From an uncultured Fusobacteriaceae bacterium (GTDB lineage Bacteria; Fusobacteriota; Fusobacteriia; Fusobacteriales; Fusobacteriaceae), in the NCBI GenBank assembly GCA_947038515.1, contig CAMQWJ010000001.1:62001-126000 (forward strand): a stretch of DNA of 64,000 nucleotides, in the 5' to 3' direction. Position 1 is the first letter of the stretch; each line of letters starts with the position of its first letter. Made by a program: the position numbers and the translations under genes. Below are positions 1 to 64,000 of this stretch, piece after piece. Below the pieces are notes generated by a model that worked only from the letters and a program-made list of their open reading frames with translations, was not told the origin of the DNA and ran no database searches.

Positions 1-354
1 AAATCTTGCATTCATTTCTTCTTTAGAAGTAATATTATTTACTAAAACATTCAATTTTTCTGCTATCTCCACTATTTGTAAATTAGTTTCTTTAGAACTT
101 GTGGCAGCAACAATAAAAAAGTATTTTGTTGTTGCTGGACTTAATAAAATATCACTCTTCTCAAACTCTTTCTCTACATAATTTGAACAAATACTTTTGA
201 TTTCATCACTTATAACTTTGCTTACAACAGTTATATTTGCTCCATATTCAATTAGTGTTTGAATTTTTCTTTTTGCAATTTTTCCACCACCAATAACTAA
301 GCACTCTTTTCCATTTAAATTTAGAAATATTGGAAGGTATTTTTTTTCTACCAC
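1..354 (-). CDS. Precorrin-2 dehydrogenase / sirohydrochlorin ferrochelatase-like (CysG N-terminal domain / Met8 family), 3' end cut by window edge
   Basis: The visible 118 codons encode a Rossmann NAD-binding domain with the glycine motif LVIGGGKIAKRK near residues 19-30, followed by a second strand ending in TVVSK. This is the pattern of the NAD-dependent precorrin-2 dehydrogenase domain of CysG/Met8, which converts precorrin-2 to sirohydrochlorin on the way to siroheme or anaerobic cobalamin. The start is a GTG (352-354) preceded at 5-6 nt by AAGGAG; no in-frame ATG lies nearby. It is the last visible gene of the hemC-cobA-hemD, hemB, hemL operon, 50 nt after hemL. That fits, because the CobA domain upstream makes precorrin-2. 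The C-terminal dimerisation part and any extra fused domain are outside the window. Confidence 0.85.
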   Translation of the reverse strand, partial: MVEKKYLPIFLNLNGKECLVIGGGKIAKRKIQTLIEYGANITVVSKVISDEIKSICSNYVEKEFEKSDILLSPATTKYFFIVAATSSKETNLQIVEIAEKLNVLVNNITSKEEMNARF

Positions 355-404
355 AATTTCTCCTTTTTTAAAATCAATATTTTTCTATATTTCCCCTAAT
401 CTTT

Positions 405-1715
405 CTAGTTTTTTTTCATATCTAAAGATATTTTTTCAAATGCTAGATCTATAATTTTTACTGTTTCATCTAAATCCTCATATGTATGTGCACTTGAAAT
501 AAAATGTGCTTCATATTTAGAAGGTGGTGCCACAACGCCATTATCCAAAAGAGTATTAAAATATAAAGAATAATGAGATGTGTTTGACTCTATTGAATCT
601 TTAAGAGTCACAACTTCATTTTTTTCAGTAAAAAATATAGTAAATAGTGAACCTATTTTATTAATACAAATAGGAACTTCATGTTTTATAGATAATTTTA
701 CCACCTTTTCTACCAAATAATCAACTTTTTTTTCTAATTCCTTATAAAACACTTCTTTTTTATTAATAAGATGAGTTAATACTGCTATTCCAGCTGAAAC
801 AGCAATAGGATTTCCTGATAGTGTTCCTGCATGATATACACGACCAATAGGAGCTATCATTTCCATAATTTCTCTTCTTCCACCAAATGCTCCTACAGGA
901 TATCCTCCACCAATTATTTTTCCAAGTGTTGTAATATCTGGGGTAATTTCAAAAATTTCTTGTGCACCTCCCAGTGCTAAACGAAATCCTGATATTACTT
1001 CATCAAATATTAAAAGTGTTCCATATTTTGTACACACCTCTCTAAGTTCTTTTAAAAATTCTTTTTTAGTATTGATAAGTCCCATATTAGCAGGTATTGG
1101 CTCTATAATTACACAAGCTACATTTTCCTTTTCCAAAATTTTTATAACAGATTTTATATCTCCAAAATCTGTTACTAGAGTATCTTTTAATACCCCGTCT
1201 GTTATTCCATTACTATCTTGATATCCATCAGTAAGTAATCCCGATCCTGAACTAACTAGTAATGAATCTGAATGTCCATGGTAGCACCCATGAAATTTTA
1301 ATATTTTATTTCTTCCTGTAAATCCTCTAGCAACTCTTACAGCTGCCATGGTTGCTTCAGTACCTGAAGTAGTAAATCTTACCATATCCATAGATGGATA
1401 GCATTTTATCACTAATTCAGCAAGTTCTATCTCTCTTTTAGTAGGTAACCCAAAAGAACTACCTAATTCCAAAGATTCTTTAACAGCTTTGTTTACTTCT
1501 GGATGATTATGCCCTAAAATAAGTGGACCCCAAGAACATATGTAGTCTATATATGTATTATTATCTTCATCAGTAACTTTTGATTCTTTCCCACTTTTTA
1601 TAAAAATTGGAAAAGTTCTATCTACTGAATGAAAAGCTCTTACTGGACTATTTACTCCTCCAGGTATAACTTTTTTTCCAACCTCATATATTTTTTCTGA
1701 TTTTTCATATCTCAT
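405..1715 (-). CDS. hemL: Glutamate-1-semialdehyde 2,1-aminomutase
   Basis: A 436-residue class-III PLP aminotransferase that isomerises glutamate-1-semialdehyde to 5-aminolevulinate in the C5 pathway. The N-terminal MRYEKSEKIYEVGKKVIPGGVNSPVRAF is family-typical, as are the Tyr-His-Gly-His segment (CYHGHSD), IIEPIPANMG, LIFDEVISGFRL, and the PLP lysine in TTLGKIIGGGYPVGAFGG. A longer reading frame runs to 1754. I prefer the ATG at 1715 because AGGGGTG sits 6-7 nt upstream and the protein then begins like other HemL proteins. It overlaps the end of hemB by 11 bp, suggesting translational coupling. Glutamyl-tRNA reductase (hemA), its expected partner, is not in the window. Confidence 0.97.
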   Translation of the reverse strand: MRYEKSEKIYEVGKKVIPGGVNSPVRAFHSVDRTFPIFIKSGKESKVTDEDNNTYIDYICSWGPLILGHNHPEVNKAVKESLELGSSFGLPTKREIELAELVIKCYPSMDMVRFTTSGTEATMAAVRVARGFTGRNKILKFHGCYHGHSDSLLVSSGSGLLTDGYQDSNGITDGVLKDTLVTDFGDIKSVIKILEKENVACVIIEPIPANMGLINTKKEFLKELREVCTKYGTLLIFDEVISGFRLALGGAQEIFEITPDITTLGKIIGGGYPVGAFGGRREIMEMIAPIGRVYHAGTLSGNPIAVSAGIAVLTHLINKKEVFYKELEKKVDYLVEKVVKLSIKHEVPICINKIGSLFTIFFTEKNEVVTLKDSIESNTSHYSLYFNTLLDNGVVAPPSKYEAHFISSAHTYEDLDETVKIIDLAFEKISLDMKKN

Positions 1716-2685
1716 TCTTATCACCCCTAATCCATTTTGCAATATCTTTAGCATGATACGTTATTATTATATTGGCTCCTGCTCTCTTCATTGCATACAT
1801 ATTTTCCATAACTACTTTCTTTTCATCAATCCAACCATTTATAGCTGCTGCTTTAACCATGGAATATTCACCACTTACATTATATACAGCAATAGGTAAG
1901 TTTACTTTTTCAGAAATACCTTTAACTACATCTAAATATGGCATACCTGGTTTTACCATTATTATATCTGCTCCTTCCTCTACATCATTTTCAGCTTCAA
2001 TTAAATATTCTTTATTATTTCTAAAATCCATCTGATAGGTTTTTCTATCTCCAAAACTTGGTGCAGAATCTGCCGCTTCTCTAAAAGGACCATAATAACT
2101 AGACGAATATTTTACACTATATGACATTATTGGAGTGTTATAATATCCCTCACTATCAAGTGCACTTCGAATACTCTTTATTCTCCCATCCATACTATCT
2201 GATGGTGCAACTATATCCGCTCCTGCCCTTACATGAGATAGGGCAATTTTAGATAAATATTCAAGAGTTACATCATTATCAACAATATCTTTATTTAATA
2301 TTCCACAATGTCCATGAGAGGTAAATTCACACATGCACACATCTGTTACCACTATAAATTCTGGGAACTCTCTCTTTATGTATCTTACTGCCTCTTGTAC
2401 AATCCCTTCCTCATTATATGCTTCACTACCTACTGAATCTTTTTTATTAGGAATTCCAAAAATCAAAAGAGAACTTATCCCTAAATCTTTTAGCTCTTCT
2501 AATTCAGGTTTTAATCTATCTATTGAAAATCTATATTGTCCTGGCATAGAAGAAATTTCTGTATAAATATTTGTCCCTTCTTCAATAAAAAGAGGATAAA
2601 TCATTTCATCTAAAGAAAATTTAACATTTGATATTAAATTTCTTATTTTTTCTGAACTTCTTAATCTTCTACCTCTTTTAAACAT
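1705..2685 (-). CDS. hemB: Delta-aminolevulinic acid dehydratase (porphobilinogen synthase)
   Basis: This 326-residue protein condenses two 5-aminolevulinate molecules to porphobilinogen in the cytoplasm. The zinc-binding cysteine cluster VCMCEFTSHGHCG is present. So are the two active-site lysine regions, APSFGDRKTYQMDF (substrate side) and MVKPGMPYLDVV (Schiff-base lysine). It starts at ATG 2685, one base after the stop of the HemC-CobA-HemD fusion, with AAAGGAG upstream inside the preceding gene. Its end overlaps hemL. The length is normal for the family and nothing in the sequence looks degraded. Confidence 0.98.
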   Translation of the reverse strand: MFKRGRRLRSSEKIRNLISNVKFSLDEMIYPLFIEEGTNIYTEISSMPGQYRFSIDRLKPELEELKDLGISSLLIFGIPNKKDSVGSEAYNEEGIVQEAVRYIKREFPEFIVVTDVCMCEFTSHGHCGILNKDIVDNDVTLEYLSKIALSHVRAGADIVAPSDSMDGRIKSIRSALDSEGYYNTPIMSYSVKYSSSYYGPFREAADSAPSFGDRKTYQMDFRNNKEYLIEAENDVEEGADIIMVKPGMPYLDVVKGISEKVNLPIAVYNVSGEYSMVKAAAINGWIDEKKVVMENMYAMKRAGANIIITYHAKDIAKWIRGDKNEI

Positions 2686-2686
2686 A

Positions 2687-5053
2687 TTATTTATCTCCTT
2701 TAATAATATCTATAATTCCTTGTGTATCATATTTTTCAGCTTCTAAAGCAACTTCAAATCCTAATTCTCTCATAGTTTCACTAGTTACTGGACCAATCGA
2801 TACCATTTTTTTGTTTTTTACTAAATTTGTTTTTCCTTCAATTGCTTCATAGAAGCTTCCAACAGTTGAAGAACTTAAAAATGTTAAATATTCAACTTTC
2901 TCGATTATTTCAAGTATCTCCTCTTTTGGAACTACCTTTTTTTTAGTGTGATATGCTATAAATTTAACAAATTCTCTATTATGTTGTTCAGTCCATTTTT
3001 CTTCATCACCTGGAGAAATATCTGATGATATTACAAGAACTTTTTCCTCTTTTTTAGTAAAGAAAGTCACATCTTCCACTAATTTTTCCATAGTATATTC
3101 TTTTGGCATAAAATCAGGTGTTATTTTATATGATTCTAACACTTCTCTTGTTTTAGCTCCAACAACACCTATTTTCATTTGTCCTAATTTTCTAATATCA
3201 TCTAATTTTTCCATAAAAAACTTTACACCATTAGGAGAATTAAAAAGTAAAGCTGAATATTCCTCTAAATTTTCTGTTAATTCATTATCACTGACAACAA
3301 TATCAAGTAGTGGACATTCTATTGTTTCTCCACCTAATTTTCTTATATTATCACTTAATTCACTCATCTGATCTTGATTTCTAGTCACTAATATTTTTTT
3401 CCCAAATAAAGGCATTTTTTTTACCCATGAAAACTTATCAGCAAATTTAACTACTTCTCCAATTATAATTATTGCTGGCGGTTCTATCTCTTTTTTCTCA
3501 CTTAATTCAACAATGTTTTCTAGTGTTCCCACTGTTACTCTTTGATCAGCAGTGGTTCCTTTTTCTATTATTGCAATAGGTGTTGTCATTGATTTTCCAT
3601 TATCAATTAAATCTTTTACTATTATCTCTAAGTTTTTTATTCCCATTAAAAATATAAGAGTTCCTTCTAATTTTGCTATTACTTCAAAGTTATGCCATTT
3701 TCCATTTTCTTTAGTATGACCTGTAAAAACATGAAAAGAATCTGCAACCCCTCTATGTGTTACAGGAATTCCTGCATATTCTGGAACTGCAATACTTGAA
3801 CTTATCCCTGGAACCATTTCATACTCTATACCATGACTATTTAATGCTTCTAATTCTTCTCCACCTCTACCAAAAACAAAAGAATCTCCACCTTTAACAC
3901 GAGCAACATTTTTTCCTTCCATTGCTTTTTCTATAATAGTTCTATTGATTTCTTCTTGAATTAATCCACCTTCTGTATTCCCTTTTCCTAAATAAATCAA
4001 TTCTGCATCTTCTTTGGCAAAATTTAAAATTCTACTATCTATCAAACGATCATAGATAATACAATCTACTTCTTCAATAATTCTCTTTCCTTTAAGGGTT
4101 AGTAAATCTACATTTCCACACCCTGCACCGATCATATATACTTTTCCTTTACTAAAATTAGCAATTTGTTTTTTTATCTTTTCAGATAATTTTACTGCCA
4201 ATTCTATCCCTTCAGTTAAATATCCTTCAATTTCATCTTCAAATAATGTCCCTTCGTGGAAATAGTTTCCTTTTAATATTATTCTATCACCAAATAATTT
4301 TCCACTACATCCCATTGGAGTATGGCAACCACCATCAAATATTCTTGAAAATTCTCTTTCTATTTTAACTGTTTCTTCAACTTCACTATTATTTATAGTA
4401 GATAAAATCTCTCTAACTTCTGAATCATTTTCTCTACATTGAATATACAATGCTCCCTGTGCTGGTGCTGGCATAATTTCATCTATCTCTAAGATTTGTG
4501 TTATTCTATTTGCAAGTCCTACACGAATAAGACCTGCACTTGCAAGAATAATACCATCATATAATCCTTCATCTAATTTTCTTAATCTAGTATGTATATT
4601 TCCTCTAAGTTGCTCTATAACTAAATCTGGTCTTAAATGCTTTAATCCCATGGTTCGTCTAAGAGAGCTTGTACCTATTCTTGACCCACTAGGAAGCTCT
4701 GATATACTTCTACCTGAAATTGTTATAAGGGCATCTCTATTATCTTCACGATCTGGTACAGCACCACATATGAGCCCTTCTGGAGAAACCATTGGCATAT
4801 CTTTCATGGAATGGACTGCTATATCAATTTTTCCGTCTAATAGTTCTTCCTCTATCTCCTTTGTAAAAAAACTTTTCAAAGATTCATCACTATTATTCCA
4901 GTTACTTTTTTGGTCTGTATCTCCACTTGTAACAATTACTTTTATTTCTACTTCCAATTCAGGAAACTTTTCTATTAATTTCTCTTTCATAGTTTCACTT
5001 TGAGCTAATGCTAAAATGCTTCCTCTACTACCTATTATCATATTTTTTTTCAT
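2687..5053 (-). CDS. Trifunctional hydroxymethylbilane synthase / uroporphyrinogen-III C-methyltransferase / uroporphyrinogen-III synthase fusion (HemC-CobA-HemD)
   Basis: One 788-residue chain carries three consecutive tetrapyrrole enzymes. Residues 1-300 are HemC: they begin IIGSRGSILALAQS, contain the RGNIHTRL motif, and have the dipyrromethane-cofactor cysteine at 243 in DGGCHTPMG. Residues 303-545 are a SAM-dependent uroporphyrinogen-III methyltransferase (CobA/SUMT), with VYMIGAGCGNVDLLTLKG, the RVKGGDSFVFGRGGEE motif near 385-400 and VPGISSS. Residues 548-788 resemble HemD, with KKILVTR at the start and FNSPNGVKFF and SSSTVGSF repeats. The three activities act one after another, taking porphobilinogen to precorrin-2, except that in the pathway HemD acts before CobA. 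No internal stop, start or linker break is seen. HemB follows after 1 bp. Confidence 0.95.
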   Translation of the reverse strand: MKKNMIIGSRGSILALAQSETMKEKLIEKFPELEVEIKVIVTSGDTDQKSNWNNSDESLKSFFTKEIEEELLDGKIDIAVHSMKDMPMVSPEGLICGAVPDREDNRDALITISGRSISELPSGSRIGTSSLRRTMGLKHLRPDLVIEQLRGNIHTRLRKLDEGLYDGIILASAGLIRVGLANRITQILEIDEIMPAPAQGALYIQCRENDSEVREILSTINNSEVEETVKIEREFSRIFDGGCHTPMGCSGKLFGDRIILKGNYFHEGTLFEDEIEGYLTEGIELAVKLSEKIKKQIANFSKGKVYMIGAGCGNVDLLTLKGKRIIEEVDCIIYDRLIDSRILNFAKEDAELIYLGKGNTEGGLIQEEINRTIIEKAMEGKNVARVKGGDSFVFGRGGEELEALNSHGIEYEMVPGISSSIAVPEYAGIPVTHRGVADSFHVFTGHTKENGKWHNFEVIAKLEGTLIFLMGIKNLEIIVKDLIDNGKSMTTPIAIIEKGTTADQRVTVGTLENIVELSEKKEIEPPAIIIIGEVVKFADKFSWVKKMPLFGKKILVTRNQDQMSELSDNIRKLGGETIECPLLDIVVSDNELTENLEEYSALLFNSPNGVKFFMEKLDDIRKLGQMKIGVVGAKTREVLESYKITPDFMPKEYTMEKLVEDVTFFTKKEEKVLVISSDISPGDEEKWTEQHNREFVKFIAYHTKKKVVPKEEILEIIEKVEYLTFLSSSTVGSFYEAIEGKTNLVKNKKMVSIGPVTSETMRELGFEVALEAEKYDTQGIIDIIKGDK

Positions 5054-5143
5054 TTTCTTCTCCTTACCTCAAATAATTAAATTATTTTATATCATATTTT
5101 CAATTTTAATATGAATTTCCTCTAAATATAATTTTAAACATTT

Positions 5144-6250
5144 TTATTCAAAAAATTCTTCTAATTTATTAATTAATTTTAAATTTTCTTTTCTTCCCAA
5201 TATACACACTCTAAAAAAATTTTTATCTGTTTTAAAAAAACTACTGGCATCTCGAATTATTATCCCATTTTTAAGCATAAATTTATATAACTCTTCTGAA
5301 GTTTTCTTATTTTCTAAGATTTCACATAAAATAAAATTACTTTTACTATCATAAACTTTTATCTCTGAAATGTTTTTCATTTTTTTTCTTAATATATCAA
5401 AATTTCTTCTTATTTTTTTCTTACTTTCCTCTATATAATCCACATCTTTAAACATAACTTCACCCATAATAGTTGCACAAATATTTATATTCCATAAATT
5501 AGAGGAATTTTTCATTTTTTCAAATTCTTCACTTTTCCCTAAGATTCCATACCCCAACCTTATCCCAGGTGTAGAAAAAAATTTCGAAGTTCCTCTTATA
5601 ATAAATATATTATTATAAGTTCTCACTAAATCAACAGAAGAATATATCTTTAAATCTGTAAACTCAATATATGTTTCATCAATCATTATATTTCCTTTTT
5701 TCCCACAACTAAAAATCATTTCTTCATTATATTTTTTTAAAATATTTTCAATTTCAGATTTTTTTATTGTTGTTCCTGTTGGATTATTTGGATTACATAT
5801 AATTATCAATTCTGGTTTTATTTCTTTTATATAACTATTTAATTCCTCTATATCTATTTTAAAATCATTTTTCTTTTTATAATAAAATTTATGAATTTTA
5901 CACTCTATTTTTTCTAACTCTTCTTCATATTCTGAATATACTGGAGATAATAATATGGCACTTCTAGGTTTTATAGTACTTATATAGGTACTTATAAGCT
6001 CTGTTGCACCACTTCCAAGTATAATATTTTCTTTATTACACTCTGCATATAATGAAATTGCATCCTTAAGTTTTTTATATTCTACATCAGGATATAAAGA
6101 TACCATATCTATATTTTTTTTCAATACTCTCTTAGCTTTTAGACTTCCACCAAAAGGATTTATATTTGAACTAAAATCTAAAATATTATTTTTTTCTATT
6201 TTTAATTTTGTTGAAATTTCAAATATATTAGCACCATGCACAATTGACAT
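5144..6250 (-). CDS. cobD: L-threonine-O-3-phosphate decarboxylase-like PLP enzyme (CobD/CobC family)
   Basis: This 368-residue fold-type I aminotransferase-like protein has the CobD-type N-terminus HGANIFEIS followed by DFSSNINPFG. It also has IICNPNNPTG, the DETYIEF segment, and the PLP-lysine motif RGTSKFFSTPGIRLGYG. CobD makes (R)-1-amino-2-propanol phosphate for the cobalamin lower ligand. Histidinol-phosphate aminotransferase is the alternative reading, but the HGAN and SSNINP motifs and its position ahead of hemC-cobA-hemD favour CobD. ATG 6250 has GGAGG 5 nt upstream. It is the first gene of the tetrapyrrole operon, separated from the next gene by 90 nt of AT-rich sequence with no clear terminator. 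Confidence 0.88.
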   Translation of the reverse strand: MSIVHGANIFEISTKLKIEKNNILDFSSNINPFGGSLKAKRVLKKNIDMVSLYPDVEYKKLKDAISLYAECNKENIILGSGATELISTYISTIKPRSAILLSPVYSEYEEELEKIECKIHKFYYKKKNDFKIDIEELNSYIKEIKPELIIICNPNNPTGTTIKKSEIENILKKYNEEMIFSCGKKGNIMIDETYIEFTDLKIYSSVDLVRTYNNIFIIRGTSKFFSTPGIRLGYGILGKSEEFEKMKNSSNLWNINICATIMGEVMFKDVDYIEESKKKIRRNFDILRKKMKNISEIKVYDSKSNFILCEILENKKTSEELYKFMLKNGIIIRDASSFFKTDKNFFRVCILGRKENLKLINKLEEFFE

Positions 6251-6293
6251 TTTTCCTCCAATAATTTTTTCATCAACTCTTTTTCATATTTAA

Positions 6294-6322
6294 ATTATAA
6301 CAATAAATATGAAAACTATCAA
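6294..6322 (-). promoter_or_regulatory. Promoter of the cobD-tetrapyrrole operon
   Basis: On the minus strand, TTGATA (6317-6322) and TATAAT (6294-6299) are separated by 17 nt, a near-consensus sigma-70 promoter. The predicted start near 6287 leaves a leader of only about 36 nt before cobD. That is too short for a cobalamin riboswitch. Confidence 0.75.
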
Positions 6323-6355
6323 CTTTTTAATTTTCTATCTCAATATAAAAAAAGT

Positions 6356-6393
6356 AAAAAATTTATAAGAAAATATATCCTTATAAATTTTTT
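6356..6393 (-). terminator. Rho-independent terminator after the MATE gene
   Basis: A perfect 14-bp inverted repeat (6356-6369 with 6380-6393) has a 10-nt loop and lies directly after the stop codon at 6400. The minus-strand product ends in a T-rich stretch. The stem is very AT-rich, so its strength is uncertain. It closes the long operon that begins with threonine aldolase. Confidence 0.7.
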
Positions 6394-6399
6394 ATTTTT

Positions 6400-7776
6400 T
6401 TATATTTGTTTTTGATTTACTTCTATTGATTCTAACCTATTTAAATCTTTAATCTCTTTTTTTATCATAATAAATGTAATGGCAGATGACAATACATCTG
6501 ATACTGGAGCTGCTAACCATACCCCAGCTTCTCCAAATAATTTTGATAATATTAGTACTAAAGGTATTAAAAAGAGAACTTGTCTTGAAAGTGTCAAAAA
6601 CATAGTCAATTTAGGCTTTCCTATTGCTTGAAAATATATTGAACTTACAACTTGAAATCCAATAAAAGGTGCCATTATAGTATATATTCTTAAACCACTA
6701 GTTGCTATTACTAACGTTTCTTGATTTTCAGTAAATATTCTTATAAGATTCTCACTAAAAATTTGTATCAGTATAAATCCAGTAGTACTTAATATCATAG
6801 CAGAAAAAATAGCAAGTTTTAATGCTTCTTTTACTCTACTATATAGCTTTGCACCATAATTATATCCAGCTATTGGAAGTAATCCTTGATTAATTCCAAA
6901 GATTGGCATAACAAAAAACATATTTATACCTTGAACTATTGTCATTGCTGAAATAGCATAATCTCCAGAAACTTTTTTTAATGAATTATTAAAAGTAAAC
7001 ATTACTAAACCTGACCCTAACTGCAAAGAAGCTGGTGCAAGTCCCAATTTTAATATATTTAACATATATTTCATATTTGGTTTCATATATTTTAATTTTA
7101 ATTTCATAGTACTTTTTTTAGACCTAAAGTATCCCACAGCCCAAACCATTGATACAAGTTGGGATACTATTGTAGCAACTGCTGCTCCTTTCACTCCTAA
7201 ATTAAATTGAAAAATTAAAATAGGATCTAAAATAATATTTAAAATTGCTCCAATCAAAATTGTTCCCATGGAAATTATAGGACTTCCATCAGATCTTATA
7301 GCTATATTTGCTGTATATCCTATAATTAAAAATGGAAACCCAATAGCTATTATTCCCATATAATCCACTGTTGATCTATATGTATCTGTACTTGCTTTTA
7401 AAACTTTTAGAGCCAATTCTTCTTTAAAAATAATAACACTTAGTGCAAGAAGAGTAGAAAGAAGTATCCCTAAGAAAATACCATTTCCTAAATATTTTTC
7501 AGCAACTTTAAGTTTTTTTTCTCCTAATTTCAAAGAAATTAGAGTAGATCCTCCCATACCAATAAGCATTGCAAATGCAAATGCAATTGTCATAATTGGC
7601 ATGACTAGACCTACCCCAGCAATATCAAAATGTCCTGTTCCAGGTATCTTTCCTATATAATATCTATCTACTACATTATATAGACCATTTACTATCATTC
7701 CAATCATTGCTGGGACAGAGAACTTCAATAATAGTTTACTAATTTTTTCAGTTCCCATTAGTTTGTGTTTTTCCAT
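6400..7776 (-). CDS. MATE family efflux transporter
   Basis: A 458-residue integral membrane protein with about 12 predicted hydrophobic helices. It opens with the MATE signature LMGTEKISKLLLKFSVPAMIGMIVNGLYNVVDRYYIG. Two homologous halves are visible; the second begins with LGLAPASLQLGSGLVMFTFNNSL and contains GINQGLLPIAGYNYGAK. MATE proteins export cationic compounds in exchange for Na+ or H+. Na+ coupling would fit a Na+-using cell, but the sequence does not prove it. Its ATG lies 1 bp after the purA stop, so it is the tail gene of that operon. The substrate cannot be inferred. Confidence 0.93.
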   Translation of the reverse strand: MEKHKLMGTEKISKLLLKFSVPAMIGMIVNGLYNVVDRYYIGKIPGTGHFDIAGVGLVMPIMTIAFAFAMLIGMGGSTLISLKLGEKKLKVAEKYLGNGIFLGILLSTLLALSVIIFKEELALKVLKASTDTYRSTVDYMGIIAIGFPFLIIGYTANIAIRSDGSPIISMGTILIGAILNIILDPILIFQFNLGVKGAAVATIVSQLVSMVWAVGYFRSKKSTMKLKLKYMKPNMKYMLNILKLGLAPASLQLGSGLVMFTFNNSLKKVSGDYAISAMTIVQGINMFFVMPIFGINQGLLPIAGYNYGAKLYSRVKEALKLAIFSAMILSTTGFILIQIFSENLIRIFTENQETLVIATSGLRIYTIMAPFIGFQVVSSIYFQAIGKPKLTMFLTLSRQVLFLIPLVLILSKLFGEAGVWLAAPVSDVLSSAITFIMIKKEIKDLNRLESIEVNQKQI

Positions 7777-7777
7777 A

Positions 7778-9076
<1,299 letters not shown>

Positions 9077-9775
9077 TTATTTTATTTTTAATATTTCTAT
9101 ATAATTTATATTTTTATTATGTTTACATAAAAATAGTTCTTCAAACTCTGTTTTTATATTACCTTCAGCTTTTGCATCATTATGAAGATCTGGTGTAGAA
9201 TATACAACCTCATATTCAGGCATTTTTTCTATAAAATTAATTATATCATTATAATATCCATCATGATCAGTTTTTATAAATACTTTACCCTCTTTTTTCA
9301 GCAATGGATTTAATAACTGAAAAAGTGACGGTTGAATAACTCTATTTTTTAATTTCTCTTCCCATGGATCAGGAAAATTAATATATACTCCACTCAGACT
9401 ATCTTCACTTATAAATGTTTGAATCTCTTCACCATATCTTCGTAAAAAAAGTATATTTTTAGCATCTCTTCTTCTTGCTTTATCAGCTGAAAAAACTAAT
9501 CTTTTAAATCTTAACTCTAATGCTATATAGTTTCTATCCTTATGTCTTTCACTCAAGCCATTAGTAAAGTTACCACTTCCACTTCCTATTTCTAAATATA
9601 GTGGATTGTCATTCCCAAAATGAGAACCCCATTTTTCTTTATTACTATTCATTTTTTCCTTATCAAAAATGATATATTCAGGATATTCAGTCATTTTTAA
9701 AATATACTGGTTATAGACTTTTCTTGGATAATTAAAAAAATGTTTCCATAAATCTTCTTTATTATTTTCTAGCAA
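9077..9775 (-). CDS. trmB: tRNA (guanine-N7-)-methyltransferase
   Basis: A 232-residue class-I SAM methyltransferase that modifies G46 of tRNAs. Motif I reads LYLEIGSGSGNF, followed by YIALELRFKR and the TrmB hallmark YINFPDPW. The C-terminal KTEFEELF is also family-typical. The chosen start is a TTG at 9775, because GGAGGG lies 7 nt before it and no ATG exists until codon 28 (MTEYPEY). The extra N-terminal residues (HFFNYPRKVYNQYILK) are probably real. It sits 15 nt after waaA and 18 nt before purA. Confidence 0.93.
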   Translation of the reverse strand: MLENNKEDLWKHFFNYPRKVYNQYILKMTEYPEYIIFDKEKMNSNKEKWGSHFGNDNPLYLEIGSGSGNFTNGLSERHKDRNYIALELRFKRLVFSADKARRRDAKNILFLRRYGEEIQTFISEDSLSGVYINFPDPWEEKLKNRVIQPSLFQLLNPLLKKEGKVFIKTDHDGYYNDIINFIEKMPEYEVVYSTPDLHNDAKAEGNIKTEFEELFLCKHNKNINYIEILKIK

Positions 9776-9790
9776 TTTTACCCTCCAAAA

Positions 9791-11014
9791 TTAATAATTT
9801 AAAATATTTTTTATTCTTCCTAATATATTTTTTACTACATTTTTATTTTCAAAAAATAATTTTTCTATTTCAACTTTCTTTTTATAAATATCTTCACTTT
9901 TTAATTCTAATACTTCTTTCATTCTAAGAACAAATTCTACATTTTCTTTTAACTCATATCCCAAACATCTAGCATTTAATTCTTTACTAATTGTTTTAAT
10001 ATTTTGAAGATATTTTCCATATATAGGAGTTTTCCCATAAAACAATGGTTCTAAAAGTGAATGTCCACCTATGTTTACCAATGTTCCGCCTACAAATACA
10101 CAATCTCCTATTGAATAAAACTTTCTTAAAACTCCCATTTTATTCACAATAATTATTTCTTGTTTTTTCTCTTCTAAAATTTCTTCTTTTCTACCCAAAT
10201 TAAAATTCTCTTCTAATTCTGTAAACTCTTTCCAAGTATAATCTAATTTTTCAATTACATTTTTTACTTCTTCAATTCTAGTAAGGTGTCTTGGAACAAT
10301 GATTATAGCTATTGTTTTTAATAATTCAGGATTTTTTTTTAACTCTTCCAATATAATTTTTTCTTCATTCTCTCTAGTACTACCTAAAACTAAGATTTTT
10401 TTATCCCCTACTTTTAATATAGCTTTTAATTCTTTTTTTTCTTCATCTGTATATTTTTCAAAATCAATACAAAACTTCATGTTTCCTAAATTTTCTACTT
10501 TTTCTTTTTCTGATCCAAGTTCTATAAATCGCTCTTTATCCACATGAGTTTGTGTATAAATAGCACTTATTTTTTCCAGTGTTTTTCTTAAAATCCATTT
10601 TATTTTTTTATATCTTGGAAAACTACGATCTGATATTCTACCATTTACAATAATTATTTTACCATACTTTTTAGCTTTTTTTATAAAATTAGGCCATATT
10701 TCTGTTTCTACTAAAATAAGTAATTTAAAATCTATTTTTTGAAAAATTCTTTCTAATAAAAAACCAATATCTAAAGGAAAATATATAACTTCAATTCTTT
10801 CAATATTATTATATTTTTTTTTGGCATTTTCATATCCTGTATCTGTAAAAGTTGATATTATTATATTTTCTCTTCTCTCTTCCAAAAGCTCTTTTATCAA
10901 AGGTTCTGATAAATTAGTTTCTCCCATGGAAGAGCAGTGAACCCATATAGTTGGAATTTTTTTTAAATGATCTATTTTTTGAAATAATCTTTTTTTAAAA
11001 AAATGTAAGTTCAT
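9791..11014 (-). CDS. waaA: 3-deoxy-D-manno-octulosonic acid (Kdo) transferase
   Basis: A 407-residue GT-B glycosyltransferase that adds Kdo from CMP-Kdo to lipid A precursors at the inner membrane. Family motifs seen are IWVHCSSMGETN near the N-terminus, LVETEIWPNFI, VNGRISDRSFPRY, LGNMKF, VLGSTRENEE, and the acceptor/nucleotide region VFVGGTLVNIGGHSLLEP. The usual N-terminal membrane anchor is short or missing here (it starts MNLHFFKKRLFQ), so the length is slightly below typical. ATG 11014 is 1 bp after the cmk stop. It is direct evidence for LPS or a lipid A-Kdo core. Confidence 0.95.
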   Translation of the reverse strand: MNLHFFKKRLFQKIDHLKKIPTIWVHCSSMGETNLSEPLIKELLEERRENIIISTFTDTGYENAKKKYNNIERIEVIYFPLDIGFLLERIFQKIDFKLLILVETEIWPNFIKKAKKYGKIIIVNGRISDRSFPRYKKIKWILRKTLEKISAIYTQTHVDKERFIELGSEKEKVENLGNMKFCIDFEKYTDEEKKELKAILKVGDKKILVLGSTRENEEKIILEELKKNPELLKTIAIIIVPRHLTRIEEVKNVIEKLDYTWKEFTELEENFNLGRKEEILEEKKQEIIIVNKMGVLRKFYSIGDCVFVGGTLVNIGGHSLLEPLFYGKTPIYGKYLQNIKTISKELNARCLGYELKENVEFVLRMKEVLELKSEDIYKKKVEIEKLFFENKNVVKNILGRIKNILNY

Positions 11015-11015
11015 T

Positions 11016-11678
11016 TTATTCCCCTAATTTTAAAATATATTTTGAAATTTCATCACAAATTTCAACAATAGATAGATTACTTGAATCTATTTCAATACTA
11101 TTTTCTGCTTTTTTAAGTGGACTTTCTTCCCTTGTCATATCTATATGGTCTCTATGCTTTAAAGCACTCAATACTTCTTCGTAGGACTCTTCATTAATTC
11201 CTTTCATCTCATAATCTTTCATTCTTCGCTTTGCCCTCTCTTCAGGGGAAGCAATTAAAAATATTTTTAAATCTGCATTTGGGAATACTACTGTCCCTAT
11301 ATCTCTCCCATCTAAGATAGAATTTTTCCCTTTTGCTATCTCTCTTTGAAGTTGTACAAGATTTTCTCTTATTTGCTTAATACTTGCAATTTTACTCACA
11401 ATTCTAGTTATCTCTGGAGTTCTTATCTCTTTTGAAACATCTTTATTGTTCACCATAAATTGTTCATTATTAATATCCAACCTTATCTCTTCCATCATTT
11501 TTTTCACTGATAGCTCATCATTCAAATCTACATTATTTTCTAAAGAAAAAAAAGCTACCATACGATACATTGCTCCAGTATCTAAATAAGTTAATGAATG
11601 TTTCTTTGCTATTAACTTAGCAATTGTACTTTTACCACTTCCTGCAGGACCATCAATGGCTATAATTATATTTTTCAT
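11016..11678 (-). CDS. cmk: Cytidylate kinase
   Basis: A 220-residue CMP/dCMP kinase. The P-loop is IAIDGPAGSGKSTIAK at residues 6-21, followed by YLDTGAMYR, the GRDIGTVVFPNADLKIFLIAS block and the lid sequence EERAKRRMKDY. It phosphorylates CMP released by nucleotide sugar reactions, which gives a metabolic link to the CMP-Kdo-using WaaA next to it. It starts at ATG 11678 with GGAG upstream, 38 nt after prmA. Confidence 0.97.
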   Translation of the reverse strand: MKNIIIAIDGPAGSGKSTIAKLIAKKHSLTYLDTGAMYRMVAFFSLENNVDLNDELSVKKMMEEIRLDINNEQFMVNNKDVSKEIRTPEITRIVSKIASIKQIRENLVQLQREIAKGKNSILDGRDIGTVVFPNADLKIFLIASPEERAKRRMKDYEMKGINEESYEEVLSALKHRDHIDMTREESPLKKAENSIEIDSSNLSIVEICDEISKYILKLGE

Positions 11679-11716
11679 TTTATCCGCTCCATAATTTTAT
11701 TGTTTAACTAGAAAAA

Positions 11717-12661
11717 TTAGGCTTGTATCAATATTCCACACCATTCTTTATCTTTTTTAACTTCTAATATTTCATAGTTTAATTCTAACTTTTCAATTTC
11801 GTTAACTAATAATGATAATTTTGTCTCAAGAATTCCAGACAAAATTATTTTACCACCTTTTTTTACTACCCTTGCCATATCTTTTATTAAAATTAAAATT
11901 ACATCTGTAAGAATATTGGCTACTATATAATCAAACTTTTCATCTCCTACTGTGGATAACAAATCGCCTTTATAAACATCCCATTCTTTTTTATTTATTT
12001 TATTAAGTTCTAAATTCTCTTTTGCAACTTCAACTGCTAATTCGTCAATATCTACTCCAACAGTTCTTTTTATACCTAACTTTGATCCTGCAATCATTAA
12101 AATTCCTGACCCTGTTCCAACATCTAAAAGAGATGTTTCCTTAGAAGGAGCTTTTATATACTCTTCCATTAGCTTAATACATAAAGAGGTTGTTGAGTGT
12201 GAACCTGTTCCAAAAGCTCTACCAGGGTCTAATTCAATAACTAATTCTCCAGTCTCTGGAATATATTCACGCCATGTTGGTTTTACAACAAATTTTTCAC
12301 TAATTTTTTCAGGAAAAAGGTAATTTTTCCAAGAATTTTGATAATCTTCCTCTTCTAAAGAATAGATATCTATACTATACACCATATCTTCTCTCTTATC
12401 AAACATTTCTCCTATTTTTTCTTTAATCAAATCATTTCTTTTTACTGAGTATGCATTTTCAGGAAAATAAGCTGATATTGAATTTTCTACATTATAAAAT
12501 TCTTCTGGATTTTTATAATAATCTAAAGGATTTAGTTTCGTTAGAGGTTCCTCAATTTTTAGCCCCATTACCCCAAAAGAATAAAATATATCTGATATTT
12601 GCTTTTTTGTTTCAATATTATCATCACTTTCAAACACTACTCTTATCTCATTAATTCTCAT
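11717..12661 (-). CDS. prmA: Ribosomal protein L11 methyltransferase
   Basis: This 314-residue protein has an N-terminal substrate-recognition region followed by a SAM-binding domain. Markers are VVKPTWREY, the PrmA-specific ELDPGRAFGTGSHSTTSLC, LLDVGTGSGILMIAG (motif I), GVDIDELAVEVAKEN, and the active-site ANILTDVI, a variant of the usual NPPY-like loop. It methylates lysines and the N-terminus of ribosomal protein L11. ATG 12661 has AGGAG 6 nt upstream and lies 10 nt after ymdB. Confidence 0.97.
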   Translation of the reverse strand: MRINEIRVVFESDDNIETKKQISDIFYSFGVMGLKIEEPLTKLNPLDYYKNPEEFYNVENSISAYFPENAYSVKRNDLIKEKIGEMFDKREDMVYSIDIYSLEEEDYQNSWKNYLFPEKISEKFVVKPTWREYIPETGELVIELDPGRAFGTGSHSTTSLCIKLMEEYIKAPSKETSLLDVGTGSGILMIAGSKLGIKRTVGVDIDELAVEVAKENLELNKINKKEWDVYKGDLLSTVGDEKFDYIVANILTDVILILIKDMARVVKKGGKIILSGILETKLSLLVNEIEKLELNYEILEVKKDKEWCGILIQA

Positions 12662-12671
12662 TTTATACTCC

Positions 12672-13463
12672 TTACATATACTCTATTTGGTTTTCTCCCA
12701 CATTAATTCTAGTTATTGAAAGACACTCCCCTGTGTCATCATCTAATTCAACAGATATACCATTTAATCTTAAATTTTCAGAAGCCATTTCAAACTTTTG
12801 TGGTAATCCTGTTAAAAATCTATTAATTATAATCTCTTTTTGCGTTCCTATAACTCCATCATCAGAACCTGTCATCCCTACATCAGTGATATAACCAGTT
12901 CCATCATTAAGAATTTTTTCATCTGCAGTTTGAACATGTGTATGAGTTCCAAAAATTAATGAAGCTTTTCCATCTAAATATTTAGCAAATGCTATTTTTT
13001 CTGAAGTTGCCTCAGCATGAAAATCAATAATTATAAATTTAGTTTCAGATTTTACTTTTTCTATTATTTCACTTGCTTTTTTAAATGGACAATCTATAGG
13101 ATTCATAAATACTCTTCCTTGAAGAGATATAACAGCAATTTTTCGATCTTTTCGATCTTTTTGAATAGTATATCCAACCCCTGAAACTCCATCTGGAAAA
13201 TTAGCTGGTCTCAATAATTTTTCATTCCCATCAAGATAAGTATAAATATCTTTTTTATCCCAACTATGATTTCCACCAGTTATTACATTTATTCCAAGTT
13301 CAAAAAATTCATCTGCTATTTTTGGTGTTATTCCAAATCCAGAAGCACTATTTTCTCCATTAACTATTATAAAATCATAATCTAATCGTGTTTTATTAAT
13401 ATATTTTTTCATTATCTCTCTACCTGTTGAAGCTACTATATCCCCTATAACTAATATTTTCAT
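12672..13463 (-). CDS. ymdB: YmdB family metallophosphoesterase
   Basis: A 263-residue calcineurin-like phosphoesterase of the YmdB type, known in Bacillus as a 2',3'-cyclic-nucleotide phosphodiesterase affecting motility/biofilm decisions. Metal-binding motifs run in order: ILVIGDIVASTGR, IIVNGENSASGFG, VITGGNHSWDKKD, IIDFHAEATSEK, and FGTHTHVQTADE followed by GYITDVGMTGS. In Firmicutes it usually sits near rny; no rny is in this window. ATG 13463 is preceded by AAAGGAA. Confidence 0.93.
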   Translation of the reverse strand: MKILVIGDIVASTGREIMKKYINKTRLDYDFIIVNGENSASGFGITPKIADEFFELGINVITGGNHSWDKKDIYTYLDGNEKLLRPANFPDGVSGVGYTIQKDRKDRKIAVISLQGRVFMNPIDCPFKKASEIIEKVKSETKFIIIDFHAEATSEKIAFAKYLDGKASLIFGTHTHVQTADEKILNDGTGYITDVGMTGSDDGVIGTQKEIIINRFLTGLPQKFEMASENLRLNGISVELDDDTGECLSITRINVGENQIEYM

Positions 13464-13521
13464 TTTTATTCCTTTATTTTCATTTTTTTATTTTTTTATT
13501 TTTTATAACTATTTTTTAACT

Positions 13522-14298
13522 TCAAATATATTGCTTTATAGATACTTTTATTTTTCCTTTTTTTGTTTCCTCTAAAATCTTCTCAATAATAAACTTTCCT
13601 TTTTTTCTAATAGTCAAGGTATCCCCTTCTGATATAAGCTTACTATTTTTCTTTTCAACCTCATAATTTAGAAAAACTTCACCTGCTTCCAAATATTTTA
13701 TAGCTTCTGTCCTAGATTTTTGTATTATTTCACTTACTAAAACATCTAAGCGAAGTGAAGCTAAAATTTCCACCCTTTCTTTAAATTCATTGTCTGGTAT
13801 TTTTAATTCTCCAATCTCTTGAATTTTAACTGGAATTTTCCCCACAAGTTCTATTTTCTCTTTTAAAAGTTCCAACAATTCCTCTTTTATTATTCCATAA
13901 CATATAGAATCTTTAACTATTAAATCACCCATTAATTCTCTTTTAATTCCTAGACTCATTATTGTGCCTAAAAAATCTTTATGTTCTAATTTTTTAAATT
14001 TATTTTTTCCATTTATTTCAAAATATTTAACTGGAAATTTTGTTTCTAGTAACTCAAAAGAATTTGGAGCAATACAAACGATTTTTTTTTCACAATTTTC
14101 ATTCAAACCTTTTTTATGTATTGATACTCGTAACCTAGTTACATATTTTTCTAATATTATAAGTATATTTTCAGAATAAAACTCATCTAAGTAGATTGGA
14201 TATTCAATTTCTTGACAAAGTAAAATATTATCCCATATTTTTGCTACTGTAAATTGTTTTTCTTCACTATATTGTGACAAGAACGATTTTTTATCCAT
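13522..14298 (-). CDS. YlmH-like S4-domain RNA-binding protein
   Basis: A 258-residue protein resembling YlmH. The central segment FLGTIMSLGIKRELMGDLIV is the YlmH family hallmark. The C-terminal third is an S4 RNA-binding domain (LRLDVLVSEIIQKSRTEAIKYLEAGEVFLN, then LISEGDTLTIRKKGKF). In Firmicutes YlmH sits near division genes and has been linked to ribosome quality control, but the neighbours here are ltaE and ymdB. ATG 14298 has AGGAG 4 nt upstream. The biochemical role in this lineage is not established by the sequence. Confidence 0.85.
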   Translation of the reverse strand: MDKKSFLSQYSEEKQFTVAKIWDNILLCQEIEYPIYLDEFYSENILIILEKYVTRLRVSIHKKGLNENCEKKIVCIAPNSFELLETKFPVKYFEINGKNKFKKLEHKDFLGTIMSLGIKRELMGDLIVKDSICYGIIKEELLELLKEKIELVGKIPVKIQEIGELKIPDNEFKERVEILASLRLDVLVSEIIQKSRTEAIKYLEAGEVFLNYEVEKKNSKLISEGDTLTIRKKGKFIIEKILEETKKGKIKVSIKQYI

Positions 14299-14311
14299 AC
14301 CACTCCTAGTT

Positions 14312-15340
14312 TTATTTATCTTTTAAAAGTTCCTTTAATTTTTCTATAAACTTATCTATATCTTCCTTTGTTGTATCAAAACTTGTTACAAACCTAACTT
14401 CATTTTTATTTTCATTCCAAATATAAAAATAACAAAATTCTTGCATAGGTTCGATTATTTTTTTAGGCAGTATTGCAAACAAAGCATTTGATTCTACTTT
14501 ATTAGTTACCTCAACTCCTAATTCTCTTAGCTTTAAATCAAAATATTTAGCCATATCATTAGCATTTTTAGCATTTTGATACCATAAATTATCTTTTAAA
14601 TATTCTATATATTGTGCACTTTGATATCGCATTTTTGAATTTAATTGCAAACATTGTTTTCGAAGTCTTAAAAATTCTACATCTATTTCTTTATTAAAAA
14701 TAATTATTACTTCCCCAAACATAAGACCATTTTTAGTTCCACCAAAAGATAATATGTCAACTCCCATATCCCCTGTCATCTCTTTTAGAGAACAACCCAG
14801 TTCAACACAAGCATTTGCTATTCTAGCACCATCCATATGTAATATCATTTCATTTTTCTTAACATATTTTTTTATTTCTTCTAGTTCCTCTAAAGAATAT
14901 ACTGTTCCTACCTCTGTTGCTTGGGTAATAGAAAGAATATCAGGTTTCGTTTTATGAAATGTTCCTCTGTTTTCTCCATATAAAGCATCAATTTCATTTA
15001 AATTAATTTTTCCATTTATATTTTTTATTGGTAAGGTACTTAATCCTGTTATATTGGCTAAAGCCCCTGTTTCATCACAATGTATATGAGCTGTATCTAC
15101 ACAAACTACAGAACTTCCTCTTTTTTTACAAGCTTCTAGGGCTAGAACATTACTTCCTGTTCCATTATAGACCATATATACACCTACATCACCAAAAATA
15201 TTTTTAAATTCTTTTTCAACTTGTGCTGTATATGTATCTTCTCCATAGGCAAATTCATGTCCTGTGTTAGACTCCATAAGAGCTTTCATAATTTTAGAAT
15301 GTACTCCACTGTAATTATCACTTGCAAAAAATTTTTTCAT
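14312..15340 (-). CDS. ltaE: Low-specificity L-threonine aldolase
   Basis: A 342-residue PLP enzyme that cleaves threonine or allo-threonine to glycine and acetaldehyde. Motifs include FASDNYSGVHSKIM, the GTGSNVLAL loop, LHMDGARIANA (Asp contacting the PLP pyridine N), and the lysine region DILSFGGTKNGLM. Two starts are possible three codons apart. The upstream ATG at 15349 overlaps its own Shine-Dalgarno (AAGGAT), so ATG 15340, spaced 6 nt from it, is preferred. It is the first gene of the minus-strand operon that runs to the MATE exporter, and it is divergent from the META lipoprotein. Confidence 0.9.
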   Translation of the reverse strand: MKKFFASDNYSGVHSKIMKALMESNTGHEFAYGEDTYTAQVEKEFKNIFGDVGVYMVYNGTGSNVLALEACKKRGSSVVCVDTAHIHCDETGALANITGLSTLPIKNINGKINLNEIDALYGENRGTFHKTKPDILSITQATEVGTVYSLEELEEIKKYVKKNEMILHMDGARIANACVELGCSLKEMTGDMGVDILSFGGTKNGLMFGEVIIIFNKEIDVEFLRLRKQCLQLNSKMRYQSAQYIEYLKDNLWYQNAKNANDMAKYFDLKLRELGVEVTNKVESNALFAILPKKIIEPMQEFCYFYIWNENKNEVRFVTSFDTTKEDIDKFIEKLKELLKDK

Positions 15341-15395
15341 TTTACACATCCTTAATATTTTTTTTATTCTTCTTTTCTTTTATAGCGTTAAGAGG

Positions 15396-15401
15396 TATAA
15401 T
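15396..15401 (+). promoter_or_regulatory. Possible -10 box for the META-domain lipoprotein gene
   Basis: TATAAT on the plus strand lies 36 nt before the ATG at 15437. The matching -35 region, about 17 nt upstream, is only T-rich and weak. The 96-bp divergent gap must also contain the threonine aldolase promoter. No pair there is strong enough for me to assign it. Confidence 0.4.
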
Positions 15402-15436
15402 AGTATATTACATTATTATACCTAGGAGAGATTCAT

Positions 15437-15823
15437 ATGAGAAAAATATTTTTTATTCTATTTACTTCAATCTTTGTTTCAGCATGTTCTTCTTCACAGT
15501 TAAGAACTAACAAATCTTACACAATGGTTTCACCATACTCCAACAACTCTTTATCCATTGTTTTTTTTAAAAACAAATTTTCTGGTCAATCTACAATCAA
15601 TAAATTTTCTGGTGATTATTCACTACGTGGAAATTCAATAATAATTAAGAATTTTCTACATACACAAGAGGTTGGCATTTTTTCTAAAACCCTTCAAGAA
15701 AACTATATTTTTGAAGTCCTTAAAAATGCAAACTCATTAACTATAACTGATAATGAAATAATATTACAGACAAATGATCAGAAACGTCTTAAGTATTATA
15801 CAGAACCTCTTTTATTTCATTAA
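15437..15823 (+). CDS. META-domain (HslJ-like) lipoprotein
   Basis: This 128-residue protein has a lipoprotein signal (MRKIFFILFTSIFVSAC, lipidated cysteine 17). It is followed by a small domain with the META/HslJ pattern: LSIVFFKNKFSGQSTINKFSGDY, IIIKNFLHTQEVG, and a C-terminal ITDNEIILQT. It is probably anchored in the inner or outer membrane and its function is unknown. Homologues in E. coli are heat-inducible. It is the only plus-strand gene between two minus-strand blocks, and its stop codon overlaps the stop of the converging barrel-protein gene. AGGAGA precedes the ATG. Confidence 0.75.
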   Translation: MRKIFFILFTSIFVSACSSSQLRTNKSYTMVSPYSNNSLSIVFFKNKFSGQSTINKFSGDYSLRGNSIIIKNFLHTQEVGIFSKTLQENYIFEVLKNANSLTITDNEIILQTNDQKRLKYYTEPLLFH

Positions 15824-16776
15824 AAAATATGTGCTATTTTAAGTCCATAAATTGTATTTTCACTTCTTTTACTATATCTTCCTGTAACTTCAAGTGAAAG
15901 TAGCATATCCTTTGATAAATAATAACCTAAAGATAGTGAACTTGTAATATATTCATTATCTTTTTTTTGTGTTCCTAAGTTTTCTATACTATTCCAACTA
16001 TAAATATTTTTATCCATACCATTAGAAATTTCACCTGTATATTTAGTATTTAATGACAATCTAACTTTATTTTTATCGTAAACATAGTAAAAACCAATAT
16101 TTCCTCTACCTATATTTATACTTTCCTTTTCATACCAATAATTTTTTTTAGAATCTTTCTCTCGAAAACTTCCACAATATTCTAATGAAATATAAGGATA
16201 AATAAAAGTATTTTTATTTAATGGATAAACTCTTCCTAGTTCAGTACCTACACTTAAGTTATTTCTATCTTGTCTCCCAACCCCATCTTTGGCTGTACTA
16301 TGCGAATATCCTAAGTGAGTAAATGCCACATTTCTATCATTTAGTACTGCAAAGTAGATATTTCCACCCATTGTTTTCATTTTATCACTTTGATCAGGAT
16401 TTTTATATTTAATTTTAGACTCTAAATATCCTAAAGAAACTCCTGTAATATATTTCCTTTGAGGTGTTTTATCAGATTTTTTTAATAAACTTGTTGTTCC
16501 AATTACAATACCTTTTGTACTACTATTAAACCCTGAAAAATTGTTCCCCCCATCTGTATTTCCTTCTCCATAAAAGCTCTCTATGTGCTGTTCACTACCT
16601 GATATGCCCTTTTCTCGATCTAATACTTCACTCAATAACCCTTCACGGATATAATTTTTTCCTTTTTCGTTAATAATATCACTATCAATAACATCTAAAT
16701 TATTATTCAGTATCTGTGCTTGAGTAATTATAGAAAATAAAAGCCACATAACGCCAACTATATAATTTTTTTTCAT
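15820..16776 (-). CDS. Putative outer-membrane beta-barrel protein (autotransporter-barrel-like)
   Basis: This 318-residue protein has a signal peptide (MKKNYIVGVMWLLFSIITQAQ) and a short variable N-terminal region with Gly/Ser/Asn. About 210 residues of alternating amphipathic strands follow, such as YITGVSLGYLESKIKY, NLSVGTELGRVYPL, GNIGFYYVYDKNKVRLSLNTKY and SSLSLGYYL. It ends in a phenylalanine (KIAHIF), the outer-membrane barrel sorting mark. There is no long passenger, so it may be a free-standing barrel or a shortened autotransporter. AAGGAG precedes ATG 16776. Its leader carries a 9-bp tandem repeat. The specific function is not recognised. Confidence 0.7.
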   Translation of the reverse strand: MKKNYIVGVMWLLFSIITQAQILNNNLDVIDSDIINEKGKNYIREGLLSEVLDREKGISGSEQHIESFYGEGNTDGGNNFSGFNSSTKGIVIGTTSLLKKSDKTPQRKYITGVSLGYLESKIKYKNPDQSDKMKTMGGNIYFAVLNDRNVAFTHLGYSHSTAKDGVGRQDRNNLSVGTELGRVYPLNKNTFIYPYISLEYCGSFREKDSKKNYWYEKESINIGRGNIGFYYVYDKNKVRLSLNTKYTGEISNGMDKNIYSWNSIENLGTQKKDNEYITSSLSLGYYLSKDMLLSLEVTGRYSKRSENTIYGLKIAHIF

Positions 16777-16802
16777 TTTTTCTCCTTACTAAATAAAACA
16801 AT

Positions 16803-16854
16803 CTTTATTTACTTTATTTACTTTATTTACTTTATTTACTTTATTTACTTTATT
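16803..16854 (-). repeat. 9-bp tandem repeat (5.8 copies) in the leader of the barrel-protein gene
   Basis: The unit CTTTATTTA (plus strand) repeats five times without error, then a sixth partial copy of 7 bases. The array begins immediately downstream of an extended -10 box on the minus strand and ends 26 bp before the ATG at 16776, so it should form most of the 5' untranslated region. Copy-number change by slippage would alter the leader length in steps of 9 nt. Confidence 0.9.
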
Positions 16855-16863
16855 AGTATAACA
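16855..16863 (-). promoter_or_regulatory. Extended -10 promoter of the barrel-protein gene
   Basis: On the minus strand the sequence TGTTATACT is an extended -10 element. A good -35 is not seen at 17 nt. Transcription would begin at about 16848, within the first copies of the 9-bp repeat. Confidence 0.5.
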
Positions 16864-16961
16864 TAAAAAAATGTCGAAATAAACCTCTTATTTTACTTTT
16901 ATCTCTATGATTTCTTTTTTATATTTATATATATTTTTTTTGCTATTTTTCAAATAAAAAA

Positions 16962-16979
16962 AGAGCCCTTTAAGGCTCT
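16962..16979 (-). terminator. Terminator of the cold-shock gene
   Basis: AGAGCC and GGCTCT form a 6-bp stem with a 6-nt loop, 8 nt after the csp stop codon. On the minus strand it is followed by seven T residues. This is a short but classical Rho-independent terminator. Confidence 0.85.
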
Positions 16980-16986
16980 AAATTTA

Positions 16987-17184
16987 CTAGTTAGATTCGA
17001 TATTTGTAGCTTGTGGACCTTTAGCACCATCAGTAACATCAAAAGTAACTGATTCACCTTCTGTTAACTTTTTGAATCCTTCTTTTTGGATTTCTGAGTA
17101 ATGAGCGAAAACGTCTTTCCCGTCCTCTGCAGTTATAAATCCAAATCCTTTCTCTTCGTTAAACCATTTTACTGTACCTTTCAT
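16987..17184 (-). CDS. Cold-shock domain protein (CspA family)
   Basis: This 65-residue single cold-shock domain binds single-stranded RNA/DNA and acts as an RNA chaperone. Both RNP motifs are present, KGFGFI (RNP1, residues 12-17) and VFAHY (RNP2). The [17 protein letters not shown] start is diagnostic. GGAGG lies 7 nt before the ATG. It has its own promoter, a roughly 120-nt leader and a terminator, so it is a single-gene transcript. Confidence 0.98.
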
Positions 17185-17318
17185 TGTAAACCTCCGTAAT
17201 AATAACTTTCTAATGATCTAAATTTCAAATTTAATATTAATATGAAGGTGATTTAAAATCAAACCTCAACCATTAAAATAAAAACTCTTAATTCATAAAC
17301 ATTGATTAACTAATTATA
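17185..17318 (-). promoter_or_regulatory. Cold-shock gene promoter and long 5' leader
   Basis: A TATAAT -10 box (17313-17318, minus strand) has no clear -35. The predicted start near 17306 gives a leader of about 120 nt. Long structured leaders are typical of cold-inducible csp genes, where they control mRNA stability and translation. I see no strong single hairpin here, so temperature-dependent control is an inference from the length only. Confidence 0.55.
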
Positions 17319-17348
17319 CCTTATATTTCAAATAAAGTACAGTTTTTT

Positions 17349-17882
17349 TTAATAAGCTCTTGAAATAATAAATTCTACTCTTCTATTTTGCGATCTATTT
17401 ACCTCTGAAGTATTATTCTCTATAGGGTCACTCTCTCCATATCCTTCAACTGTTATAGAGTTTGATGGTACTTTATTTTCTACTAAATATTCTTTTATTG
17501 ATTTTGCTCTATTTAATGAAAGTTTCAAATTATAATTTTCAGAACCTAAATTACAAGTATATCCATCTATTTTTATTCTTAAATCTCTATTTTCAAATAA
17601 TGCCTTTGATAAAGTATCTAAGTGAGTTTTCACCCCTTCTTTTACTATAGATTTATCTATATCAAATAAAATATGTTCTTCCATTGAAAGTATAAGGTTT
17701 TTTCCCTCTCTTCTAATAGTTACTCCATCTTGATTAAATATAATTATATCTTCTAAGTCTCTTTTGTCTGAATTTATATTCTCAATCACTAAGTTATCTT
17801 TAGAATTTATATTCAGTTTTTTAGAATTTGAACACCCTACTACAACTATCATAATAGCACCTAACATCAGTATTTTTTTCAT
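17349..17882 (-). CDS. OmpA-family peptidoglycan-binding lipoprotein
   Basis: This 177-residue protein has a lipoprotein signal (lipobox VVVGC, Cys17), a short linker and a C-terminal OmpA-like domain from about residue 70. The domain shows IDGYTCNLGSENYNLKLSLNRAKSIKEYL, VEGYGESDPI, and a closing NRRVEFII that supplies the conserved Arg of the diaminopimelate-type binding site. Pal is the closest well-known family member, but no tol genes are nearby, so I do not name it pal. The gene follows the L,D-transpeptidase lipoprotein by 19 nt, so the two are probably co-expressed. GGAGG lies 7 nt before the ATG. Confidence 0.9.
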   Translation of the reverse strand: MKKILMLGAIMIVVVGCSNSKKLNINSKDNLVIENINSDKRDLEDIIIFNQDGVTIRREGKNLILSMEEHILFDIDKSIVKEGVKTHLDTLSKALFENRDLRIKIDGYTCNLGSENYNLKLSLNRAKSIKEYLVENKVPSNSITVEGYGESDPIENNTSEVNRSQNRRVEFIISRAY

Positions 17883-17901
17883 TTTTTTCCTCCTTTTTCT
17901 A

Positions 17902-19122
17902 TTAAATTACTATAGTTAATATATTTTCACCTATTTCTTGCTCATTTCTCTTTGTTTTCTTCTGATTTTCTAAAATCCAGTTAAAAATAAATTTAGCATG
18001 TTGCTCTGTTGTTCTAACACATTTTCTAGTACCACTATATGTACCTAGATTTCTCTCTTTCGCTTTTAATGCTGATCGTCTATATTTTTCTTCTAATTTC
18101 CCTATTGGAGTCCCATGCAGATATGCTCCACCAGTAAATCTGGTTGCAAATTTTGCAGTTCCACCATCTTCTGCCACAGGACTATTATACCACATTGTAT
18201 ATTTTGTCATTGGAGCTAAATAATATCCCTTTGGTGTTTCAAATCCTAATTTACTATCGTCTCCCGTCTTACTATAAACATAAGAAATAACATTCCACTC
18301 AGAATTAATTTTTTCAAATAACATAAGATTTTGATTAGTCGCATCTATAATTATTGCTTTTTTTAATTCTCCCACTGATAGTTTTGTTGCAGATTTAAGA
18401 TTTCGATTCTCAACTATAAAATACTCTTCTGGATACCAAGAGGCTTTTATTTTTGAAGTTCTCTTATTTTTTTCTATCAATTTTATTATTGAGCTATCTG
18501 GAAGATGTATCACTTGATTCTTATATTTTGCTCTTATATTTTGATCTAGTGCTACTCCATATTTATCTTTTTTTCTTAGCATATTTTCATTATTTGGATT
18601 TGGAACATATGAATTAACCACTAATAATTTTTCATTATTTTTATTCGCTTCATTTATAAAGTTTTCTAATTTAACAATTTCTTCCTTAGCTTCCTTAAAT
18701 TTAAAAGTTCTAAAAACAACAACCTTACCATAAACATATCCAACTTCTCCAGTAGGTAGTTCTACTTTATACCATACAAGTGTATAATCTTTAACTTTCC
18801 CCAAGACTTTAAGTCTTTGACGATATTTAACTTTCTTTATTACTTTACTTTTCGAATTAGGTAATTCTCTAATACTAGCAGCTGAAGTTCTTACAAATAC
18901 ATAATCTAGAAGCTGAGGATGTCCCCCTTTATACTTTTCATGAAACTTTACTGTTTCAGGAATTTCATTTAAATAAGTTTCCTCATAACTAAACTTGCTA
19001 ATAGGATCAATATTTTCATTTACTATTTCTTCCACTACTACCACATCTATTTTTTCTTTTGGTTCAACAGAACTACACCCCATCACTAAAATTAATAATC
19101 CAAATAATAACCCTTTTTTCAT
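17902..19122 (-). CDS. L,D-transpeptidase (YkuD-type) lipoprotein with SH3-like domain
   Basis: A 406-residue lipoprotein (signal MKKGLLFGLLILVMGC, Cys16). Residues about 75-130 look like a bacterial SH3 domain (SIRELPNSKSKVIKKVKYRQRLKVLGK, then GEVGYVYGKVV). The C-terminal part is a YkuD/L,D-transpeptidase domain beginning KKAIIIDATNQNLMLFEK. It has the catalytic-histidine segment HGTP (His336) and the nucleophile in KCVRTTE (Cys368). The usual SHGC tetrad is altered to TRKC, and the His-Cys spacing (32) is longer than normal. It may cross-link or modify peptidoglycan. A longer frame runs back through the tRNA gene; ATG 19122 with GGAGG upstream is the real start. Confidence 0.85.
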   Translation of the reverse strand: MKKGLLFGLLILVMGCSSVEPKEKIDVVVVEEIVNENIDPISKFSYEETYLNEIPETVKFHEKYKGGHPQLLDYVFVRTSAASIRELPNSKSKVIKKVKYRQRLKVLGKVKDYTLVWYKVELPTGEVGYVYGKVVVFRTFKFKEAKEEIVKLENFINEANKNNEKLLVVNSYVPNPNNENMLRKKDKYGVALDQNIRAKYKNQVIHLPDSSIIKLIEKNKRTSKIKASWYPEEYFIVENRNLKSATKLSVGELKKAIIIDATNQNLMLFEKINSEWNVISYVYSKTGDDSKLGFETPKGYYLAPMTKYTMWYNSPVAEDGGTAKFATRFTGGAYLHGTPIGKLEEKYRRSALKAKERNLGTYSGTRKCVRTTEQHAKFIFNWILENQKKTKRNEQEIGENILTIVI

Positions 19123-19139
19123 CTTTCCTCCATATTTTC

Positions 19140-19215
19140 TGGTGCCATCTACTGGAATCGAACCTGTGACCTCTACCTTACCATGGTATTGCTCTACCAA
19201 CTGAGCTAAGACGGC
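19140..19215 (-). tRNA. tRNA-Thr (anticodon GGT)
   Basis: The cloverleaf can be drawn directly. The 7-bp acceptor pairs GCCGTCT with AGATGGC (one G-T), followed by discriminator A and an encoded CCA. The D-arm has GCTC/GAGC around AGTTGGTA. The anticodon loop ATGGTAA gives GGT, decoding ACC/ACT, and the T-loop is TTCGATT. Two mismatches are present: A-G at pair 27-43 of the anticodon stem and A-A in the middle of the T-stem. They make the tRNA slightly irregular but do not prevent folding. It ends 17 nt before the ATG of the L,D-transpeptidase gene, with no terminator between. Confidence 0.92.
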
Positions 19216-19226
19216 TTTTAGCATTT

Positions 19227-19256
19227 ATTATATCATATGTTCATCATATCTTGCAA
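19227..19256 (-). promoter_or_regulatory. Promoter of tRNA-Thr and the lipoprotein genes behind it
   Basis: On the minus strand, TTGCAA (19251-19256) and TATAAT (19227-19232) are spaced 18 nt apart. They lie 11 nt before the tRNA 5' end. No other promoter is visible between the tRNA and the transpeptidase gene. Confidence 0.75.
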
Positions 19257-19315
19257 CTCATTTTCTTTTTTCAGAGTCTTGCTATTTTTTATTGCAGCGA
19301 TATAATTATCATATT

Positions 19316-19357
19316 AAATTTAAAATTATAAATAATATTATTTATAATTTTAAATTT
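19316..19357 (-). terminator. 20-bp perfect hairpin overlapping the HAD phosphatase stop codon
   Basis: A 20-bp perfect inverted repeat with only a 2-nt loop (19316-19335 with 19338-19357) spans the stop codon at 19342-19344. It is composed entirely of A and T, and no T-run follows on the minus strand. It is probably a weak terminator or an RNA 3'-end stabiliser. Confidence 0.5.
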
Positions 19358-20139
19358 TTCTTTAAAAACTCTACTATCCCATCTTCTTCATTAGTTAATG
19401 TAACATATTGGGCTATTTTTTTTAACTCTGGATTGGCGTTTCCCATGGCAACTCCATATTTTACAAATTCTAGCATTTCTTTATCATTTCTCTCATCACC
19501 AAAAGCTGCTGTTTTTTCTTTGGATATTCCAAAATAATTTAGAACTTTCTCTACCCCTCTGGCTTTATTAACATTCTTATTCATAATTTCTAAAAATGTT
19601 GTTTTAGAATATGTCAAATGAATATTCCTTTCTTCTTTATTTTTTAATTCTTTTTCTATTTCTTCTAGTTTTTCTTTTTTTCCTATAAATAACAGCTTTG
19701 TCATTCTATAATCTTGGAAAGTATCAAAATTCTTTTCTATGGGCTCTACTCCAGAAAGCACAGTATATTCCTCACTTTCTAGAGAATTTCTTTTTTCTAC
19801 ATACCATTCTTCATTTTGATACAAATTAAGATGGACACCATATTTTCTTGATATTCTTATTGCCTCTAAAGTATCTTCGGCCTCTACTGGTGTATGACTA
19901 ATTACTTTGCCTGTCTCTACTTCAATAATTTTAGCTCCATTATATGAGATTATTATACCTTTATAGTCTAACATTTCTATAATTTTTTTCGTAGAAAAAT
20001 AGGCTCTTCCCGTTGCCAAAACTACTTTTCCACCTTTGTTTTTATAATCTTTCAAAGTATCCTTAGTGAGTTTAGAAATAGAGTGGTCCTTTCTAATCAA
20101 GGTTCCATCTATATCAGTAGCTATCAGCTCTATATTCAT
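19342..20139 (-). CDS. HAD superfamily Cof-type phosphatase
   Basis: A 265-residue HAD hydrolase of subfamily IIB (Cof/YidA type). Motif I is IATDIDGTL (Asp9 nucleophile and Asp11), motif II lies in VVLATGR, and the motif III lysine precedes motif IV AAFGDERNDKEMLEF; VAMGNANPELKKIA follows. These enzymes dephosphorylate sugar phosphates or flavin/PLP intermediates. The substrate cannot be deduced. ATG 20139 has AAGGAG upstream. It lies 61 nt downstream of the PBP gene and could be co-transcribed with it. Confidence 0.93.
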   Translation of the reverse strand: MNIELIATDIDGTLIRKDHSISKLTKDTLKDYKNKGGKVVLATGRAYFSTKKIIEMLDYKGIIISYNGAKIIEVETGKVISHTPVEAEDTLEAIRISRKYGVHLNLYQNEEWYVEKRNSLESEEYTVLSGVEPIEKNFDTFQDYRMTKLLFIGKKEKLEEIEKELKNKEERNIHLTYSKTTFLEIMNKNVNKARGVEKVLNYFGISKEKTAAFGDERNDKEMLEFVKYGVAMGNANPELKKIAQYVTLTNEEDGIVEFLKKNLKL

Positions 20140-20200
20140 ATTACTCCTTTTCAGAAAAAATATTATTTATCATTCCACTAAACAATACTTTATTATTATC

Positions 20201-22348
20201 TTAATCTCTAAATAATCTTTTCATTACTGAAGAATCCAAATTCATCTCCCTTACACTTTCAGTTTTTGAATTTTCATCATTTTTAATAGAAGTAGAAAAA
20301 TTTCCTTTTAATACCCCTTTTATTCCATTTTGATATTTTTCTTCTCGTTCTAAAGAAATTTTTCCACTTTTCAAAATAAAATTTCTTCCTCTCGAAGAAA
20401 TAAAACCTGTTTTTGAATTTAATTTTTGAGAAATTATTCCTCCTTTTCTTAATTCCGTATCCATAAACTTAAATCTTCCAAATCTTTTTTTATGTTTTTT
20501 CATCATTTCAGTATAAAATTCTCTCCAAAGAACTCCAGGTCCATTTCCACCATACATTCCTCTTACAGGGCGATTATCATCATATCCAAAATAGACTGTT
20601 GTTACGTATTTAGAAGTAATTCCTGCATACCATACTGTTCTATTTTTATTTGTTGTTCCTGTTTTTCCTCCTTGATAGAGACCAGGAACATTTGCAGATC
20701 TTGAAGTTCCATTTTCTACAGAACTTTGTAGCATAAAATTAATTAAACTTACGTCCAAACTGTCAAAAACCTTATCTTTTTCTATTTTTTCTAAATAAAG
20801 TATATTTCCATGTCTATCTTCAATTTTTTTAATTAAAAAAGGTTTTACAGAATAACCACCATTACTAAAAGGTGCATAAGCTTGAGCTAATTCAATTGCA
20901 GTTCCTTCATAGCTTCCCAAAGCTGCAGTTAGGTTGTCTGGAACATTAAAATTGGCACCCGTTTCTTTTATAACCTGTTTTAATTTTGGAACTCCAATTT
21001 TTTCTAATAATTTTACAGATATCGTATTAACAGAACGATCCATCGCTTCTAAGGATGTCATATTTCCCAAATATTTATTATTAGCATTTCTAGGTTGCCA
21101 TTTCCCGTGTTTCACTGGGGAATCGTAGGTAGTATTTTCCATTCCTTCTCCATCTACAATTGCTGCAAAATAAAGAAATGGTTTCCCAGTGGAACCTATT
21201 TGTCTTTTGGCCATACTACTTCTATTAAAGTTTCCAGATTTATAATCTACTCCTCCAATAACTGATATTATTTCACCAGTTTCGGAATCAATAGTCGCCA
21301 TTCCCATTTCAAGCCCTTCTCTACTTTCTAAAATTTTATTTTTTTGCACCACTTCTTTTGCAATTTTTTGTACATCTAAATCTAAAGTTGTATATATTTT
21401 TAATCCCTCTGTGTTTAGCATTTCTTCAGTAAAAACTCTTTCACCATTAAGTGTTTTTTCATTTTTAAAAAATTCATATACTAAATCTGTAAAATCAGGA
21501 GTAGAAGTTTCTCTTTTGGACTCTCTAGGATATACTATTGTAGTTTCTTCAAGTTCCTTTTCATTTAATTCAACATTTTTATCAAAAATAACAAATTTTC
21601 TTTTTATAGCTTTTTGATATTGAGCTTCTGTTATCATATTATCTTTTTTCATCTCAAGCATTATTAGTCTGGCCCGTTTTAAAGAATTCTCTAAATTTTT
21701 ATAAGGATTATACCGACCTGGACGATTTGGTATTCCAGCCAAAATTGCACTTTCTGCTATATTAAGAGTCAAAGGATCTTTCTTAAAAAATTGCTCACTT
21801 GCTGCTTTAACTCCATAAGCTCCCGAACCAAAATATATTTCATTTAAGTATTTTTCAAAAATTTCTGTTTTAGTATACATACGTTCCATTTCAAATGTTA
21901 TGAACAACTCTTTTATTTTTCTTGAAAGTCTTTTTTCATTACTTAAAAAAGCATTTTTAGCCAACTGTTGCGTTATTGTACTTGCCCCTTGCAATGGATT
22001 TCCTTTAAGATTACTTATAATCGCTCCCATAAGTCTCTTTAAATAGATTCCATGATGTGTATAAAAAGTCTTATCTTCTATTGCTAAGAATGCATTTTTT
22101 AAATTATCACTTATTTGATCAATTTTAACTGGGGTTCGCTTTTCTATAAAAATAGAGTCTATTAATATACCGTTCCTATCATAAACAGTCGTTGGAACAG
22201 GAGCCCTATAATTTTCTATAATTTCTTCAATAACAGGTAATTCTCTATAATTTTTATACAGTATTCCACCTACAATAAAAGAAAGTAATATTATTACAAC
22301 TAGACTTATTTTTGCACATATCATTAAAATTTTGGTCCCTTTTTTCAT
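20201..22348 (-). CDS. Class A penicillin-binding protein (PBP1A type)
   Basis: A 715-residue bifunctional peptidoglycan synthase. After a membrane anchor (residues about 8-30) comes a GT51 glycosyltransferase with the catalytic Glu in AFLAIEDKTFYTHHG, then GASTITQQLAKN and RKIKELF. The transpeptidase follows: SxxK is STGK in GSTGKPFLYF, SxN is SVN in MDRSVNTIS, and the third motif is KTGTT. It polymerises lipid II and cross-links strands in the periplasm. AGGAG precedes ATG 22348. It lies 28 nt after rlmN in the same direction. Confidence 0.96.
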   Translation of the reverse strand: MKKGTKILMICAKISLVVIILLSFIVGGILYKNYRELPVIEEIIENYRAPVPTTVYDRNGILIDSIFIEKRTPVKIDQISDNLKNAFLAIEDKTFYTHHGIYLKRLMGAIISNLKGNPLQGASTITQQLAKNAFLSNEKRLSRKIKELFITFEMERMYTKTEIFEKYLNEIYFGSGAYGVKAASEQFFKKDPLTLNIAESAILAGIPNRPGRYNPYKNLENSLKRARLIMLEMKKDNMITEAQYQKAIKRKFVIFDKNVELNEKELEETTIVYPRESKRETSTPDFTDLVYEFFKNEKTLNGERVFTEEMLNTEGLKIYTTLDLDVQKIAKEVVQKNKILESREGLEMGMATIDSETGEIISVIGGVDYKSGNFNRSSMAKRQIGSTGKPFLYFAAIVDGEGMENTTYDSPVKHGKWQPRNANNKYLGNMTSLEAMDRSVNTISVKLLEKIGVPKLKQVIKETGANFNVPDNLTAALGSYEGTAIELAQAYAPFSNGGYSVKPFLIKKIEDRHGNILYLEKIEKDKVFDSLDVSLINFMLQSSVENGTSRSANVPGLYQGGKTGTTNKNRTVWYAGITSKYVTTVYFGYDDNRPVRGMYGGNGPGVLWREFYTEMMKKHKKRFGRFKFMDTELRKGGIISQKLNSKTGFISSRGRNFILKSGKISLEREEKYQNGIKGVLKGNFSTSIKNDENSKTESVREMNLDSSVMKRLFRD

Positions 22349-22376
22349 TTATTAACTCCTATTTCCCCTTATAATA

Positions 22377-23438
22377 TTAACTCATTTTTGGGGTTTCTAA
22401 TGTTTTTCTTCTCAGTTGTCCACACGCTCCATCAATATCTGAACCCTTTTCTCTTCTTACTGAAATATTTAATTTTCTTTTTTTCTCTAGTATCTCTATA
22501 AATTTTTCTATTTTTTTCTCTATTGGTCTTTCATATGGTTTTCCTTCTACATGATTATATGGGATAATATTCACCATATGATCAAAGTCATGTACAAAAT
22601 CAGCTAATGCATTTGCATCTCCATCTGACACATTAACATTATTAATCAATAAATATTCAAATGTAATTCTACGATTTGTCTTTTTTTGATATTCTTTTAA
22701 AACTGTATGTAAATCTTCCAAAGGATATGATTTATTTATTGGCATTAACAAATCTCTTTTTTCATTTATTGCAGTATGAAGTGAAATTGCTAATTCTACA
22801 TTTATTTCTCTTTCCATAAGTTTTTCTATTGCTGGAACAATTCCAGATGTTGATACTGTTATTTTTCTTTTTGATATATTTATTCCACGAGAATCTGATA
22901 ACATCTCCAAAGAATTCATAACATTATCAAAATTAAGCATAGGTTCACCCATTCCCATATATACTATATTTGTAAGTCTTTCATTCTTCTTGGACAGTCG
23001 TCTTTCAACTGTATATACTTGGTTTAAAATTTCATTCAATTCTAAATTTCTAGTAAAACCTCCCATTCCAGTAGCACAAAAATCACAATTTACTGCACAA
23101 CCTACTTGTGAAGAAATACATAACGTATTTCTCTCTTTATTTTTTATTAAAACAGTTTCAATAGAGTTACCATCTTCTAATTGAAATAAAAATTTTTCTG
23201 TTTTATCAATTTTCGAAGCAAGATATTTAGTTAAGTTTAAAAATGGAATATATGATTTTTCAGTTAAAACACTTCTATCTTTCAATGATAAATTACTCAT
23301 TTCATCAATATTCCTAATAAATTTTTGATGTAGCCATGTAAATATTTCTTTTGCATAAAACTTTTTCATTCCATTCTCTATTACAAATTTTTCTAATTCC
23401 TCAAATGTTAAATTTAATAAATTTATTTTTCTATTCAC
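22377..23438 (-). CDS. rlmN: Dual-specificity 23S rRNA (A2503) / tRNA (A37) C2-methyltransferase
   Basis: A 353-residue radical-SAM enzyme. The iron-sulfur cysteines are at 114, 118 and 121 (CAVNCDFC). The sequence continues [34 protein letters not shown], and the C-terminal methyl-carrier cysteine in DGACGQLR. It methylates C2 of adenine in 23S rRNA and certain tRNAs. Translation starts at GTG 23438, which has GGAGG 4 nt upstream; the next codons NRKINLLNL fit the family. Its promoter lies 33-61 nt upstream, in the divergent gap with coaE. Confidence 0.97.
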
Positions 23439-23470
23439 AATTCCTCCAGACTAATTTTTTATCTATTCAT

Positions 23471-23499
23471 AGTATATCAAATAATTGCAAAAATTACAA
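23471..23499 (-). promoter_or_regulatory. Promoter of rlmN-PBP transcription unit
   Basis: On the minus strand, TTGTAA (23494-23499) and TATACT (23471-23476) are 17 nt apart, about 33 nt before the rlmN GTG. The rest of the 224-bp gap to coaE is AT-rich, with several TATACT-like boxes on the plus strand. I cannot choose among those. Confidence 0.65.
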
Positions 23500-23662
23500 C
23501 AAAGCAAAACATCATATAAGTATAAACAATACTTTTTTCATTTTTTTTATTTATTTATATTATACTAAATACTTAATTTTTATGTTATACTAATACTTAA
23601 TAATATAAAAACTTTTAATTTTTTACTAACTAAAATATCACTATTAATTAGAGGAGGAGAAT

Positions 23663-24247
23663 ATGATTTTAGGTTTAACTGGTAGTATTGCTAGTGGAAA
23701 AACAACTGTTTCAATTTTTTTTACTTCTTTAGGAATCACAGTAATCGACGCTGATATTTTATCTAGAGAACTAAGTTATAATCATGAAATTATTGATAAA
23801 CTTCTATCCTCCTTCGGTTATTCTATCTTGACAAAAACTAATGAATTAAATAGAAAAGCCTTAAGAGAGATTGCTTTTAGCTCTCCTCATAATTTGAAAA
23901 TACTTAATTCAATAATGCATCCAAAAATTATTTCTTCTTTTGAAAAAATAAAAAAAGAACACTTAAATGACTCTATTTTAGTTTTTGATATTCCTCTACT
24001 TTTCGAATTAAATTTGGAATATTTGTGTGATAAAATTCTTCTTATTTATACAGATGAAGCTACCCAAATAAAAAGAATTATAGAAAGAGACCAGTGCACA
24101 TATGAAATTGCAAAAAAAATATTAGAATCCCAAGCACCATTAGAAAATAAACTCTTAAAATCTGACTATAGTATTGATAATTCCAAAACTAAAAGCGATT
24201 TAAAATTTCAATTTAATAAAGTATATCAAAAACTTCTTACTAAATAA
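23663..24247 (+). CDS. coaE: Dephospho-CoA kinase
   Basis: A 194-residue P-loop kinase that performs the last step of coenzyme A synthesis. It has LGLTGSIASGKTTVS (P-loop, residues 3-17), VIDADILSREL, the IMHPKI block and VFDIPLLFE. The lid region is RIIERDQCTYEIAKKILESQAPLENK. The plus-strand start has GAGGAGGAGA just upstream, the strongest Shine-Dalgarno in the area. The gene is alone on this strand, flanked by minus-strand genes, and ends at a shared hairpin. Confidence 0.97.
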   Translation: MILGLTGSIASGKTTVSIFFTSLGITVIDADILSRELSYNHEIIDKLLSSFGYSILTKTNELNRKALREIAFSSPHNLKILNSIMHPKIISSFEKIKKEHLNDSILVFDIPLLFELNLEYLCDKILLIYTDEATQIKRIIERDQCTYEIAKKILESQAPLENKLLKSDYSIDNSKTKSDLKFQFNKVYQKLLTK

Positions 24248-24285
24248 ACTCCTCTTTAAAATAAATTTTTTATTAAATATGAGAC

Positions 24286-24354
24286 AAACCCCCTTTAGCT
24301 TAGAGTTTTCATCATCATTTAAGATGCAAATTTTTCTATCTAAAAGGGGTTTTT
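24286..24354 (+). terminator. Long-loop hairpin with T-run between coaE and the converging small-protein gene
   Basis: Thirteen base pairs with one mismatch (24286-24298 with 24340-24352) enclose a 41-nt loop. The right arm AAAAGGGG is followed by five T on the plus strand. It is placed to end coaE. The reverse direction ends in TTTGTC, a weaker signal. The unusually long loop is remarkable for a plain terminator. Confidence 0.6.
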
Positions 24355-24377
24355 ATATATCTAAGGAGATTTTCTTT

Positions 24378-24764
24378 TTATTGAGCTACATTATTCGAAG
24401 TATAATTTCTTTTCATTCTTTCAATACGATGAGTTGATCTTAGTCTAGAAAGTTCTGAATCTAAGGCTTCTACTCTTGTCCAATCAACATTATTTTCTGA
24501 TATTAATTTTCTAATTTCTAATTCTTTTTCTTGAATTACTACTGAATTTTTTCTATTTTCTCTAATTTCTGAATCTGTTAAATTTCTACCATTATTCATG
24601 TGTCCATTCATTCCATCATAATTCCCTCTATGTTGACCATTTCTTCCACCACAATTCCCTCTATGTTGACCATTTCTTCCACCATGATTTCCTCCATGAC
24701 CATATCCATTTGCAAATCCTATTGCTGATATTGCTAATAAACCTACTATTAATATTTTTTTCAT
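24378..24764 (-). CDS. Small secreted Gly/His/Asn-rich protein, possibly Spy/CpxP-like
   Basis: This 128-residue protein has a clear signal peptide (MKKILIVGLLAISAIGFANG). Residues about 21-60 are rich in Gly, His, Asn and Arg, with an 11-residue block around GGRNGQHRGN occurring twice. The C-terminal half is charged and helical (LTDSEIRENRKNSVVIQEKELEIRKLI, then ALDSELSRLRS), reminiscent of periplasmic Spy/CpxP chaperones. The His-rich part could bind metal ions, but that is a guess. GGAGG lies 7 nt before ATG 24764, so the longer frame to 24812 is rejected. Function is not recognised. Confidence 0.75.
   Translation of the reverse strand: MKKILIVGLLAISAIGFANGYGHGGNHGGRNGQHRGNCGGRNGQHRGNYDGMNGHMNNGRNLTDSEIRENRKNSVVIQEKELEIRKLISENNVDWTRVEALDSELSRLRSTHRIERMKRNYTSNNVAQ
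24621..24686 (-). repeat. 33-bp in-frame tandem duplication inside the Gly/His-rich protein gene
   Basis: The segments 24621-24653 and 24654-24686 are identical except for the last two bases. The unit is a multiple of three, so it adds 11 residues per copy without breaking the frame. Confidence 0.9.
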
Positions 24765-24873
24765 TTTTTTCCTCCGTTTTATTTTAATTACTTCTATACT
24801 CATATAATACAATTTTAATGTGTCAATAATATGTCAAAAAAATATTTCTTATTTTTCAAATGACTAGAGATAA

Positions 24874-24913
24874 AAAAGGTAAGTGGAAAAGAAATCTTTT
24901 CCACTTACCTTTT
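24874..24913 (-). terminator. Strong Rho-independent terminator of the pepD-OPT-PqqD-like operon
   Basis: An 18-bp perfect stem (24874-24891 with 24896-24913) has a tetraloop and, on the minus strand, a following run of T. The 3' arm overlaps the stop codon of the PqqD-like gene at 24912. It is one of the strongest terminators in the window. Confidence 0.93.
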
Positions 24914-25292
24914 AAATTACTATATCATTTTTATTTTTAATTCCCTCATATTTTATCCAACCTTTTTTTGCTAAAAACTTAATAAATTCAGCAACTCTTC
25001 TCATTGCTTCTGAAAACTCTTCTCCAGTTCCTTTTTTCATCTCTCTAGCAATTTCAAATATACATTTTTCTCCATCAATATTTATCCATGCTAAGCTTCC
25101 TAATTTATCTAATTCAATATCTTTTTTAGGGGATTTATTTATTAACCATCCCATACATTTAGTAACTGGATTTTTTATTGTTAAATCTATTAATACATTT
25201 CCCTTTTCATTAATATCCCAATTTTTAATTATAATTTTAGGAATATATAATGAAAAATTATGTTTATCTTCTTTACTTTTTTTTAATTTCAT
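24912..25292 (-). CDS. PqqD-like small protein
   Basis: A 126-residue cytoplasmic protein. Residues about 60-115 match the PqqD fold pattern: IELDKLGSLAWINIDGEKCIFEIAREMKK, then a helix MRRVAEFIKFLAKKGWIKY, a winged-helix-like layout. The N-terminal 60 residues (KHNFSLYIPKIIIKNW and following) are not recognised. PqqD-like domains usually hand precursor peptides to RiPP-modifying enzymes, yet no such enzyme is near. The ATG at 25292 lies 2 nt after the OPT stop; AAGG upstream is inside the OPT gene. The conserved setting suggests a link to the peptide transporter, but the job is unknown. Confidence 0.7.
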   Translation of the reverse strand: MKLKKSKEDKHNFSLYIPKIIIKNWDINEKGNVLIDLTIKNPVTKCMGWLINKSPKKDIELDKLGSLAWINIDGEKCIFEIAREMKKGTGEEFSEAMRRVAEFIKFLAKKGWIKYEGIKNKNDIVI

Positions 25293-25294
25293 AA

Positions 25295-27211
25295 CTACTT
25301 TTTCCTTTTTGTTGTAAAGAAATATATCCATATTGCAAAAAGTAAAAATATTACAAATGTAATTATATTACTTTTTGGAAGTATTTTACTTCCAAAATTA
25401 ATAGATATATTAAGTGCTGCAAATATACCAATGACTATACCTGTAATTGCATCACCTGCCACAAGTCCTGAAGATAAAAGTATCCCTTTTTCAACAGCAT
25501 CTGATTTTCCTTCTGAATCATCTTTAAATTTTCTTTCAACTAAATCTCTAATGATTCCACCAGCAAATAATGCTGTATTTAGTGTTATTGGAAGATATAT
25601 TCCTAATGCCACTGCAAGTATAGGTAATCCTGCTAAAGCACAGAATATAGCTATCATCGCTCCGACTACTACAAGTGTCCAAGGAAGTTGCGCTGTCATA
25701 ATTCCTTCTACTATTAATTTCATCAATGTTGCTTGAGGTGCTGGCACAGATTCTGTTCCTATTCCATAAGCTTTTTCCATTAAAATTATTGTTGCTCCAA
25801 CTGAAACTGCTGCCATAGCCAGGGCTATAAACATACCTAATTGAATCTTTTTAGGTGTTCCTCCTATTATAAATGTTGACTTTAAAGACTGGGCCACTCC
25901 TCCAGCAACCGCTATTGCAACACAGACTACACCACCTACTAAAAGAGACATTCTTATCCCTTCATTACCATCATTTCCCATCAATTTAAATACTGTTGCT
26001 ATAATTAATAATGTTGCAATTGTCATTCCTGATACAGGATTATTACTTGCTCCAACTATACCAACCATTCTTGCTGAAACTACTGCAAAGAAAAAAGAAA
26101 ATAAAACAACTAATATTCCACCAACAAAACTACCTTTTATCATTGGTGCTAACCATGTTAATAAAAATCCAAGTATTGCAGCTCCCACAACCCAACTTAG
26201 AGGAGCCTCCATATTTATTCTATCTTTTGAAGTACTTTTATCTCCCATTCCTTTTAATGAACTTTTAAAAGATGTAATAATTGTGGGTAATGATTTTGCA
26301 AGAGATATAAATCCTCCCATTGCAACTGCTCCTGCCCCTATATATCTTATATAATTTGCCCATACATCTTGAGCACTCATTTGAGAAATAGGTATTGATG
26401 ATGGAAAAACTGCAATTGGTATAAAGTCACCAAAATATTTTATTAATGGTATCAAACCTAACCATGCAACAACAGAACCACCAAACATAAGTATTGATGT
26501 TTTTGTTCCTATTATAAATCCAACTCCTAATAGTGAGGCCAATGTATCAACACCAACCATAGCTCCCTGATATGAAGTAATTACATAAGATGCTCTCTCT
26601 TTCCAAAATCCAAATCCACCAGATAAAATTTTATATCCAAATCCTACTCCAAATCCAGTCACTATAGATTTAAACCCTTCTCCACCTTCACTTCCTATAA
26701 CTAGAACTTCTGCTTGAGCCATAGATTCAGGATATATTAGCGTCCCATGTTCTTCTACTATTAAATATCTTCTTACTGGTGTTACAAAGAAACAACCCAT
26801 TACTCCACCAATAATTGTTACCACTACAACTGTTCCAATAGATAATCCAAACCCTAATAATATTAACGCTGGTAGTATAAAAATTACACCTCCAGCTATT
26901 GACTCTCCAACAGCTGCTAGAGAAGCTACAAAGTTAGCTTCTAATATGTTATTTCTTCTAAATATAGCTTTAAATATTCCTGTTGCCAATATTGCTCCTG
27001 GAATTCCTGATGAAATTGTCAATCCAACTTTTAATCCTAAATACGTATTTGCTGCAGCAAAAATTATTGCAAGTATTACCCCCATCACAATGGAATAACC
27101 CGTCATCTCTGGCATTACTTCAGTAGCTGATATAAATGGTATATAATCTTCACCATTTATATCTCTGTATGCTGTTTTCGAAAGTTTTTTGATTTCATTT
27201 ACTAAAGCCAT
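25295..27211 (-). CDS. OPT family oligopeptide transporter
   Basis: A 638-residue membrane protein with about 14-16 hydrophobic helices. Family marks include the N-terminal TGYSIVMGVILAIIFAAANTYLGLKVGLTISSGIPGAILATG pattern and ESMAQAEVL, plus the repeated NxPVSGMTIA and GIFAALNISINFGS regions. OPT proteins import small peptides or metal chelates with a cation gradient. It follows pepD by 23 nt with GGAGG before ATG 27211, so uptake and peptide hydrolysis are probably coupled. Whether it moves peptides or metal complexes cannot be told from sequence. Confidence 0.92.
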   Translation of the reverse strand: MALVNEIKKLSKTAYRDINGEDYIPFISATEVMPEMTGYSIVMGVILAIIFAAANTYLGLKVGLTISSGIPGAILATGIFKAIFRRNNILEANFVASLAAVGESIAGGVIFILPALILLGFGLSIGTVVVVTIIGGVMGCFFVTPVRRYLIVEEHGTLIYPESMAQAEVLVIGSEGGEGFKSIVTGFGVGFGYKILSGGFGFWKERASYVITSYQGAMVGVDTLASLLGVGFIIGTKTSILMFGGSVVAWLGLIPLIKYFGDFIPIAVFPSSIPISQMSAQDVWANYIRYIGAGAVAMGGFISLAKSLPTIITSFKSSLKGMGDKSTSKDRINMEAPLSWVVGAAILGFLLTWLAPMIKGSFVGGILVVLFSFFFAVVSARMVGIVGASNNPVSGMTIATLLIIATVFKLMGNDGNEGIRMSLLVGGVVCVAIAVAGGVAQSLKSTFIIGGTPKKIQLGMFIALAMAAVSVGATIILMEKAYGIGTESVPAPQATLMKLIVEGIMTAQLPWTLVVVGAMIAIFCALAGLPILAVALGIYLPITLNTALFAGGIIRDLVERKFKDDSEGKSDAVEKGILLSSGLVAGDAITGIVIGIFAALNISINFGSKILPKSNIITFVIFLLFAIWIYFFTTKRKK

Positions 27212-27234
27212 TATATCCTCCCTAAATTTTTATA

Positions 27235-28674
27235 TTATTTTAAGTTCTCTAATAATTTTATTGTAAACTCCCATACATTTTTTACTGATTTTATACTAAT
27301 TTTTTCATTTACACTATGAACATCATATAAATTTGGTCCATAACTTATCATATCTACATTAGGTAATATTTTTTTCAACAATCCACACTCTAATCCTGCG
27401 TGTATCGCACTAATAACTGCATCCTTTCCTCTCAATTCTTTATATGTTCCCATAGCACACTCTCTAATTTTTGAATTTTCTTCATATTCCCAAGCTGGAT
27501 ATTCATTTGTTTTTCTAATACTTACATTCATAAGAGTTCCTAATGCATTTATTTTATTTATAAATTCATATAAAGAACTTTTTATTGAACTTCGAAGAGC
27601 TATTGTTAAAAGTAATTTCCCATCTTTTTCTTCTAATACCCCATTATTTAAACTTGTTTGAACTAAATTTTCTATATCCTTACTCATATACTGAACTCCA
27701 TCAGGAACAATCATTATAAAATCTACTATTTTATTTGTTACTTCTTGTGTATATTCCTCTTGAATTTCATCTATTTGTAATATACTAATTTTTAAATCAG
27801 ATTCTTCTTTTAAATATTCATGTTGTATTTCTTTTTCTATTTTTTTAACCATGTCTTTTATTTCATCAATATGACAAGATGTTATAATAGCTTCTGACTT
27901 TTGAGGAATAACATTATGTTTAGTTCCACCTTTTATCTCCACTAAGTTATATGCGTATTTACTTTTTATTTCATACAGGACTCTTCCTAATAATTTTATT
28001 GCATTTCCTCTTTGTTTAATTATCTCTTGTCCTGAATGTCCACCTTTTAATCCTGAAATCTGAATTTTTAAACCTTTATTTTTAGAGTTCTCTTTTTCTA
28101 AATCAAAATCAACAATTAAAGTAGCACCTCCTGCACAACTAACTAAAAAAATTCCTTCTTCCTCTGAATCTATATTTAAAAGAATCTCTCCAGATAAGTT
28201 ACTCGCTGTTAATGCGGCAGCTCCATCCATTCCAGTTTCTTCATTTGTAGTAGCTAACAACTCTATTGCTGGATGTTTTATAGTTTTTGAATCTAAAATT
28301 GCTAATCCGTAAGCTATGGCTATTCCATCATCCCCACCTAAAGATGTATCTTTTGCTTTTAAAATATCTCCATCAATCACAAGATTAATTGGATCTTTTT
28401 CAAAATCATGAGTAGATTCATCTGTTTTTACACAAACCATATCTATATGACCTTGAATAATAACCCCTTTAGACTTTTCGTATCCTTCTGTTGCTATTTT
28501 TTTTATAATTACATTAAGTGCTTCATCTTGATAAAATTCTAATTTTCTATCCTTTGCAAATTTAACTAAAAAATCACTAATCTCTTTTTCGTTACCAGAT
28601 TCTCTGGGTATTTCACTAATCTCATCAAACCAATAAAAAACTTCTTTAGGATCTAAATTTAAAAATTTTTTCAT
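27235..28674 (-). CDS. pepD: Aminoacyl-histidine dipeptidase (Xaa-His dipeptidase, M20 family)
   Basis: A 479-residue zinc dipeptidase. It starts LDPKEVFYWFDEISEIPRESGNEKEISDFL and has the metal-binding HIDMVC motif, then SLGGDDGIAIAYG and TTNEETGMDGA (catalytic Glu and metal ligands), GLKGGHSGQEI, and a C-terminal IHAGLECGLL. PepD splits Xaa-His and other dipeptides in the cytoplasm. It is the first gene of the operon with the OPT transporter and has its own promoter about 31-59 nt upstream. AAGGAGG lies 4-5 nt before the ATG. Confidence 0.95.
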   Translation of the reverse strand: MKKFLNLDPKEVFYWFDEISEIPRESGNEKEISDFLVKFAKDRKLEFYQDEALNVIIKKIATEGYEKSKGVIIQGHIDMVCVKTDESTHDFEKDPINLVIDGDILKAKDTSLGGDDGIAIAYGLAILDSKTIKHPAIELLATTNEETGMDGAAALTASNLSGEILLNIDSEEEGIFLVSCAGGATLIVDFDLEKENSKNKGLKIQISGLKGGHSGQEIIKQRGNAIKLLGRVLYEIKSKYAYNLVEIKGGTKHNVIPQKSEAIITSCHIDEIKDMVKKIEKEIQHEYLKEESDLKISILQIDEIQEEYTQEVTNKIVDFIMIVPDGVQYMSKDIENLVQTSLNNGVLEEKDGKLLLTIALRSSIKSSLYEFINKINALGTLMNVSIRKTNEYPAWEYEENSKIRECAMGTYKELRGKDAVISAIHAGLECGLLKKILPNVDMISYGPNLYDVHSVNEKISIKSVKNVWEFTIKLLENLK

Positions 28675-28704
28675 TTACTTCCTCCTTAATATTAATTTAT
28701 TTTA

Positions 28705-28733
28705 ATTCTATCACTTTTACTTTTATATGTAAA
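28705..28733 (-). promoter_or_regulatory. Promoter of the pepD operon
   Basis: On the minus strand, TTTACA (28728-28733) and TAGAAT (28705-28710) are spaced 17 nt apart. It is back-to-back with the marR promoter; the -35 boxes are about 62 bp apart. Confidence 0.65.
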
Positions 28734-28795
28734 TACAAAAGTAATCATTCAAAAATATTTTATATTTCATCTTCTTAAACCTACTTATAAAAAAG

Positions 28796-28824
28796 TTGAC
28801 ATTCTAATATAATTAGGCTATAAT
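28796..28824 (+). promoter_or_regulatory. Consensus promoter of marR-MATE
   Basis: TTGACA (28796-28801) and TATAAT (28819-28824) with exactly 17 nt between them match the sigma-70 consensus at all 12 positions. The start would fall near 28831, about 35 nt before the marR ATG. AAGGAG lies ahead of the ATG. Confidence 0.9.
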
Positions 28825-28834
28825 AATTATATTA
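28805..28834 (+). promoter_or_regulatory. Putative MarR operator palindrome over the -10 box
   Basis: An 11-bp perfect inverted repeat (28805-28815 with 28824-28834, arms TAATATAATTA / TAATTATATTA) is separated by 8 bp. It is centred on the -10 box and covers the spacer and start site. That is the usual placing of an autorepressor site. Binding by the adjacent MarR protein is inferred. Confidence 0.7.
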
Positions 28835-28865
28835 AACTAATCATTTTTTTATAAGGAGTCCTTTT

Positions 28866-29303
28866 ATGCCCAATAAACTTACAAAAATATTGGATAATTT
28901 TTATCATGATATGGCAATAGCTGATTTGAAACTTAGAAACAGTAATTTAGAAAACTCTAAATTAACATATAATAGTATGCTTTATCTTAATATTATTTCT
29001 GCACATTCTGGTAAGTATACTGCTTCAAATATAGCAGATATGCTCAATATTACCCGTCCTTCAGTAACACAAAAGTTAAATGAACTTGAAAAAATGGAAT
29101 ACATTATAAAAAAACAATGTGAATTAGATAAACGTATTTATTATATTTATATAAATGAAAAGATGCTTCCAAAAGAATTTATAAAAAAATATGAAAAAAT
29201 AGAGCAAGAAATTTCAAAAAGATTTTCTGATAACTACTCTGAAGAAGAAATAAATAGATTTTATGATATGTTATCTCTACTAGGAGCTGTTTATCTGGAA
29301 TAA
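28866..29303 (+). CDS. MarR family transcriptional regulator
   Basis: This 145-residue protein has the winged-helix core TASNIADMLNITRPSVTQKLNELEKMEYI, then the wing sequence with Asp-Lys-Arg (ELDKRIYYIYI). Helices at both ends provide dimerisation. Proteins of this family repress efflux or stress genes and are released by small phenolic or cationic ligands. It is immediately followed by a MATE exporter on the same strand, and a perfect palindrome covers its promoter. It therefore probably represses itself and the exporter. Confidence 0.93.
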   Translation: MPNKLTKILDNFYHDMAIADLKLRNSNLENSKLTYNSMLYLNIISAHSGKYTASNIADMLNITRPSVTQKLNELEKMEYIIKKQCELDKRIYYIYINEKMLPKEFIKKYEKIEQEISKRFSDNYSEEEINRFYDMLSLLGAVYLE

Positions 29304-29355
29304 TGTAATATAAATACTTTTTAATAAAAATATCAACTAAAAAATGGAGAGAAAA

Positions 29356-30687
29356 ATGAAAAAAAATATTTTAGGAACAGAAAAAACAAATAAATTATTT
29401 GTTAAATTTGCAATACCAGCAGTACTTTCTATGCTTATTTCAGGTACACAAAGTATGATTGATGGTATTTTTTTAAGGACATTTGTAGGAACACATGCAA
29501 TGGCAAGTGTTACCATGGTACAACCATTTGTACAATTCATTGTGGGAACAGCATTGGTAGTATGTATGGGAGCCTTAAGCTTAATTGGACGTAAATTAGG
29601 AGAAAAAAAAATAAAAATAGCACAAACTGCATTTAGAACCTCCACTATAACTATTTTAATAATATCAACAATTATTTTAATAGTTGGAGTTAACTTTAGC
29701 AGAGAGATCGCCCTTTTATTAGGGGCTAATGACATTTTAATTCATAGTGTCTCAACATATGTGAAAATCACATCATGGTTCGCCCCAATAATGTCTTTAA
29801 TGTTTATTTTTGGTTTTACTAATCGTTTAATAGGAAGACCTGACCTCTACTTAAAAGCATCAATATTAAGTTTAATTATTAATGTTTCATTAGACTATTT
29901 ACTTATAAAAACATTTAAAATGGGAATAAAAGGAGCTGCTTTAGCTACAGGAATAGCTTTTTTAGGAGCTTTTATAGTTACTGTTTTCCCTTTATTAAAA
30001 ACTAATAATCCACTAAATATTTTTAAAGGAAGATTTTCACCAAAATTAATTACTTCCATGGTTTATAACGGTTCTTCAGAAGCCGTTACTTCCATAGCAA
30101 TAGGTCTTACAATATATTTATTTAATGTAACTTTTTTAAAGGTTATAGGAACAGATGGTGTAGTTGCATTTACAGTAATTAATTATATAGCCCAAGTGGG
30201 AACTCTCTTAATGTTTGGTATTTCAGACGGTATAGGAGTAATTATAAGTTATAATTATGGAAATAGAAATATTAGAAGGGTAAAGGATATTTTAAAATTA
30301 GCTTTAAAGGTAAACTTACTTATAGGTGGTACAATTTTTCTACTTTTAATAGTAGGATCATCTGAAATGATAAGCTTATTCATTAAAGATAATCCATCAA
30401 TATTGAGCATGGCTTCCAAAGGTGCTAAAATTTATGGTATTTCTTTTCTAATGAGTGGATTTAATATTATAATATCAGCTTATTTTACTTCAATTGGAAA
30501 AGCAAAAGAATCTGTAATAATAGCTGGTAGCCGTGGTATAGTCTTTATGGTTATGGGAATCACTCTATTACCAAAACTCTTTAATATAACTGGTATTTGG
30601 TTAACAGTACCTTTTGCAGAAGGGCTTACCCTTGTTCTTTCACTTTTTCTTTTAAAAAAAAGTGTAAAAAAATTAGAAAATTTTTAG
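29356..30687 (+). CDS. MATE family efflux transporter (marR-linked)
   Basis: A 443-residue exporter, distinct from the other MATE protein at 6.4-7.8 kb. It opens MKKNILGTEKTNKLFVKFAIPAVLSMLISGTQSMIDGIFL. The second-half MATE repeat has GISDGIGVIISYNYGNRN. About 12 hydrophobic helices are visible. Of two possible starts, ATG 29356 is preferred since GGAGAG lies 6 nt before it, while ATG 29344 has no Shine-Dalgarno. It is probably co-transcribed with marR (52 nt gap) and ends at a bidirectional terminator. Confidence 0.92.
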   Translation: MKKNILGTEKTNKLFVKFAIPAVLSMLISGTQSMIDGIFLRTFVGTHAMASVTMVQPFVQFIVGTALVVCMGALSLIGRKLGEKKIKIAQTAFRTSTITILIISTIILIVGVNFSREIALLLGANDILIHSVSTYVKITSWFAPIMSLMFIFGFTNRLIGRPDLYLKASILSLIINVSLDYLLIKTFKMGIKGAALATGIAFLGAFIVTVFPLLKTNNPLNIFKGRFSPKLITSMVYNGSSEAVTSIAIGLTIYLFNVTFLKVIGTDGVVAFTVINYIAQVGTLLMFGISDGIGVIISYNYGNRNIRRVKDILKLALKVNLLIGGTIFLLLIVGSSEMISLFIKDNPSILSMASKGAKIYGISFLMSGFNIIISAYFTSIGKAKESVIIAGSRGIVFMVMGITLLPKLFNITGIWLTVPFAEGLTLVLSLFLLKKSVKKLENF

Positions 30688-30711
30688 AACTGTTCCATAT
30701 ATTGGACTATA

Positions 30712-30748
30712 AAAAAACTCTAGTGACTTTTCAGCACTAGAGTTTTTT
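30712..30748. terminator. Bidirectional terminator between the MATE gene and atpC
   Basis: A 14-bp perfect stem (30712-30725 with 30735-30748) with a 9-nt loop carries A6 on one side and T6 on the other. It can end both the plus-strand MATE transcript and the minus-strand ATP synthase operon, whose last stop codon is at 30750. Confidence 0.93.
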
Positions 30749-30749
30749 A

Positions 30750-31157
30750 TTACATATATTTTTCACTAACACTCATTTTCATCAATGCGACTTTTAAATT
30801 TCGCTCAGCTAAAGCTAATTCTTTATTTTCACGAGCTTTTTTCAATTGCTCTTCTGCTTTAATAGCATTTTTTTTAGCTAACTCTTTATCTAAATCTTTA
30901 ACATTTAAAGCTTCATCAGCTAAAATAGTAACAACATTGTCCTTGGACATTTCTAAAAAACCATCAGATAAAAAATAAAATTCTTCTATTCCATCAGCTT
31001 TGACTTTCATCTCACCAACAGCCAGTTCAGCAACAAAAGGTGCATGATTTGGTAATATTCCTAAATCTCCTTCTGTTGTTCTAACTGTTAAAAATTCTAT
31101 ATCTTTATCTAATAAATTTGTACTAGGTGTTACTACTCTTAGTTTAAAAGTTGCCAT
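30750..31157 (-). CDS. atpC: F-type ATP synthase epsilon subunit
   Basis: A 135-residue central-stalk subunit. It starts MATFKLRVVTPSTNLLDKDIEFLTVRTTEGDLGILPNHAPFVAELAVG, the beta-sandwich domain of epsilon. A helical C-terminal hairpin follows (KNAIKAEEQLKKARENKELALAERNLK), the part known to inhibit ATP hydrolysis. ATG 31157 lies 2 nt after the atpD stop, with AAGGAG upstream within atpD. It is the last gene of the operon. Confidence 0.97.
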   Translation of the reverse strand: MATFKLRVVTPSTNLLDKDIEFLTVRTTEGDLGILPNHAPFVAELAVGEMKVKADGIEEFYFLSDGFLEMSKDNVVTILADEALNVKDLDKELAKKNAIKAEEQLKKARENKELALAERNLKVALMKMSVSEKYM

Positions 31158-31159
31158 AT

Positions 31160-32563
<1,404 letters not shown>

Positions 32564-32600
32564 TTATTTCCTCCTATTTGTTATACTTTTATTTTACTTT

Positions 32601-33452
32601 TTATTTCATACTCGCAGCTCCACCAACAATCTCAGATATTTCCTGTGTTATTGCTGCTTGTCTTTCTCTATTGTATTGTAAATTTAGAGCTTTTATCATC
32701 TCTTCAGCATTTTCTGTTGCACTTTTCATAGCATTTTTTCGAGCACTATGCTCACTAGCTGTATTGTGTAACAATGCTGTATACACACTTGAACTTAAAT
32801 ATTTAGGTAATAATGAAGATAAAACTGTTTCTCCATCTGGTTCAAATATATAGTTAATATTTTCTGTTGATTCTACTCTTACAATTGGAATAATTTTTTC
32901 AGTAACCAATTCATATCTAACTGGTGAATAATATTCATTATATATCATGTATACCTCATCAAAAGTATTTTCATAATAATATTTCACTATATCTTCACTC
33001 ATTTCTTTAGCAGCATCAAACATTATTTCAGGTGTTAATTGAGTATAGCTTGATTGAATTGGATAATTTCTTTTCGCACTAAATTCATATGCTTTTTTAC
33101 CAATTGTTATTACAGAAACTTTTTTCCCCGGATTATTTTTTACCAAAGATTCAAGACTTTTCAAAGTATTATTATTAAAACTTCCACACAGTCCTCTATC
33201 AGAAGTCATTAGAATAACACAAATATTATTCACTTCATTTCTTCCACTAAATAGAGGATGCGTTTCATTTTTTACTCCAGCAGATATATTTTTTAATACC
33301 TGTTTTAGAGCTATTGAATAAGCTTTTGATTTTTCTACTATTCCTGAAAATTTCTTGAATTTTGTGGTAGAAACAATTTCCATGGCTTTAGTTATCTGGT
33401 GAGTAGACTGAACACTTTTCATTCTATTTTTAATATCTCTAGATCCAGCCAA
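32601..33452 (-). CDS. atpG: F-type ATP synthase gamma subunit
   Basis: A 283-residue rotor-shaft subunit. It has the N-terminal helix [34 protein letters not shown] and the C-terminal helix [22 protein letters not shown] followed by [20 protein letters not shown]. The two form the coiled-coil shaft inside the alpha-beta ring. GLCGSFN in the middle domain is also typical. Its start codon is TTG (33452), with AGGGG about 6-7 nt upstream. No ATG lies close enough to replace it. Confidence 0.97.
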
Positions 33453-33466
33453 AATCTCACCCCTTT

Positions 33467-34969
33467 CTAATTAAAATCTGATTTAAAATTATTAATAGCT
33501 ACTTTTATCTCTTCTTCTAATTCTTTATCTATTACTTTCTTTTCTTTTATAGTAGAAAGTATTTTTGTATTTACTCTTAAATGTTCTAATAATTGAGTTT
33601 CAAATTCTCTAACTCTTGATATTTCAACTGAATCTAAAAACCCATTAATTACTCCGTAAAAAGCAATAACTTGATTTTCTACTGGATATGGTCTATATTG
33701 AGGTTGTTTTAAAACTTCCATAATTCTATGTCCTCTTTCTAGTTGAGCTTTTGTAGCTTTATCCAAATCAGAACCAAACTGAGCAAATGTCAATAATTCA
33801 GTATATTGAGCTAATTCAAGTTTTACTTTTGCAGCGACTTGTTTCATAGCCTTAATTTGTGCATTTCCACCAACTCTAGATACCGATATTCCAGCGTTTA
33901 TTGCTGGTCTAAATCCTGAGTTAAATAGTTGTGAGTCCAAGAAAATCTGTCCATCTGTTATTGAAATAACATTTGTAGGAATATATGCCGAAACATCTCC
34001 TTCCTGTGTTTCTATAATAGGAAGAGCAGTTATTGAACCCCCTCCTAATTCATCAGATAATTTAGCAGCTCTCTCAAGAAGTCTTGAGTGAAGATAAAAT
34101 ACATCTCCAGGATAAGCTTCTCGTCCAGGTGGTCTTTTCAACAATAAAGACATTTCTCTATATGCTACTGCATGTTTAGAAAGATCATCATAAATTATTA
34201 AAACATGCTCTCCCTTATCCATAAAGTACTCTGCCATAGCTACTCCAGAATAAGGAGCAATATATTGAAGTGCTGCTGCTTCTGAAGCTGTAGCAGATAC
34301 AATTGTTGTATAAGCCATAGCCCCTCTTTCTTCTAGTGTAGCGTTAATCTGTGCTACTGTAGATCTTTTTTGACCTATTGCAACATAGACACACTTAACT
34401 CCTGTCTCTTTCTGGTTTAGAATAGCTTCAATAGCGATAGCTGTTTTACCAGTTTGTCTATCTCCAATAATTAATTCTCTTTGTCCTCTACCAATAGGTA
34501 CCATTCCATCAATAGATTTTATTCCTATTTGAAGAGGTTCTACAACTGGTTTTCTAGATATGATTCCAGAAGCTTTTCTTTCCATATCCATCATTTTTTC
34601 AGGTTTAATTTCACCTTTTCCATCTATTGGCTCACCTAAGGCATTTACAACTCTCCCTAATAGTGATTCTCCTGCTGGAACAGAAACTATTTTTCCTGTT
34701 GCAAGAACTTCATCTCCCTCTTTTAAAAGAGAAAAATCTCCAAGTATAACAGCACCTACATTATTTTCTTCAAGATTCAAAGCCATTCCCATTACTTCAT
34801 GAGGAAACTGTAATAACTCCCCAGCTTTCACATCACTTAATCCGTAAATTCTGGCAATTCCATCTCCTACTTCAAGTATTGATCCCGATGTTTTTACATC
34901 AAGATTTTTTTTATAATTTTGTATTTCTGCTTTGATAATATTACTAACCTCTTCTGGTCGAATTTTCAA
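33467..34969 (-). CDS. atpA: F-type ATP synthase alpha subunit
   Basis: A 500-residue non-catalytic nucleotide-binding subunit. It has the P-loop [15 protein letters not shown] and the [14 protein letters not shown] block. The arginine-finger region [30 protein letters not shown] follows, with the C-terminal [19 protein letters not shown] at 34978 touches the Shine-Dalgarno AGGAGG and cannot serve. A TTG at 34969 is 10 nt away and gives the family N-terminus [13 protein letters not shown], so it is chosen. Confidence 0.97.
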
Positions 34970-34999
34970 TCCTTCCACACCTCCTAAATATTTATGGGT

Positions 35000-35524
35000 C
35001 TATTCTCCCTTGGCCATTTGAGCTAATTGAGTTCTTATAGAACCATCTAAGATTTTATCACCAATTTTTAAAATTCCACCACCTATTAATTTAGGGTCTA
35101 TTTCCTGTTCAAAATTTATTTTTTTATTGGTAATTTTTTCTAATTTTTCAATCAATTTTGCTTTCTGTTCCACAGATAGTTCCATAGAGAAAATACCTTT
35201 TATTCCAACAATATTTTCTTTTGAATAATATAATTCTCTATATTCGTAAGCTATATTACTAATTTCATCTAGTCTATTTTTTCTAACTAAATATAACATT
35301 ATTTCTTGTTCTATATCTTTTGCTTCAGAACAAATCTTTTTTATCATATCTAATTTTTGCTCTTTCTTTATTAAAGGATTTTTCATAAACTCTTTAAACT
35401 CAATATTGGTTTCATAAAGTTCTTTCATCCCATCAAGAAGTTCTAGTATACTAAGTATTTTATCTTCCTCAATAGCAATTTCAAAAATAGCCACTGCATA
35501 TATTTTACTTACTTTGTCTACCAT
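35000..35524 (-). CDS. atpH: F-type ATP synthase delta subunit
   Basis: A 174-residue subunit joining the alpha-beta ring to the b stalk. It has the start VDKVSKIYAVAIFEIAIEE, the MKNPLIKKEQKLDMI helix, and the C-terminal motif DPKLIGGGILKIGDKILDGSIRTQLAQM. ATG 35524 overlaps the end of atpF by 7 bp, with AGGGG upstream inside atpF. Confidence 0.96.
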   Translation of the reverse strand: MVDKVSKIYAVAIFEIAIEEDKILSILELLDGMKELYETNIEFKEFMKNPLIKKEQKLDMIKKICSEAKDIEQEIMLYLVRKNRLDEISNIAYEYRELYYSKENIVGIKGIFSMELSVEQKAKLIEKLEKITNKKINFEQEIDPKLIGGGILKIGDKILDGSIRTQLAQMAKGE

Positions 35525-36027
35525 TTGGCTTCCCCTACCTCATCTATAAATTCATCTAAAAGAGAACTTTGAGTGTTTTTATCCATTTTTTTATTAATTA
35601 ATTCTAAAGCCATAGTTGCTGCTGTTTCTCTTAGAGAATCAGACAACTCCTTTTTCAAAGATTCCTTCATCTTTTGAGTTTCTAACTCAGCAGATTTTAA
35701 AATTTTATCTCTTTGACTCGTAGCTTCTTTAATGATGTCTTCATATCTAATTGCAGCTTTTTTCTCAGCCCCATAGATAAGTTCCATAGCATCTTTTTGT
35801 GCTTTTTTCATTAATGACTCTATTTCAAGTTTTAAAGCTTCGGCTTCTGTTTTTGCTATTTTCGCATTATTTAAATCATTTGAAACTGTCTCCTGTCTCT
35901 TTTCTAAAACTTTTTTTAAAGGAGCTTTCAAATACTTATTAAAAATTAGCATTAATATTAAAAAATTTATTATTTGCCAAAACAGGTTTATATCAATTAA
36001 AACTGCTGGCATATTTGGAAAGTTCAA
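35518..36027 (-). CDS. atpF: F-type ATP synthase b subunit
   Basis: A 169-residue stalk subunit with one membrane helix (IDINLFWQIINFLILMLIFNKYL) and a long charged coiled coil to the C-terminus. Several starts are possible. A TTG at 36027 sits 8 nt after AAAGGAGG and is preferred. The ATG giving MPAVLIDINLF (36012) is 23 nt away, and the upstream ATG at 36054 precedes the Shine-Dalgarno. The protein then begins MNFPNMPAVL. It lies between atpE and atpH, in the normal order. Confidence 0.92.
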   Translation of the reverse strand: MNFPNMPAVLIDINLFWQIINFLILMLIFNKYLKAPLKKVLEKRQETVSNDLNNAKIAKTEAEALKLEIESLMKKAQKDAMELIYGAEKKAAIRYEDIIKEATSQRDKILKSAELETQKMKESLKKELSDSLRETAATMALELINKKMDKNTQSSLLDEFIDEVGEAKW

Positions 36028-36076
36028 ATCCTTTACCTCCTTTCTCAACAACATTTTTTATTATAAGTATCAAAAA

Positions 36077-36364
<288 letters not shown>

Positions 36365-36406
36365 TTATTTTTTTATTAATATTTTATAATACTTCTATAA
36401 TTATTT

Positions 36407-37252
36407 CTATATAGTCTCTACATACTCAGCATCTCCAATAGAACCTTGAATATATACTAGACTTAACATTACAAATACAAAACTTTGCACTACTCCACCA
36501 AATAAATCAAAATATAAATGTAGTGGACCTGCTAAAAAAGGTGCAGCTTTATACATTAAACCTATAATTACCATTCCTGCAAACATATTTCCAAAAAGAC
36601 GGATTGATATATTAGTGGGCTTTGCAAATTCTCCAACAAGATTTATTGGTAGCATAATTGGTAATGGTTGAAACATGCTTTTAATATAACCAATAACTCC
36701 ATTCACTTTAAAGTTTGTAAACATAAAGGTTACAGTTGTTAAAAGTGCTAGTCCTACTGTTGTATTTAAATCTGCAGTTGGTGATCTAAATAGTGGCGCT
36801 ACTATAAAAGAGTTATTTACTACGCTAAACCCTGGTATAGGAAAAAAACTTATCGTATTCGCAAAAAGAATAAATAAAAACAAACTACCTACGTAGGTCA
36901 CATATTTTACTTTCCATTTCCCTAGCATTTGTTCTGCCAGATCATCAATGAAAAGATAAAATGTTTCTAATAGTGTTTGCATTTTTCCGGGCACTTCTTT
37001 AAAGTTTCTAGAGCTCATTTTAAATACTAAAAAAATAAATAATAAAATGAACCAAGTTGTTGTTACAGTTGTTGTTATTGGTAATCCATAATTTCCATTG
37101 GATATTTCCATTGCAAAAGGAATTTTCTCTAACCATTCTGGTAATGGAATAAAAAACATTACTTTAGGTCCTTCTACAAGGGGTGGAGTTATAAATTTAA
37201 ATGGCAATTCAAACGGTAGTTCAAACGGTAAATTAATTGCCCCGATTTTCAT
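36407..37252 (-). CDS. atpB: F-type ATP synthase a subunit
   Basis: A 281-residue membrane stator with 5-6 hydrophobic segments. The essential arginine is Arg218 in NISIRLFGNMFAG, and the last helix contains VQSFVFVMLSLVYIQGSI. It forms the ion path together with the c ring. The N-terminus has a short doubled segment (FELPFELPF) from a 12-bp tandem repeat. GGAGG lies 6 nt before ATG 37252. It is 57 nt upstream of atpE. Confidence 0.97.
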   Translation of the reverse strand: MKIGAINLPFELPFELPFKFITPPLVEGPKVMFFIPLPEWLEKIPFAMEISNGNYGLPITTTVTTTWFILLFIFLVFKMSSRNFKEVPGKMQTLLETFYLFIDDLAEQMLGKWKVKYVTYVGSLFLFILFANTISFFPIPGFSVVNNSFIVAPLFRSPTADLNTTVGLALLTTVTFMFTNFKVNGVIGYIKSMFQPLPIMLPINLVGEFAKPTNISIRLFGNMFAGMVIIGLMYKAAPFLAGPLHLYFDLFGGVVQSFVFVMLSLVYIQGSIGDAEYVETI

Positions 37253-37295
37253 CCTTAACCTCCTTTTTTCTAAGTTTTTTTTACTTTGTTAACTT

Positions 37296-37667
37296 TTACA
37301 AATGTTTGTTTCTAAATCTAACTATATTTTCAAAGATGATACAAATGAATATATTAATTTTTATATTCATAAGACCAACTACTGAACAAATTAGCATGGG
37401 AAGACCGAAATATTTAGCAATTATCCCAAGTGAAAATGCATAAATTGCATACCGTTTAAAGTATCCTATTATTGCAACTTTTTTAGGTGAATCTGAATAA
37501 ATAATTTTTTTACTTTCAGTACACATCATATAAAATCCTAACACAGCTATTAAAGAACCTATAAAAATTCCTATATATAATAATCTTTCATTAAAAGCTA
37601 CACCTATTATTAATATGATTAAAGAAGTTAGTATTGAATTTCTAAATATTTTTTTGACTTCTTCCAT
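37296..37667 (-). CDS. ATP synthase subunit I-like protein (AtpI)
   Basis: This 123-residue protein has about four hydrophobic helices (ILTSLIILIIGVAF, YIGIFIGSLIAVLGFYMM, YAIYAFSLGIIAKYFG, NIFICIIFENIV). The central loop IIGYFKRYAIYAF with its Tyr-Arg-Tyr pattern is like bacterial AtpI, which assists assembly or stability of the c ring. Its position directly ahead of atpB is the expected one. AGGAG precedes ATG 37667. The name rests on position and helix pattern more than on strong motifs. Confidence 0.78.
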   Translation of the reverse strand: MEEVKKIFRNSILTSLIILIIGVAFNERLLYIGIFIGSLIAVLGFYMMCTESKKIIYSDSPKKVAIIGYFKRYAIYAFSLGIIAKYFGLPMLICSVVGLMNIKINIFICIIFENIVRFRNKHL

Positions 37668-37682
37668 TCCTAACTCCTATTT

Positions 37683-37907
37683 TTATTTTTTACTTGTAAT
37701 CACTTTATATACGCTATAGAACCCACTTATAATTCCTATTATTAAGAATACTATAAATAAACCTTGGTTTCTAATATTCAAATATTTTTCACATAATTTA
37801 TACATATACACATAAATTAACACATTTCCTATTAATAAAAAACTCAAATATCCTAATAAAGAAAAACTTTTAATAATATTTTTATCAAAAAAAATATTAT
37901 TCTTCAT
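37683..37907 (-). CDS. Small AtpZ/AtpI-type membrane protein
   Basis: A 74-residue protein with two hydrophobic helices (LLGYLSFLLIGNVLIYVYMY and GLFIVFLIIGIISGFYSVYKVI). This fits AtpZ, the two-helix protein found before atpI in many operons and proposed to act with AtpI in Mg2+/Ca2+ handling or c-ring assembly. Its start overlaps the end of the methyltransferase gene by 11 bp; no good Shine-Dalgarno is visible, so coupling is likely. The call rests mainly on position. Confidence 0.65.
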   Translation of the reverse strand: MKNNIFFDKNIIKSFSLLGYLSFLLIGNVLIYVYMYKLCEKYLNIRNQGLFIVFLIIGIISGFYSVYKVITSKK

Positions 37908-38616
37908 TTTTTACCACATAGAATTGGCGCTTTCCTGCAATTTTTTCATTAATAACAAGTTCTTTAAAAACTAAACCAGACTTCTTAATTGCATTCTTTA
38001 TTTCTTCATCTGTAAAGATTTTTTTCTCATAGACTTCTGTCATTTTATCATAAGTCCCCATTTTATTTTTTAAAAAATAAGTTGCATCTATAAAATCAAT
38101 TCCATTTTCAATTTCATGTTCCCAAATAACTGTTATTTTTTTTCTGTTATCTAGAAAAAGTCTATTAGGAAACATCAATGTCATAAATTCTCTGTCAATT
38201 ATATCGAAAATATATATTCCCTCTCTATTTAAATTAGATTTTACTGTTTTTAAATGTTGTTCTAAATCTTCATTGGAACTCAAATGATTAACAGTATCAA
38301 AAAGACTTACAGCAATATCAAATTTTTTCCCACAATTAAAATCAACCATATCACCATGAAACAACAAACAAGGACTTGGTAGATTTTTCATTTTCTTTTT
38401 TGCTATTGTAAGCATCTCTACAGATAAATCTAAACCTACACTTTCATATTTTTGTGAAAATCTACAGAGCATTTCTCCAGTTCCACATCCAATATCTATT
38501 AGAGTTCCTTCATTTTTTTTATACTTATCTAATATTTCATAAATTTGATTAATCCAGAAGTCATATTCACAGTTCTCCATAAAATAGTCATATATTTTAG
38601 AAAATTCTTTATACAT
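37897..38616 (-). CDS. Class I SAM-dependent methyltransferase
   Basis: A 239-residue enzyme with motif I LIDIGCGTGEMLC, the acidic SAM-ribose contact SVGLDLSVEMLTIA, motif II FDIAVSLFDTVNHL and the post-I segment GIYIFDIIDREF. The N-terminal YKEFSKIYDYFMENCEYDFWINQI is common in small-molecule methyltransferases of Firmicutes and Fusobacteria. The substrate is unknown. It sits between glmM and the atp genes, with AGGAG before ATG 38616, and overlaps the next small gene. Confidence 0.85.
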   Translation of the reverse strand: MYKEFSKIYDYFMENCEYDFWINQIYEILDKYKKNEGTLIDIGCGTGEMLCRFSQKYESVGLDLSVEMLTIAKKKMKNLPSPCLLFHGDMVDFNCGKKFDIAVSLFDTVNHLSSNEDLEQHLKTVKSNLNREGIYIFDIIDREFMTLMFPNRLFLDNRKKITVIWEHEIENGIDFIDATYFLKNKMGTYDKMTEVYEKKIFTDEEIKNAIKKSGLVFKELVINEKIAGKRQFYVVKNEE

Positions 38617-38686
38617 TGTTTCTCCTAAATTTTTTTATATTTTTTCCTTATGTCTTTTTTCCTTATCCATAAGGTAGTTCTTGTCC

Positions 38687-40045
38687 CTATATCAATTCTT
38701 TTTCTACAATTGCTGCTATTTCAGTTACTATTCTAACTACATCTTTTTCTTCTCTACCTTCAACCATTACTCTGACTATAGGTTCTGTTCCAGAAGTCCT
38801 TACCAGAATTCTTCCTGTATCTCCCATTTCTTTTTCTTTGCTCTGGATAAACTTTATAATTTTTTCATTCTTAGCCCAAGTTTCCTTTTTATCTTTATGG
38901 ACACTTACATTTATCATTTTTTGAGGCCAATCTTTTATATCTTTAACTTTTTCATCAAGTGATATTCCACTATCTCTTATTGCTTCAACTAATTTAAGTG
39001 AGGTTAAAACCCCATCACCTGTGGTAGAATGATCAAAAAGTAATATATGTCCCGATTGTTCACCACCTAAATTCAAGCCATGGGCTTTCAATTTTTCAGT
39101 CACATATCTATCTCCAACATTTGCTCTTATTAGGGTGATATCATGTTTTTCCAAATAATTTTCAAATCCCATATTACTCATTATTGTCGTAACCACTTTA
39201 TTATCATTTAGAATCCCTTTTTTCTTCATATCAAGAGCCAATATTGCTATAATTTTATCTCCATCTATAATATTTCCAAATTTATCTACTGCAATCAAAC
39301 GATCTGCATCGCCATCATAAGCAAGTCCCAAATCTGCTTCATATCCCACAACAACTTTAGCAAGGATTTCAGGGTGAGTAGATCCGCACTTTACATTTAT
39401 ATTAGTTCCATTTGGAGTATCATTAATTACAACAACTTCAGCCTTAAGTCTCATAAATACTTGCTTAGCTATTCGATAAGCAGAGCCATTAGCAGCATCT
39501 AATATTATTTTCATATTAGAAAAATCTCCTTTAATAGCTGATAACAAATGATCTTGATAAGTATAATAGAACTCTTCTCTATATTTAAATGTTCCAACAT
39601 TGTCCCCATTAGGCATATTTTCTTTCAAACTTTCAATATTTTCCATAAGTTCTTCTAACTCTATTTCAATATCATCAGATAATTTATGTCCACTGCTTGA
39701 AAATATTTTTATTCCATTATCCTTAGCAGGATTGTGAGAAGCTGATATCATTATTCCAGCCTCTGCTCCCTTATTTTGTGTTAGAAAAGCCACTGCTGGA
39801 GTTGGTACAACACCTATAAAATCTACACTTACACCCATTGAATTTAAACCTGCTGTAAGAGCTGACCTTAACATATAACCAGAAACTCTAGTATCACTAC
39901 CCATTATTATTTTGGGGTTCTTTTTCTTACTTTTTTTTATAATTCGATAACCTAAAGCATACCCTAGCCTCATTGCTAGCTCAGAAGTTAGCTCTTTATT
40001 TGCTTCCCCTCTAATTCCATCCGTTCCAAAATATTTTCTACTCAC
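38687..40045 (-). CDS. glmM: Phosphoglucosamine mutase
   Basis: A 452-residue enzyme converting glucosamine-6-phosphate to glucosamine-1-phosphate for UDP-GlcNAc, hence for peptidoglycan and LPS. It has KYFGTDGIRGEAN at the N-terminus, the phosphoserine loop ISASHNPAKDNGIK (Ser103), the metal loop AYDGDADRLIAVD, GGEQSGHI, and the phosphate-binding RTSGTEPIVRVMVE near the end. Translation begins at GTG 40045, the base directly after the stop of the Gx-family gene, with GGGAGG 10 nt upstream. Confidence 0.98.
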   Translation of the reverse strand: MSRKYFGTDGIRGEANKELTSELAMRLGYALGYRIIKKSKKKNPKIIMGSDTRVSGYMLRSALTAGLNSMGVSVDFIGVVPTPAVAFLTQNKGAEAGIMISASHNPAKDNGIKIFSSSGHKLSDDIEIELEELMENIESLKENMPNGDNVGTFKYREEFYYTYQDHLLSAIKGDFSNMKIILDAANGSAYRIAKQVFMRLKAEVVVINDTPNGTNINVKCGSTHPEILAKVVVGYEADLGLAYDGDADRLIAVDKFGNIIDGDKIIAILALDMKKKGILNDNKVVTTIMSNMGFENYLEKHDITLIRANVGDRYVTEKLKAHGLNLGGEQSGHILLFDHSTTGDGVLTSLKLVEAIRDSGISLDEKVKDIKDWPQKMINVSVHKDKKETWAKNEKIIKFIQSKEKEMGDTGRILVRTSGTEPIVRVMVEGREEKDVVRIVTEIAAIVEKELI

Positions 40046-40570
40046 TTATAAATCGCCTCCCCTTCTTAAAGAAAGTTTTTCTATTATTATTCCTATTAAG
40101 GCCCCTGAGATAACTCCCAAACCTAAAAAGAAAAATATAAATATATATATTGATTTTGAATCTAATTCTATTCCCCGAAACATCAAAAAATATACAATAA
40201 TTAATTGAAATATATTGTGAATAAATGCTGAGAGAGAACTGATTGCAACCATTGATAAATAATTTCTAAATCTATAAAAAAATACTGTAATACCACTGGA
40301 TACTACTCCAGCACTTAAACTTATAATAAAACTTGGAGTAAATAAAGTTCCAAACATAATTGCTTGAATTAAAACTCTAAGAATTACAACTTCAAAAGCC
40401 ATTGTTGAATTAAATTTTTCTAGTGCAATGAGTGTAGCTATATTTGCCAGTCCTATTTTCATCCAAGGAAAAGGTTTGGGAATTAAAGCTTCTGCTAAAG
40501 AAAGATAGACAGAAAACAGTACTAAAGAAGTTAAAAATATCTCATGTTTATGTTTCAATATCTTTTTCAT
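40046..40570 (-). CDS. Gx transporter / heptaprenyl diphosphate synthase component I-like membrane protein
   Basis: A 174-residue membrane protein with about five hydrophobic helices. Recognisable pieces are LSLAEALIPKPFPWMKIGLANIATLIAL and an alternating Gly/Ser-rich helix (LSAGVVSSGITVFFYRF), the pattern of proteins annotated as Gx transporter or HepS1. They resemble small-molecule transport (ECF S) components. True function is unsettled. A TTG start at 40594 would precede the Shine-Dalgarno; ATG 40570 with AGGAGTAGGAG ahead is preferred. It is the first gene of the glmM-atp transcription unit. Confidence 0.75.
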   Translation of the reverse strand: MKKILKHKHEIFLTSLVLFSVYLSLAEALIPKPFPWMKIGLANIATLIALEKFNSTMAFEVVILRVLIQAIMFGTLFTPSFIISLSAGVVSSGITVFFYRFRNYLSMVAISSLSAFIHNIFQLIIVYFLMFRGIELDSKSIYIFIFFFLGLGVISGALIGIIIEKLSLRRGGDL

Positions 40571-40668
40571 TCTCCTACTCCTCTTCCCTAACAAAACATT
40601 CTTGAAACTGCTTATTTATGCATATTTCTAATCTTTTTGACTAACAAGTCATTTTTTCCGTTTGTTCA

Positions 40669-40697
40669 ATTATAATCCTTTTATAGTATTTTGTCAA
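40669..40697 (-). promoter_or_regulatory. Consensus promoter driving the glmM-ATP synthase unit
   Basis: On the minus strand, TTGACA (40692-40697) and TATAAT (40669-40674) are 17 nt apart, a full match to the sigma-70 consensus. The start near 40662 gives a leader of about 92 nt ending at ATG 40570, with one small hairpin (TGACT/AGTCA). No other promoter as good as this occurs before atpC. Confidence 0.88.
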
Positions 40698-40786
40698 CCT
40701 CATATCATTTTCTTTAAATTTTATTCCTTATTTATCTTTCAATATCCATGATATCCATGTAATAATTCTAAAATCAAATTATCTAC

Positions 40787-42220
40787 TTAAACTTTTAATT
40801 CAGAATTCATTCCTAGATACTTTTTATTTGTTTCTAAAATTCCCTTTATTTCTTTTTCTATAAAATCCACTGTTTGTTCAGGAGCAAAACCTATAAAATT
40901 TTTACTCTCTAATAGACTTAATAATTTCTTTTTATCAAGTTTAAAATAGTCATCATTAACTATTCTTTCTATTAAATCATTTTCTTTTCCATTTACTTTT
41001 ACATTTTTTCCAGCTTCCATAGAATGAACTCTAATTCTTTCATGTAGTTCTTGTCTATCTCCACCATTTTTTACACATTCCATTATTATATATTCCGTTG
41101 CCATAAAAGGTAACTCTTCCATAATATGTTTTTCAATAATTTTAGGATACACCACTAAACCTTCCAATATATTTTTCCAAATAATTAAAATTGCATCCAC
41201 TCCTAAAAAAGCTTGTGGCAAAGATAATCTTTTATTTGCCGAATCATCTAATGTTCTTTCAAACCATTGTGTTGCACTGACCATGGCAGTACTTTGTTGC
41301 ATAGCTATAACATATTTTGCAAGTGAGGCTATTCTCTCACTTCTCATTGGATTTCTTTTATAGGCCATTGCAGAAGAACCAATTTGACTTTTTTCAAAGG
41401 GTTCTTCAATTTCTTTCAAATGTTGTAACAATCTTAAGTCATTTGTAAATTTATGAGCCGATTGTGCAATATTAGAAAGTAAATTACTTATCTGACTATC
41501 TATTTTTCTATCATATGTCTGTCCAGTTACAAGAAATCGCTTTTCAAACCCCATTTTTTCTGTTACAAATTCATCCAATTTTTTGACTTTCTCAAAATCT
41601 CCATCAAATAAATCTTTAAAACTTGCTTGTGTACCTGTTGTACCTTTTACACCACGAAATTTTAATGTTTTTTCTCTAAATTCTAACTCTTCAAAATCTA
41701 AAAGTAAGCTTTGCATCCAAAGGGTTGCCCTTTTTCCAACAGTTGTTAATTGTGCCGCTTGAAAATGTGTAAATCCCAATGTTGGTAAATCTTTATACTC
41801 AAGAGCAAATTTACTCATTTCTTCCAACACATTCACTATTTTACTTTTTAATATTTCAAGCCCATTCTTTATTTGAATCAAATCAGTGTTATCTCCAACA
41901 TAAGCACTTGTTGCCCCTAAATGTATTATTCCACTAGCTTCCGGTGCTGCAACTCCAAAAGTATGGACATGTGCCATTACATCGTGTCGAACTTTTTTTT
42001 CTTGTTCATTAGCCATTTCATAATCTATATCATTTTCTTTTTTTTTCATTGCTTCTATCTGAACATTAGTTATATTTAAGCCCAGCTCTTTCTCACCTTC
42101 TGCTAAAGCTATCCAAAGTTTTCTCCAAGATGAAAATTTATTTTGAGGTGAAAAATTTTCCAACATTTCTTTTGACGCATATCTTTCCGATAAAGGATTA
42201 CTATATATTTTTTTTTCCAT
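40787..42220 (-). CDS. purB: Adenylosuccinate lyase
   Basis: A 477-residue member of the fumarase/aspartase superfamily acting twice in purine synthesis, on SAICAR and on adenylosuccinate. Motifs are HDVMAHVHTFG, HLGATSAYVGDNTDL, TLGFTHFQAAQLTTVGKR and the signature GSSAMAYKRNPMRSERI. ATG 42220 has no Shine-Dalgarno of its own. The nearest (GGAGG) lies about 34 nt upstream and belongs to a short upstream reading frame. The gene follows rimI by 48 nt. No terminator is visible after its stop. Confidence 0.97.
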   Translation of the reverse strand: MEKKIYSNPLSERYASKEMLENFSPQNKFSSWRKLWIALAEGEKELGLNITNVQIEAMKKKENDIDYEMANEQEKKVRHDVMAHVHTFGVAAPEASGIIHLGATSAYVGDNTDLIQIKNGLEILKSKIVNVLEEMSKFALEYKDLPTLGFTHFQAAQLTTVGKRATLWMQSLLLDFEELEFREKTLKFRGVKGTTGTQASFKDLFDGDFEKVKKLDEFVTEKMGFEKRFLVTGQTYDRKIDSQISNLLSNIAQSAHKFTNDLRLLQHLKEIEEPFEKSQIGSSAMAYKRNPMRSERIASLAKYVIAMQQSTAMVSATQWFERTLDDSANKRLSLPQAFLGVDAILIIWKNILEGLVVYPKIIEKHIMEELPFMATEYIIMECVKNGGDRQELHERIRVHSMEAGKNVKVNGKENDLIERIVNDDYFKLDKKKLLSLLESKNFIGFAPEQTVDFIEKEIKGILETNKKYLGMNSELKV

Positions 42221-42224
42221 TTTT

Positions 42225-42251
42225 TTAATAGTGGGAATAATTCACCCACAT
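42225..42251 (-). promoter_or_regulatory. Eight-codon upstream reading frame and hairpin before purB
   Basis: After AAGGAGG comes ATG followed by seven codons and a TAA, encoding MWVNYSHY, ending 4 nt before the purB ATG. Within it GTGGG (42245-42249) and CCCAC (42231-42235) form a 5-bp hairpin. purB has no other ribosome-binding site, so its translation may depend on reinitiation after this frame. The ATG is only 2 nt from GGAGG; an in-frame GTG two codons later is spaced 8 nt and may be the true start. Confidence 0.5.
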
Positions 42252-42268
42252 TTCCTCCTTATTTTTTT

Positions 42269-42712
42269 TTATTTACAATCTAGTTTCATTATAATGGCAT
42301 TTTCACCGGTATCTTTATAATAATTTTTTCTAATTCCTATTTTTTCAAAACCATTTTTATTATAAAAATTCTGTCCAATTTCATTTGTTTCCCTTACTTC
42401 AAGTAGAAGAGGAAATTTTATAGTATCTACATACTTTTTTAAAAGTTGTGAACCTATTCTTTTTTTTCTCGCTGCAGAAAGTACTCCTATTTTCATTATT
42501 TCATAATTATCTACAATATTATGAATAATCAAATATCCCAATATATTCTTTTTTTCAACAGCAAGAAAACAAATGTATTCCGTAGATATAATCATTTCTA
42601 ACAATTGACTTATACAATAATTATTTATACCGAAAATTTCTCTTTCCAATTCTGATAAAGGCTGTAAAAAAGTCTCCAAGCACTCTTCATCCATTTTTTT
42701 TATTTCTATCAT
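42269..42712 (-). CDS. rimI: Ribosomal-protein-alanine N-acetyltransferase-like GNAT protein
   Basis: A 147-residue GNAT acetyltransferase. The acetyl-CoA loop is SAARKKRIGSQLLKKYV, followed by LLLEVRETNEIGQNFYNKNGFEKIGIRKNYYKDTGENAIIM. This matches RimI, including the aromatic pair and the near-terminal ENAIIMKL. RimI-type enzymes acetylate the N-terminus of ribosomal protein S18 or other proteins. The start at ATG 42712 has GGAG 6 nt upstream; a TTG four codons earlier is rejected. It lies 28 nt after lepB. Confidence 0.85.
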   Translation of the reverse strand: MIEIKKMDEECLETFLQPLSELEREIFGINNYCISQLLEMIISTEYICFLAVEKKNILGYLIIHNIVDNYEIMKIGVLSAARKKRIGSQLLKKYVDTIKFPLLLEVRETNEIGQNFYNKNGFEKIGIRKNYYKDTGENAIIMKLDCK

Positions 42713-42740
42713 CCTAGTCTCCAACTAAAATTTTATTTTA

Positions 42741-43661
42741 TTATAATACTGTAATTCTATTCAATGGCCAAAATCTAAAAAATATTTCTCCCTTTATCCT
42801 TGCTTCAGAAACAAATCCCCACATTCTTGAATCATAACTTCCAGCAGTATTATCTCCTAACATCATATAGAAATCTTTATCTAATACAATTTCAATACTC
42901 TCTCCATCTATTAATTTTTTTATAATTTCCTTGTCTTCAATAAGTTCCAGTAACATCCCTGTTTTTTCTCCATTCACTTTAAACTCAATCTGTGGCAATA
43001 TTTCAGCTATTGCACCTGGAGTTGCTAATAAATATTTCTGTATTTCTTCTATATCAATGTTTCTTTCTTCAAACATTGCATTATAATTTTTTAAAGGTTG
43101 AATTGTTATTTTGTCACCTTTTTTAGGAATTATCCAAGTCTTTCCTCTTATTTCACCCATATCTAAATATTTTCTTTCAGAAACTACTTTTCCATTTATT
43201 AGCAATCTCTCATTTTCAATATTAATTTTTTCACCTGGTAGTCCCATTAGTCTTTTAGTATATAATACTTTATTTTCAATTGGTTCCTTAAAAACAACAA
43301 TATCTTCCCTTTTAGGTTTTGTAAATTTATAAACAACCATATTTCCAAATAATCTATCTTTAGGAACTATTTCTGGGATCATGGACCCTGTGGGTACCAG
43401 AAAATTACCTAGATAAAATTTTTGAATTATTAATACTAAAATAATCGCTGTAGCAATTGTTTCAGTATAAAATATTACTTTTATTATAATTTTTTTTAAC
43501 AATTCATTTTGTACTCCAAATTTTAAAATTAATTTATTTGAAAACTTCTCTTTCTTTATATTTATTTTTTTTACTATTTGTTTTTCTTTTATGAAAATGT
43601 AAAGAAAGAACAAAGTTAAAAATAAATAAAAAATTCCATTCACTATTATTTTATTTGTCAT
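42741..43661 (-). CDS. lepB: Signal peptidase I
   Basis: A 306-residue membrane protease (S26) that removes signal peptides from exported proteins. Two hydrophobic segments (about 6-22 and 60-80) precede the catalytic domain. The nucleophile is Ser93 in VPTGSMIPEI and the general base Lys136 in LYTKRLMGLPGEK. The C-terminal GDNTAGSYDSRMWGFV box is present. ATG 43661 has no Shine-Dalgarno. It is overlapped by a 14-codon upstream frame with a strong one, so translational coupling is possible. Confidence 0.95.
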   Translation of the reverse strand: MTNKIIVNGIFYLFLTLFFLYIFIKEKQIVKKINIKKEKFSNKLILKFGVQNELLKKIIIKVIFYTETIATAIILVLIIQKFYLGNFLVPTGSMIPEIVPKDRLFGNMVVYKFTKPKREDIVVFKEPIENKVLYTKRLMGLPGEKINIENERLLINGKVVSERKYLDMGEIRGKTWIIPKKGDKITIQPLKNYNAMFEERNIDIEEIQKYLLATPGAIAEILPQIEFKVNGEKTGMLLELIEDKEIIKKLIDGESIEIVLDKDFYMMLGDNTAGSYDSRMWGFVSEARIKGEIFFRFWPLNRITVL

Positions 43662-43695
43662 TATTTATTTGTATAATAAATATATTGTTACTCAA
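43651..43695 (-). promoter_or_regulatory. Fourteen-codon upstream reading frame overlapping the lepB start
   Basis: AAGGAGGG (43705-43712) precedes a TTG at 43695 by 9 nt. The frame reads MSNNIFIIQINNDK and stops at 43651, eight bases past the lepB ATG in another frame. The lepB start itself has no ribosome-binding site. This layout would allow stop-restart control of signal peptidase synthesis. A caveat is that the TATAAT between the site and the TTG could instead be a -10 box. Confidence 0.45.
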
Positions 43696-43732
43696 TTTAT
43701 TATACCCTCCTTTTTTTTTATTTCACTACATT

Positions 43733-43741
43733 ATTTTACCA
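43733..43741 (-). promoter_or_regulatory. Possible extended -10 promoter of lepB
   Basis: TGGTAAAAT on the minus strand is an extended -10 box. The -35 region is weak. A start near 43726 would place the upstream reading frame within the lepB leader (about 65 nt). The 370-bp gap to rplU holds this, the upstream frame, and the rplU promoter and leader, and nothing else that I can see. Confidence 0.4.
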
Positions 43742-43889
43742 TATTTTTATATAATTAACGAGATTTTTAAGATATCATAGTAAATAAATCTTTAATTCCT
43801 TGTCTTAAACTTTTATAACTCAAGTAATTTACTCTCTAATCTTTGTATTAAAAAACAGAAAAATTAATAACTTATAAGGGCAATATTCC

Positions 43890-43918
43890 TTGACTGTTTC
43901 TAATTAATATGATACAAT
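43890..43918 (+). promoter_or_regulatory. Promoter of rplU-prp-rpmA
   Basis: TTGACT (43890-43895) and TACAAT (43913-43918) are 17 nt apart on the plus strand. The start near 43925 makes a leader of about 107 nt before the rplU ATG. Confidence 0.75.
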
Positions 43919-43924
43919 TCTTTA

Positions 43925-44031
43925 GATACGCGTGGACAGGGTCTTCAGCAACCCCATTCAGCGATTTTATTTATTTTAAAATCATGGATTTTAAAATCGA
44001 GCAATTTTTTTATACTTATGGAGGTGTTAAA
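43925..44031 (+). ncRNA. Structured rplU leader, probably an L21-type autoregulatory RNA
   Basis: Two hairpins are visible. The first (43929-43963) has nested stems CGC/GCG, TGGA/TTCA and GGGT/ACCC with a symmetric CA/CA internal loop and an 8-nt loop. The second (43973-43997) is an 11-bp stem on a 3-nt loop, followed after 6 nt by a T-run, like an attenuator. An alternative 8-bp pairing (43962-43969 with 43992-43999) overlaps it. This fits the known class of ribosomal-protein leader RNAs bound by L21. I have not compared it with the published consensus. Confidence 0.6.
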
Positions 44032-44343
44032 ATGTACGCAGTTATTAAAACTGGTGGTAAACAGTACAAGGTTGCAGTAGGTGAAGTATTAAAAGTTGAA
44101 AAACTAAATGCTGAAGTTAATGAATCTGTAGAATTAACAGAGGTTCTACTGGTATCAAACAATGGTGAGATTTCTATTGGAACTCCTATTGTTAATGGTG
44201 CTAAAGTAGTAGCTACAGTTGTTGCACAAGTAAAAGGTGACAAAGTTGTTAACTTCAAATACAAGCCAAAGACTGGATACCACAGAAAAAAGGGTCACAG
44301 ACAACTTTTAACTGAAATCAAAATCGAATCAATCAACGGATAA
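44032..44343 (+). CDS. rplU: 50S ribosomal protein L21
   Basis: A 103-residue ribosomal protein with the standard [25 protein letters not shown] start and the C-terminal [27 protein letters not shown] 44032 has GGAGGTG 7 nt upstream. The frame runs open back to 43909, but that part is the structured leader and is not coding. It begins the three-gene plus-strand operon rplU-prp-rpmA. Confidence 0.98.
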
Positions 44344-44354
44344 TCCTTAGATTT

Positions 44355-44687
44355 ATGACTATTATTGAATTCATTAAAAAAAAAAATTGCATTGTAAAAT
44401 ACAGTGCTATTGGACATGCTGATTATTCAGAACATGGAACCGATATTGTATGTGCAAGTATTTCTTCAATTTTACAATTCCCATTGGCTGGTATTACTGA
44501 ACTTTTAAATATTGTTCCAGTTTTCCATATTGGTGATGGTGATTTTGAAATTGATTTAAGAGATGTCAACTTACAAAATAGGGATCATGAAGTAAACATT
44601 TTATTAAATACTATGTTTATTATGTTAAAAGAGTTAGAAAATGAATATCCAAAATACTTAAAGCTTGTAGAAAAGGAGGCAAAATGA
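44355..44687 (+). CDS. prp: Ribosomal-processing cysteine protease Prp
   Basis: A 110-residue protease. The catalytic histidine is His21 (GHADY) and the cysteine Cys33 (DIVCASIS), matching the family pattern first described in Staphylococcus aureus. Prp cuts the N-terminal extension of L27 so that L27 can work in the ribosome. It sits between rplU and rpmA, as in Firmicutes. Its stop overlaps the rpmA start. It shares the transcript with its substrate gene. Confidence 0.93.
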
Positions 44688-44980
44688 TGTTATTTACTTT
44701 AAATATTCAATTGTTCGCAAAGAAAAAAGGACAAGGTTCTGTAAAGAATGGAAGAGATTCAAATCCTAAATATTTGGGTGTTAAGAAATATGATGGTGAG
44801 GTTGTCGTAGCTGGAAATATTATAGTTAGACAAAGAGGAACTAAATTCTATCCAGGAACAAACATGGGAATTGGAAAAGACCATACTCTTTTCGCTCTAA
44901 TTGACGGTTTCGTTAAATTTGAGAGATTAGGTAAAGATAAAAAACAAGTTTCAGTTTATGTTGAAAAAGCTGGAATCTAA
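44687..44980 (+). CDS. rpmA: 50S ribosomal protein L27 with Prp-cleaved extension
   Basis: This 97-residue protein has a short extension ([11 protein letters not shown]) ending in the Prp cleavage motif, followed by the mature [27 protein letters not shown]. Two ATG codons are adjacent (44684 and 44687). The second is spaced 7 nt from GGAGG and gives the family-typical MLFTLN start, so I use it. The mature N-terminus reaches the peptidyl transferase centre, so removal of the extension is required for ribosome function. Confidence 0.96.
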
Positions 44981-45005
44981 AAAATTAAAAAAAGTTAAAT
45001 ATTTG

Positions 45006-45046
45006 AGAGGTAATTTCTGTACTGTACAGAAGTTACCTCTTTTTTT
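45006..45046 (+). terminator. Terminator of rplU-prp-rpmA
   Basis: A 16-bp stem with one G-U pair (45006-45021 with 45025-45040) has a 3-nt loop, followed by seven T. It is classical and strong. The 140 bases beyond it hold no gene; a weak stem (GGATT/AATCC) there may serve the converging minus-strand unit. Confidence 0.93.
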
Positions 45047-45186
45047 CATTTGTAAGTTAAAAAAGATAACTACTCCTTTATTAAAATGAAAAACGGGATT
45101 CTTTAGCTTAATCCACTATAAAACCCCATATATTTTATTTGTTATCATCGACAAAGTAGTTTTCTCTGTTCAGTTGTTGTCGTATT

Positions 45187-45524
45187 CTATTTTTGATATA
45201 TTCTTCTAAAAATAATCGAATCTTTGTATAATTTTCGATTTATTTTCCATGATATTATTAGCCATGGGATTATGAGTATTAAGAATAATCCTTTACCTGT
45301 TATCACTGATTCTATCACTTTCTCCCAATTCTTTCCAAATATTTTATTTATTACTGTTATTGTTCCCGCTAAACCTATGATTGGTATTACTATTGCAAAT
45401 ATAAAAAATGACAAGTCTGTATTTCCATATATTATTTTTGATCTACATCCACTACAAACTGTTGAACCATACTTTATATCGTCCTTTCCACAATGTGGAC
45501 ACCCTATAACATCCTTTGTTCCAT
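45187..45524 (-). pseudogene. Zinc-ribbon membrane protein gene, frameshifted at its 5' end
   Basis: The 3' part encodes a four-cysteine ribbon (GCPHCGKDDIKYGSTVCSGC) joined to two membrane helices (FFIFAIVIPIIGLAGTITVI and FLILIIPWLIISW). This frame has no ATG, GTG or TTG before the ribbon. GGAGG with a well-spaced ATG (45522-45524) lies upstream, but in another frame, which stops after six codons. One extra base in the AAAGG run would explain it. So it is either a recent one-base frameshift, a programmed slip, or an unusual start codon. Function of the family is unknown. Confidence 0.55.
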
Positions 45525-45583
45525 CCTTCCCTCCTAGTTTTAATCCTATATTTAATTATTCACCAAAACAACTTAATAAAAAA

Positions 45584-45937
45584 TTATTTACTCATAAATT
45601 TTTTACTATTTACTATAAACCGTTCATGTTCACAAGAAGCAACAAGTACTCCTTGAAACATTACTTGAATATTAAAAATTATTTTTTTTCCATCTATTCC
45701 AACAATTTCACACTCACACAAAAGTTCATCTCCAACTCTATTACTTTTTAAATGTTTTAAATTTAAACTAATTCCAACTGTTGTCATCCCTACTTCCATT
45801 TTATTTTCTACAAGATTAAAAGCTGTATTCTCCATAAATGCAACTAGCATTGGAGTTGAGAAAACTTCTAATCCTCCTGAACCTATATTAATAGCTGTTT
45901 CATTTTCTAAAACTATCTTCTTCTGTATTATTTTCAT
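45584..45937 (-). CDS. Hotdog-fold thioesterase-like protein
   Basis: A 117-residue single-domain hotdog protein. Marks are ETAINIGSGGLEVFSTPMLVAFMENTAFNLVE, the pattern of fluoroacetyl-CoA thioesterase-like (FlK) family members, then VGISLNLKHLKSNRVGDELLCECEIV. It probably hydrolyses an acyl-CoA thioester, though the substrate is unknown. The start is uncertain. ATG 45952 lies 6 nt from a hairpin with no room for a ribosome-binding site, so ATG 45937 (AAAGA upstream) is preferred. It is the last intact gene of the long minus-strand block. Confidence 0.78.
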   Translation of the reverse strand: MKIIQKKIVLENETAINIGSGGLEVFSTPMLVAFMENTAFNLVENKMEVGMTTVGISLNLKHLKSNRVGDELLCECEIVGIDGKKIIFNIQVMFQGVLVASCEHERFIVNSKKFMSK

Positions 45938-45958
45938 TTTTTCTTTCAACATTTATAA

Positions 45959-45988
45959 AGTGATTTTTAATCTTATCTAAAAATCACT
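45959..45988 (-). terminator. 10-bp hairpin between thiN and the hotdog gene
   Basis: A perfect 10-bp inverted repeat (45959-45968 with 45979-45988) encloses a 10-nt loop. On the minus strand it is followed by TTATAAATG, without a T-run. It could be a weak terminator for the long operon or a translational control element for the hotdog gene. Confidence 0.4.
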
Positions 45989-46002
45989 ATTCACCACCTT
46001 TT

Positions 46003-46653
46003 TTAGTTTATATGATTTTCTAATATTGCAATTAAAACTCCTGACTTATAATTTATTTTTCCTACTTTAGAGTTAATTTTATTTCCTAAACATCTAGAAT
46101 CCCCTTGTTCTAATTTATAATTTTGAAGTTCATAGTCAAAACCTTTTAGTGATAATTCTTCTACAGTTTCAGACAGGGGTAAAAAAGAGATTATGTGTGA
46201 TTCTATATTTTCTATAATATCATTTCTTTTTATATAAAATACTTGTTCTTTTTCAGTTAAAAATATTAAATTAGGATACTTAGAAAGCATGGATATATTT
46301 ATCAATTCATGTGATTTTCTTCCACCTAAACCTGCGATAATATATATTTTATCATAACATAACTCTGTAAGATACTTTACTAATAATTCTCCATCAGTAT
46401 AATTTTTTCTTTTATCAAATTTTTTAAGTTCTATTTTATTTTCCTTTTCTAATATTTCTAATTCTTTTAGATTAATAGAGTCCATATCACCCCATATTTC
46501 TTTAGGCAATAATTTTGTTCCTACCAAAAAATTATATCCACCATCTGCACAGAAAATTTCTCCTATTTTTTTTTCCATAAAATTTTTATAAAATTCCATT
46601 TCTCCTAAAAGTTCACCATTTAGAAATAAATAAGCAATTTTTTCTTTTTTCAT
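46003..46653 (-). CDS. thiN: Thiamine pyrophosphokinase
   Basis: A 216-residue enzyme transferring pyrophosphate from ATP to thiamine. Motifs are CADGGYNFL, the metal-binding GDMDS, KRKNYTDGELLVKYL, and GLGGRKSHELINI; the C-terminal domain is beta-rich, with ISFLPLSETVEELSLKGFDYEL. Its ATG overlaps the stop of the preceding gene (TAATG), implying coupled translation. Confidence 0.94.
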   Translation of the reverse strand: MKKEKIAYLFLNGELLGEMEFYKNFMEKKIGEIFCADGGYNFLVGTKLLPKEIWGDMDSINLKELEILEKENKIELKKFDKRKNYTDGELLVKYLTELCYDKIYIIAGLGGRKSHELINISMLSKYPNLIFLTEKEQVFYIKRNDIIENIESHIISFLPLSETVEELSLKGFDYELQNYKLEQGDSRCLGNKINSKVGKINYKSGVLIAILENHIN

Positions 46654-47477
46654 TAATCATCATCCTCAGTTGTATTAACAATTATAAATACAGGTAAATG
46701 ATCTGATATCCATTTCCTACTCTCTAAAAAATCCTTATTTATAAAATTATAAACTCCACTTTTACCTTCAAACTCTTTTGTATACTTTTTTGAAATAAAA
46801 ATATTATCATATGAATTAACTAATTTATTAGTCCCCACAGTTGTTTTCAGTCGTGGGTCAATGCCATATACAATATCATCTTTATGTCCATTAATTAACT
46901 GATCAAATCCCTCATCATTTCCAACTAAATTAAAATCTCCTGCTATTAATATATCTTGTTCTTCTTTTTCTAACTCCTGAAAATAATCATATACCTCATC
47001 ATAATTAAAGGCTTCAACTCTTCTTAAGGTTTTACTTTTTCCATATACTGAATGGCTCATAACAAGAGTAAAGTCAAACTCTCCTATTTTAAAAGTTGTA
47101 CCATATGGAGATCTAGAAAATTTATTTTCTAAATTTGGATAAAACTTTCCTTTTTTAATTAGTTTTACACTATTTCTCTTATATACATATCCATAATATT
47201 CTTTATAACTACTTTTTCCAACAGAATGTGGAGATAAATGGTAATCCCATTTCTCCTTTGTTTCTTTATTCAAAGCATCTACTAATTCTTGTATTCCTTT
47301 TCTATTCATAACTTCTACTAATCCAACAAGATCAAAATTTGAAATAATTTTTGCTAAATGTACATAGTCTTTTTTATTTTCTCCTAATCTTAATACATTA
47401 AAAGAGGCTATATAGGCCTCTTTAGAATAGGTTAAATTGAGGGAAATAAAAAAAATAATTATCATAATTTTTTTCAT
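46653..47477 (-). CDS. Secreted endonuclease/exonuclease/phosphatase family protein (DNase I fold)
   Basis: This 274-residue protein has a signal peptide (MKKIMIIIFFISLNLTYSK). It then has EEP-fold motifs: IASFNVLRLG, GLVEVMNRKGIQELV (metal Glu), VMSHSV, the catalytic ILIAGDFNLVG, DNIFISK, and WISDHLPVFI. It is probably a periplasmic or released nuclease; a phosphodiesterase acting on lipids is the alternative. It lies between rodA and thiN, with GGAGG before ATG 47477. The acidic end (TTEDDD) is unremarkable. Confidence 0.88.
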   Translation of the reverse strand: MKKIMIIIFFISLNLTYSKEAYIASFNVLRLGENKKDYVHLAKIISNFDLVGLVEVMNRKGIQELVDALNKETKEKWDYHLSPHSVGKSSYKEYYGYVYKRNSVKLIKKGKFYPNLENKFSRSPYGTTFKIGEFDFTLVMSHSVYGKSKTLRRVEAFNYDEVYDYFQELEKEEQDILIAGDFNLVGNDEGFDQLINGHKDDIVYGIDPRLKTTVGTNKLVNSYDNIFISKKYTKEFEGKSGVYNFINKDFLESRKWISDHLPVFIIVNTTEDDD

Positions 47478-47487
47478 TTATTCCTCC

Positions 47488-48576
47488 TTATTTATTATGT
47501 ATCCTCACACTTTGAACTATCCCAAGCATAATAAAACTAAATATAAGAGAACTTCCACCATAACTCATAAACAGTAACGGTAGCCCTGTTACTGGCATTA
47601 TTCCCATTATCATCCCTATATTTACAAACACATGAAAAAAGAACACTGATGCTATACCATAGCAAACTAATTTCCCATATTCATCTTTAGAATTATCTCC
47701 TATCGTAATTATTTGATAAATCAAACAAAAATATAGTCCAAGCAATACTATTCCACCTAATGTTCCCATTTCTTCTAAGAAAACTGAACCTATGAAATCT
47801 GTGTGAGCTTCTGGTAAAAAATTTAATTTACTTTGTGAACTATTCATAAATCCTTTTCCCATAATACCACCTGAACCAATGGCAATCATAGATTGATTCA
47901 CATTCCAACCACTTCCTAATAAATCTGATTCAGGATTAAGAAATGTTAAAATTCTCTGTTGCTGATATTCTTTTAATAAAAAATAAAAAGCAAAAGGAAT
48001 AAATGCTAATAAACTTCCAAAAAGAGAGGCTATAACTCTCCAATTCACACCATCTATAAAAATAATAACTATAAATATATATACAAAAACTAAAGATGTT
48101 CCCAAGTCAGGTTGCTTTGCAACCAATAAAAATATAGGTAAAATATGTAAAAAACTAACAATAACTTTTTTTATTCCATCTTTTTTTTTAACTGCATATC
48201 TTCTAACTAAATACTCACTAAAAGTTAATATTAATAATATTTTTGAAATTTCTGAAGGTTGAACAACAATAAATTTCAAATCAATCCATCTTTTAGCCCC
48301 TAATCGTGATATACCAAAAACTAGTACTGATAAAAGTATAAGCACATTAATAAAATATATTAAAAAATAATATTTTTTATATTTTTTATAATCAAAATGT
48401 GAAAATATAAAAAATATTATCAATCCTAAAAAAACAAATAATATTTCTTTATAAAAAAATGTTAAAGTTTTAGAGGAAGTAGTACTATAAATACACATTA
48501 GACTTAATCCTATAATACTCAGAGCATTTAGTAGTAATTTTAAATTAGTTTTTTTTATTTTTTTAAGTCTATTCAT
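47488..48576 (-). CDS. rodA: Rod-shape SEDS peptidoglycan polymerase RodA
   Basis: A 362-residue SEDS glycosyltransferase with about ten membrane helices. It contains GAKRWIDLKFIVVQPSEISKILLIL and AKQPDLGTSLVF, which holds the catalytic Asp region, then GWNVNQSMIAIGSGGIMGKGF, FLPEAHTDFIGSV and GLPLLFMSYGGSSLI. It polymerises glycan strands during elongation. FtsW is the alternative, but ARRWI/QPSE variants and the absence of division genes favour RodA. No mreB or mrdA lies in the window. GGGAG precedes ATG 48576. Confidence 0.9.
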   Translation of the reverse strand: MNRLKKIKKTNLKLLLNALSIIGLSLMCIYSTTSSKTLTFFYKEILFVFLGLIIFFIFSHFDYKKYKKYYFLIYFINVLILLSVLVFGISRLGAKRWIDLKFIVVQPSEISKILLILTFSEYLVRRYAVKKKDGIKKVIVSFLHILPIFLLVAKQPDLGTSLVFVYIFIVIIFIDGVNWRVIASLFGSLLAFIPFAFYFLLKEYQQQRILTFLNPESDLLGSGWNVNQSMIAIGSGGIMGKGFMNSSQSKLNFLPEAHTDFIGSVFLEEMGTLGGIVLLGLYFCLIYQIITIGDNSKDEYGKLVCYGIASVFFFHVFVNIGMIMGIMPVTGLPLLFMSYGGSSLIFSFIMLGIVQSVRIHNK

Positions 48577-48588
48577 ACTTCTCCCATC

Positions 48589-49035
48589 CTATTTTCCAGT
48601 ATGACCGAATCCTCCACTTTCTCTAGAGCTTTCATTCAATGTTTCTACATTTTCAAATTCTATTTGATATACTTTCCCTAATATTAATTGTGCTACTCTC
48701 TCATTAGGTTGAATCGTATATTCTTCTTTACTTATATTCACAAGTATAATCCCTATTTCACCACGATAATCAGAATCAATTGTGCCTGGAGAATTTAGTA
48801 GTGTCAATCCATGTTTCAATGCTAGTCCACTTCTCGGTCTAACTTGTACTTCATATCCAACAGGGATTTCTAATTTTATTCCCGTTGGAACTAAAACACG
48901 TTCTAAAGAACCTAATACTAAAGGTTTTTCTAAATACGCGCAAAGATCCATTCCAGCTGCTTCTTCTGTCATATATTTAGGGATAATTACCCCCACTTTA
49001 GAAATTATTTTAACTTTTTTCTTTTCAATGCTCAT
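48589..49035 (-). CDS. dut: Deoxyuridine 5'-triphosphate nucleotidohydrolase
   Basis: A 148-residue trimeric dUTPase. Its five conserved motifs are present: AAGMDLCAY, PRSGLALKHG, LLNSPGTIDSDYRGEIGIILVN, EYTIQPNERVAQLIL, and the C-terminal arm SSRESGGFGHTGK. It removes dUTP and supplies dUMP. ATG 49035 has AGGAG 10 nt upstream. It lies 2 nt after the M16 peptidase gene. Confidence 0.98.
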   Translation of the reverse strand: MSIEKKKVKIISKVGVIIPKYMTEEAAGMDLCAYLEKPLVLGSLERVLVPTGIKLEIPVGYEVQVRPRSGLALKHGLTLLNSPGTIDSDYRGEIGIILVNISKEEYTIQPNERVAQLILGKVYQIEFENVETLNESSRESGGFGHTGK

Positions 49036-49037
49036 AA

Positions 49038-50252
49038 TTAAATCTCTCCTAAAATTGTTATAGAATATTTCGATTCGTCAAAAATTTCATTTGCTAATTC
49101 TTTTATATCAATTAATGAGATTTTAGAGATCATTTCTTCTATCTCATCTATTGAAATAATTTTTCCATAAAGTTGATATGAATTCCACATTCTAGCCATT
49201 TTTCCTCGACTATTTTCTAATCCAAATATCAGCATACTTTTAAGTTGATTTTTTCCTCTTTCTAATTCTTTTTCTTCTATTGAGTTTGTTTTTATATCCT
49301 GAAATTCTTTTTTTATTAGTTCAATAACTTCTCTATAACTTTCTTTTGAGGTACCAGCATATATTGTGAACAATCCGCCTTCTAAATAACTAGTAGTATA
49401 AGAATATATTGAATATGCTAAACCTCTTTCTTCTCTAATTTTTTGAAATAATCTTGAGCTCATATTCTCACCTAGAACATTTGATAATATTGCAAGTGCA
49501 TATTTTTTTTCGTCTAATACTTTTAAACCTAAAGTATTTAAGCATAAATGGACTTGATTACATTCTTTTTTTATAAGATTTTCACCATTTTTTATTTTAA
49601 ATTTAGAAACTATAGAATTTTTACTTTTTCTTTTTGGAATAGTTCCAAAAGTTGATTCTAATTTTTCCATAATAGAATCAACATTTCCAGCTATAGATAT
49701 CCCCATATTATCTGGAGTATATCTATCTAAAAAATATTCTAGCATCTTATCTCTATCTATTTTTTTTAAAGATTCTTCAGTTCCTAAAATTGAATTTCCA
49801 TATTCATCTGAAAGAACAAATTTCATATTTTCATCATGGACTACTTCTTCTGGAATATCCAAATACATCTTAATCTCTTCCAGTATTACATTTCTCTCTT
49901 TTTCAATATTTTCCTCTGAAAAAGTAGAGTTCATAATCATTTCACTAAAAACATCAAAAGCAATATCCATTTTAGAAGAAAGCATCTTTACATAATAACA
50001 AGTTGTATCTTTACTTGTATAAGCATTTATAGATCCACCATTATCATCTATAAGCTCTGAAAGTTCTTTTGCAGAGTATTTTTTACTTCCCTTAAAAAGC
50101 ATATGTTCAATAAAATGAGAAATACCATATTCCCCTTCTGTCTCATGACGAGCACCTGTTTTTATAAAAATCCCCATAGTAAAACTTTTGATATCTTCCA
50201 TTCTATCTATAAATATAGGAATACCATTTTTAAGTTTTTTTACCTCTATCAA
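49038..50252 (-). CDS. M16 family zinc metallopeptidase
   Basis: A 404-residue peptidase like bacterial processing-peptidase homologues. The inverted zinc motif HFIEH is at residues 46-50. It is followed by GSINAYTSKDTTCYYVKML, the second zinc glutamate in the NVILEEI helix, and the C-terminal half-domain with the R-x-x-x-x-Y segment (EERGLAYSIYSY). Start: AAGGAGG is spaced 7 nt from TTG 50252, giving MIEVKKLKNGIPIF. The earlier GTG at 50291 lies upstream of the Shine-Dalgarno and is rejected. It has no signal peptide, so it is cytoplasmic. Confidence 0.92.
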   Translation of the reverse strand: MIEVKKLKNGIPIFIDRMEDIKSFTMGIFIKTGARHETEGEYGISHFIEHMLFKGSKKYSAKELSELIDDNGGSINAYTSKDTTCYYVKMLSSKMDIAFDVFSEMIMNSTFSEENIEKERNVILEEIKMYLDIPEEVVHDENMKFVLSDEYGNSILGTEESLKKIDRDKMLEYFLDRYTPDNMGISIAGNVDSIMEKLESTFGTIPKRKSKNSIVSKFKIKNGENLIKKECNQVHLCLNTLGLKVLDEKKYALAILSNVLGENMSSRLFQKIREERGLAYSIYSYTTSYLEGGLFTIYAGTSKESYREVIELIKKEFQDIKTNSIEEKELERGKNQLKSMLIFGLENSRGKMARMWNSYQLYGKIISIDEIEEMISKISLIDIKELANEIFDESKYSITILGEI

Positions 50253-50280
50253 AATTAAACCTCCTTCCACTCTATTTTCT

Positions 50281-51381
50281 CTAATATTCACTTTTATACA
50301 CTAAACAAACTCCAATTATTAAAACTAAAATATTAGGAATCCAATTACCTAGATATGGATTTATATATCCATTTTTTCCAATAGCTTCAAATATTCCCTG
50401 CAACAAATAGTATCCATATCCCAGAGCTATTGCTATTCCTATATTTCTCGTAGTTCCACCTCTTACATACTTACTACCTAAAGATAAGCCTACAAAACAT
50501 ATAAAAAAACTTGCAAATGGGAAAGAATATCTTCTAGAAAGTTCTTGAGACAGCTCTTTTATATCATTTCCTGTCAAAACTAATTCTTTCATCTCTTTTT
50601 TTATTTCTTTATTTGTTAATGTTTTTGGATTTTTACCTAATGGGATAAATTTTTCAGGTAAAGATATATATTTTTTATCTAAATACTCTTCATATTTTTT
50701 TTCTTTATCTTTTATTTGATTGCTTTTTTCTTCCTGAATATCATAATTTATAGTAACTTGTTTCAATTTCCACACATTTTCTATAAAGTCATATTCACCT
50801 TTCTCAGCTGTAAGAATTTTCTTTATACTATTAAAATCTTGATTTAATTCAATTATTTGAATTTTTTTACCTATTCCTGTTTTTCTATTTATTTCTTCCA
50901 TATAATAAACAATATTATTTTTATCTCTCAAAAAAACTTTACTTTTTGTTATAGGTCGTTCTAATACTGTTTTTTCACCTGAACGCATCATTCGAGTCTT
51001 TTCATATGATTTTGGAGCAATTGTATCACTTAATATAAAAATTCCTCCTGACACCAGCAATGATAAGATGACAGGAAAAAATATTATTCTTTTAAAACTG
51101 ACACCTGATGTCTTTAAAGAAATAATTTCTAAATTACTTGCCATTATATTCATAGATATCAATCCACCTAATAATATAGATAATGGTGTTATATCTATTA
51201 ACATTTTAGGAATTAGAGTCAAAACATATTCTAGTGACTCCCCTACTGTCATTTTTCCTTCAGTAACAAACTTTACAATTCTAAACACTTGACTTAATAT
51301 AAATATATTTAAAAATGCAATTAAAGTCAATAAAAATGCTTTTATAAATTTTTTTATTATATGAATATCTACTTTTTTCAT
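50281..51381 (-). CDS. lptG: LPS export permease LptG
   Basis: A 366-residue YjgP/YjgQ-family permease. Three membrane helices lead a large periplasmic beta-jellyroll domain (residues about 120-260), then three more helices follow. Residues 40-80 contain LIPKMLIDITPLSILLGGLISMNIMASNLEIISLKTSGVS, the coupling region for LptB. It pairs with LptF and LptB to extract LPS from the inner membrane. The F/G assignment is by order and resemblance and could be swapped. Its ATG lies 2 nt after the lptF stop. Confidence 0.88.
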   Translation of the reverse strand: MKKVDIHIIKKFIKAFLLTLIAFLNIFILSQVFRIVKFVTEGKMTVGESLEYVLTLIPKMLIDITPLSILLGGLISMNIMASNLEIISLKTSGVSFKRIIFFPVILSLLVSGGIFILSDTIAPKSYEKTRMMRSGEKTVLERPITKSKVFLRDKNNIVYYMEEINRKTGIGKKIQIIELNQDFNSIKKILTAEKGEYDFIENVWKLKQVTINYDIQEEKSNQIKDKEKKYEEYLDKKYISLPEKFIPLGKNPKTLTNKEIKKEMKELVLTGNDIKELSQELSRRYSFPFASFFICFVGLSLGSKYVRGGTTRNIGIAIALGYGYYLLQGIFEAIGKNGYINPYLGNWIPNILVLIIGVCLVYKSEY

Positions 51382-51383
51382 GA

Positions 51384-52457
51384 CTACATCACTCTACTTT
51401 TTTTTAAATATAAATAGTAAGTTAAAATTAATAAAACTATATTGGGAGACCATATTGCAATATATACATTGAGTTGTCCCTTTAAGGCCACTACCACTCC
51501 TAAGTTTAATGTTATTATGTAAGAAAAAATTACAAATAAACTTAAAGGAAAATTAGTCCCTTTTCCTGTTCTATGATGTCCACTTGCAAACAATACTCCT
51601 AATACTCCTAATATTATTGTTGAGATCGGAATTGCTATTTTTTTATTAATTTCAACCAAATATTTTATTTTATCAACAGTATTTTTTTTATATTCTGTAA
51701 ATAATTTACTTATTTCCATCATTTCTATATCTTTCATCTTAATTTTAAAATTATTTCCATATGAGGAAAGAGGAATTGTTTTTTCAGAAAATTTACCTTT
51801 TAATTCTAAATCTCCCTTATTTTTAAACTTAAAAAATTCAGCTTCTTTAAGTATCATTGCATTATTTTCCCATAACGCTTTTTTTCCTAATAAAATTAGA
51901 GGATATACTCCTTCTTTTTCTTGCTGAAAAATTAGAACCCCTTTAACAAAACCTGTAGTTTTATCTTTTTCATTAACATAAATACTGAATTCTTCCATAT
52001 CATCCATAAAAATCTTCTCTTTCATCTGAAATATAGGATTTTCAGTAGCTATTTTGTGTGTTAATTGCTGTAACTTCTCAAAAGATTTAGGTACTATTTT
52101 TTCTTGTAAAAAAAAGATAAATAGTGTAATTAAAAATGTAAATAAAATAATTGGTCTTAACATTCTTTTTAGACTAATACCCATAGAGGTCAAGGCTAAA
52201 GTCTCACTATTTTTTGTGAATTTAGAAAAAGTTATCATTATACCTAAAAATACTCCCATGGGTATAGTTTGAACTAAAATAGCTGGCAAATAAAAAGATA
52301 GCATTCTCATCATATCAAAAATTGAAACACTATTAACTATAATACTTTCCATCATAGTTACAATAATTTCAATTAAAAATATAAATGTGAAGATAGATAT
52401 TCCTAATAAAATAGGAAATTTCAATTCTTTCAATATATATTTTTCGAATACTTTCAT
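51384..52457 (-). CDS. lptF: LPS export permease LptF
   Basis: A 357-residue YjgP/YjgQ-family permease, the first of the pair. It starts MKVFEKYILKELKFPILLGISIFTFIFLIEI, then YLPAILVQTIPMGVFLGIMITFSKFTKNSETLALTSMGIS. A periplasmic domain and three C-terminal helices follow. AGGAG precedes the ATG at 6 nt. It is tightly linked to lptG. LptB and an LptC/A-type protein lie 8-9 kb away in the same operon, so the whole transport bridge except LptD and LptE is encoded here. Confidence 0.88.
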   Translation of the reverse strand: MKVFEKYILKELKFPILLGISIFTFIFLIEIIVTMMESIIVNSVSIFDMMRMLSFYLPAILVQTIPMGVFLGIMITFSKFTKNSETLALTSMGISLKRMLRPIILFTFLITLFIFFLQEKIVPKSFEKLQQLTHKIATENPIFQMKEKIFMDDMEEFSIYVNEKDKTTGFVKGVLIFQQEKEGVYPLILLGKKALWENNAMILKEAEFFKFKNKGDLELKGKFSEKTIPLSSYGNNFKIKMKDIEMMEISKLFTEYKKNTVDKIKYLVEINKKIAIPISTIILGVLGVLFASGHHRTGKGTNFPLSLFVIFSYIITLNLGVVVALKGQLNVYIAIWSPNIVLLILTYYLYLKKSRVM

Positions 52458-52466
52458 CTTTCACTC

Positions 52467-53000
52467 CTAAAATACATTTTCTAAATATTTATTCATAACT
52501 TCATTATTTTTTAATTCTTTTACTTGATTTTGAATTTCACTTGGTATATAATCATAGAGCATAGGTAGAAATTCATCAAAGTATTGAACTGCTCTACTCT
52601 CACTATATATTTCTTCTACTCTATCAGAACTTCTTGTTAAAAATTTGACTCCTGTTATTAAAAAGAAAACTATAATTATACCTTTTAGTAAAGCAACTAA
52701 ACTTCCACCTATTTGAGTAGTTTTTCCCTTTGCTTGTGCTTTAAAAAATTTATTTATAAACGATGTAATTAACATTAAAATAATATAAAGAACAATTAAT
52801 ACTGTTATATACATCTGTGTATATTCTTCAGGTTTTATTACAATTTCTAAAAAATCTATTGTTTTAGGAACTAAATATTTTGCAAGAAGAATATTACCAA
52901 TAAGTCCAAATGTAGAAATAAATTCTACAAAAAAACCTATTCTATATCCTGAAATAATATATCCTACCAAAATAATTAAAATAAAAATATCTAATGCCAT
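52467..53000 (-). CDS. CvpA family membrane protein
   Basis: A 177-residue protein with four membrane helices: MALDIFILIILVGYIISGYRIGFF, FISTFGLIGNILLAKYLV, YITVLIVLYIILMLITSF and LVALLKGIIIVFFLITGVK. A Ser/Glu-rich tail follows. This is the CvpA/colicin-V-production fold, whose role is unclear but often concerns envelope integrity. The longer frame to 53063 overlaps rlmI; ATG 53000 with AAAGGTGG upstream, 2 nt after the rlmI stop, is preferred. Confidence 0.8.
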   Translation of the reverse strand: MALDIFILIILVGYIISGYRIGFFVEFISTFGLIGNILLAKYLVPKTIDFLEIVIKPEEYTQMYITVLIVLYIILMLITSFINKFFKAQAKGKTTQIGGSLVALLKGIIIVFFLITGVKFLTRSSDRVEEIYSESRAVQYFDEFLPMLYDYIPSEIQNQVKELKNNEVMNKYLENVF

Positions 53001-53002
53001 TT

Positions 53003-54178
53003 TTATACCACCTTTACCCATAGGGCTTTTAAATATAAAGTTTCTGGAATTTGAAGCATCCATGGATGATCTTCTGGCTGATAGTTAACTCCAATAACTT
53101 GAAGTAATTTTCCATTTTTAGAAGCTGCCATTCGTGTTACTTCTATTAAATCTTGTAAAGAAAGATGGTACGCACAAGTTACTATCCCAAGAATTCCACC
53201 AGTTTCTAGCATTTTAAAACTATTATCACAAAGTTTATAGAATAAATCTCTTCCTCTTGGAATATCTAATTTTTTCTTTATAAGCGTTGGTGGATCTAAC
53301 GTTATTATATCAAATTTATCTCCTCGCTCTGCCATTGTTTTTAGGAGTAGAAATGCATCCCCCTCACAAGTTATAAATTCATCTTTAAATCCATTTAACA
53401 CATAATTTTCTTTACAAATTTTAAGTGCATGAAATTGTTTATCTATTGCTACTACTTTTTTAGCACCTTCTTTCATTGCAGCAATGGAAAATCCACCAGT
53501 ACTTGAAAATACATCTAAAAATCTTGTATCTTCATTTATATACGGTCTTATAAATTTTCTAGAGTCTCTCTGATCTAAAAAGAATCCTGTTTTTTGACCA
53601 TCAACAATATCAATGTAATACTTTAGCCCATTATCTTCCATTATTATTCTTTCTGGAATTTCACCATAAATAATTCCTGTCTTTTGTTCTGCTCCATCAG
53701 TTGTTCTTATTTCTACATCACTTCTTTCATAAATACCTTTAGGATTATAGATTTTTTTTATTGAATTTATAATTTCTTGTCTTAAAGATTCAATTCCTGA
53801 ATTTCTAAATTGCACAGATATATATTTATCAAATTTGTCTATTATTAATCCTGGAATACCGTCTGCTTCTGAATAAAATCCTCTCACACAATTTGTTTCA
53901 TTTAAAAGAAATTTTCTTTTTTCATAAGCCACTCTTATCTTAGATAGTATAAATTCTTTATTTATGTTCTCTTCTTTCTGTGTAAGTATTCTTATATAGG
54001 CAGAACTTCCTTCTGATATATAACCACGTCCGATAAATGTTAAATCTTCCATACAAACATCTACTATATCACCATTTTTTACATTTCCTTGTATTGAACG
54101 AATATCATCCTTAGATACATTTGGATAAAAATTTATTATTTTTTTTTCTTTTCCTTGCTCTAATATTACTCTTGCCAT
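53003..54178 (-). CDS. rlmI: 23S rRNA m5C methyltransferase-like protein (RlmI family)
   Basis: A 391-residue protein with an N-terminal PUA-like domain (residues 1-70: RVILEQGKEKKIINFYPNVSKDDIRSI) and a Rossmann SAM domain. Diagnostic pieces are GFYSEADGIPGLIIDKF, VDGQKTGFFLDQRDSR, FLDVFSSTGGFSIAAMKEGA and the catalytic-type strand IITLDPPTLIKKK. E. coli RlmI makes m5C1962 of 23S rRNA. The exact site in this organism is inferred. ATG 54178 has AGGAG upstream, and cvpA follows after 2 nt. Confidence 0.85.
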   Translation of the reverse strand: MARVILEQGKEKKIINFYPNVSKDDIRSIQGNVKNGDIVDVCMEDLTFIGRGYISEGSSAYIRILTQKEENINKEFILSKIRVAYEKRKFLLNETNCVRGFYSEADGIPGLIIDKFDKYISVQFRNSGIESLRQEIINSIKKIYNPKGIYERSDVEIRTTDGAEQKTGIIYGEIPERIIMEDNGLKYYIDIVDGQKTGFFLDQRDSRKFIRPYINEDTRFLDVFSSTGGFSIAAMKEGAKKVVAIDKQFHALKICKENYVLNGFKDEFITCEGDAFLLLKTMAERGDKFDIITLDPPTLIKKKLDIPRGRDLFYKLCDNSFKMLETGGILGIVTCAYHLSLQDLIEVTRMAASKNGKLLQVIGVNYQPEDHPWMLQIPETLYLKALWVKVV

Positions 54179-54225
54179 TATTACTCCTCTTATATTTTTC
54201 TTTAGAGAATCTAAGCGAACTAATT

Positions 54226-55164
54226 TTAAACTACAATTTTCTCTTTATAATTCTCATCTTCTTCTTTAAACTCAACACTTCCTCGTCCATCTCTGTCCTT
54301 GTCCATCAAATAAACAAGTGGAGTGGCTAAAAATATTGATGAATACGAACCTACTGATATTCCTAAAATTAAAGTAACAATAAATGTTTTTAATGATTCT
54401 CCACCAAATATAAAAATTGCTATTGCTGCTAAAAGTGTTGTCAAAGAAGTATTAACTGATCTCACAAGAACATCATTAATACTAATATTTAATATTTCAC
54501 CAAAACTTTTTTCTAATCGAGCTTTAGATTTTAATTTTTCTCTGATTCTATCATAAATGATAATTGTATCATTTATTGAATATCCTAAAATTGTTAAAAC
54601 TGCTGCTATAAAATCACTATTTATCTCATACCCTAAAAATGAAATTATTCCAAGAGTTATAATTACGTCATGTGCTAATGTGATTATTGCTCCTAATGCA
54701 AATTTCCATTCAAATCTTACAGTTATATAAAGTGCTATTAATATTCCTCCTATAATCAAAGAATATATTGCTGATTTTTTCAAATCTTTTCCTATACTTG
54801 AACCTACTTTTTCTGTTTTTTCAGTTGAGAATTTACCCATTTTTGACATTTCATCAAGAAATTCAGTTTTTTGTCCTTCACTCATTTCTGGAGTTCTGAT
54901 AATTATAGTATTATCTTCTGACAATTGAACTTTTCTTGATTTTGAAGCTAATTGTGGATTTTTTTCTGCAACCTTATCTAAATATATATTAATGTCTTTT
55001 AAAGTATGAATTTTTTCAAATTTTAATTGAAATAAATTACCACCTGTAAAATCAATTCCATAATTTAACCCTTTACTCATTAACATTACAAGAGCAATGA
55101 TTACAGCTATAAAACTTATTCCTAAATATATTTTACTTTTTTTAATTATATCTAACTTAACCAT
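54226..55164 (-). CDS. secF: Protein translocase subunit SecF
   Basis: A 312-residue membrane protein with six helices. It has the start GLNYGIDFTGGNLFQLKF, the periplasmic P4 domain, then YSLIIGGILIALYITVRFEWKFALGAIITLAHDVIITLG and TILGYSINDTIIIYDRIRE. SecDF uses an ion gradient to pull proteins across the membrane; in a Na+-using cell that ion may be Na+. Its start overlaps the end of secD by 8 bp. Confidence 0.97.
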   Translation of the reverse strand: MVKLDIIKKSKIYLGISFIAVIIALVMLMSKGLNYGIDFTGGNLFQLKFEKIHTLKDINIYLDKVAEKNPQLASKSRKVQLSEDNTIIIRTPEMSEGQKTEFLDEMSKMGKFSTEKTEKVGSSIGKDLKKSAIYSLIIGGILIALYITVRFEWKFALGAIITLAHDVIITLGIISFLGYEINSDFIAAVLTILGYSINDTIIIYDRIREKLKSKARLEKSFGEILNISINDVLVRSVNTSLTTLLAAIAIFIFGGESLKTFIVTLILGISVGSYSSIFLATPLVYLMDKDRDGRGSVEFKEEDENYKEKIVV

Positions 55165-56410
55165 TCTTCTGCCCCCTTTTCACTCCAAATAATCCAATAT
55201 CTTTTATATTAAACATTTCAACTAATAAAAGTAAAATTACTTTTGTTATTGCTATTGCTGTAACCATAGAAGCCATTACACCAATTGTAAGAGTTATTGC
55301 AAACCCTTTTACTGAACCAGTTCCAAAAACAAAAAGTATTATTGTTATTATAAGAGTAGTTACGTTGGAGTCTATTATAGAAGAAAACCCCTTTTTAAAT
55401 CCTAGATTTATTCCACCAATTATTGTATTTCCACCACGTATTTCTTCCTTTATCCTTTCAAAAATAATTACATTTGTGTCAACTGCCATACCAACTGATA
55501 ATATTACCCCAGCAATACCTGGTAGTGTCAAAGTTGCATCTATAAAATTTAGAGTTCCAAATACTAAAAGTCCAAAAATTGAGAGAGCAATAACAGCTAC
55601 CATTCCTGGTACTCTATATAAAACCAGCATAAATATAGCAATTAATGCCATTGCTAAAATCCCTGCTTTTTTACTTTGCTCTATAGAATCCTCTCCTAAA
55701 GAGGCTCCAACAGTACGTGTTTCAACTATTTCTGCTTTTATTGGAAGAGCACCAGCATTAAGAAGGGTTGCCATTGCTTTTGCCTCTTCCATTGTATAAT
55801 TACCTGATATTACTCCATTACCACCAGGTATTTCTCCATTTATAGTTGGGGCAGTCTGAACTTCCCCATCTAAAGTTATCGCTAATTGCTTCCCTTTATT
55901 ATTTCTTGTTATTTCTGCAAATTTTACTGCTCCTTCATGTACCATTTCAAATTGTATTTGCGGCCTACCTAATTCATCACTACTTACTGCTGCCTTTTTA
56001 AGTGAAGAACCTGTTAATAAAACTTCATCTTCTAGAATATATTTTCCACTTTCTGAATCATAACTCTTCACAATCCTAAATTCCATAAGTGCTGTTTTTC
56101 CTATCATTTTTATTGCTTCTTCTGGATTAGTAACACCAGGAAGCTCAATAATAATACGATTATTCCCTGCTTTTTGTACAAGGGATTCTGCAACTCCTAG
56201 TCCGTTTATTCTCCGATCTAATACTTCTACAAGTCTATCCATTGCTTCACCATCAACAACTTGATCTTCCCCTCCTGTTGCCTCTAAAACAGCATATACC
56301 CCACCTTTTAAATCCAATCCAAGTTTCATTTCTTTATTAAATGTAAAATACAACCCACCCATTATTACTATCACTACAAAGAGTAGTTTTTTAAATATAG
56401 TTTTTTTCAT
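55157..56410 (-). CDS. secD: Protein translocase subunit SecD
   Basis: A 417-residue partner of SecF with six helices. It has GLDLKGGVYAVLEA, the P1 domain motif GVAESLVQKAGNNRIIIELPGV, ALPIKAEIVETRTVGASLG, and the RND-type strand SVGMAVDTNVIIFERIKEEIRGG. The length is on the short side of the family (no enlarged P1 head), as in many Gram-positive and fusobacterial forms. GGAGG precedes ATG 56410. yajC is not adjacent. Confidence 0.97.
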   Translation of the reverse strand: MKKTIFKKLLFVVIVIMGGLYFTFNKEMKLGLDLKGGVYAVLEATGGEDQVVDGEAMDRLVEVLDRRINGLGVAESLVQKAGNNRIIIELPGVTNPEEAIKMIGKTALMEFRIVKSYDSESGKYILEDEVLLTGSSLKKAAVSSDELGRPQIQFEMVHEGAVKFAEITRNNKGKQLAITLDGEVQTAPTINGEIPGGNGVISGNYTMEEAKAMATLLNAGALPIKAEIVETRTVGASLGEDSIEQSKKAGILAMALIAIFMLVLYRVPGMVAVIALSIFGLLVFGTLNFIDATLTLPGIAGVILSVGMAVDTNVIIFERIKEEIRGGNTIIGGINLGFKKGFSSIIDSNVTTLIITIILFVFGTGSVKGFAITLTIGVMASMVTAIAITKVILLLLVEMFNIKDIGLFGVKRGQKNG

Positions 56411-56452
56411 TTCTCCTCCACGTTAGTTTTCAAACAATTTTTCTTCTAGTAT

Positions 56453-56872
56453 CTATTTTTTGCTATCTAAAAAGACTTGTAAAATTATAGCTGCTGCTAT
56501 TTTATCTACTACTTTTCTTTTTTCAATTGCCCCTTTGGTTCCCATTTCTTGCAATAATTTATCTGCTGTAACAGTTGTATAGCGTTCATCTATTTCAAAA
56601 AATTCTACTCCATCAATATTTCTTTTTATTTTCTCCATATATTCTCGGACTTTTTCAGCCTGTCTCTTTTCTTCTCCATTAAGTGATTTAGGAATTCCAA
56701 CTACTATTTGCTTCGTATTTTCCTCTAAACAAATTTTTTTTATTCTCTCAATAGATTTAATTTTTTTTCTATCAATTACTTCAAGAGGAGTAGCAAACAT
56801 TCCAATACTATCTGATCTTGCTACCCCAATTCTTACATCACCAATATCAAGTGCTATATATTTTTTTTTCAT
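56453..56872 (-). CDS. ruvX: Putative pre-16S rRNA nuclease / Holliday-junction resolvase-like protein
   Basis: A 139-residue RNase H-fold protein (YqgF). It begins KKKYIALDIGDVRIGVARSD (first metal Asp), then IVVGIPKSLNGEEKRQAEKVREYM, FFEIDERYTTVTADKLL and the final Asp in KRKVVDKIAAAIILQ. YqgF is needed for final processing of the 16S rRNA 5' end. Start: ATG 56872 preceded by AGGG; a TTG one codon earlier is rejected. It follows alaS by 12 nt, a common pairing. Confidence 0.94.
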   Translation of the reverse strand: MKKKYIALDIGDVRIGVARSDSIGMFATPLEVIDRKKIKSIERIKKICLEENTKQIVVGIPKSLNGEEKRQAEKVREYMEKIKRNIDGVEFFEIDERYTTVTADKLLQEMGTKGAIEKRKVVDKIAAAIILQVFLDSKK

Positions 56873-56884
56873 CAATATCCCTTT

Positions 56885-59497
56885 TTATAATGCATTTTTT
56901 AAAATATTTTTCACACAATTCAATGCCTCAATTACTTTTTCTCCAACTTTTCCACCAGCTTGTGCAAAATCTGGTCTTCCGCCACCTTTTCCATCAGTTA
57001 TTAAAGCGGCTTCTCTAGCTAAATCTCCAGCCTTTACTTTACCTATAAGATCTTTTGTGACTCCTACAGCAAAAATTGCATTTCCATTATTACTTCCTAA
57101 TACAACAATACAACTTCCTAATTTTTCTTTAATTTTATCACAAATTTCTCTTAAATATTCAGAATCTTTCTCTTTAAAGTTTTTAATTAAAACTTTTACT
57201 CCATTTATTTCTATTACTTCTTGAAAAATTGTCATTACATCAAAAGAGGCTAACTTAGACTTTAACTTATCTAACTCTTTATTATTCTCTTTTAGATTTT
57301 CTTGATTTTTTTCAATTTTTTCTTCCAATGTACTAATATCAGTTTTTAATATTTTTTCAATATTTTTAACAATTTTTGAAATCTTAGTAAACTCTTCATA
57401 TGCTTTTAAACCTGTAACGGCTTCTATTCTTCTCACTCCACCAGCTATTCCACCCTCAGAAATTATTTTGAAGCTTCCTATAGTTGATATATTTTCTACG
57501 TGTATTCCACCACAAAACTCTATTGAGTGTCCTGAAATATCAGTAACTCTTACTATATCACCATATTTATCTCCAAATAATGACATAGCTCCTATTTTTT
57601 TGGCCTCTTCTATTTCAAGTATTTTTATTTTAACAGGTATTGCTTCTTCAATAGCCATATTTATATTTTTCTCTATTACTTCTAATTCAGTTTCAGTAAG
57701 AGATTGAAAATGATTAAAATCAAATCTTAATTTATCTTCTGAAACATTTGAACCTGCTTGTGTTATATGAGACCCCAAAACTTGTTGTAAAGCCTTTTGT
57801 AGCAAGTGAGCTGCTGTATGATTTTTTATGATTTTTCCTCTTCTTTTCATATCAACATTTTGCATAACAACTTGATCTTTCTCAAGTCGTATTCCTTCTT
57901 CAAATTCAACTACATGAGTGACTATTTCTTTTTGCTTTTGAGCATCTAAAACTTTTCCAACAACCTTATTTTTTCCAATAATTGCAGTTATTTCTCCTCT
58001 ATCAGCTTCTTGACCACCTGATTCAGCATAAAATACAGTTTTATCAAAAATAATATTATAGTTCCCATCTTCCCTTTCTCTTATACTGAGAATTGTTGCT
58101 TCACCAGTAGTATTATTATACCCATCAAATTTAGTCACACCATATTTATCATAAAATTCTTCAATAAATACATCTTGACCCTTTTCATGCACAATTTTTC
58201 TACTGTTTCTTGCCTTATTTTTTTGTTTTTCTACTTCTATTTTAAATTCTTCTTCATTTACTATTATACCTTCATTTTCACAAATTTCTTGAGTAAGTTC
58301 AAAAGGAAAACCATAAGTATCGTACATTTTAAAAGAAATTTCTCCAGCCAATTCATTTTTTCCTTGATTTTTTAAAGTCTTTATTTCACTATTAACTAAA
58401 TTAATCCCCTGGTCTAGTGTTTTAGAAAAACTTTCCTCTTCAATTTTAACTATTTTTTTTATATAGTCTCTATTTTTAAGTAACTCTGGATAAGCTATTT
58501 TCATATTATCAATAACACAATCTACCATTTTATATAAAAATAAATTTTTATTTCCTAAAACACGACCATGTCTTATTCCACGTCTTAATATTCTTCGCAA
58601 AATATATCCCCGCCCTTCTGAAGAAGGAAGTACACCATCATTTATTAAAAATGTTATCGCTCTTGAGTGATCTGTTATTACCTTTAAGGAAAAATCGATT
58701 TCTGGACTCTTTCCATATTTTGTATTAGTGAGAGTTCCTGCATATTCAACAATTGGAAAAATTAAATCTGTTTCAAAATTATTAGATTTACCTTGAACTA
58801 CTGCAGCAACCCTTTCAAGTCCTGCACCTGTATCTATATTTTTTTTAGGTAAAGATTCCAATGTTCCATCTTCTTTCTTATTATATTCAGTAAATACAAG
58901 ATTCCAAATTTCAATAAATCTATTATCTGTCCCTTCATCTCCAAGCTTTGAATTTTCATTTCCACCATACTGAACTCCTAAATCAACATGTATTTCAGAA
59001 CAAGGACCACAAGAACCAACAGGACCAGCAGACCACCAATTTTCACTCTCACCCATTCTAACTATTCTCTCTTTAGGAAAATCACATTTTTCTATCCATA
59101 TTTTTTCTGCTTCATCATCAGTTGTAAATACAGATATCCATAATTTTTCTTTAGGTAATTTAAGCTCTTGTGTAATAAATTCATAAGACCAAATAATTGC
59201 CTCTTCTTTAAAATAATCTCCAAAGGAAAAATTTCCAAGCATTTCAAAAAACGTATGGTGTCTTGCTGTTTTTCCTACATTTTCTAGATCATTTGTTCTA
59301 ATACATTTTTGATATGTTGTAATCCTTGGATAAGGTGACTCTTCTTGTCCTAAAAAATAAGATTTAAAGGGAACCATTCCAGCCACAGTCAATAACAATG
59401 TTGGATCATCGGGAATAAGAGATGCACTCTCTAACTTTTTATGTTTTTTCTTTTCAAAAAACTCTATAAATTTTTGTCTAATTTCATTTCCTTTCAT
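56885..59497 (-). CDS. alaS: Alanine-tRNA ligase
   Basis: An 870-residue class II aminoacyl-tRNA synthetase. The catalytic core has MKGNEIRQKFIEFFEKKKHKKLESASLIP, FFEMLGNFSFGDYFKEEAI and GRGYILRRILRRGIRHGR. The editing domain carries NHTAAHLLQKALQQ and FCGGIHV. The C-terminal C-Ala domain begins after a coiled coil near 730 (TLEEKIEKNQENLKENN). The Shine-Dalgarno AGGAG is too close to the TTG at 59506, so ATG 59497 is used. Confidence 0.98.
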   Translation of the reverse strand: MKGNEIRQKFIEFFEKKKHKKLESASLIPDDPTLLLTVAGMVPFKSYFLGQEESPYPRITTYQKCIRTNDLENVGKTARHHTFFEMLGNFSFGDYFKEEAIIWSYEFITQELKLPKEKLWISVFTTDDEAEKIWIEKCDFPKERIVRMGESENWWSAGPVGSCGPCSEIHVDLGVQYGGNENSKLGDEGTDNRFIEIWNLVFTEYNKKEDGTLESLPKKNIDTGAGLERVAAVVQGKSNNFETDLIFPIVEYAGTLTNTKYGKSPEIDFSLKVITDHSRAITFLINDGVLPSSEGRGYILRRILRRGIRHGRVLGNKNLFLYKMVDCVIDNMKIAYPELLKNRDYIKKIVKIEEESFSKTLDQGINLVNSEIKTLKNQGKNELAGEISFKMYDTYGFPFELTQEICENEGIIVNEEEFKIEVEKQKNKARNSRKIVHEKGQDVFIEEFYDKYGVTKFDGYNNTTGEATILSIREREDGNYNIIFDKTVFYAESGGQEADRGEITAIIGKNKVVGKVLDAQKQKEIVTHVVEFEEGIRLEKDQVVMQNVDMKRRGKIIKNHTAAHLLQKALQQVLGSHITQAGSNVSEDKLRFDFNHFQSLTETELEVIEKNINMAIEEAIPVKIKILEIEEAKKIGAMSLFGDKYGDIVRVTDISGHSIEFCGGIHVENISTIGSFKIISEGGIAGGVRRIEAVTGLKAYEEFTKISKIVKNIEKILKTDISTLEEKIEKNQENLKENNKELDKLKSKLASFDVMTIFQEVIEINGVKVLIKNFKEKDSEYLREICDKIKEKLGSCIVVLGSNNGNAIFAVGVTKDLIGKVKAGDLAREAALITDGKGGGRPDFAQAGGKVGEKVIEALNCVKNILKNAL

Positions 59498-59529
59498 TGG
59501 TTTCAATCTCCTGTATTTTAATTATTATA

Positions 59530-60255
59530 TTAATCTAATTTAAAATTTTCACCTAGATATATTTTTTTAGCTTTTTCATCATTTGCTATTTCCTTAGGTG
59601 TTCCACTAATAAGAACTTTTCCTTCTGCCATTATATAAGCACGGTCTGTTATACTTAATGTTTCTCGAACTGAATGGTCTGTTATTAAAATTCCCAAACC
59701 TTTCTTTTTCAAATATCTAATTATTTCTTGAATATCTTCAACAGCTATTGGATCAACACCAGCAAATGGTTCATCTAAGAGAATAAAGTCTGGATTATTT
59801 GCAATGGTTCGAGCAATTTCTACTCTTCTTCGCTCTCCTCCTGACAAAGAATATCCTAGTGATTTTCTAACATGTGTCAATTTAAATTCTTCTAACAGTT
59901 TTTCCATTTCTTCATTTTGCTTTTGAGGAGTATAATTTTTAAGTTCCAATATCGCAATCAAATTTTCTTCAACAGTCATATCTCTAAAAACAGATGGCTC
60001 TTGTGCTAAATATCCTATCCCTAAATTAGCTCTTTTATATATTGGTAATTCAGTTATATCTCTTTCATTATAAAAAACTTTTCCAGTTTCAGGCCTAACA
60101 ATTCCTGTCATCATATAAAATGTTGTTGTTTTTCCTGCCCCATTAGGACCAAGCAGTCCAACAACTTCACCTTTTTTCACTTCTAAAGTAACATCATCTA
60201 CCACTTTTCTTTTTTTATATGATTTGGATAATTTTTCAGCTATTAAACTTATCAT
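59530..60255 (-). CDS. lptB: LPS export ABC transporter ATP-binding protein LptB
   Basis: A 241-residue ATPase with Walker [18 protein letters not shown]-loop [16 protein letters not shown], signature [13 protein letters not shown] and Walker [16 protein letters not shown], then the H-loop DHSVRET. It powers LPS extraction with LptF and LptG. Its start overlaps the preceding LptC/A-type gene by 20 bp, with AAGGAG upstream. The nearby lptF and lptG lie in the same operon. Confidence 0.97.
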
Positions 60256-61528
60256 CCTTTTCTCCTTTTATTTTTTTATAATCCACAATAACATTTCCTG
60301 TTGCATCTATTTTTCTTGTTTCACTTTTATAAATTATTTTATCAGCATAAATAATCGCTTCTGGTGCATCCACTATAGCATTTTTTTCCAACTCAATTAT
60401 TTTTTTCTCTGTATTTATTACGCCAAATTTTCCAGTTCCTTTTGTTCTCCCCTTTTTAGGGTTATTATTATTAAAAATAACGTTTTCTTTCAAATATATA
60501 CGTTTTTTATTCATATTAAATTCTAATGTATCTGAAGTAATCACAGTCTCTCCATTTCTTTCATCTTGAATTATTGTTTTAGGAGTATCAATAGAAATAG
60601 CTATTTTAGTAATTAAATCTATGTCTGTTCTTTTTGAATATAGAGTTGAACTTTTATTTTTTAGTGTTGCATTTTTTTCAAGAACAATTTTTTCTGCTAT
60701 ATATTTTTTGTTCTCTTTTCTTAAATAAAGTATTAATAGTTCACCATTATAATCAATAGGTTCTTTATCTTGATAAGTTCGTCCCTTTGGATTTTTAGTA
60801 AAATTAATTTTACCTTTATTTAGATTTCCTTCAACTTTTCCTGCTTCAAAATTTTCATTTTTATCTGTAATTATTTTTATTTTTCCACCTGAAATTTTCC
60901 CGCTATTTCTATTTAGTTTCAAATTCACCCCATTCATTTTCATTCCTGGTTGAGTTATTTCATATTTACCTGGTACTTCTATTTCAGTAGTTTCCTTATT
61001 ATACATTAAAATATGACTTTTAAGGGTCATATCACCATACACAATCACTGCATTTCCTTCTATGATCATTTTAGTCATTTGAGTATCTGATTTAAACTTA
61101 TTTCCACTAATCTCAGTTTTTTCTTTTTCATTTTTCAAAAATATTCCTGTTTCAGAAGAAATTTCTTTTTTCTTTCTTTCAAATTTAAAAGTTTCACTTT
61201 GAAATTCCCAACCATCTAAGCTTTTCCCTTTAATATTAGAATTTAAAAGTAAATTTTTATCTTTATCCAAAATTGCATTATCACCTGTTAAAACCAAATT
61301 TTCTACTACAGCTCTTGCCATATTAAAAAATGATTCATCTTTATTTAAAAAATCTGTTTGTTTATCTGCAAAAATCTCATAATCATTACCTTTATAATCA
61401 ACATTTTTTGTTATAACTTCAGTTTTTTCCTCAATTTTCTCTTTTTTTTCATCTTTAAAATAATTAAGGTAACCAATTATTAAAACTACAACTATTATTA
61501 TTATATGGAATTTTTTATTTTTTTTCAC
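60236..61528 (-). CDS. LPS transport periplasmic protein, LptC-like with LptA (OstA)-like repeats
   Basis: A 430-residue protein anchored by one N-terminal helix ([18 protein letters not shown]), otherwise almost all short beta strands. Repeated jellyroll steps such as [37 protein letters not shown] and the C-terminal [26 protein letters not shown] then [25 protein letters not shown] match the OstA/LptA pattern. It is over twice the length of LptC or LptA. It may therefore combine both and build a long part of the bridge. It starts at GTG 61528 with AGGAGAGGG upstream and overlaps lptB by 20 bp. Confidence 0.78.
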
Positions 61529-61537
61529 AGCCCTCTC

Positions 61538-64000
61538 CTACCCTAATATGTTTTTTAGTTCATTTATTTTCATTAATGCTTCAAGTGGTGTTAAGTCATT
61601 CAAATTAACAACTTTTAAAATATCTATAACAATTTTTTCATTTTTATTACTCTCTTCTCTTTCAAAAGAAAGAACTTCTATCTCACTCTGAATATTAATC
61701 TCTAACTCTTCAACTTCTCCAAATAAATTAAGTTGTTCTCCATTTAATTTATCTTTTATAATTTTTCGTTGATTTTCTAAAATATTTAAAATAGATTTTG
61801 AACGTTTCAAAATTTCTTGTGGAAGCCCTGCAACTCTTGCTACCTCTATTCCATAGGATTTATCTGCACCGCCACAAACTATTTTTCTCAAAAATACAAT
61901 TTCATCTTTTGATTCTTTTACTTCTATTCTATAATTTCTAACTTTAGAAAGCTCTTTTTCAAGCTGTGTTAATTCATGATAATGAGTTGCAAATATAGTC
62001 TTTGCATTTATATTATTATGTATATGTTCTGTTATTGCTGTTGCAATAGAAATACCATCAAAAGTTGAAGTCCCTCTTCCAATTTCATCTAAAATTATAA
62101 ATGAATTACTAGTTGCAGAATTTATTATATTTGCCATTTCACTCATTTCTAACATAAAAGTTGATTGCCCAGAAAGTAAGTCATCACTTGCACCTATTCT
62201 TGTGAATATCTTATCTACCAGTGGGATTTTTCCATAGTCTGCTGGAATATACGAGCCAATATGAGCCATTAAAATTATCAATGCCCCTTGCTTCATATAT
62301 GTTGATTTTCCAGACATATTAGGTCCTGTCAAAATTTGAACATTACTATCTTCATCTAAAAAAATATCATTTTTTATAAAATGTTCTCGCCCTATTAAGG
62401 TTTCCACCACTGGATGGCGTCCCCCAATTATTTCCAAACTATAATTTGAACCAATTTCAGGTTTAACATATCTATTCTTTATTGCACAATTAGCAAAACT
62501 ATTCATTACATCTATATATGCAATCTTTTTCCCAGTTTCCTGTAGTTCCATGGAATATAATTTTATTTTTTCACATAATTCAACAAACAATTCATACTCT
62601 AAACTTTCGATTCTTTCTTTTGCATGTAATATTTTTTCCTCATACTCTTTTAGTTCAGGAATAATATATCTTTCTGCATTTGATAAAGTTTGTTTTCTTA
62701 TATAGTACTCTGGAATTAATTCTTTATTTGAATTACTTATCTCTATAAAATAGCCAAAAATTCTATTATACTTTATTTTTAAATTTTTTATTCCACTACT
62801 CTCTTTTTCACGACCTTCTATTTCTAAAATATAATCTTTTCCCATTGTTGAAATTTTATACAATTCTTTTAAATCGACATTATATTCTATTTTTATAATT
62901 CCACCTTCTCGTATAGAAAAAGGTGGTTCTTCAGTAATTCTTTCTTCTATTAAATTATATATTTCAACTAATACTTCAGGTTTTATTCTAAAAATAGAAG
63001 TATCTTTCATTAGATTATAAATATCCAAACTGGCTTTTATAGATTTTTTAAGTCCTATCAAATCCCGACCATTAGCAGTCCCCATTACTATTTTCCCTAA
63101 AATACGCTCTATATCATAAATTTTTTTTAAAGATGCACCAACTTCCTCTCGAATCAGTACTTTCTCTATAAAAAATGCCACATTATTATGTCTTTCTTGA
63201 ATTTCTTTTAAATCCTGAGTAGGATTTTTTAAATATCCCTTTAATGCTCTACTTCCCATTGAAGAATAGCACTGATCTAAAACAGAAAACAGAGTTCCAT
63301 ACGTAGTTTTTTCTCTTGTATTTTCTAATATTTCTAAATTTCGTTGAGTAGTAAGATTAAGCTCTACTATATTTTTCGAACTCACATATTCAATTTTTGA
63401 AATTAACAGTTCATTATTTTTTTGTAATTTTTTTATATATTTAAGAGTTAGAACACAAGCTTTTACTCCCAATTCTTTATCTGCTAAGTTAAAACTATCC
63501 AAACTTATAATTTTAAAATATTCTTTTAAATATTCTGGTGCACCCTTTTCCTCATCAGTTATTGTTATTATCATTTTAGTTCCAAAAATATCTTTTGAAA
63601 CAATATCCTTAAGAATTTCAGCACTTTTTTTATCTAAAACAATTTCTTTAGGTGCTATTTTATTTATTTCACCTAGTAGAGAATTATATTCAATTTCACT
63701 TACTTTAAATTCACCAGTTGTTATATCAGCATAAGATATCCCAACAAGAATACCATCTATTTTTATTCCCATAATATAATTATTACTTTTTGCATCAAGA
63801 TAATCGGGATCCATTATAGTTCCTGGTGTCACAATTCTTACTACTTCTCTTTTTACTATTCCTATAGCATTTTTAGGATTTTCTACTTGCTCACATATGG
63901 CAACTTTATATCCCTTATTTACTAATTTTGCTATATATGGGCCTGAGGAATGATAAGGAATTCCAGCTAATGGAATCACCTCTCCCTTCTCTTTATTTCT
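61538..64000 (-). CDS. mutS: DNA mismatch repair protein MutS (5' end outside the window)
   Basis: Visible are 820 codons in frame to the window edge, with no start codon inside. The first residues RNKEKGEVIPLAGIPYHSSG show that only about the first 50 residues are missing. The Phe-x-Glu mismatch motif is therefore just outside. Connector and lever domains lead to the ATPase: P-loop GPNMSGKSTYMKQGALIILMAHIGSYIP, Walker B LDEIGRGTSTFDGISIA and ATHYHELTQLE. The C-terminal region is present. GTG at 63979 is internal and not the start. It heads the long LPS/Sec operon. Confidence 0.97.
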   Translation of the reverse strand, partial: RNKEKGEVIPLAGIPYHSSGPYIAKLVNKGYKVAICEQVENPKNAIGIVKREVVRIVTPGTIMDPDYLDAKSNNYIMGIKIDGILVGISYADITTGEFKVSEIEYNSLLGEINKIAPKEIVLDKKSAEILKDIVSKDIFGTKMIITITDEEKGAPEYLKEYFKIISLDSFNLADKELGVKACVLTLKYIKKLQKNNELLISKIEYVSSKNIVELNLTTQRNLEILENTREKTTYGTLFSVLDQCYSSMGSRALKGYLKNPTQDLKEIQERHNNVAFFIEKVLIREEVGASLKKIYDIERILGKIVMGTANGRDLIGLKKSIKASLDIYNLMKDTSIFRIKPEVLVEIYNLIEERITEEPPFSIREGGIIKIEYNVDLKELYKISTMGKDYILEIEGREKESSGIKNLKIKYNRIFGYFIEISNSNKELIPEYYIRKQTLSNAERYIIPELKEYEEKILHAKERIESLEYELFVELCEKIKLYSMELQETGKKIAYIDVMNSFANCAIKNRYVKPEIGSNYSLEIIGGRHPVVETLIGREHFIKNDIFLDEDSNVQILTGPNMSGKSTYMKQGALIILMAHIGSYIPADYGKIPLVDKIFTRIGASDDLLSGQSTFMLEMSEMANIINSATSNSFIILDEIGRGTSTFDGISIATAITEHIHNNINAKTIFATHYHELTQLEKELSKVRNYRIEVKESKDEIVFLRKIVCGGADKSYGIEVARVAGLPQEILKRSKSILNILENQRKIIKDKLNGEQLNLFGEVEELEINIQSEIEVLSFEREESNKNEKIVIDILKVVNLNDLTPLEALMKINELKNILG

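What the first reader, a model, noticed from the sequence alone, without database searches (positions are those of the whole stretch)
16803..16863. Slippage-prone 9-bp repeat array at the transcription start of an outer-membrane protein gene
Five perfect CTTTATTTA units plus a partial copy lie directly between an extended -10 box and the ribosome-binding site of a predicted beta-barrel protein. Comparable arrays in promoters or leaders of surface proteins in Haemophilus and Moraxella cause phase or graded variation. Here the array should be transcribed from its first copies, so copy number would change leader length and the initial transcribed sequence, not the promoter spacing.
Basis: partly seen in the sequence, partly recalled or inferred. 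Interest (0 to 1): 0.6.

Follow-up and report, generated by a model that had tools for sequence, protein, structure and literature searches.

The report
Expanded 9-bp repeat in mRNA leader
A fusobacterial outer-membrane barrel gene carries an unusually long, perfect 9-letter DNA repeat in the untranslated start of its messenger RNA; it could let copy-number slippage change how much protein is made, as in some respiratory pathogens, but neither variation nor an effect has yet been shown.

Summary
(CTTTATTTA)5.8 occupies 16803-16854. It is the longest perfect array of units of 12 bp or less in the whole 1.78-Mb genome, and it is far beyond chance. It lies on the minus strand, just downstream of TGTTATACT (16863-16855) and 26 nt before the ATG of a 318-aa protein. 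That protein matches Pfam Autotransporter and is modelled as a helix plus a 12-strand barrel without a passenger.

The extended -10 is kept in the two congeneric orthologs, which have the same convergent lipoprotein neighbour. Neither has the array, so it is a lineage-specific expansion of the 5' UTR (predicted about 72 nt, against about 32-43 nt in the orthologs).

Because the units are identical, the first transcribed bases stay the same for any two or more copies; only leader length changes, 9 nt per copy. It can pair with the repeats and, in folding, keeps the start codon free once at least one copy is present.

The closest known case is Haemophilus hmw1A, a 7-bp repeat in the 5' UTR. No second strain was available, so variation and effect are untested. 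This is a plausible new member of a known kind.

The parts
16855..16863 (-). Extended -10 promoter element TGTTATACT (-10 hexamer 16860-16855); weak -35-like TTTATT 17 nt upstream
   Evidence: TGTTATAAT kept in both congeneric orthologs L010 and L011; sense-strand enrichment of TGnTATAnT upstream of genes in this genome, 132 against 63 antisense and 32 in shuffles
16848..16854 (-). Partial first repeat AATAAAG; predicted transcription start at its 3' end (about 16849-16848)
   Evidence: start placed by the usual 6-7 nt from the -10 (inference)
16803..16847 (-). Five perfect TAAATAAAG units (CTTTATTTA on the + strand), in the predicted 5' UTR
16790..16798 (-). Inverted copy of the unit (TTTTATTTA); can form an 8-9 bp AU hairpin with the last repeats, ending 2 nt before the Shine-Dalgarno
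   Evidence: chance of such an 8-mer in the 26-nt spacer about 0.005 by shuffling
16782..16787 (-). Shine-Dalgarno AAGGAG
15820..16776 (-). 318-aa outer-membrane protein: signal-like N terminus, helix 27-51, 12-strand autotransporter-type barrel, no passenger
   Evidence: Pfam PF03797 E 5.8e-12; AlphaFold model mean pLDDT 69.8, pTM 0.72; Foldseek to EstA, Hbp, EspP, NalP, BrkA translocators, E 4e-13 to 5e-10
15437..15823 (+). Convergent META-domain (HslJ-like) lipoprotein; the same convergent pair is in both congeners, which supports orthology
   Evidence: Pfam PF03724 E 1e-8; synteny in L010, L011, L044
16962..16979 (-). Intrinsic terminator of the upstream cold-shock protein gene; separates it from the barrel gene
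   Evidence: the only terminator-like site in 15700-17300; 0.2 expected

Best explanation
The array is a recently expanded, slippage-prone minisatellite in the 5' UTR of a passenger-less autotransporter-type barrel gene. Transcription starts at the end of the partial first copy from a promoter that the array does not touch. Gain or loss of a copy lengthens or shortens an A/U-rich, nearly unstructured leader by 9 nt, without changing promoter spacing, the first transcribed bases or the reading frame. If copy number varies in nature, its most likely effect is a modest graded change in mRNA level or translation, as with the hmw1A 5'-UTR repeats, rather than an on/off switch. Shown here: the array, its position, its absence from orthologs, promoter conservation and the barrel. 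Inferred: transcription start, slippage, any effect.
For: The array is non-random and unique in the genome. All 5.8 units are identical, which suggests recent or continuing turnover (inference). The orthologous locus in two congeners keeps TGTTATAAT but has no array. The upstream gene ends in a terminator, so this is a separate transcription unit. F. nucleatum promoters have a pronounced -10 and a weak -35, with median 5' UTR 39 nt (PMC11005410), which fits the promoter call and marks this leader as long. The nearest copy-number hint for the same unit is two near-identical tandem flagellin leaders in another Fusobacteriaceae genus, with one and two TAAATAAAG units. Repeats in the hmw1A 5' UTR change transcript and protein in graded fashion (PMC8262952, PMC2424069).
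Against: No second strain was available, so variation was not seen. Five to six copies is few compared with hmw (9-28 copies). Predicted Shine-Dalgarno and AUG accessibility is almost flat from one to five copies, so folding gives no reason for a graded effect. The transcription start is predicted, not mapped. The barrel has no recognised adhesin passenger, so the benefit of varying it is unclear.
Confidence: 0.45

Rival explanations
1. Neutral microsatellite: a chance slippage expansion of an A-rich leader in an AT-rich genome. It may vary in length but has no selected effect on expression.
For: Genome is 28% GC with A-rich leaders; congeners do well without the array; it is the only such leader array in the genome, so there is no sign of a general contingency-locus strategy; SD and AUG accessibility is flat from one to five copies.
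Against: It is far the longest such array and happens to sit in the leader of a surface protein, in the position known for hmw1A; but this is a single case, chosen after the fact.
Confidence: 0.37
2. Decoy hairpin: the inverted copy UUUUAUUUA upstream of the Shine-Dalgarno can pair with the A-rich start-codon region; repeat units pair with it first and keep the start codon free. One unit suffices and extra units are redundant, so loss of all units would turn translation down.
For: Inverted copy at 16798-16790; shuffle chance about 0.005; predicted AUG unpaired 0.77-0.84 with one to five units but 0.17 with none.
Against: Stems are all A-U and weak (-2.9 to -4.0 kcal/mol). The hairpin itself lies within the ribosome footprint. 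Nothing comparable was recognised in the ortholog leaders. The inverted copy may be a by-product of AT-rich sequence.
Confidence: 0.12
3. The array acts as DNA: a multi-site protein-binding or bent-DNA element, or an upstream element for a second, downstream promoter.
For: AT-rich direct repeats; a similar A-rich period-9 tract precedes the pta gene elsewhere in the genome.
Against: No -10-like hexamer between array and start codon; unit length of 9 is out of phase with the helix; the conserved promoter lies upstream of the array.
Confidence: 0.05

Closest known systems
Haemophilus influenzae hmw1A/hmw2A 7-bp (heptanucleotide) repeats
   Same: Perfect short tandem array downstream of the active promoter, in the 5' UTR of an outer-membrane or surface protein gene; variation changes 5' UTR length (PMC8262952)
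   Different: 7-bp unit and 9-28 copies against 9-bp and 5.8 copies; variation and graded expression are demonstrated there and not here; different phylum and protein
Moraxella catarrhalis uspA2 AGAT repeats and the gor octanucleotide (GACTGTTT) array
   Same: Upstream non-coding arrays of a few to about 20 units; uspA2 copy number changes transcript level and the 8-bp array varies from 2 to 17 copies between strains (PMC7302503)
   Different: Unit, protein and organism differ; variation is shown there
Type Va autotransporter translocator domains (EspP, Hbp, NalP, BrkA, EstA)
   Same: Helix followed by 12-strand barrel; Pfam PF03797
   Different: Only about 45 residues lie between the signal-like segment and the barrel, so there is no passenger domain

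Membership tests
hmw1A-type 5'-UTR repeat contingency locus | Perfect short tandem repeat array beyond chance | tested here: met
hmw1A-type 5'-UTR repeat contingency locus | Array lies between the transcription start and the start codon | tested here: inconclusive
   Promoter predicted and conserved upstream of the array; 5' end not mapped
hmw1A-type 5'-UTR repeat contingency locus | Gene encodes a surface or outer-membrane protein | tested here: met
hmw1A-type 5'-UTR repeat contingency locus | Copy number varies between strains or within a culture | not testable with these tools
   One genome of the species held; the two congeners have no array
hmw1A-type 5'-UTR repeat contingency locus | Expression depends on copy number | not testable with these tools
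   Folding predicts almost no change in SD or AUG accessibility from one to five copies
Type Va autotransporter | 12-strand barrel with N-terminal helix | tested here: met
Type Va autotransporter | Secreted passenger domain | tested here: not met
   318 aa in all; barrel with helix spans 27-317

The most novel reading that the evidence does not exclude
A repeat/anti-repeat leader switch: an inverted copy of the unit next to the Shine-Dalgarno can occlude the start codon, and the tandem units act as redundant decoys that keep it free. Slippage would then protect or abolish translation in a threshold manner, unlike hmw1A or uspA2.
Probability: 0.1. Interest if true: 0.6.

Novelty: new member of a known kind. 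Interest (0 to 1): 0.36.

Why it matters
Slippage-driven variation of surface proteins is well studied in Haemophilus, Moraxella and Neisseria but hardly in Fusobacteriota. One paper notes that phase variation has only been suggested for fusobacterial autotransporters and that none has been shown for the trimeric ones (PMC6346709). This locus gives one clear, cheaply testable candidate, and it separates leader length from promoter spacing and from initial transcribed sequence.

Tried and rejected
Other copies of the array: none in the genome. A second Fusobacteriaceae genus has three related units before a flagellin gene. An order-level relative (G078) has an exact match, but inside a coding sequence. 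None in viral contigs. General period-9 AAAG signal in leaders: lag 9 is raised but weak, confounded by wrongly placed start codons and codon periodicity, so not used. A 301-base DNA search of relatives gave only AT-rich noise. Second promoter downstream of the array: no suitable -10. Rfam: no match to the array or leader. CsrA control: the window genome has no CsrA. Two genome-contig scans gave two named relatives only. Species name not established; the family is Fusobacteriaceae.

Full report
Observation. The window holds 5.8 perfect copies of CTTTATTTA at 16803-16854. On the minus strand, which is the sense of the neighbouring gene, the order is: TGTTATACT (16863-16855), AATAAAG, five TAAATAAAG units (16847-16803), a 26-nt spacer ATTGTTTTATTTAGTAAGGAGAAAAA containing the Shine-Dalgarno AAGGAG (16787-16782), and ATG at 16776. 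I read the whole draft genome (1.78 Mb, 28% GC, 23 contigs) as stretches and scanned it for perfect arrays. This is the longest with a unit of 12 bp or less. Only 20 arrays of at least three copies with units of 4-60 bp exist. The longest run of lag-9 matches is 43 bases, against at most 16 in ten order-3 Markov genomes. No other copy of the array exists in the genome.

Gene. The 318-aa product matches the Pfam Autotransporter beta-domain (5.8e-12, residues 67-269). A profile of its relatives weakly matches the EspP, Hbp and OmpX barrels in the PDB. An AlphaFold model from three sequences (mean pLDDT 69.8, pTM 0.72) shows a helix at 27-51 and twelve strands. Foldseek places it with the EstA, Hbp, EspP, NalP and BrkA translocators. 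There is no room for a passenger. The gene is single-copy.

Orthologs. Two other species of the GTDB genus have a 30-35% identical protein beside the same convergent META-domain lipoprotein, so the loci are orthologous. Both keep TGTTATAAT upstream, and neither has the array. From the -10 to the start codon they have roughly 40-50 nt, against 78 nt in the window. More distant relatives in the genus that includes Fusobacterium mortiferum lie mostly downstream of a membrane-protein gene without this promoter. The array is therefore a lineage-specific expansion within a conserved promoter-leader unit. The upstream cold-shock gene ends in an intrinsic terminator at 16979-16962, so the barrel gene is its own transcription unit.

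Promoter. The -35 is weak and the consensus scan does not list the site. F. nucleatum promoters have a pronounced -10 and a weaker -35, and a median 5' UTR of 39 nt (PMC11005410). TGnTATAnT is twice as frequent on the sense strand upstream of genes as on the antisense, and four times the shuffled level (gene calls are rough). With conservation in the orthologs, the call is good but the transcription start is not mapped.

What copy number can change. With the start near 16849-16848, the leader is about 72 nt. Promoter spacing and reading frame are also untouched. What changes is leader length, by 9 nt a copy. I folded native 3' substrings of the leader, which equal shorter arrays. The Shine-Dalgarno stays free throughout (0.91-0.97). 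The start codon is 0.77-0.84 free with one to five units and 0.17 with none, because an inverted copy of the unit at 16798-16790 then pairs with the A-rich start region. With units present, the inverted copy pairs with the last one or two. Above one unit, little changes. Folding therefore does not predict a graded effect; it predicts at most a threshold.

Related arrays. In another Fusobacteriaceae genus (G042), two tandem flagellin genes have near-identical leaders with TAAAAAAAG units followed by one and two TAAATAAAG units respectively. This is the nearest thing to observed copy-number change of this unit, but it is in other genes, and the promoter there may lie elsewhere.

Comparison with the known. 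In hmw1A the 7-bp repeats lie downstream of the only active promoter, so they change 5' UTR length; more repeats give less transcript and protein, and the step involved is unresolved (PMC8262952; PMC2424069). Moraxella uspA2 and gor have upstream arrays that vary between strains (PMC7302503). I found no report of simple-repeat control in Fusobacteriota in the held library, only the remark that phase variation of fusobacterial autotransporters has been suggested (PMC6346709). The held library is open-licence only, so this is not proof of absence.

Verdict. It is a likely new member of a known kind.

Noticed in passing
L138-L165 flagellin leaders (G041, G042, G047, G048): In 61 Fusobacteriaceae genomes, flagellin (PF00669) and CsrA (PF02599) occur in exactly the same four genomes. 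Their flagellin leaders carry GACAAGGATGTC or GGCAAGGAAGCC hairpin motifs plus CAAGGAGGAT, like the double CsrA site of the Bacillus subtilis hag leader (the B. subtilis comparison is from memory).
   Followed up: partly
L126 leaders of the two tandem flagellin genes: Two near-identical flagellin leaders differ in the number of TAAATAAAG units (one against two).
   Followed up: partly
window 19140-19215 and 17902-19224: tRNA-Thr(ggt) overlaps the 5' end of the mechanically listed 440-aa L,D-transpeptidase ORF, so its true start is probably the later MKKGLL methionine.
   Followed up: yes
window 16959-17293: Cold-shock protein gene with a sub-threshold Rfam cspA thermoregulator match (36 bits against 78); probably mainly coding similarity.
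   Followed up: no
window 24604-24698: 33-bp repeat (2.9 copies) coding for GGRNGQHRGN-like repeats in a small exported protein.
   Followed up: no
G000:C4:74628-74663: (AT)9 T19 tract 57 bp upstream of a gene whose product looks like a BglG-type regulator (recognised by eye, not searched); another slippage candidate.
   Followed up: no
G000:C11:48987-49061: 22-bp direct repeats (3.4 copies) upstream of an ORF that resembles a plasmid Rep protein by eye, on a contig with conjugation-like genes: probably iterons of a plasmid origin.
   Followed up: no
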